DNA from: a virus | IMG/VR virus record: IMGVR_UViG_3300034061_001462 | Coordinates: 1 to 20,986 of that record | Strand: one strand, 5' to 3' | DNA length: 20,986 nucleotides | Shown here: piece by piece, positions 1 through 20,986 of the stretch | Layout of the letters: the number at the start of each line of letters is the position of its first letter | How positions within the stretch are numbered: position 1 is the first letter of the stretch | Program-made: the position numbers and the translations under genes | Notes under the pieces: model-generated | What the model saw: only the letters and a program-made list of their open reading frames with translations | What the model was told of the DNA's origin: nothing | Databases searched by the model: none

Positions 1-2
1 AC

Positions 3-353
3 GGGTCTTTAGTAGTTCACTCCATAGTGTGCAGAAGAGAACCTGGAAACGACAAAATATTTTTTAGACTTAGAATTAGCAACAATGACGTATATGCAAC
101 ATCTACTGTAATAGCTACTTGTCAAATAGACGCATCCAATAAAATTTCAAACATGCAAAGAACTTTTACTAATGATGGGTCAAATCTTTACGGTGTTGAG
201 TTTGCCTACTCCTTGAATACTGACATGATTCAACACCCAATATATGACCAAGTTGGATTTACCTGGGACCAACCCTATTATTTTTGGGTGACTGTAGAGA
301 TACCTGACTCAAGTGATTCATGCCAAATAGGCGGAATTAAAATAGGCGTATAA
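3..353 (+). CDS. 3' end of an unknown phage protein (partial, possible fibre C-terminus)
   Basis: This reading frame is open to the left edge of the window, so the gene probably begins upstream; the first complete codon is at 3. An internal GTG at 27 exists, but no convincing ribosome site precedes it. The visible 116 residues are mostly polar and beta-prone. They contain three cysteines and end in a Gly/Val-rich strand (CQIGGIKIGV), a style common at the C-termini of phage receptor-binding and fibre proteins. The piece beginning IVCRREPGNDKIFF resembles segments of the fibre protein at the right end of the window (LQCKRQGGDLLIKG). In a circularly permuted genome it could close the same fibre module. 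I do not recognise a family. It lies one base before the terminase small subunit gene, so it probably belongs to the same late transcript. Confidence 0.6.
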   Translation, partial: GSLVVHSIVCRREPGNDKIFFRLRISNNDVYATSTVIATCQIDASNKISNMQRTFTNDGSNLYGVEFAYSLNTDMIQHPIYDQVGFTWDQPYYFWVTVEIPDSSDSCQIGGIKIGV

Positions 354-354
354 C

Positions 355-1005
355 GTGACCAATGAACTTTCAGTTAAGTCTGAAAACATCTTCTACCGCT
401 GGAATGAGCACTACAAAATCATCGAAGCGGTTGACGCTATTTCTGGTGAAGTCATTGCACTTCAAGCTGATTTCAATGAAGAACATTTATTGAATCCAAA
501 TAACATGATTCAATTGAACATTGATGGTAAGTCTATGCTTGTCCAGAAAGGGATGAGCCTATCAAACTATATTCCACAAAAGTTTAATTACTCTAAATTA
601 ATTGCCGACGTTGTTCTTCAAAGAGTTTCCGAAGGACAGACGTTAAAGAAAGCTTGTTTAAATTTAGGCGTGACTCCTTCAACTGTTTTAAAATGGTGCG
701 ATAAGATTCAGTCTTTCTCGGATGACTTAAACAAAGCAAGGATGATTCGCGCTGAAATGGTTCAGGATACAATCATTGATACAGCTGAAGAGTTATCTAC
801 TGGTAACTTGTCCAAGAGTGAAATTGACGGTAAAGTTAGGGCAGCGGAGCTTCTTAAATGGAGTGCTGAGAAAGATAGCCCAAATAGATTCGGTAACAAA
901 AAAGAATCCGGCGGATCTGGTGCTACTGTTATTCAAATTATAACAGGCGTAACCAGGGATGAAACAATAACAGTCGAGGTAGTCAGTGACAAAAAAGATT
1001 CATGA
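355..1005 (+). CDS. terS: Terminase small subunit (Sf6-like DNA recognition)
   Basis: The protein likely binds the packaging site on concatemeric DNA and delivers it to the large subunit. Residues 84-180 show the layout of Sf6-type small terminases. There is a helix-turn-helix (SEGQTLKKACLNLGVTPSTV, about 92-111) followed by KW. A helical oligomerisation region rich in Ala and Glu follows, then the usual end of the core (LLKWSAEKDSPNRFGNK, from about 167). A beta strand (TVIQIITGV, 191-199) matches the C-terminal beta region that docks to the motor in this family. At 216 residues it is longer than most relatives because of an N-terminal extension of about 75 residues that I do not recognise. 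The start is GTG at 355; the ATG at 362 is out of frame. An AGGCG at 344-348 may serve as a weak ribosome site. The next gene starts 20 bases before this stop. Confidence 0.82.
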   Translation: MTNELSVKSENIFYRWNEHYKIIEAVDAISGEVIALQADFNEEHLLNPNNMIQLNIDGKSMLVQKGMSLSNYIPQKFNYSKLIADVVLQRVSEGQTLKKACLNLGVTPSTVLKWCDKIQSFSDDLNKARMIRAEMVQDTIIDTAEELSTGNLSKSEIDGKVRAAELLKWSAEKDSPNRFGNKKESGGSGATVIQIITGVTRDETITVEVVSDKKDS

Positions 1006-1180
1006 AAGAGTTCTTCTTGACAATGGAATGTTCGGTCATTTCCCTGAGAGATACATTGATAAAGCCGTTGAACTAGAATTACGTGAACCGACAGAAGAAC
1101 CTATCGAAGAACCATTGATTCCACATGGTCAAAAAGGTAAAGCCGAGCTTTCCGGTAAAAAAGCTAAATCTAAAAAATAG
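986..1180 (+). CDS. Small acidic/basic protein between the terminase genes
   Basis: This 64-residue protein has no family I recognise. The first 35 residues may form a small fold (LLDNGMFGHFPERYIDKA). Then come an acidic Glu-Pro stretch with the repeated unit EEPIEEP and a Lys-rich tail (KKAKSKK). The GTG at 986 is preferred because GAGGT lies just upstream at 976-980; an in-frame ATG at 1028 would leave only 50 residues. It overlaps the end of the small terminase gene by 20 bases, which suggests translational coupling. Short proteins between terS and terL are common in podoviruses. A role in packaging is therefore possible but rests on position only. Confidence 0.6.
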   Translation: MTKKIHERVLLDNGMFGHFPERYIDKAVELELREPTEEPIEEPLIPHGQKGKAELSGKKAKSKK

Positions 1181-1195
1181 TACCAAAGTAGTTCC

Positions 1196-2497
1196 ATGAA
1201 GACCGAAGTAATCAATACAGGATATGTCCCTAGACATTGGCAGCGTCGGTTTCATACGTTGGCATACAACAAGCGTTTTGGCGTGATTGTTGTTCATCGT
1301 CGAGGCGGTAAGACTGTTTCAGTTATTAACGAGATACTAGACAGGCTTCTTCATTGTACACTTAAGAATCCGCAGGGTGCTTATGTTGCCCCTACCTTTG
1401 GGCAGGCTAAACGTATTGCATGGGTTTACTTAAAAGATTATGCGCAAAATTTACCAGGATTCATAGCCAATGAAGCAGAACTTAAGGTTAGATTTACGGC
1501 CCCTCATGGTAACGGTTTTTGCACCATTCATTTACTTGGTGCTGAAAATGCTGACTCTCTTCGGGGAATGTATTTTGATGTTATTGCGTTGGATGAATAC
1601 CAGGATCTTGGGCCTGACGTTTTTTCTCTTATTGTTCGTCCTGCCCTTGCTGATAGACAAGGAGCGTGTTTCTTTATCGGGACACCGAAAGGGGCGAATG
1701 ACTTTAAGGAGAAATACGAGTTCGCTATCAAGAATCCAAACTGGTTTTCGTTTGTTCTTAAAGCGTCGGAATCAAAATTAATACCCCAGCATGAGTTAGA
1801 TGAGATTAGGGCGGAGATTGGTGACGAGGCTTATATGCAGGAGTTTGAATGTAGTTTTGCGGGGGCTAATACTGGGGCCTACTTCGCTAAGTATATCAAC
1901 GAACTGAAAGATAAAAAGAAAATTCGTAGCGTTCCGTATGATCCAGCTTTAGTCGTGGATACGTTCTGGGATCTTGGGATGAGCGACACAACCACCGTCT
2001 GGTTTCGTCAACAATTCGGATCTGAGTACAGATACATTGACTACTACGAAATGAGCGGGCAAGGACTAGAACACTATGCCGATATGCTCAAGAAAAGAAA
2101 CTATGTTTACGGTAGGCACGTTTTTCCTCATGACGTAAAAGTTCGCGATCTATCCACCGGAAGAACACGTCTTGAGATTTTGTCATCCCTTGGGATCAGA
2201 GGCGAAGTACAGTCTAAATCCTCGCCAGCCGACAGGGTAAACGCTGCCAGGATCATTCTGCCAAGGTCGGTTTTTGATGAGGCAAAATGCCGCAAGGGGT
2301 TAGATTCACTTGAATCATATTCCAGAAAATGGGACGCTAAAAATAAAATCTGGATGGATACCCCGCTTCACAACTGGGCTTCTCATGGCGCGGATAGCTT
2401 TGGGTATTCGGCTATGGATTCGAGAGATACCAACGAGATACGAAATAGAACCTTGCCAACAAGAGCCGATGATTCTTATAATGAATATGAGTATTAA
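1196..2497 (+). CDS. terL: Terminase large subunit (packaging ATPase and nuclease)
   Basis: This is the motor that translocates DNA into the prohead and cuts the concatemer. The N-terminal ATPase shows Walker A HRRGGKT (34-40), Walker B VIALDE (129-134) and a coupling motif IGTPKG (161-166). The C-terminal RNase H-like nuclease has candidate metal-binding acidic residues in FWDLG (D259), FPHDV (D313) and HGADSFGY (D400). Its 433 residues are typical for compact podovirus terminases. The ATG at 1196 has no strong ribosome site, only AAAGTAG upstream, so reinitiation after the preceding gene is likely. Arginine codons are mixed here (CGT, CGG, AGG, AGA), unlike the AGA-dominated ejection genes. 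The stop codon overlaps the AAGGAG ribosome site of the next gene. Function is very secure. Confidence 0.97.
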   Translation: MKTEVINTGYVPRHWQRRFHTLAYNKRFGVIVVHRRGGKTVSVINEILDRLLHCTLKNPQGAYVAPTFGQAKRIAWVYLKDYAQNLPGFIANEAELKVRFTAPHGNGFCTIHLLGAENADSLRGMYFDVIALDEYQDLGPDVFSLIVRPALADRQGACFFIGTPKGANDFKEKYEFAIKNPNWFSFVLKASESKLIPQHELDEIRAEIGDEAYMQEFECSFAGANTGAYFAKYINELKDKKKIRSVPYDPALVVDTFWDLGMSDTTTVWFRQQFGSEYRYIDYYEMSGQGLEHYADMLKKRNYVYGRHVFPHDVKVRDLSTGRTRLEILSSLGIRGEVQSKSSPADRVNAARIILPRSVFDEAKCRKGLDSLESYSRKWDAKNKIWMDTPLHNWASHGADSFGYSAMDSRDTNEIRNRTLPTRADDSYNEYEY

Positions 2498-2508
2498 GGA
2501 GTCATAGT

Positions 2509-2943
2509 ATGAGTGCTAAAGGTGCTGAACAATTTGTTTCCAATCCAATTGGTAAAATAATGGACCAAGCAGGCATTGAAAGGCCCAAAATTAAAATAGG
2601 ACAATATACAATTGACCCTACAGCCCTAACAACACCCCAAGGATTAGCTGGACAAGTTCAAAACGTAGCCAATGTCACAGAAGAAAAAAGACAAGAAAGA
2701 AAAGCAGCCGCCGAAGATAAATCCAACAGAGCAGCCGACACACAAGCTTTTAATGATTTTGCGGCTCAAGAATCTACTTTACTTACAAGCAATCAAGACT
2801 TAATGACTCCTGTTTATAAGAGTTCTATTGGTGCTAAAAAAGCTAAACAAACTGAAGCATTGGCAAATATTTTCAATGCCAGAAAACAAGAAGCAGTATC
2901 AAGAACAGCTGCTCCAGGAATTGCACAGACTAGGATGATCTAA
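2509..2943 (+). CDS. Unknown protein between terminase and portal
   Basis: The 144-residue product belongs to no family I can name. It has a short ordered N-terminus (NPIGKIMDQAGIERPKIKIG). A charged region from about residue 56 to 80 (EEKRQERKAAAEDK and following) is likely a single helix. The C-terminus is Ala, Gln and Lys-rich and looks flexible. There is no signal peptide or membrane segment. The start is supported by AAGGAG at 2496-2501, eight bases before the ATG. Its stop TAATG overlaps the portal start, so the two genes are translationally coupled. Position suggests a packaging or head-assembly accessory, but this is inference only. Confidence 0.75.
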   Translation: MSAKGAEQFVSNPIGKIMDQAGIERPKIKIGQYTIDPTALTTPQGLAGQVQNVANVTEEKRQERKAAAEDKSNRAADTQAFNDFAAQESTLLTSNQDLMTPVYKSSIGAKKAKQTEALANIFNARKQEAVSRTAAPGIAQTRMI

Positions 2944-4544
2944 TGATCCCAAATGATAAAGCCTTAAAAATTATTAAACTCTATGAGAAGTTAAAATCAA
3001 ACAGAGTTAATTGGGATTCTCACTGGAGAGACATTGCTGAATTTGTTATTCCTAACAAAGACAATGTTTATCAATTTGACAGGGCACCAGGGGAGAAGAA
3101 ATTCAATGAAATTTACGACTCTACTGCGATTCATTCAAACGAGCTTTTGGGTTCTGCTCTCCATGGTATGCTTTCAAATCCTACTAATATATTTTTTGGT
3201 CTTACTACTGGCGATTCAAAGATGGATAAGAACGACGAAGTAAGAAAGTGGTTACAAGAGTGCGTTCGTCGTATGCACCAGATTTTAAATAATTCTAATT
3301 TTCAAACTGAGATTCATGAAGTTTACCTAGACATTGGAAGCTTTGGTACAGGTGCTTTATTTATTGATGAAGATGATACTGACTACATTCGTTTTTTATC
3401 TCATCCAATTTATCAAATGTATATTGATGAGAACTACAAAGGCGTAGTAGATACCGTTGTTCGTTGTTTTAAAAAGCCAATGAAAGATATTTTGGATGAG
3501 TTCGGAGCTGAACCGTTTGCAAACGATCCAATGGCTCAAGCAATGATGAGTGACCCTCACAAAGAATACGAAATCATTCACTCAGTAGGCGCGAACACTC
3601 AATACAATCCTTACGGAAATGTATTTGAAAATAAACCATTTTATTCTTGTTACGTTTTAAAAGATAAAAAAATTATTTTAAGAGAGAAAGGATACAACAC
3701 TTTCCCTTATGCCATACCTAGATGGACTAAAATCTCAGGCGAAAAATACGGAAGATCACCAGCAATGAAATGTCTACCAGACATTAAGATGATCAACCAA
3801 ATGATGAAAGTAACAATTAGATCAGCTCAAAAAGTAGTTGATCCTCCATTGATGGCCCCAGATGACGGGGCGATGGGACCGATAAGAACAGCTCCAGGAG
3901 CGATTAATTATTATCGCGCTGGAACAGCAGACAGAATCGAACCTCTTGTGACCGGAGCAAGGATTGATTTCGGTTTCCAGATCATGGAGGACGTGAGAAC
4001 ACGGATTCGTTCAGCGTTCTTCATAGATCAACTACAACTTCGCCAAGGTCCACAAATGACCGCTACCGAAGTAATGCAAAGAACCGAAGAACAATTAAGG
4101 CTACTAGGTCCAATACTTGGAAGACAGCATAACGAATTACTGAAGCCGCTGATCGACCGTATCTTTGATATTTTATATCGAAGAGGCCAGCTTCCTCCAG
4201 CTCCTCAAGCATTGGCAGGCATGAAACTTGAAGTTCAGTATTCTTCAATGATTGCCCGCGCACAGAAAACTTCTGAACTTGAATCATTAAACAGAATGTT
4301 TCAAATCGCAGCTCCCTTGTTTCAAGTGGACCAGACAGTTACGGATAACTTTAATCCGGACGCTGCCTTTAGATATATTGCCAATACGCTTTCATTGCCG
4401 TATGAATTAATCAGAGATGATAAAGATGTTAAAAAGCTTAGAGAAGCAAGATCACAAGCGGCTCAACAAGCTCAAGAACAAATGAATCAAGCTCACGAAG
4501 CAGAAATGGTTAGTAAAACTGCACCAGTAATTCAAGGTAGTTAA
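2943..4544 (+). CDS. Portal protein (head-tail connector, T7 gp8-like)
   Basis: This protein forms the ring at one capsid vertex through which DNA enters and leaves. Its 533 residues match the head-to-tail connecting protein family of T7-like phages. Family-like segments are the N-terminal helix with W24 and the WRDIAEFVIPN stretch (about 28-38), the DSTAIHSNELLGSALHGMLSNP region (about 59-80), and DIGSFGTGALFIDED (about 130-144). A further match is the later segment QGPQMTATEVMQR (about 367-379), which is typical of the crown-side core of these portals. The C-terminus is a Gln/Ala-rich helix (QAAQQAQEQMNQAHEAE). It starts inside the stop of the previous gene, and its own stop overlaps the next ATG (TTAATG). 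Function is very secure. Confidence 0.95.
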   Translation: MIPNDKALKIIKLYEKLKSNRVNWDSHWRDIAEFVIPNKDNVYQFDRAPGEKKFNEIYDSTAIHSNELLGSALHGMLSNPTNIFFGLTTGDSKMDKNDEVRKWLQECVRRMHQILNNSNFQTEIHEVYLDIGSFGTGALFIDEDDTDYIRFLSHPIYQMYIDENYKGVVDTVVRCFKKPMKDILDEFGAEPFANDPMAQAMMSDPHKEYEIIHSVGANTQYNPYGNVFENKPFYSCYVLKDKKIILREKGYNTFPYAIPRWTKISGEKYGRSPAMKCLPDIKMINQMMKVTIRSAQKVVDPPLMAPDDGAMGPIRTAPGAINYYRAGTADRIEPLVTGARIDFGFQIMEDVRTRIRSAFFIDQLQLRQGPQMTATEVMQRTEEQLRLLGPILGRQHNELLKPLIDRIFDILYRRGQLPPAPQALAGMKLEVQYSSMIARAQKTSELESLNRMFQIAAPLFQVDQTVTDNFNPDAAFRYIANTLSLPYELIRDDKDVKKLREARSQAAQQAQEQMNQAHEAEMVSKTAPVIQGS

Positions 4545-4813
4545 TGTTTAATATTAAAAAGAAAAAACTAGACCAAGTAGCTTGTTACCAAGCTACATTT
4601 AGCTCTGAAGACGGTAAAAAAGTTTTATACGATTTAATGAAAGTCCATAACGTAATGGGTTCGACGTTTTCACCAAATTCAAATGAAATGATTCTAAAAG
4701 AAGGCGAAAGAAACGTCGTTCTTAGGATTATGCACCTTCTAAAAATTGATCCGCAAAAGTTAATTGAAGAGATTGAGAAAGGTATTTCTCACGATAACCA
4801 ATACATTGACTAG
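4544..4813 (+). CDS. Bbp19-like phage protein
   Basis: This 89-residue protein resembles the short family typified by Bbp19 of Bordetella phage BPP-1, which sits between portal and scaffold genes in many podoviruses. The features I recognise are F-x-S-x-DGKKVLYDLMKVHNVMGSTF (about 19-42), a phenylalanine or methionine-containing loop, and the helix EGERNVVLRIMHLLK (about 53-67). The molecular role is not settled; an assembly or head-vertex role is inferred from position. The gene starts within the portal stop codon. A perfect 8-bp hairpin lies inside the coding sequence at 4577-4596. Its stop TAG is part of the TAGGAG ribosome site for the scaffold gene. Confidence 0.75.
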   Translation: MFNIKKKKLDQVACYQATFSSEDGKKVLYDLMKVHNVMGSTFSPNSNEMILKEGERNVVLRIMHLLKIDPQKLIEEIEKGISHDNQYID

Positions 4814-4821
4814 GAGTCATT

Positions 4822-5658
4822 ATGTCTGAATCCCTACTCGGGGGCAATTCTACCCCAGCTGAATCAGCCGCGCCTGCAATTACACCTGCACCAGCACAGC
4901 CTATTTCCATTCCTGAAAATTGGAAAGATTCATTACCAGATGATTTAAAAGCTGATCCTTCCCTATCATCAATCATGGACATTCAGTCTCTTGCAAAGAG
5001 CTATGTTCATGGTCAAAAAATGATTGGCAAAGACAAAATCATTATTCCAGATAAATTTGCTACAGATGAAGATTGGAGCAAGGTATATCAGAAACTCGGA
5101 GTACCTGAATCTGCTGACAAGTATGAACTTAAAGCCGACGGAATGGATGAAGACTTTGTAAAAGGCTTTAAAGAACTAGCTGTTAAAAATGGCATCCTTC
5201 CAAGACAAGCCGATAAACTATTTGAGTTCTACAATTCCCACGTAGATAAAGTTATCAGTGACAACGAAACTGAGAATAAAAGAGTATTTGAAGAATCTGT
5301 AAACGGTCTTAAAAAAGAATGGGGGAATGGCTACGAAAGAAAACTTCAAGCCGCTTCTGGACTATTTAACTCTATTGCAGACGAAGATTCTAAAAAGATT
5401 TTCAATGAATCTGGTCTTGGTAATAACCCAGTAGTTATTAAAATGTTTGCTAAACTTGCCGAACAGATGGGCGAGGATAAGTTTGTAAACGCTGAATCTA
5501 CTGGTTCTATGGGCATGACTCCAGCCGAAGCGCAAACCAAGATTAATGAAATCTATGGTAACAAAGATCATCCTTATTATAATAAATCGCATCCAAGCCA
5601 TAAAGATGCTATTAATGAGATGACCAAGCTATTTCAGGCAGTTTCAATAAAAAGATAA
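4822..5658 (+). CDS. Scaffold protein for capsid assembly
   Basis: The protein guides capsid subunits into a prohead and leaves before or during packaging. The N-terminus is Pro/Ala-rich and probably disordered (residues 5-30). Next comes the characteristic segment NWKDSLPDDLKADPSLSSI (from about 33) with LAKSYVHGQKMIG shortly after. A further segment (about 69-105) contains IPDKFATDEDW and a KLGVPESADKYEL-type motif, widely shared by podovirus scaffolds. The rest is charged and helical, with a short helical C-terminus (HKDAINEMTKLFQAVSIKR) suited to contact the capsid protein. All four arginines use AGA. It lies directly before the capsid gene, as expected. AGGAG at 4812-4816 sets the ATG. 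Confidence 0.9.
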   Translation: MSESLLGGNSTPAESAAPAITPAPAQPISIPENWKDSLPDDLKADPSLSSIMDIQSLAKSYVHGQKMIGKDKIIIPDKFATDEDWSKVYQKLGVPESADKYELKADGMDEDFVKGFKELAVKNGILPRQADKLFEFYNSHVDKVISDNETENKRVFEESVNGLKKEWGNGYERKLQAASGLFNSIADEDSKKIFNESGLGNNPVVIKMFAKLAEQMGEDKFVNAESTGSMGMTPAEAQTKINEIYGNKDHPYYNKSHPSHKDAINEMTKLFQAVSIKR

Positions 5659-5687
5659 TTGACAAGATATTTTCAATCCTCCATCAT
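5659..5687 (+). promoter_or_regulatory. Possible sigma70-type promoter before the capsid gene
   Basis: A perfect TTGACA starts immediately after the scaffold stop (5659-5664). Seventeen bases later comes CATCAT (5682-5687), which matches TATAAT at four of six positions. The -10 box is weak and lies inside the left arm of the inverted repeat at 5681-5709. The predicted start of transcription, near 5694, falls in the repeat's loop. A dedicated promoter would fit the need for many capsid copies. The assignment rests on motif match alone. Confidence 0.4.
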
Positions 5688-5709
5688 AGAAATATACGTT
5701 CTATGATGG
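5681..5709. repeat. Perfect 11-bp inverted repeat (operator or RNA hairpin)
   Basis: CCATCATAGAA (5681-5691) and TTCTATGATGG (5699-5709) are exact reverse complements separated by seven bases. As RNA this forms a stable stem, but no T-run follows, so it does not look like an intrinsic terminator. As DNA it overlaps the -10 box of the candidate promoter, as an operator would. It lies in the 164-base gap between scaffold and capsid genes. That gap otherwise holds a possible 17-codon ORF and the capsid ribosome site. Confidence 0.65.
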
Positions 5710-5728
5710 GGTTGATCGAAAGGTTCCC

Positions 5729-5782
5729 ATGGACAAATCTAATGAATTTCGTGATCCTTTTACCAGGGTAGTCACAAAGTAA
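5729..5782 (+). CDS. Possible 17-codon leader ORF before the capsid gene
   Basis: An ATG at 5729 opens a frame encoding MDKSNEFRDPFTRVVTK and ends with TAA at 5782. AAAGG at 5719-5723 sits five bases before the ATG, an acceptable ribosome site. The peptide is polar, with no recognisable motif. It could be a leader that tunes capsid translation or simply chance. It ends 40 bases before the capsid start, so direct coupling is unlikely. Confidence 0.25.
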   Translation: MDKSNEFRDPFTRVVTK

Positions 5783-5822
5783 ATTACTTATTTATTAATT
5801 TTGACACTCTTAAGGAGAGGTT

Positions 5823-6764
5823 ATGTCTAATCAAATTACCGAAGCTTTTGTAAAGCAGTATAGCTCAAACGTATTTCACCTATCTCAACAAAAAGGTTCT
5901 AAACTTCAAGGTTTAGTTCGTAACGAGTCACAAAATGCTGAATCAGCTTTTTATGACAGAATTGGATCAGTAGACGCGCAACTTAAAGTTGGTCGTCACT
6001 CTGATACAACTTACTCAAACACTCCGCACTCACGTCGTCGCGTGACTCTTAAAGATTACTTCTATGCTGATCTTGTCGATAAAGAAGACAAAATCCGTAT
6101 GCTAATCTCTCCTGAGTCTGAATACGTTCAAGCCGCTGTATGGGCACTTGGTCGTGCTAAAGATGACGAAATTATCGCAGCTGCTCTTGGTAATGCTTAC
6201 TCTGGAGTAGATGGAGCGACAGCCGTTGCACTTCCAGCTGCACAAAAAGTAGCTGCTCACGATGGAACTACTACTTCAGGTGTAAACCTTAACGTAAAAA
6301 CTCTTCGTGCAGTTAAGCAAAAATTTGATGCTAATGATGTTTCTGAAGAAATCAGTAAGTCAATGGCAGTAACTTCTTTCCAGATTCAGTCACTTCTTGC
6401 TCAAACAGAAGTAACTAGCTCTGACTTTGCTTCAGTAAAAGCTCTAGTTATGGGTGAAGTAAATACTTTCATGGGATTCAACTTTGTTCGCACTGAAAGA
6501 ATCCCTCGTTCAGCTTCTAACGTAACTTACAACGTAGCTTCAGGTGTTGTTGGATCTGGTACAGGTACAATCACAGCTGCTAACTCTCGTCGTTGTATTG
6601 CTTGGGCTATGGACGGTCTACTTCTTGCTACAGCTCAAGACATCAACGGTAAAATTGATGTACTTCCTACTAAGCATTACTCTACACAAGTATATGCAAG
6701 CTTGCACCTAGGTGCTACTCGTATGGAAGAAGCTAAAGTAGTTGAAGTTATCTGTTCTGAATAA
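5823..6764 (+). CDS. Major capsid protein (BPP-1/podovirus type)
   Basis: This is the main shell subunit, expected to have the HK97 fold. The 313 residues show the N-terminal pattern of the podovirus capsid family: ITEAFVKQYSSNVFHLSQQK, then FYDRIGSVDA, then the loop HSDTTYSNTPHSRRRVTLKD. DLVDKEDKIRMLISPES follows. The helix AVWALGRAKDDEIIAA leads to a glycine-rich region, and a later segment reads VKALVMGEVNTFMGFNFVRTERIP. The C-terminal part (RRCIAWAMDGLLLAT) is also typical. AAGGAGAGG at 5812-5820 gives a strong ribosome site. Arginine codons are almost all CGT or CGC (13 of 15), while the adjoining scaffold uses only AGA. Such bias is expected for a very highly expressed gene. The 3' side has a hairpin at 6776-6794. 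Confidence 0.93.
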   Translation: MSNQITEAFVKQYSSNVFHLSQQKGSKLQGLVRNESQNAESAFYDRIGSVDAQLKVGRHSDTTYSNTPHSRRRVTLKDYFYADLVDKEDKIRMLISPESEYVQAAVWALGRAKDDEIIAAALGNAYSGVDGATAVALPAAQKVAAHDGTTTSGVNLNVKTLRAVKQKFDANDVSEEISKSMAVTSFQIQSLLAQTEVTSSDFASVKALVMGEVNTFMGFNFVRTERIPRSASNVTYNVASGVVGSGTGTITAANSRRCIAWAMDGLLLATAQDINGKIDVLPTKHYSTQVYASLHLGATRMEEAKVVEVICSE

Positions 6765-6775
6765 TAAAAAACAAT

Positions 6776-6794
6776 TGGGGGCTAAATGCCCCCA
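6776..6794 (+). promoter_or_regulatory. Intergenic hairpin between capsid and cement genes
   Basis: TGGGGGC and GCCCCCA pair across a five-base loop (TAAAT), giving a 7-bp GC-rich stem. Only ATAATTT follows, so termination would be weak or absent. It may protect the 3' end of a processed capsid mRNA, or reduce read-through to set the capsid to cement ratio. The AGGAG ribosome site of the next gene begins seven bases after the stem. Confidence 0.55.
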
Positions 6795-6811
6795 TAATTT
6801 AGGAGAAATTT

Positions 6812-7270
6812 ATGGCCGAATTTAACGGTAGTAATTATAGCAAAATTTTTATTGATGTTCCTTCAAAACAAATCAGCGAAGGCGAGCTTTCTGGTAAAGT
6901 TCGTGTTCTTCAAGATTCTTTTATTTGTGGTCAAAACGTATATGCGATTGGCGACCTCATCAATATGGGAGCAAAACTTCCTAAAGGTGCAAAAGTAATT
7001 GAAGCTTGTCTAATTTCTCCAAGTCTTGGTACCACTGGTATCATGAAGCTTGGTTTTCTTGCTAACGGAATTGACTCTGCTGATGACGATGCTTTTATTG
7101 CATCTTCAGATGCCGGTGGTCAAGCAGTTAAATCACTTATGCCAGCAGGATCAGCAGCTCTTGGTAAAAAATTTGAAGCTGATACAAGTATTCAAATTAA
7201 ATTTACTGAAGCTTCAGACGCAGCTCTCGGACTTGAAATTAAAGTCTTTATCCAGTATATTCTTGAGTAA
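6812..7270 (+). CDS. Capsid cement (decoration) protein, Bbp16-like
   Basis: The 152-residue product resembles the Bbp16 cement protein of BPP-1 and its relatives, which bind the capsid surface and stabilise it after expansion. Shared features are the N-terminal GSNYSKIFIDVPSKQ. A Gly-rich beta region follows, including GDLINMGAKLPKGAKVIEACL and TTGIMKLGFLANG, with negatively charged turns. The closing strands (LEIKVFIQYIL) are typical of a jelly-roll. Position directly after the major capsid gene agrees with BPP-1. AGGAG at 6801-6805 supports the ATG. A strong terminator follows at 7276-7305. Confidence 0.8.
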   Translation: MAEFNGSNYSKIFIDVPSKQISEGELSGKVRVLQDSFICGQNVYAIGDLINMGAKLPKGAKVIEACLISPSLGTTGIMKLGFLANGIDSADDDAFIASSDAGGQAVKSLMPAGSAALGKKFEADTSIQIKFTEASDAALGLEIKVFIQYILE

Positions 7271-7275
7271 TCCAT

Positions 7276-7305
7276 AAGGCCCTCGAAAGGGGGCCTTTTC
7301 TTTTT
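7276..7305 (+). terminator. Intrinsic terminator after the capsid-cement pair
   Basis: A 9-bp stem is formed by 7276-7284 and 7289-7297 (AAGGCCCTC with GGGGGCCTT, one G-U pair) and closed by a GAAA tetraloop. TTCTTTTT follows directly. This is a textbook rho-independent terminator and it ends six bases after the cement stop. Since the tail genes continue on the same strand 12 bases later with no clear new promoter, termination is probably partial, lowering tail gene expression relative to the capsid genes. Confidence 0.88.
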
Positions 7306-7316
7306 AAGAGGCAACC

Positions 7317-7874
7317 ATGGCCACAGAATTAGGTATTGTAAATTCTGCACTTATTAAACTTGGCGTGGAAATAATCTCAGCCCTCCCAGGAACAACTCGT
7401 CAAGGTCTTCTAGCAAACGAACAATATTCTAAAATCAGGGACGAACTTTTATACGAGCATCCTTGGAATTTTGCTATCAAACGTGCAACACTGGTTGCAA
7501 CGGTCAATACCCCAGTATTTGAATTTGCTTATGAATACAGCTTGCCCGCTGATTGCTTAAGAGTTTGGGCTACTCAATACGAAGAAGACTTCTATCAAGT
7601 AGAAGGCACAAAACTTTACTCTAATTATTCCGATGTAAAAATAAGATACATTTCTAAAATAACAGATGCCTCTACTTTTACCCCAGCATTTGCTGAACTT
7701 TTGTCGTTAAAACTAGCTTCCGATTTAGCTTTTGTTTTAGTTCAATCTAATTCTTTAAAGGGAACTCTACTTCAGGAATATTTGGTTAAACTTAGAGATT
7801 GTAGAAGCCACGATGGACAGGAAAATCCTCCATATCCTTTAACAGATGATATATTTATTGAATCGAGGTTCTAG
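7317..7874 (+). CDS. Tail adaptor, T7 gp11-like (tail tubular protein A)
   Basis: This protein likely forms the ring joining the portal to the tail nozzle. The 185 residues follow the gp11-like pattern: an N-terminal helix with ALIKLG (about 11-16), then a region in which RDELLYEHPWNFAIKRATL (about 40-58) is diagnostic. Next come a beta segment FAYEYSLPADCLRVW and a Leu-rich helix pair (FAELLSLKLASDLAFVLV). It starts directly after the terminator at an ATG with AGAGGC upstream. Its stop TAG shares a base with the GTG start of the next gene (TAGTG). The identity is strong in sequence and in order. Confidence 0.9.
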   Translation: MATELGIVNSALIKLGVEIISALPGTTRQGLLANEQYSKIRDELLYEHPWNFAIKRATLVATVNTPVFEFAYEYSLPADCLRVWATQYEEDFYQVEGTKLYSNYSDVKIRYISKITDASTFTPAFAELLSLKLASDLAFVLVQSNSLKGTLLQEYLVKLRDCRSHDGQENPPYPLTDDIFIESRF

Positions 7875-10129
7875 TGAAATATAATTCGATTTACAATAAA
7901 TTCTCTTCTGGTGAACTATCTCCATACTTGAAAGGCAGAACAGACCTTGAGGAATATTTCTCGGGCGTTGAAGAGATGACAAATTTTATCCCTCTCAAAC
8001 AAGGGGGGACGTATTTTAGACCAGGCACTCATTTTGTTGGAAACTCCAGAACTGATAACGCCAGGATATTTTCTTTTAGTCCAGCCGATGGACTAAGTTA
8101 TTTGGTTTATCTATATCCAGGACTGGCACCAGAAGTAAAAAAAGTAGAAGGTGATTTATTAATTACCTGTACTTTAACTTCTCCCTCTTCAGTATGGAGC
8201 AAATACCCAGACTTCACAGTAGCCGCTGGTTATTTTTCCCCTAGCTCTCTTGAAGTAGCCGCCGTATTTGATAATTTAAACTTTACTTCATACGGCGACT
8301 TATTTGTAATATGCGACGGCACAGGACAACTTGCCCCGATTGTTGCAAAAAGAACAGGCACAACTACATTTATTATTGATTCAGTTTTGTACCCTACTTT
8401 AATTAACCCTGATACTAATGTTCTTTGGCTTGATACAAGTGTTAAATATCCTTTACGCGTTCCTTATCAAGATCCAAACATTGATGCAAACATCAACTTA
8501 AAGCCTTCAGGTACGACAGGCTCTATTACAATTACAGCCCAAAATGCAGGAGCTACTGCGATAAATTATTTTACCGGAGATCCAATTGGGATGATGATTA
8601 AGATAACTCAAGGTACCACCACAGGCGTGGCAAGAGTTACGGGCAAAGTATCAGACAGTGTTGTTAATGCTGCCACTCAAGGCGTAAACTTTGGTGCGAC
8701 CACAGCATCGAACAACTTTGAAATCTCCTCATTTAATGCAAAAAACGGTTATCCAAAATCAGCCTGCTTTCACCAGGGAAGACTTTATTTTGGCGGGAAC
8801 ATTACATTTCCAGATACTTTATGGGCTTCATTAGTCGGTAACATTTATCACTTCATGGCAAAAAGATTTATCCAGGATGCGACTACAAACGTATCTTTTA
8901 TGAATTACTTTGGTGATATTAAAACTACAGATCCTTTTAACTTTACACTAGCCGCTACTTCAGCAAATTCCATTCAATGGATGTATCCTTCACAAACTCT
9001 TATTATTGGTACAACTAGCACAGAATACAGTATTACAGGCGGAACAGATTCGATCCTATCTGTTTACAATATTGAAGTTTCTGCTATCTCCAGTCACGGA
9101 TCAGCCCGCGTACAGCCTGTTAAAGTTGGATCTTCAATTCTTTTTGTTTCTTATGATAGAAAACGTCTATACGAGATCCCGAAGGATTTAAGACAATATC
9201 AATCAGCCACGGAACTATCAATTATTTCAGAAGGAATCCTTGATAAAGTTTTTGACTTGGTTACAACAAATTTAAATTTTTACACTGTTTTCGGTATGCA
9301 AGAACTAGCATACCAGGAAAATGAAGGATTAGTTTGGATAAGATGCTTTGATACAGCTTACAGAAAATCAGCTTTAATTTGTTTAACAATGGACAGAACA
9401 TCTAAAACACTGGGATGGTCCAAACATTTCTTTCCTTATGGTACAGGTTATGCAGACATTTCTTCAATTTCAATAGTGTCTGATCCAAGCAAAGGTAAAA
9501 GACAATTTTTATATTTGTACGTTTATCGTTCAAATTATAACGTAGAGAAGATGTGGTACAGAACAAGATACAACGCCATGAACCAATCTAATTCTTTTGG
9601 GATCATCTCTTCTGATAAAACAGTCCTGCATCTTGACGCTGCATCTTTTGTAACAGCTGCTATAGATTCAGTATTCATTGGATCAAGATACGGTAATGGT
9701 CAAAATGTTAGTGTTATTTCGGCTCAAGGAAACTATCTTGGTGAGTTTCTTGTCTCAGCTGGTTCCATAACTGTTCCTTCCGCTGCCTCATATAGCCCAC
9801 TACTCGTTGGTTATAAATATACAGGCCAGATTGAAACAATGCCTTCTGAATCAGGGGCACAATTTGGAGTATCTCAAGGTTCATTAAGAAGAACACATGA
9901 GATCAGTATTTTCATAGACCGATCAAGAGGCGGAAAATATAAAAGCTCTTTATCACCAAACGAGTTTCCAATTGATGAAGCGGGCACAGCTTCCGCGCTT
10001 CAAACAAAAGAAATAAAACTTTCTCTAAATGCCTCTCCAAATGATCATCAAATTATTTTAAAACAAGATTTACCTTATCCTATGACTATTCTTTGGTTAC
10101 TCACTAAAGGGTACACAAATGATACTTAA
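7874..10129 (+). CDS. Tail nozzle protein, T7 gp12-like (tail tubular protein B type)
   Basis: The 751-residue protein is expected to form the distal tail tube that carries DNA out of the particle. The N-terminus has the family hallmark: NKFSSGELSPYLKGRTDLEEY (from about residue 8), then MTNFIPLKQGG and FRPGTHFV. The remainder is beta-rich with few charged clusters, consistent with a beta-propeller nozzle. The phrase ACFHQGRLYFGGN (about 297-309) is another typical motif, followed by PDTLWAS. The start is GTG at 7874, overlapping the previous stop, with GAGGT at 7865-7869. The last 11 bases overlap the next gene. It has no enzymatic motif that I can see. Confidence 0.9.
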   Translation: MKYNSIYNKFSSGELSPYLKGRTDLEEYFSGVEEMTNFIPLKQGGTYFRPGTHFVGNSRTDNARIFSFSPADGLSYLVYLYPGLAPEVKKVEGDLLITCTLTSPSSVWSKYPDFTVAAGYFSPSSLEVAAVFDNLNFTSYGDLFVICDGTGQLAPIVAKRTGTTTFIIDSVLYPTLINPDTNVLWLDTSVKYPLRVPYQDPNIDANINLKPSGTTGSITITAQNAGATAINYFTGDPIGMMIKITQGTTTGVARVTGKVSDSVVNAATQGVNFGATTASNNFEISSFNAKNGYPKSACFHQGRLYFGGNITFPDTLWASLVGNIYHFMAKRFIQDATTNVSFMNYFGDIKTTDPFNFTLAATSANSIQWMYPSQTLIIGTTSTEYSITGGTDSILSVYNIEVSAISSHGSARVQPVKVGSSILFVSYDRKRLYEIPKDLRQYQSATELSIISEGILDKVFDLVTTNLNFYTVFGMQELAYQENEGLVWIRCFDTAYRKSALICLTMDRTSKTLGWSKHFFPYGTGYADISSISIVSDPSKGKRQFLYLYVYRSNYNVEKMWYRTRYNAMNQSNSFGIISSDKTVLHLDAASFVTAAIDSVFIGSRYGNGQNVSVISAQGNYLGEFLVSAGSITVPSAASYSPLLVGYKYTGQIETMPSESGAQFGVSQGSLRRTHEISIFIDRSRGGKYKSSLSPNEFPIDEAGTASALQTKEIKLSLNASPNDHQIILKQDLPYPMTILWLLTKGYTNDT

Positions 10130-10544
10130 AGCCGTATCCACGACCGAAGATCATTTAACAATGTTTGACCATAAAGACGTAGGAATTGACGTAAAAAAGT
10201 CTTTAAACTTTTCTCTTCAACATCCTGATATTCGTCCAATGATGAGTTTTTTCAGTGAGAATACCTTAGTATTTATATGCGGTTTATCGTACATTTCCGA
10301 AGGGGTTTGGGAAGCCTGGTTAATACCTGGGACAAATATCAAAAACTTTTCCAAGGCTACAGTCAGGACTATGCGGGATTTTACCAATTGGCTTCTTACT
10401 GATTTCGATGCCCATAGATTACAGATTGCGGTACTAGACGAAAATGTTAAATGGGCCGAAGCATTGGGTTTTCAATTTGAAAGCATTGTGAAAAACTATC
10501 ATAGCAGGAAAGACCATTTTATGTATGTTAAAGTGAGGAACTAA
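10119..10544 (+). CDS. GNAT-like virion-associated protein, T7 gp13 type
   Basis: The 141-residue protein has the shape of the acetyltransferase-like gp13 family that sits between tail tube and ejection genes in T7-like phages. Support comes from FICGLSYISEGVWEAWLIPG (about 51-70), equivalent to the core strands. A long helix follows (TVRTMRDFTNWLL), then LQIAVLDENVKWAEALGFQFE, which matches the last strand and helix of GNAT folds. A clear pyrophosphate-binding Q/RxxGxG/A loop is not obvious, so enzyme activity is doubtful. In T7 gp13 is needed for virion morphogenesis. AAAGGG lies just upstream of the ATG, which overlaps the previous gene by 11 bases. Confidence 0.72.
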   Translation: MILKAVSTTEDHLTMFDHKDVGIDVKKSLNFSLQHPDIRPMMSFFSENTLVFICGLSYISEGVWEAWLIPGTNIKNFSKATVRTMRDFTNWLLTDFDAHRLQIAVLDENVKWAEALGFQFESIVKNYHSRKDHFMYVKVRN

Positions 10545-10545
10545 T

Positions 10546-11085
10546 ATGGGCGTAGAAACAGCCGTACTGGCAGCAGGCGTTGGGATTCAAGCCTATTCTC
10601 AATATCAACAAGGTCAAGCTAGAGCTTCAGCAGCTCGACAAGAAGCCAAATTTAAAAGAGCGCAAGCAGCTGAGATGCTTGACAGAATGGCAATCGAAGA
10701 AGTTAATCTTAAAGAGCAAGGCGAACAATTTAAAGCAGAACAAACAGCCGGATATGCAGCCGGAGGAGTTGCACTTGGAACAGGTGCTACATTATTGGCA
10801 CTTGAAGATACCAATTCAAAAATAACTAAAAAAGTATCTGACATGAAAAGAGATACTACATTTAGAGCAAATCAGTTAATGATGGGTGCCAATGTAAGTA
10901 TGCAAGAAGCTTCTGCTTTTTCTTCCGCTGGAGCATTAAGCGCAGTAGGAACTTTATTAGAAGGTGGAGCATCTTATTATAAAAACAGAAGTTCTGCCTC
11001 ATCTTCTTCACCTAGAGTCGATAGAGCTGGTGGAACTACACAATACAGTCAAGATTATTTAGCTGGAAATACCGGAGGGTACTAA
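10546..11085 (+). CDS. Internal virion (DNA ejection) protein, T7 gp14-like
   Basis: This protein probably forms the outer-membrane pore or complex at the start of infection. The N-terminus begins with a hydrophobic helix (AVLAAGVGIQAYSQY, about 6-20). A long Ala/Gln/Lys/Glu helix follows from residue 21 to about 62. A Gly/Ala-rich stretch (GYAAGGVALGTGATLLAL, about 69-86) is typical of gp14-like ejection proteins. A second Gly/Ala segment and a Ser-rich, disordered C-terminus follow. At 179 residues it is near T7 gp14 in size. Its stop overlaps the next start (TAATG). Arginines are nearly all AGA. Confidence 0.82.
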   Translation: MGVETAVLAAGVGIQAYSQYQQGQARASAARQEAKFKRAQAAEMLDRMAIEEVNLKEQGEQFKAEQTAGYAAGGVALGTGATLLALEDTNSKITKKVSDMKRDTTFRANQLMMGANVSMQEASAFSSAGALSAVGTLLEGGASYYKNRSSASSSSPRVDRAGGTTQYSQDYLAGNTGGY

Positions 11086-13328
11086 TGCCTCAAATACCTC
11101 GTCTTCAAACACAAAATATAAGCACTAATTCGGTAGACCTTGCCCAAGGTCCATCTATTGCCAGATCAGATATAGCAGCGGAAGCATGGGGACAACTTGG
11201 TGGTACTGTCGCCAGAATTGGCGAACAGTTAATGCAAAAAAGAAAACAATCAGATACAAGTTCTTTTTTAAATACAAAGAAAAATGAATTAAACAGACTT
11301 ATATCAGATAAAGAAACAGAACTTGACGCAAAATATACTGGAGATCCTACAGGATATTCTGCTGAAATGGATGAATTTTTAAAATCCTATGGTCAAGAAC
11401 AACTTGACTCAGCCCCAAACGACGACGCAAAAGCCGAGTGGGAAAACTCTTTGAGTTCTTTTTCTAATGAAATGGCTCTCAAGTCACAAGCTAAAGAAAA
11501 CAGAAATAAAGCTATTTACCAGTCTGGCTTAGTTGATGAAGATGTTTACAAGAACAGACAAGTTTTAGCTCAAAAACCAAATCCAACTCTTGCGTTGGAT
11601 TTCATGAATAATACAGCCAAAGCTATTAACGATGGAATTGGTTTATATCACAACGAAACCGAAGCCAAAGAAAAACTTAGAAAGTACGGTGCTGATTATA
11701 CAGGAACTCTACTTGAAGGTTTTGAAAACTCAAAAAACTACGGTCAAGGCTTAAGATTTTTAAATGGCCAAGATCCTGAATCAAAAGCATTTTTACAATA
11801 CGCTGATCCTAAACAAATTCAAGCTTATAAAGATAGATTCCAAAGATTGGGCGAACAAGAAAATGAAATATCAAAAAGAATTTTTAATTCAGAAGTATCT
11901 AATGTCACCACAGGTCTTCTCGAAGGAAAAGATATTGAATCTGATTACACAAATTTAATTAGCAAATCTTCCTTTCTTCCTCCAGAAGAAAGAGCTATTG
12001 TTTTAGACAATTTAAATAATGCCAAACAATATAACCAAGCAATGAAAGAATTGAAAACACTTCCACTTGATAAAGTTCAAGGAATACTTGCGTTTGAAAT
12101 CCCGAGAGGAGAGAACGATGTTTTTAACCTTGAAAGCAGAAAACAAATGGCAGCCGTATATCAAAAAGCCGCAAGAGATTTAGTTCAAGATAAAAATACA
12201 GACGGTGCTGGGTTCATGATTAGAAACGACCAAAATATAAAAATGGCAGCGGCTATGGCAATGGACGTATCCAATCCCAAAGCCATGGCAGATTATAAAG
12301 AAATGGTCAAACAAAAACAGATAGCCAATAAAATAAATAATGTAAAAATATTAGATAAAAATATGTCTAAGCAATACGCAGACATTTTATCTTCACCAAA
12401 TACAGATGCTTCCAATCAAGTCATACAAAGTTTGAAACAAGGATACGGAAATGATTTTGGGCAAGTAGTATCTGAAATGGTAGCAAATGGTCACATCAAA
12501 GATAATACTTTAGCTATTTCTTTTTTTATGCCTGATACAGATACAAGGAAACAATATTTAGATAATATTAAAAATAAAGCAGAAATAGAAGATAGTTACA
12601 AAAGGGCACCAAAAGAATTAAAAACTGGGCTAAAAGAAATATTTGAGGATAATGAAGTTTTAAATCTTCAAAAAGCAGTTATGTCAGGAAGCAAATCAGG
12701 AAATAATCTTTGGATTAAAAACAGTTTAGAGGCTGGTCTTGAGTTAAATTATAAAGCTTTAACTGCCAAGGGTATGTCACCCAAAGAAGCAAAAGCATCT
12801 TCAATTGCAGCACTGGCAGGGAATTTTACAACTGCCAACGCAGGAAGGTCTAGCGTCCTTATACCAAAGGATTTTCAAAACTATAAATCTAATATTGAAG
12901 ATTTTATGGACGCATCTCTTGATAAGAGCAAGTTATCGCAAATAGATATTGCTGTTCCTCCAGAATACCAAAATGATCCAAAACTTATTGGAAAAGATTA
13001 CGCAGAAATTAAAGACAGGTATATTTCTGAACTATCTCAACAAGGCGTATGGTCTTCTAATGGAAATCAAAACGGAGCCAAATTAACTAAATTAAATAAA
13101 TTTGGGGAACTTGTTGAGGTTAAAGATTCTCAAGGAAAACCAATTGAAAGATCCTTTACTGAAATGCGTGATAGTGGTCTTATGGTAGATGAAGAGATAA
13201 AATCTTATGAGCAGCAAATTAATGCTTTAAAAGAAGAAGCTAAAACTTCTTATTCGGTAGCAGGAAGAGTCGCCTCTTTACAAAATACGTTATCAAGACT
13301 TAAAAGAGAAAAAGCGAGAAAATTATAA
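11085..13328 (+). CDS. Internal virion (DNA ejection) protein, T7 gp15-like
   Basis: The 747-residue protein is rich in Lys, Glu, Asn and Gln and is predicted by eye to be mostly helical. The only low-complexity part is the short N-terminus. Family-like segments include WGQLGGTVARIGEQLM (about 35-50), then a long helix ending in YTGDPTGYSAEMDEFLKSYG (about 84-103). TNAGRSSVLIPKDF appears near the C-terminus. The last 40 residues are a coiled coil (from YEQQINALKEEAKTSYSVAG). In T7 the equivalent forms a ring in the internal core and, with gp16, part of the periplasmic tunnel. GGAGGG at 11074-11079 supports the start; the stop TAATG overlaps the next gene. Confidence 0.8.
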   Translation: MPQIPRLQTQNISTNSVDLAQGPSIARSDIAAEAWGQLGGTVARIGEQLMQKRKQSDTSSFLNTKKNELNRLISDKETELDAKYTGDPTGYSAEMDEFLKSYGQEQLDSAPNDDAKAEWENSLSSFSNEMALKSQAKENRNKAIYQSGLVDEDVYKNRQVLAQKPNPTLALDFMNNTAKAINDGIGLYHNETEAKEKLRKYGADYTGTLLEGFENSKNYGQGLRFLNGQDPESKAFLQYADPKQIQAYKDRFQRLGEQENEISKRIFNSEVSNVTTGLLEGKDIESDYTNLISKSSFLPPEERAIVLDNLNNAKQYNQAMKELKTLPLDKVQGILAFEIPRGENDVFNLESRKQMAAVYQKAARDLVQDKNTDGAGFMIRNDQNIKMAAAMAMDVSNPKAMADYKEMVKQKQIANKINNVKILDKNMSKQYADILSSPNTDASNQVIQSLKQGYGNDFGQVVSEMVANGHIKDNTLAISFFMPDTDTRKQYLDNIKNKAEIEDSYKRAPKELKTGLKEIFEDNEVLNLQKAVMSGSKSGNNLWIKNSLEAGLELNYKALTAKGMSPKEAKASSIAALAGNFTTANAGRSSVLIPKDFQNYKSNIEDFMDASLDKSKLSQIDIAVPPEYQNDPKLIGKDYAEIKDRYISELSQQGVWSSNGNQNGAKLTKLNKFGELVEVKDSQGKPIERSFTEMRDSGLMVDEEIKSYEQQINALKEEAKTSYSVAGRVASLQNTLSRLKREKARKL

Positions 13329-15004
13329 TGAACGGTTTACCATTATCTCAAGAATATGGGCAAGAAACTGGACCAGAATTTGGTACATTTGAAGCCGCCT
13401 ATGAACTTGCAACGATGGATACATTCGTAACTGGTTGGGCAAGAAATACTGTTCTTGATGATTTTGATTCTCCTAATGCTAAAAAGTTATCACCAGAAGA
13501 ATTAAATTCTAAATACCAGTTTACTGAAAAACCATTTACTAAACCAATGAGCGAAGTAGCGGCTTATCATTTAAACGAAGAAGGCAAAAAAAGATTTGCC
13601 TTACAGCAAGCAATTGCCAACGGTCCCAAAGGATCTGTTTATAACCAAGCAGTAACTTTAGGAGCGGGAATTGTAGCCCATGCTTTAGATCCAGTAGAAT
13701 TTGGAGTAGGGGCATTTGCAGGGATGGGCCTTTCTGCCATTGGCGGAGCGGTAGCTGCAAGTGCTAAATCTTACGGAGTAGTAAAAGCTGCTGCCCAAGC
13801 TATGTCAGGAGGAGGGACCGCCTTTGGAAGATTCGGAGCCGAAGCGGTAGAAGGTGTTGTCGGTAACTTGGCTCTTGAGCCTTTTATGTATAACCAATCA
13901 AACAGGGCAATGGTTGATTACAGCCTCGACGATGCCTTTGTTTCCGTTATTGGTGGGGGTATAGCTGCCCCTGCTGCTATTTATGGTATTAGAAAATCCT
14001 GGGGTGGCTTGATGAATAAATCAAGTTCTGCCACAGGCCTTGCTGCCAAACTTGCCGTAGGACAAGTCAAAGAAGGGTTTACTCCAAACGTCGATCTTGT
14101 AGCAAAAGCCTACGATGACTACACTTTTAAAGATGCACCGGTTGGATCTAAACTTGGTGAAGTTAGGTCAAATTACAGATTTGAGCCTATGGCACCGGAC
14201 AAAGTAGGAGAGAAAGTTTTCTATGTTGCCGGAACAAAAGAAGATAAAAGGATTATTGGGGAATTTTTTGGGGAAGGCATTTACGCTACAGACAATCCTA
14301 ATTTCGCCAACAATCTAGCCACTAATCCAATGGAAGAGTTTGCCGTAGACGTTCGCGAGATTAAAATTAATCAAGCCAATATTTTAGATGCTTCAATGCC
14401 AAACAAAGAATTGCTACAGTCAATTTCTGAATCAATACCTAGCTCAAAGCTTAAGAAAATTATTTTAGAATCCGACACCATAAAAGATGCCTGGAGAAAA
14501 ATAAGAAATAGGATTGACCTAGACTTGAATGATTCTCACGCTAAACTTTTTATGGAATCCCTTAAACAAAAAGGATTTGATGGTTTATCAATGACCGACA
14601 ACATAACAGGTCATAATGCCCTTCATATATTTCCATTATCAGAATCAAAGATAACCGAAACAGCAAGGTTCAGCTCGGATCAATTAACTGTTCCAAAGTT
14701 GGACGAGGTAGAATTAGATACGGCTATGCAAAATGTTAGATCCCCTGAAAATAAACTAGGCTTTGACATTGAAACATGGAAAGCTACTAAAGATTTTATT
14801 TTATCGGACGATCAAAAATTTATTGATCTCAATGAAATAGAAGCAGATACAATTCAAAGGATCAAAAGTTTTGAAGAACTTAGTGAAAGGGGATTGATTG
14901 ATAAAGATTCTATGGCGGAGATTACCGCCTCCAAAGAAAGAATAAGCAATATCCAAAAATTTAAAAATGTAGTTGAAGATTTTGTAAATTGTAGAGGAGC
15001 CTAG
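13328..15004 (+). CDS. Ejection protein with ADP-ribosyltransferase-like domain (N-terminal half of a gp16-like protein)
   Basis: Two parts are visible in 558 residues. Residues 1-290 look like the N-terminal region of large gp16-type ejection proteins: helical, with Gly/Ala-rich membrane-active segments (LGAGIVAHALDPVEFGVGAF, about 111-130; GGGIAAPAAIYGI, about 209-221). Residues about 296-443 resemble ART-type domains found in polyvalent and phage proteins. The signs are VFYVAGTK at the first strand, GEGIYATDNPNFANNL at the central loop, and KQKGFDGLSMTDN followed by ALHIFPLSESKI at the end. The usual His or Arg at the first motif seems to be Ala (YVAGT in place of YHGT), so activity is uncertain. 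No lysozyme or transglycosylase motif is obvious. The gene ends one base before the next gene. Confidence 0.72.
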   Translation: MNGLPLSQEYGQETGPEFGTFEAAYELATMDTFVTGWARNTVLDDFDSPNAKKLSPEELNSKYQFTEKPFTKPMSEVAAYHLNEEGKKRFALQQAIANGPKGSVYNQAVTLGAGIVAHALDPVEFGVGAFAGMGLSAIGGAVAASAKSYGVVKAAAQAMSGGGTAFGRFGAEAVEGVVGNLALEPFMYNQSNRAMVDYSLDDAFVSVIGGGIAAPAAIYGIRKSWGGLMNKSSSATGLAAKLAVGQVKEGFTPNVDLVAKAYDDYTFKDAPVGSKLGEVRSNYRFEPMAPDKVGEKVFYVAGTKEDKRIIGEFFGEGIYATDNPNFANNLATNPMEEFAVDVREIKINQANILDASMPNKELLQSISESIPSSKLKKIILESDTIKDAWRKIRNRIDLDLNDSHAKLFMESLKQKGFDGLSMTDNITGHNALHIFPLSESKITETARFSSDQLTVPKLDEVELDTAMQNVRSPENKLGFDIETWKATKDFILSDDQKFIDLNEIEADTIQRIKSFEELSERGLIDKDSMAEITASKERISNIQKFKNVVEDFVNCRGA

Positions 15005-15005
15005 A

Positions 15006-17522
15006 ATGTCTGAATTTGCCGATTGCAAACTATTTGTTAATGACAAATACACATCTCTTAGAGAATCCATGCAAGAAGAACTTGATGAGATGCTTGACGA
15101 AATTGAGTCAATGAGAAAAAGCACCAGGACAGTAGATGGTTTTAGAAAAAAACTAAATCAATATGTTAAAGAAACTGGCATGGAAAAATTCACAAATGAA
15201 AGAGAAAAAATCCGTGACATTGCTAAAAGAACAGACAATATAAAAAGGGTATTTGATCCTTCACTTGGCGGCCCCGAAGAGGGACTAGCCTCTCTTTTAA
15301 GGTCAACAAACTACCACGGAGAAGGTGCAGCTAGATCAGTAGAATCCGTAATGAACGTAATGAATAAAAAATACGGGAATTACATTGCCCAGAATTTAAC
15401 TCCAGAACAAGTTAAAGTGATTATCTCAAAAGGACTAGATCAAGAAATTCTTCATGTTCTTGCTGGGGGTAAAAATGAAGTATCGGATGCAGCCAAACAA
15501 ATTGCTGGCGTATTTAGAAAAGTTCAAGACATGGTTCATGCAGATAAGAAAGCTACAGGAATTGAAATAAATTATTTAAAAGATAGAGGGATAAACCAAA
15601 GGGATCTTTACAATATTTCTAAAATGCAAGAAATCGGAGAGGACGCTTGGGTCGAAACTGTTTATAGCCGTCTTGACCTAGAGAGAACTTTTCCTTTTTT
15701 ATTGGAAGAAGTGGATAGAAAACAATATTTAAAAGACGTTTATCAAGGATTTATTCAGAGACATTTTGATAAAGAAGCTGTTGATTTTAACAATATTCCT
15801 AAAGATTTAATTAAATCTAATATTCAAAGAAAAAATCTTAGACCAAGGGCACTTCATTATACAGCCGAAGGTCTTGGTCAGATGTGGGAACAATTCTCAG
15901 ACAAGACAATATTAGATTCTCTTATGGCGGAAAGTGCTCAAGCCTCCAGGGATATAGCTTTGTATGACGTTCTTGGAAGCAAAGGTTTAGGAGAATTTGC
16001 TACAATAAAACAAAAAACTATCAGAAAACTAGCAGCAGAAATACAAGGCACAGCCGATCCTGCAATTAAAGCAAAACTTCAAAAACAAATTGATAATATA
16101 AACGCAAGGTCAAAAGGCTCTAATCTTTCCTTTGAGGGAGATTACGATACATTAATTGCTGGACTAAGCGGTAAAACAGATCAAATTGGGAATGAATTTA
16201 TGGCCGATGCTGGAGACAGTATTAGAGCTTTAACCTCAATGCGAACACTTGGCGGATCTATGTTTTCTGCTTTAACAGATACTTTTGCCGGAGTTACCGC
16301 TCTAAATATGGCTACAGGTGGAAGTTATTTCAAGTCAATAGGGCAAGAACTAGAGGGACTATTTTCTACATGGAAACCATCAGATCAAAAAGAACTAGCT
16401 GAGATTTTTGATTTAGCCCTTGAATCTGACATGGGGAATGAATTGAGAATTGCAGCTTCATCAAATGGAATAACCAAAGCCATAAACATAGCTAATAAAT
16501 GGTACAGCAAATGGAACCCAATTGCTCAACAAGGACGCTACCATAGAGTAGCTCCTACTATGATGCTTTCTTGGGATTTTGCAAAGAATACCGCAGGGAA
16601 ATCATGGGACGAAATAGGTGATTCTTATAAAAAAACTTTATCTAAATCTGGGATTAAAGAAGCTGACTTTGAAGCATTTAAATTAATGAGAGGTAAATGG
16701 AAAGGCAAAGAACTTATCATGCCCCATGCCGTTTCTGAAATTCCTGACGATGTAGCGTTGGCAGCTATTAAACAAAACAAAGCTCAAAACCCAAATTTTT
16801 TCCCTTCTACTCCGGACGAGTACAGGGCACAGCTATCTAGGAACCTAGGGGTTATGTTTGGGGAAGAATTTGGAAATTTTGCGGCTCCGCAACCAGGGCT
16901 AAGGGAAAAAGCTTTTTTATTGGGAACATCTCAAAAAGGAACCTATGGCGGAGAAGCTATTCGTATGCTTGCTATGCTTAAGTCATTTACCGTAAAACAA
17001 GCTTCTATTATGCAGAAAATTTATGTCAACAATCCTACTGCACAAGGCAGGGCTAAACAACTTTCAGCTCATACCATTGGGCTAATGACTATGGGATATG
17101 TTTCGTTGTCACTAAAGGCACTTATTAATAATGAAACTCCTCCTGATCCGTCAAGTCCGGCTACAATGAAAAAAATAGCTATTACAAGCGGAGCGTTTGG
17201 TTTGCTTGGTGATATGATGCTAGACGAATCCAATAGAGGCGGCGTTTTAAAAGGTTTTATTGGAGGTCCAGTAGTAGCTTCAGTAGATGAATTAACTAAA
17301 TTATCAAGAAAACTTGTCACAGGTGAAGCTGAGATGAAAGACATAGGAGAATTGTCAAGATTCGTTCCAGGTAACAACTTGTTTTATTTGAAAGCAGGGT
17401 TTAATTATACTTTGAATGACGACTTCAGGGAGACAATATCCCCAGGATTTAATGCAAGAATGGAGCAAAGAAGAAAAGAAAATTCAGGGCAACTTTGGGA
17501 ACAAACTAAAGTAATAGAATAG
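15006..17522 (+). CDS. Large ejection protein (C-terminal half of a gp16-like internal virion protein)
   Basis: The 838-residue protein opens with a charged coiled-coil (about 15-70), followed by helical regions. Its C-terminal third has the pattern usual in large internal virion proteins of podoviruses. This includes GTYGGEAIRMLAMLKSFTVK (about 642-661), then a hydrophobic helix (AHTIGLMTMGYVSLSLKAL, about 683-701). ITSGAFGLLGDMMLDESNRGG and FIGGPVVASVDELTKL follow. An upstream part holds SMRTLGGSMFSALTD, also common in this group. The product likely forms the inner-membrane part of the DNA channel. GAGGAG at 14993-14998 is a strong ribosome site, so it is a separate gene and not a frameshift remnant of the previous one. 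It is the last gene before the structured leader at 17537. Confidence 0.82.
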   Translation: MSEFADCKLFVNDKYTSLRESMQEELDEMLDEIESMRKSTRTVDGFRKKLNQYVKETGMEKFTNEREKIRDIAKRTDNIKRVFDPSLGGPEEGLASLLRSTNYHGEGAARSVESVMNVMNKKYGNYIAQNLTPEQVKVIISKGLDQEILHVLAGGKNEVSDAAKQIAGVFRKVQDMVHADKKATGIEINYLKDRGINQRDLYNISKMQEIGEDAWVETVYSRLDLERTFPFLLEEVDRKQYLKDVYQGFIQRHFDKEAVDFNNIPKDLIKSNIQRKNLRPRALHYTAEGLGQMWEQFSDKTILDSLMAESAQASRDIALYDVLGSKGLGEFATIKQKTIRKLAAEIQGTADPAIKAKLQKQIDNINARSKGSNLSFEGDYDTLIAGLSGKTDQIGNEFMADAGDSIRALTSMRTLGGSMFSALTDTFAGVTALNMATGGSYFKSIGQELEGLFSTWKPSDQKELAEIFDLALESDMGNELRIAASSNGITKAINIANKWYSKWNPIAQQGRYHRVAPTMMLSWDFAKNTAGKSWDEIGDSYKKTLSKSGIKEADFEAFKLMRGKWKGKELIMPHAVSEIPDDVALAAIKQNKAQNPNFFPSTPDEYRAQLSRNLGVMFGEEFGNFAAPQPGLREKAFLLGTSQKGTYGGEAIRMLAMLKSFTVKQASIMQKIYVNNPTAQGRAKQLSAHTIGLMTMGYVSLSLKALINNETPPDPSSPATMKKIAITSGAFGLLGDMMLDESNRGGVLKGFIGGPVVASVDELTKLSRKLVTGEAEMKDIGELSRFVPGNNLFYLKAGFNYTLNDDFRETISPGFNARMEQRRKENSGQLWEQTKVIE

Positions 17523-17536
17523 TTTACTTTTCGTAC

Positions 17537-17588
17537 GAATCCCTTCAAACTATAGATACCTAAGAAGGCCATAGGACTGGAGGGATTC
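17537..17588 (+). promoter_or_regulatory. Leader hairpin that buries the ribosome site of the next gene
   Basis: GAATCCCTTC (17537-17546) pairs with GGAGGGATTC (17579-17588) with one G-U pair; A17547 with T17578 adds an eleventh pair. The right arm contains the whole GGAGGG ribosome site and ends directly before the ATG at 17589. An inner CCTA/TAGG stem (17559-17562 with 17572-17575) lies in the loop. This layout would hold translation of the fibre gene low until the stem is opened, for example by ribosomes leaving the upstream gene, by temperature or by a protein. Confidence 0.6.
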
Positions 17589-19397
17589 ATGTCAGGCATT
17601 ACCACAAGATCAGCTTACGGAAAGCTACAAAAACCTAATTCTAACGACAAAGATTTAAGAAACGAATCATATATTACAGGGCAACCTATAGGATCTAACC
17701 GTCGATCACTAGACGTTTTTCCTATGGGTGTTTATGAAGTATCCGCTTCCGATATTGTCGAAGCCGGATCTAATGATTACCTGGTCAAGGCTACCGCTCA
17801 TGGAGCCAAAATTGGGGATGTTTTCAGGATTCTTACTTCCGCAAACTCAATTAATGAATTTGAAGTTTTTATCGATAAGATTGTTGACGCTAACTTTTTT
17901 GAGTTATCTTCAGTATTATCTGCCTCTTTATCTGCCGGAGATACTTTCTCTATTTTACGTCCAGTATCTAACAAGCTATCAGCAGATGGCACGACTCTTG
18001 CAACCATCGCAAACAATCCTGTTCAGTTTAATTTAAACGGAACGGCTACAAACGTATCGCAAGATACGGTAACTCCTGCAAATAACCGCCCCCTTCCTGT
18101 TAAGCTAATTGATTTTGCGGGCGACATAAGCATTACTGCTTCTCAACTTAACGTAAATCTGGATGATACAGACGATAGCGTTGCGATTGGTGACGGAGCT
18201 GGTAATTTAGTGGGTGTAACTACAGGAAAACTAAATGTAGTTGATTCTTCCGCTGGATCAAATCTTTCTTCTCTTGATGGTAAGCTAATAGCTAACGGCG
18301 TAATTGATACAGGTAACTCTTCAACTACGGCGTTGGGTGCTAACGCTGTTTTTACGGGCACAGCAGTAGAAATTACACGCTATGCTTGCTTAAATGTAAA
18401 CGTAAAATCAGATGTTCCTTCGGCGACAAATGGGTTATCGGTTCAGTTTTCTCCAGATGGAACAAACTGGGATCACTCTCATTCGACTACATACTCAGCG
18501 GCTACTGGCGTGGGGTATATTTTTAATGCTGAATTTAAATTTGCAAGAATTGTATATACGAACGGCGGAACGGCTCAAGGTGTATTTAGACTACAAACAA
18601 TTTTAAAAGCTACTAAAGTTCAGTCTTCACTCTACTCTTTGGATCAGACTGTAACTGGATCAATGTTTGCTGAACTAAATAAAAGTACAATCATTGGTAA
18701 GACTACAGGAGGAGGCGGTGGATTTGTTGATGTAAAAGTCAACCCATCGGGTGCCTTAACCGTTGAAGCTACTCTTTCTGCTAGTACCAACAATATTGGT
18801 GACGTTGATGTTCTCTCATTACCGTCACTTCCTGCCGGTACAAATAACATTGGTGACGTTGATGTTTTAACTCTTCCTCCTCTTCCGGCGGGAACGAACA
18901 ATATTGGTGACGTTGATGTTGCTACACTTCCAGTAAGTTTCAGCTCTGGAGCGACAGATGCCACGACTCAAAGAGTGGTTTTAGTAAATGATCAAACTCT
19001 CCCTGTATCAGCTTCATCTCTTCCGCTTCCAACTGGTGCGGCTACGGATGCTAAACTTGATTCAATTATTACGGCTATTGGAAACACAAATACTAAGCTT
19101 GATTCTATCGAGCTTAATACTTCACCCGAATTTTCAAACTTTAGCACACAAACAGTCACGGATGTTTCAGCGGCTACGTTCACAGCTCCGGCTTCTGCTA
19201 AGAGGATGGTTATCCAAAACTCACTAGCAGCCGATGGACCTATTAGATTTGTTCCAGCTGCCAATACTCCAACGGCTTCAAGTGGTTTTTACCTGGGTGT
19301 AGGTCAATCAACTTCTGAGATTCCGGCGGGTAGCTTTAAAGCAATCGGCGTAGATTCTGGGGTAGTTGGTGACGTTACAGTTATTTGGTTCGTATAA
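17589..19397 (+). CDS. Tail appendage/fibre structural protein with tandem repeats
   Basis: The 602-residue product is beta-rich, poor in cysteine (one) and has no signal peptide. The N-terminal 130 residues probably attach it to the tail, with the segment ATAHGAKIGDVFRI and a GDTFSILRPV turn. Around residues 265-345 is a domain with SVQFSPDGTNWDHS and ARIVYTNGGTAQGVFRLQT, a pattern I have seen in other phage appendage proteins. A glycine run (TTGGGGGF) links it to three 18-residue repeats (400-453), TNNIGDVDV followed by a Leu-Pro-rich stretch. A short heptad-like part (DAKLDSIITAIGNTNTKLDS) suggests a trimer stem. The last 85 residues form a separate beta domain. Its start is fixed by GGAGGG inside the hairpin before it. 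Receptor binding or adaptor role is inferred. Confidence 0.75.
   Translation: MSGITTRSAYGKLQKPNSNDKDLRNESYITGQPIGSNRRSLDVFPMGVYEVSASDIVEAGSNDYLVKATAHGAKIGDVFRILTSANSINEFEVFIDKIVDANFFELSSVLSASLSAGDTFSILRPVSNKLSADGTTLATIANNPVQFNLNGTATNVSQDTVTPANNRPLPVKLIDFAGDISITASQLNVNLDDTDDSVAIGDGAGNLVGVTTGKLNVVDSSAGSNLSSLDGKLIANGVIDTGNSSTTALGANAVFTGTAVEITRYACLNVNVKSDVPSATNGLSVQFSPDGTNWDHSHSTTYSAATGVGYIFNAEFKFARIVYTNGGTAQGVFRLQTILKATKVQSSLYSLDQTVTGSMFAELNKSTIIGKTTGGGGGFVDVKVNPSGALTVEATLSASTNNIGDVDVLSLPSLPAGTNNIGDVDVLTLPPLPAGTNNIGDVDVATLPVSFSSGATDATTQRVVLVNDQTLPVSASSLPLPTGAATDAKLDSIITAIGNTNTKLDSIELNTSPEFSNFSTQTVTDVSAATFTAPASAKRMVIQNSLAADGPIRFVPAANTPTASSGFYLGVGQSTSEIPAGSFKAIGVDSGVVGDVTVIWFV
18786..18947 (+). 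repeat. Three tandem 54-bp repeats in the fibre gene
   Basis: Units run 18786-18839, 18840-18893 and 18894-18947. Each encodes an 18-residue block starting TNNIGDVDV and then a Leu-Pro-rich stretch; the third copy diverges after the first half. At DNA level the core ATTGGTGACGTTGATGTT is identical in all three copies, while other codons differ. This fits recent duplication with partial drift or gene conversion. Copy number could vary among relatives and alter fibre length. Confidence 0.92.
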
Positions 19398-19406
19398 GGA
19401 AGTGAT

Positions 19407-20986
19407 ATGAATAATATTATTAAAATTGTAATTCTTATGGTGGGATTGGCGGCCTTGGTCGATGTCTCATTTGGACAAGGTGACGCTCCGGCAATCTTAA
19501 AGGGATTGAATCAAGCTGATAAATCCATCGGGGCGACAATCAAAACTCCCAACGGACAGGTAACAAAGTTATCAAGCTCAATGGCGTTGATTGAGACTGG
19601 TAACAATAACATCCTGGAAAACCCAAACTTTGAGCATAGTGTTTATGATACGTCTTGGGTTATTGGCTCAGGTTCTTCAAGTAAAGTGGACGTAAACATT
19701 GATAGCACAAAAGTGTTTAGCGGTCTTAACGCTTTAAAAATGACAATGGCGGCTTCTACTCTTGGTGTTTTTAACGTATCCCCTACAGGCAACCAAGCAT
19801 ACAAAGACGGCGTACAGGGCTTAGTATCTGTTAGGATTAAGACAACTGTATCTGGGATCAGAGTATGTCAAAGAAAAGGCATTGCCATAACTACCAACTG
19901 CGTGAATGTAATCCCAGATGGTAAGTGGAATTTATATAAAGTGCCCAGCATTTTAGGCGAGTTTTTTAACGGCGTAGAAATTACAAGTTCACCTACTGCT
20001 GTAACTGGGGATGTTTACATTGACGATGCCTTTGTTGGTGCTACTGACTTAACTCAAAATATATCTGCCTGCCAGACTCCTGACTGCACTACTGAATTTA
20101 GTGCTAGGATTTCTAGTGCTGGGGTTATTAGTGCAGAAAACGTAGATTGGGTCAATGGGAATTGTACTGTTGCCTCAACTTCACAGTACACTTGTACTTT
20201 CAATTCTAGTATATTTACTGTCGCACCAAACTGTACACTAGAAGATAATGACAACGGAAATTTTACTCAATCGTTTATATCATCCCCCACTTCTACTGGG
20301 TTTACCTCTAGGACGCTTAATGGTTCTACTGGGGTAAATGCGGCTGCTTCACACACTATAATCTGCCAAAGATCAGGCTCAGACTACGCCACAGCTAAAC
20401 AGCTATCAAATGGAAATACCTACTCATCAACTAATGCAGACACAGATTGGTCTTCATGTGGTTTAACAGGTTCGGCATTTACAGGATTTGGGTCTTCTGT
20501 TCCTACTCCTTCTCTTCAGTGTAAAAGACAGGGAGGAGATTTACTAATTAAAGGAACATTTACGGCAGGAACTACACCTACCGCGGTAGAGGCTCGAATG
20601 GCTTTACCTACTTGGAATGGGACGCAATTAGTAAGTGCAAACTCCTCAATCATTCCAAGTTTGCAATTAGCTGGAACAAATATTGTAAACATAGCCGGGG
20701 TTACTTTTTTTGGAGAATATGCTTTAATTGAGCCGTCGGTTTCTTATTTAACTTTTAGCGTTCAAACATCAACTTTAAATGGTCTCACAAAAGCTACAGG
20801 CGCAGCTATTTCAAGCACAGGATCAAACCTTTCAATCAACGCCCGTATCCCTATCGAAGGCTGGCAAAATTCTAACATAATCATAGGTCAATTTAACGGC
20901 TTAGAATCATGTAGCTCAACCCTAGAGTGTACTGATACTTTTTCGGCTACAATAACAAATACTGGTGCTGTAGTCGCAGGAAGTGA
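19407..20986 (+). CDS. Cys-rich fibre-like protein with signal peptide and CBM4/9-like domain (partial)
   Basis: The frame is open to the right edge; 526 residues are visible. It begins with a likely signal peptide: K6, a hydrophobic core IVILMVGLAALV (7-18) and a possible cleavage site after VSFG (G23). Residues 68-211 look like a CBM4/9-type jelly roll: NILENPNFEHSVYDTSW at the start and VYIDDAFVGA at the end, both hallmarks of such sugar-binding folds. From residue 222 come two copies of a Cys module (CxnCTxxFSAxI), the second cut by the window end, with beta-rich sequence between. Twelve cysteines are visible, while the preceding gene has one. AAGGAAG at 19396-19402 supports the ATG, and the previous stop lies within this site. 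Likely a receptor-binding or surface protein. The possibility that it is secreted or membrane-bound, and not in the virion, remains open. Confidence 0.7.
   Translation, partial: MNNIIKIVILMVGLAALVDVSFGQGDAPAILKGLNQADKSIGATIKTPNGQVTKLSSSMALIETGNNNILENPNFEHSVYDTSWVIGSGSSSKVDVNIDSTKVFSGLNALKMTMAASTLGVFNVSPTGNQAYKDGVQGLVSVRIKTTVSGIRVCQRKGIAITTNCVNVIPDGKWNLYKVPSILGEFFNGVEITSSPTAVTGDVYIDDAFVGATDLTQNISACQTPDCTTEFSARISSAGVISAENVDWVNGNCTVASTSQYTCTFNSSIFTVAPNCTLEDNDNGNFTQSFISSPTSTGFTSRTLNGSTGVNAAASHTIICQRSGSDYATAKQLSNGNTYSSTNADTDWSSCGLTGSAFTGFGSSVPTPSLQCKRQGGDLLIKGTFTAGTTPTAVEARMALPTWNGTQLVSANSSIIPSLQLAGTNIVNIAGVTFFGEYALIEPSVSYLTFSVQTSTLNGLTKATGAAISSTGSNLSINARIPIEGWQNSNIIIGQFNGLESCSSTLECTDTFSATITNTGAVVAGS

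What the first reader, a model, noticed from the sequence alone, without database searches (positions are those of the whole stretch)
14213..14656. ADP-ribosyltransferase-like domain inside an ejected virion protein
Residues about 296-443 of the 558-residue ejection protein look like an ART fold of the polyvalent-protein type: VFYVAGTK, then GEGIYATDNPNFANNL, then KQKGFDGLSMTDN and ALHIFPLSESKI. gp16-like proteins enter the host cell with the DNA, so an active domain would be delivered before any phage gene is expressed. Phage T4 delivers Alt in this way (established). The first catalytic residue seems replaced by Ala, so the domain could instead be structural or act on a different substrate.
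Basis: partly seen in the sequence, partly recalled or inferred. Interest (0 to 1): 0.62.

Follow-up and report, generated by a model that had tools for sequence, protein, structure and literature searches.

The report
Degenerate ADP-ribosyltransferase domain in ejection protein
A protein that this short-tailed phage probably injects into its host carries a domain descended from ADP-ribosyltransferase enzymes, but the catalytic residues have decayed in it and its close relatives, so it is most likely a retained pseudo-enzyme sitting in a slot where related phages carry intact enzymes.

Summary
Residues 291-452 of the 558-aa protein (14198-14683) are homologous to the phage ART-PolyVal family. 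A 96-sequence ART profile finds the domain at 26.8 bits (best of 5000 shuffles 14.8). With four close relatives, hhalign gives P 1.9e-9, score 57 (best of 60 shuffles 22). An AlphaFold model (pLDDT 82, built on an ART alignment and so biased) best matches the ART-fold region of a solved ejection protein, cyanophage A4 pre-ejectosome 9k3a_B (Z 11.1). The carrier is the N-half of a T7 gp16-like ejection protein whose module slot holds intact ART-PolyVal (Vibrio phage 1.182.O), other ART, transglycosylase or ParB-like modules, or nothing. An active enzyme delivered early is not supported. The family's active site is H-Y-D; the His is absent in all five members of this branch, and the Tyr and Asp positions vary (Y,Y,Y,H,H and D,D,E,N,D). 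The domain still seems under purifying selection, so a non-catalytic role is likelier. Injected ART domains are already described; the decayed branch is a new variant. In passing: this protein and the next each keep a single Cys, at adjoining termini, suggesting a disulfide joining a split gp16.

The parts
13328..15004 (+). 558-aa ejection (internal virion) protein, N-terminal half of a T7 gp16-like protein: Gly/Ala-rich N-domain, ART-like domain, C-terminal tail ending in a single Cys
   Evidence: Synteny with Pelagibacter phages, Vibrio phage 1.182.O and phiV10; 44 of 51 members of its family match phrog_342, the T7 gp16-like family; the window protein itself only E 0.019
14198..14683 (+). 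ART-like domain, residues 291-452
   Evidence: Profile and profile-profile matches with controls; AlphaFold model pLDDT 81.9 on a 60-sequence alignment; PDB fold matches
14225..14230 (+). V300-A301, position of the family's NAD-binding His (lost)
   Evidence: Alignments; His in 84 of 88 family members with a residue there
14282..14284 (+). Y319, aromatic residue of the H-Y-D site (kept here; His in L199 and L200)
14579..14581 (+). D418, strand-5 Asp of the H-Y-D site (kept here; Glu in L207, Asn in L199)
   Evidence: active-site definition from PMC5512222
14330..14572 (+). mostly helical insert in the ART-like domain (about residues 335-415)
   Evidence: secondary structure of the model, helices at 360-368, 373-381, 385-393, 402-414
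14990..14992 (+). C555, the protein's only Cys, invariant across the family
15006..17522 (+). 838-aa partner protein (phrog_684), C-terminal half of the gp16-like protein; its only Cys is residue 7
11085..13328 (+). 747-aa ejection protein in the gp15-like position; no Cys
   Evidence: gene order; Cys counts
10546..11085 (+). 179-aa internal virion protein, gp14-like position
   Evidence: phrog_418, E 2.8e-19

Best explanation
The domain is a divergent, catalytically degenerate descendant of the phage ART-PolyVal (H-Y-D) family, lodged in an interchangeable module slot of a split T7 gp16-like ejection protein. Shown: homology; presence of intact ART-PolyVal, other ART, transglycosylase/ParB-like modules, or nothing, in the same slot of related phages; loss of the His and non-conservation of the rest of the active site in this branch. 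Inferred: the protein is packaged in the virion core and ejected with the DNA, as T7 gp16 is; an ancestral copy was an injected effector; the present copy no longer transfers ADP-ribose and is kept as a folded binding or structural module (core packing, or binding a host or phage partner).
For: Homology with controls. Fold: best PDB match is the ART-fold region of the cyanophage A4 ejection protein, Z 11.1 over 147 residues, then MbcT, diphtheria toxin and tankyrases; 9k3a_B is identical to Anabaena phage A-4L gp27. Same slot, intact or other modules: Vibrio phage 1.182.O ART-PolyVal E 3e-17; L068 1.9e-21, L029 9e-19 with two copies, L026 ADPrib_exo_Tox 2.1e-8, L133 ddrB-ParB; Acinetobacter phage SLT plus ddrB-ParB, APEC phage ddrB-ParB; no Pfam module in Pelagibacter phages. 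Degeneration: no His at the site in window, L198, L207, L199, L200; aromatic position Y,Y,Y,H,H; Asp position D,D,E,N,D. Retention: all five keep the GxGxxxTD(N/S)P motif and a full-length domain; dN/dS about 0.23 in the domain between L198 and L207, against 0.08 in the N-domain. Carrier: phrog_342 matches 44 of 51 family members, best E 1.2e-15.
Against: The window copy itself keeps Y319 and D418, so weak or altered activity is not excluded. dS is near saturation, so dN/dS is only indicative. The good AlphaFold model was made on an alignment of ARTs and is biased towards that fold; the single-sequence model is poor (pLDDT 50.9) and finds no ART. Virion packaging and ejection rest on homology and synteny only.
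Confidence: 0.72

Rival explanations
1. The domain is still an active transferase or NAD+-cleaving enzyme with an altered active site (no His; Y319 and D418, perhaps with other residues), injected to modify a host target.
For: Y319 and D418 are kept in the window; the domain is under apparent purifying selection; intact relatives occupy the same slot in other phages.
Against: The His is lost in all five members, and relatives with about 20-43% identity in the domain have replaced the Tyr or the Asp too. No alternative set of catalytic residues is evident.
Confidence: 0.13
2. The domain never served as an injected effector; it was recruited as a structural part of the virion core, as the ordered ART-fold region of the A4 pre-ejectosome might be.
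For: The best structural match is a region ordered inside a virion core; the window domain lacks the catalytic set.
Against: The A-4L domain itself shows the H-Y-D motifs (YHGT, GSGTYF, GVDAL), which argues against a purely structural origin. Three of eight relatives with capsid proteins over 70% identical (L202, L203, L204) lack the domain, so it is dispensable for the core as such.
Confidence: 0.1
3. No ART homology: a chance resemblance of short motifs.
For: Direct Pfam, phmmer and tblastn searches with the window sequence are negative.
Against: Shuffle and ORF controls, profile-profile scores and a sub-threshold direct PF18760 match in relative L200.
Confidence: 0.03

Closest known systems
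ART-PolyVal (PF18760; Tox-ART-HYD2 clade of Iyer et al. 2017, PMC5512222)
   Same: Homologous across the whole domain; found in late-gene, virion-associated phage proteins
   Different: Below the Pfam cut-off; His of H-Y-D missing; Tyr and Asp positions not conserved in the branch; mostly helical insert
ART-fold region of Anabaena phage A-4L gp27 (cyanophage A4 pre-ejectosome, PDB 9k3a chain B, residues 1420-1606)
   Same: ART fold inside a podovirus ejection protein; best structural match (Z 11.1)
   Different: A-4L shows the H, Y and D motifs; no significant sequence match to the window branch; a different, much larger carrier protein
Vibrio phage 1.182.O gp16 (AUR93058), syntenic homologue
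   Same: Same gene order, homologous N-domain, ART in the same slot, single C-terminal Cys
   Different: ART-PolyVal over the Pfam cut-off with His and Asp kept (Phe at the aromatic position); the slot ARTs fall on separate branches of a weakly supported tree
T7 gp16 / phrog_342
   Same: The 558-aa family matches the N-terminal half and the 838-aa protein the C-terminal half of the profile
   Different: Split into two genes; slot module after, not before, the conserved region; ART-like instead of transglycosylase
Phage T4 Alt
   Same: Precedent for an ART packaged in the head and injected (PMC5512222, PMC9503650)
   Different: Different ART clade; active enzyme; myovirus head protein

Membership tests
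ART-PolyVal (PF18760) | Match above the curated Pfam score (31.2 bits) | tested here: not met
   No PF18760 match in the window; relative L200 15.6 bits, E 2e-4
ART-PolyVal (PF18760) | Sequence homology to the family by profile or profile-profile comparison | tested here: met
ART-PolyVal (PF18760) | H-Y-D active site (His strand 1, Tyr strand 2, Asp strand 5) | tested here: not met
   His absent in all five sequences; Tyr and Asp kept in the window but not across the branch
ART superfamily fold | Split beta-sheet ART fold | tested here: met
   Model pLDDT 81.9, PDB ART-fold matches up to Z 11.1; caveat: the alignment used consisted of ARTs, and the single-sequence model failed
ART superfamily fold | NAD+ binding and ADP-ribosyl transfer | not testable with these tools
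   Needs biochemistry
T7 gp16-like ejection protein | Homology to phrog_342 | tested here: met
   44 of 51 family members, best E 1.2e-15; window protein itself 0.019
T7 gp16-like ejection protein | Position after gp14-like and gp15-like genes in the tail and ejection operon | tested here: met
   Synteny
T7 gp16-like ejection protein | Packaged in the virion and ejected | not testable with these tools
   Inferred from T7 and from the solved A4 pre-ejectosome

The most novel reading that the evidence does not exclude
A branch of podoviruses injects a pseudo-ADP-ribosyltransferase: an ART fold stripped of its catalytic set but kept by selection as a binding module (for a host protein, NAD/ADP-ribose or an ADP-ribosylated target), i.e. 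an effector slot in the DNA-ejection machine in which enzymes decay into non-catalytic effectors.
Probability: 0.25. Interest if true: 0.6.

Novelty: new variant of a known kind. Interest (0 to 1): 0.42.

Why it matters
It shows that the gp16-like ejection protein of many podoviruses carries an interchangeable module slot (transglycosylase, ParB-like, ART, nothing), and that an injected ART can decay to a pseudo-enzyme yet be kept. A solved cyanophage pre-ejectosome with an ART-fold region makes the role of such domains, enzyme or scaffold, directly testable. It also warns against annotating such domains as active transferases.

Tried and rejected
Direct Pfam, phmmer-PDB and tblastn searches with the window domain: nothing. 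IMG/VR scans with the 558-aa and 838-aa proteins alone: no relatives; the MCP scan found the close relatives. BLASTP against the Vibrio homologue aligned only the N-domain. hhalign of the single sequence against four slot ARTs was inconclusive (P 0.035). Single-sequence AlphaFold: poor, with non-ART hits. The idea that L202-L204 keep a remnant of the ART domain: not above shuffle level. A shared helical-insert motif with A-4L: not significant by profile search. Monophyly of the slot ARTs: they fall on separate, weakly supported branches, suggesting separate gains, but this is not settled. No paper on the A4 pre-ejectosome was found in the library. In two papers on ejection proteins (PMC8954989, PMC11784390) the words searched for gave no mention of disulfides or cysteines in either, and none of ADP-ribosylation in the first.

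Full report
What the window is. The window is a 20,986-base IMG/VR virus record with the late genes of a podovirus: terminase, portal, capsid, tail and ejection genes, then probable tail fibre genes. The nearest isolates by portal and capsid protein are Pelagibacter phages of the HTVC010P/Greip/Skadi kind, at about 44% and 50% identity. The gene 13328-15004 lies in a conserved block: head-closure/tail protein, small acetyltransferase-like gene, gp14-like protein, 747-aa protein, 558-aa protein, 838-aa protein. The same order occurs in Pelagibacter phages and Vibrio phage 1.182.O, and its core in phiV10-like and Acinetobacter phages. Of 51 members of the 558-aa family, 44 match phrog_342, the T7 gp16-like family. 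The window's 558-aa protein touches the N-terminal half of that profile (weakly) and the 838-aa protein the C-terminal half, so the pair looks like a split gp16.

The domain is real. Alone it gives no ART match in Pfam, PDB or tblastn searches. The syntenic protein of Vibrio phage 1.182.O, however, has a clear ART-PolyVal domain in the same place (E 3e-17). An iterated profile of 96 phage ART-PolyVal domains recovers the window protein at 23.9 bits, envelope 301-452. Controls: best of 5000 shuffles 14.8 bits against 26.8 for the real domain, and none of 4662 ORFs other than ARTs at E below 1. hhalign against 59 ARTs gives P 9.4e-7 for the single sequence. With four relatives found through the capsid gene (L198, L207, L199, L200) it gives P 1.9e-9 and score 57, against at most 22 for 60 column-shuffled controls. 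One relative, L200, hits PF18760 itself below the cut-off. The profile of the 59 ARTs, not including the window branch, finds cholix toxin and PARPs in the PDB, which ties the family to that part of the ART superfamily.

Fold. On a 60-sequence alignment AlphaFold gives pLDDT 81.9 and pTM 0.74. The best PDB match is 9k3a_B residues 1420-1606, an ejection protein in the cyanophage A4 pre-ejectosome (Z 11.1 over 147 residues), followed by MbcT (8.8), diphtheria toxin and tankyrases. 9k3a_B is identical to gp27 of Anabaena phage A-4L. The rest of the alignment consisted of ARTs, so this model is not independent evidence of the fold; the single-sequence model failed.

The active site has decayed. 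Iyer et al. 2017 (PMC5512222) define this clade by H-Y-D. In the family, His is present in 84 of 88 sequences with a residue there, and the Asp of G-Y-D-G in 81 of 88. In the window branch no member has the His: the segments read FYVAGT, VYFSPT, MYASPV, FYVSTV, YYMAKE. The aromatic position is Y, Y, Y, H, H. The Asp position is D, D, E, N, D. What is conserved instead is the GxGxxxTD(N/S)P segment and other scaffold positions. Between L198 and L207 the domain has dN/dS about 0.23, the N-domain 0.08 and the C-terminal part 0.28; dS is near saturation, so this only indicates constraint. A domain that keeps its length and scaffold while losing its catalytic set is best read as a pseudo-enzyme.

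The slot. Across relatives the stretch after the N-domain holds ART-PolyVal (Vibrio 1.182.O, L068, and L029 with two copies), an ADPrib_exo_Tox-type ART (L026), transglycosylase and ParB-like domains (Acinetobacter phage; ParB-like also in the APEC phage), ParB-like plus a weak RelA/SpoT match (L133), or no Pfam module (Pelagibacter phages). Among the window and relatives sharing over 70% capsid identity whose gene could be read, five carry the degenerate ART and three do not, so it is gained or lost on short time scales. Capsid and portal of L198 are 94-96% identical to the window while this protein is only 41% identical, so the entry genes diverge or recombine much faster than the capsid genes.

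Mechanism. Shown: homology, decay, slot. Inferred from T7 gp16 (review PMC8954989) and from A4: packaging in the core and ejection. Where the domain ends up is unknown; the two most hydrophobic stretches, starting near residues 125 and 203, precede it. I put 0.72 on the pseudo-enzyme reading, 0.13 on residual or altered activity, 0.10 on a purely structural history.

Known or new. Injected ARTs, ART-PolyVal domains in virion proteins, and an ART-fold region in a solved pre-ejectosome already exist (PMC5512222, PMC9503650; PDB 9k3a). What I did not find described is the degenerate branch and the slot-wise comparison. Hence 'new variant of a known kind'.

Seen in passing. In 69 of 70 full-length non-redundant 558-aa homologues there is exactly one Cys, and it lies 3 to 10 residues from the C-terminus; the 838-aa partner has a Cys in its first 15 residues in 73 of 73 non-redundant pairs, usually its only one; the 747-aa neighbour has none in 56 of 57. 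Eight of eight isolates agree once one short annotated start is corrected. A conserved inter-protein disulfide joining the two halves of a split gp16 is the simplest reading; it is untested, and profile searches found no solved structure of either protein.

Noticed in passing
14990-14992 (C555) and 15024-15026 (C7 of the 838-aa protein): Each of these two adjacent ejection proteins has a single Cys, at the C-terminus of one and the N-terminus of the next. 69 of 70 full-length homologues of the first have exactly one Cys, near the C-terminus; 73 of 73 partners have a Cys in the first 15 residues; the neighbouring 747-aa protein has none in 56 of 57. Suggests a disulfide joining the halves of a split gp16.
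   Followed up: partly
window 2943-17522 against L198 and L207: Capsid and portal are 85-96% identical to these relatives, but tail, ejection and partner proteins drop to 38-71%: a sharp boundary between capsid and entry modules.
   Followed up: partly
L029:2075-5851: The homologous ejection protein has 1258 aa with two ART-PolyVal domains and a HELVHG-like metallopeptidase motif.
   Followed up: no
L133:4776-7961: The homologous ejection protein has a ddrB-ParB domain and a weak RelA_SpoT match (E 0.0053), a possible injected nucleotide-signalling module.
   Followed up: no
L026:2843-5488: The homologous ejection protein has an ADPrib_exo_Tox domain (E 2.1e-8), a different ART type in the same slot.
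   Followed up: no
10119-10544: Small gene placed like the acetyltransferase-annotated gene of Pelagibacter and Vibrio phages, between tail and ejection genes.
   Followed up: no
L008:5549-5842: The annotated start of the 838-aa homologue in Escherichia phage vB_EcoM_APEC appears too short; in-frame upstream sequence restores the N-terminal Cys.
   Followed up: yes
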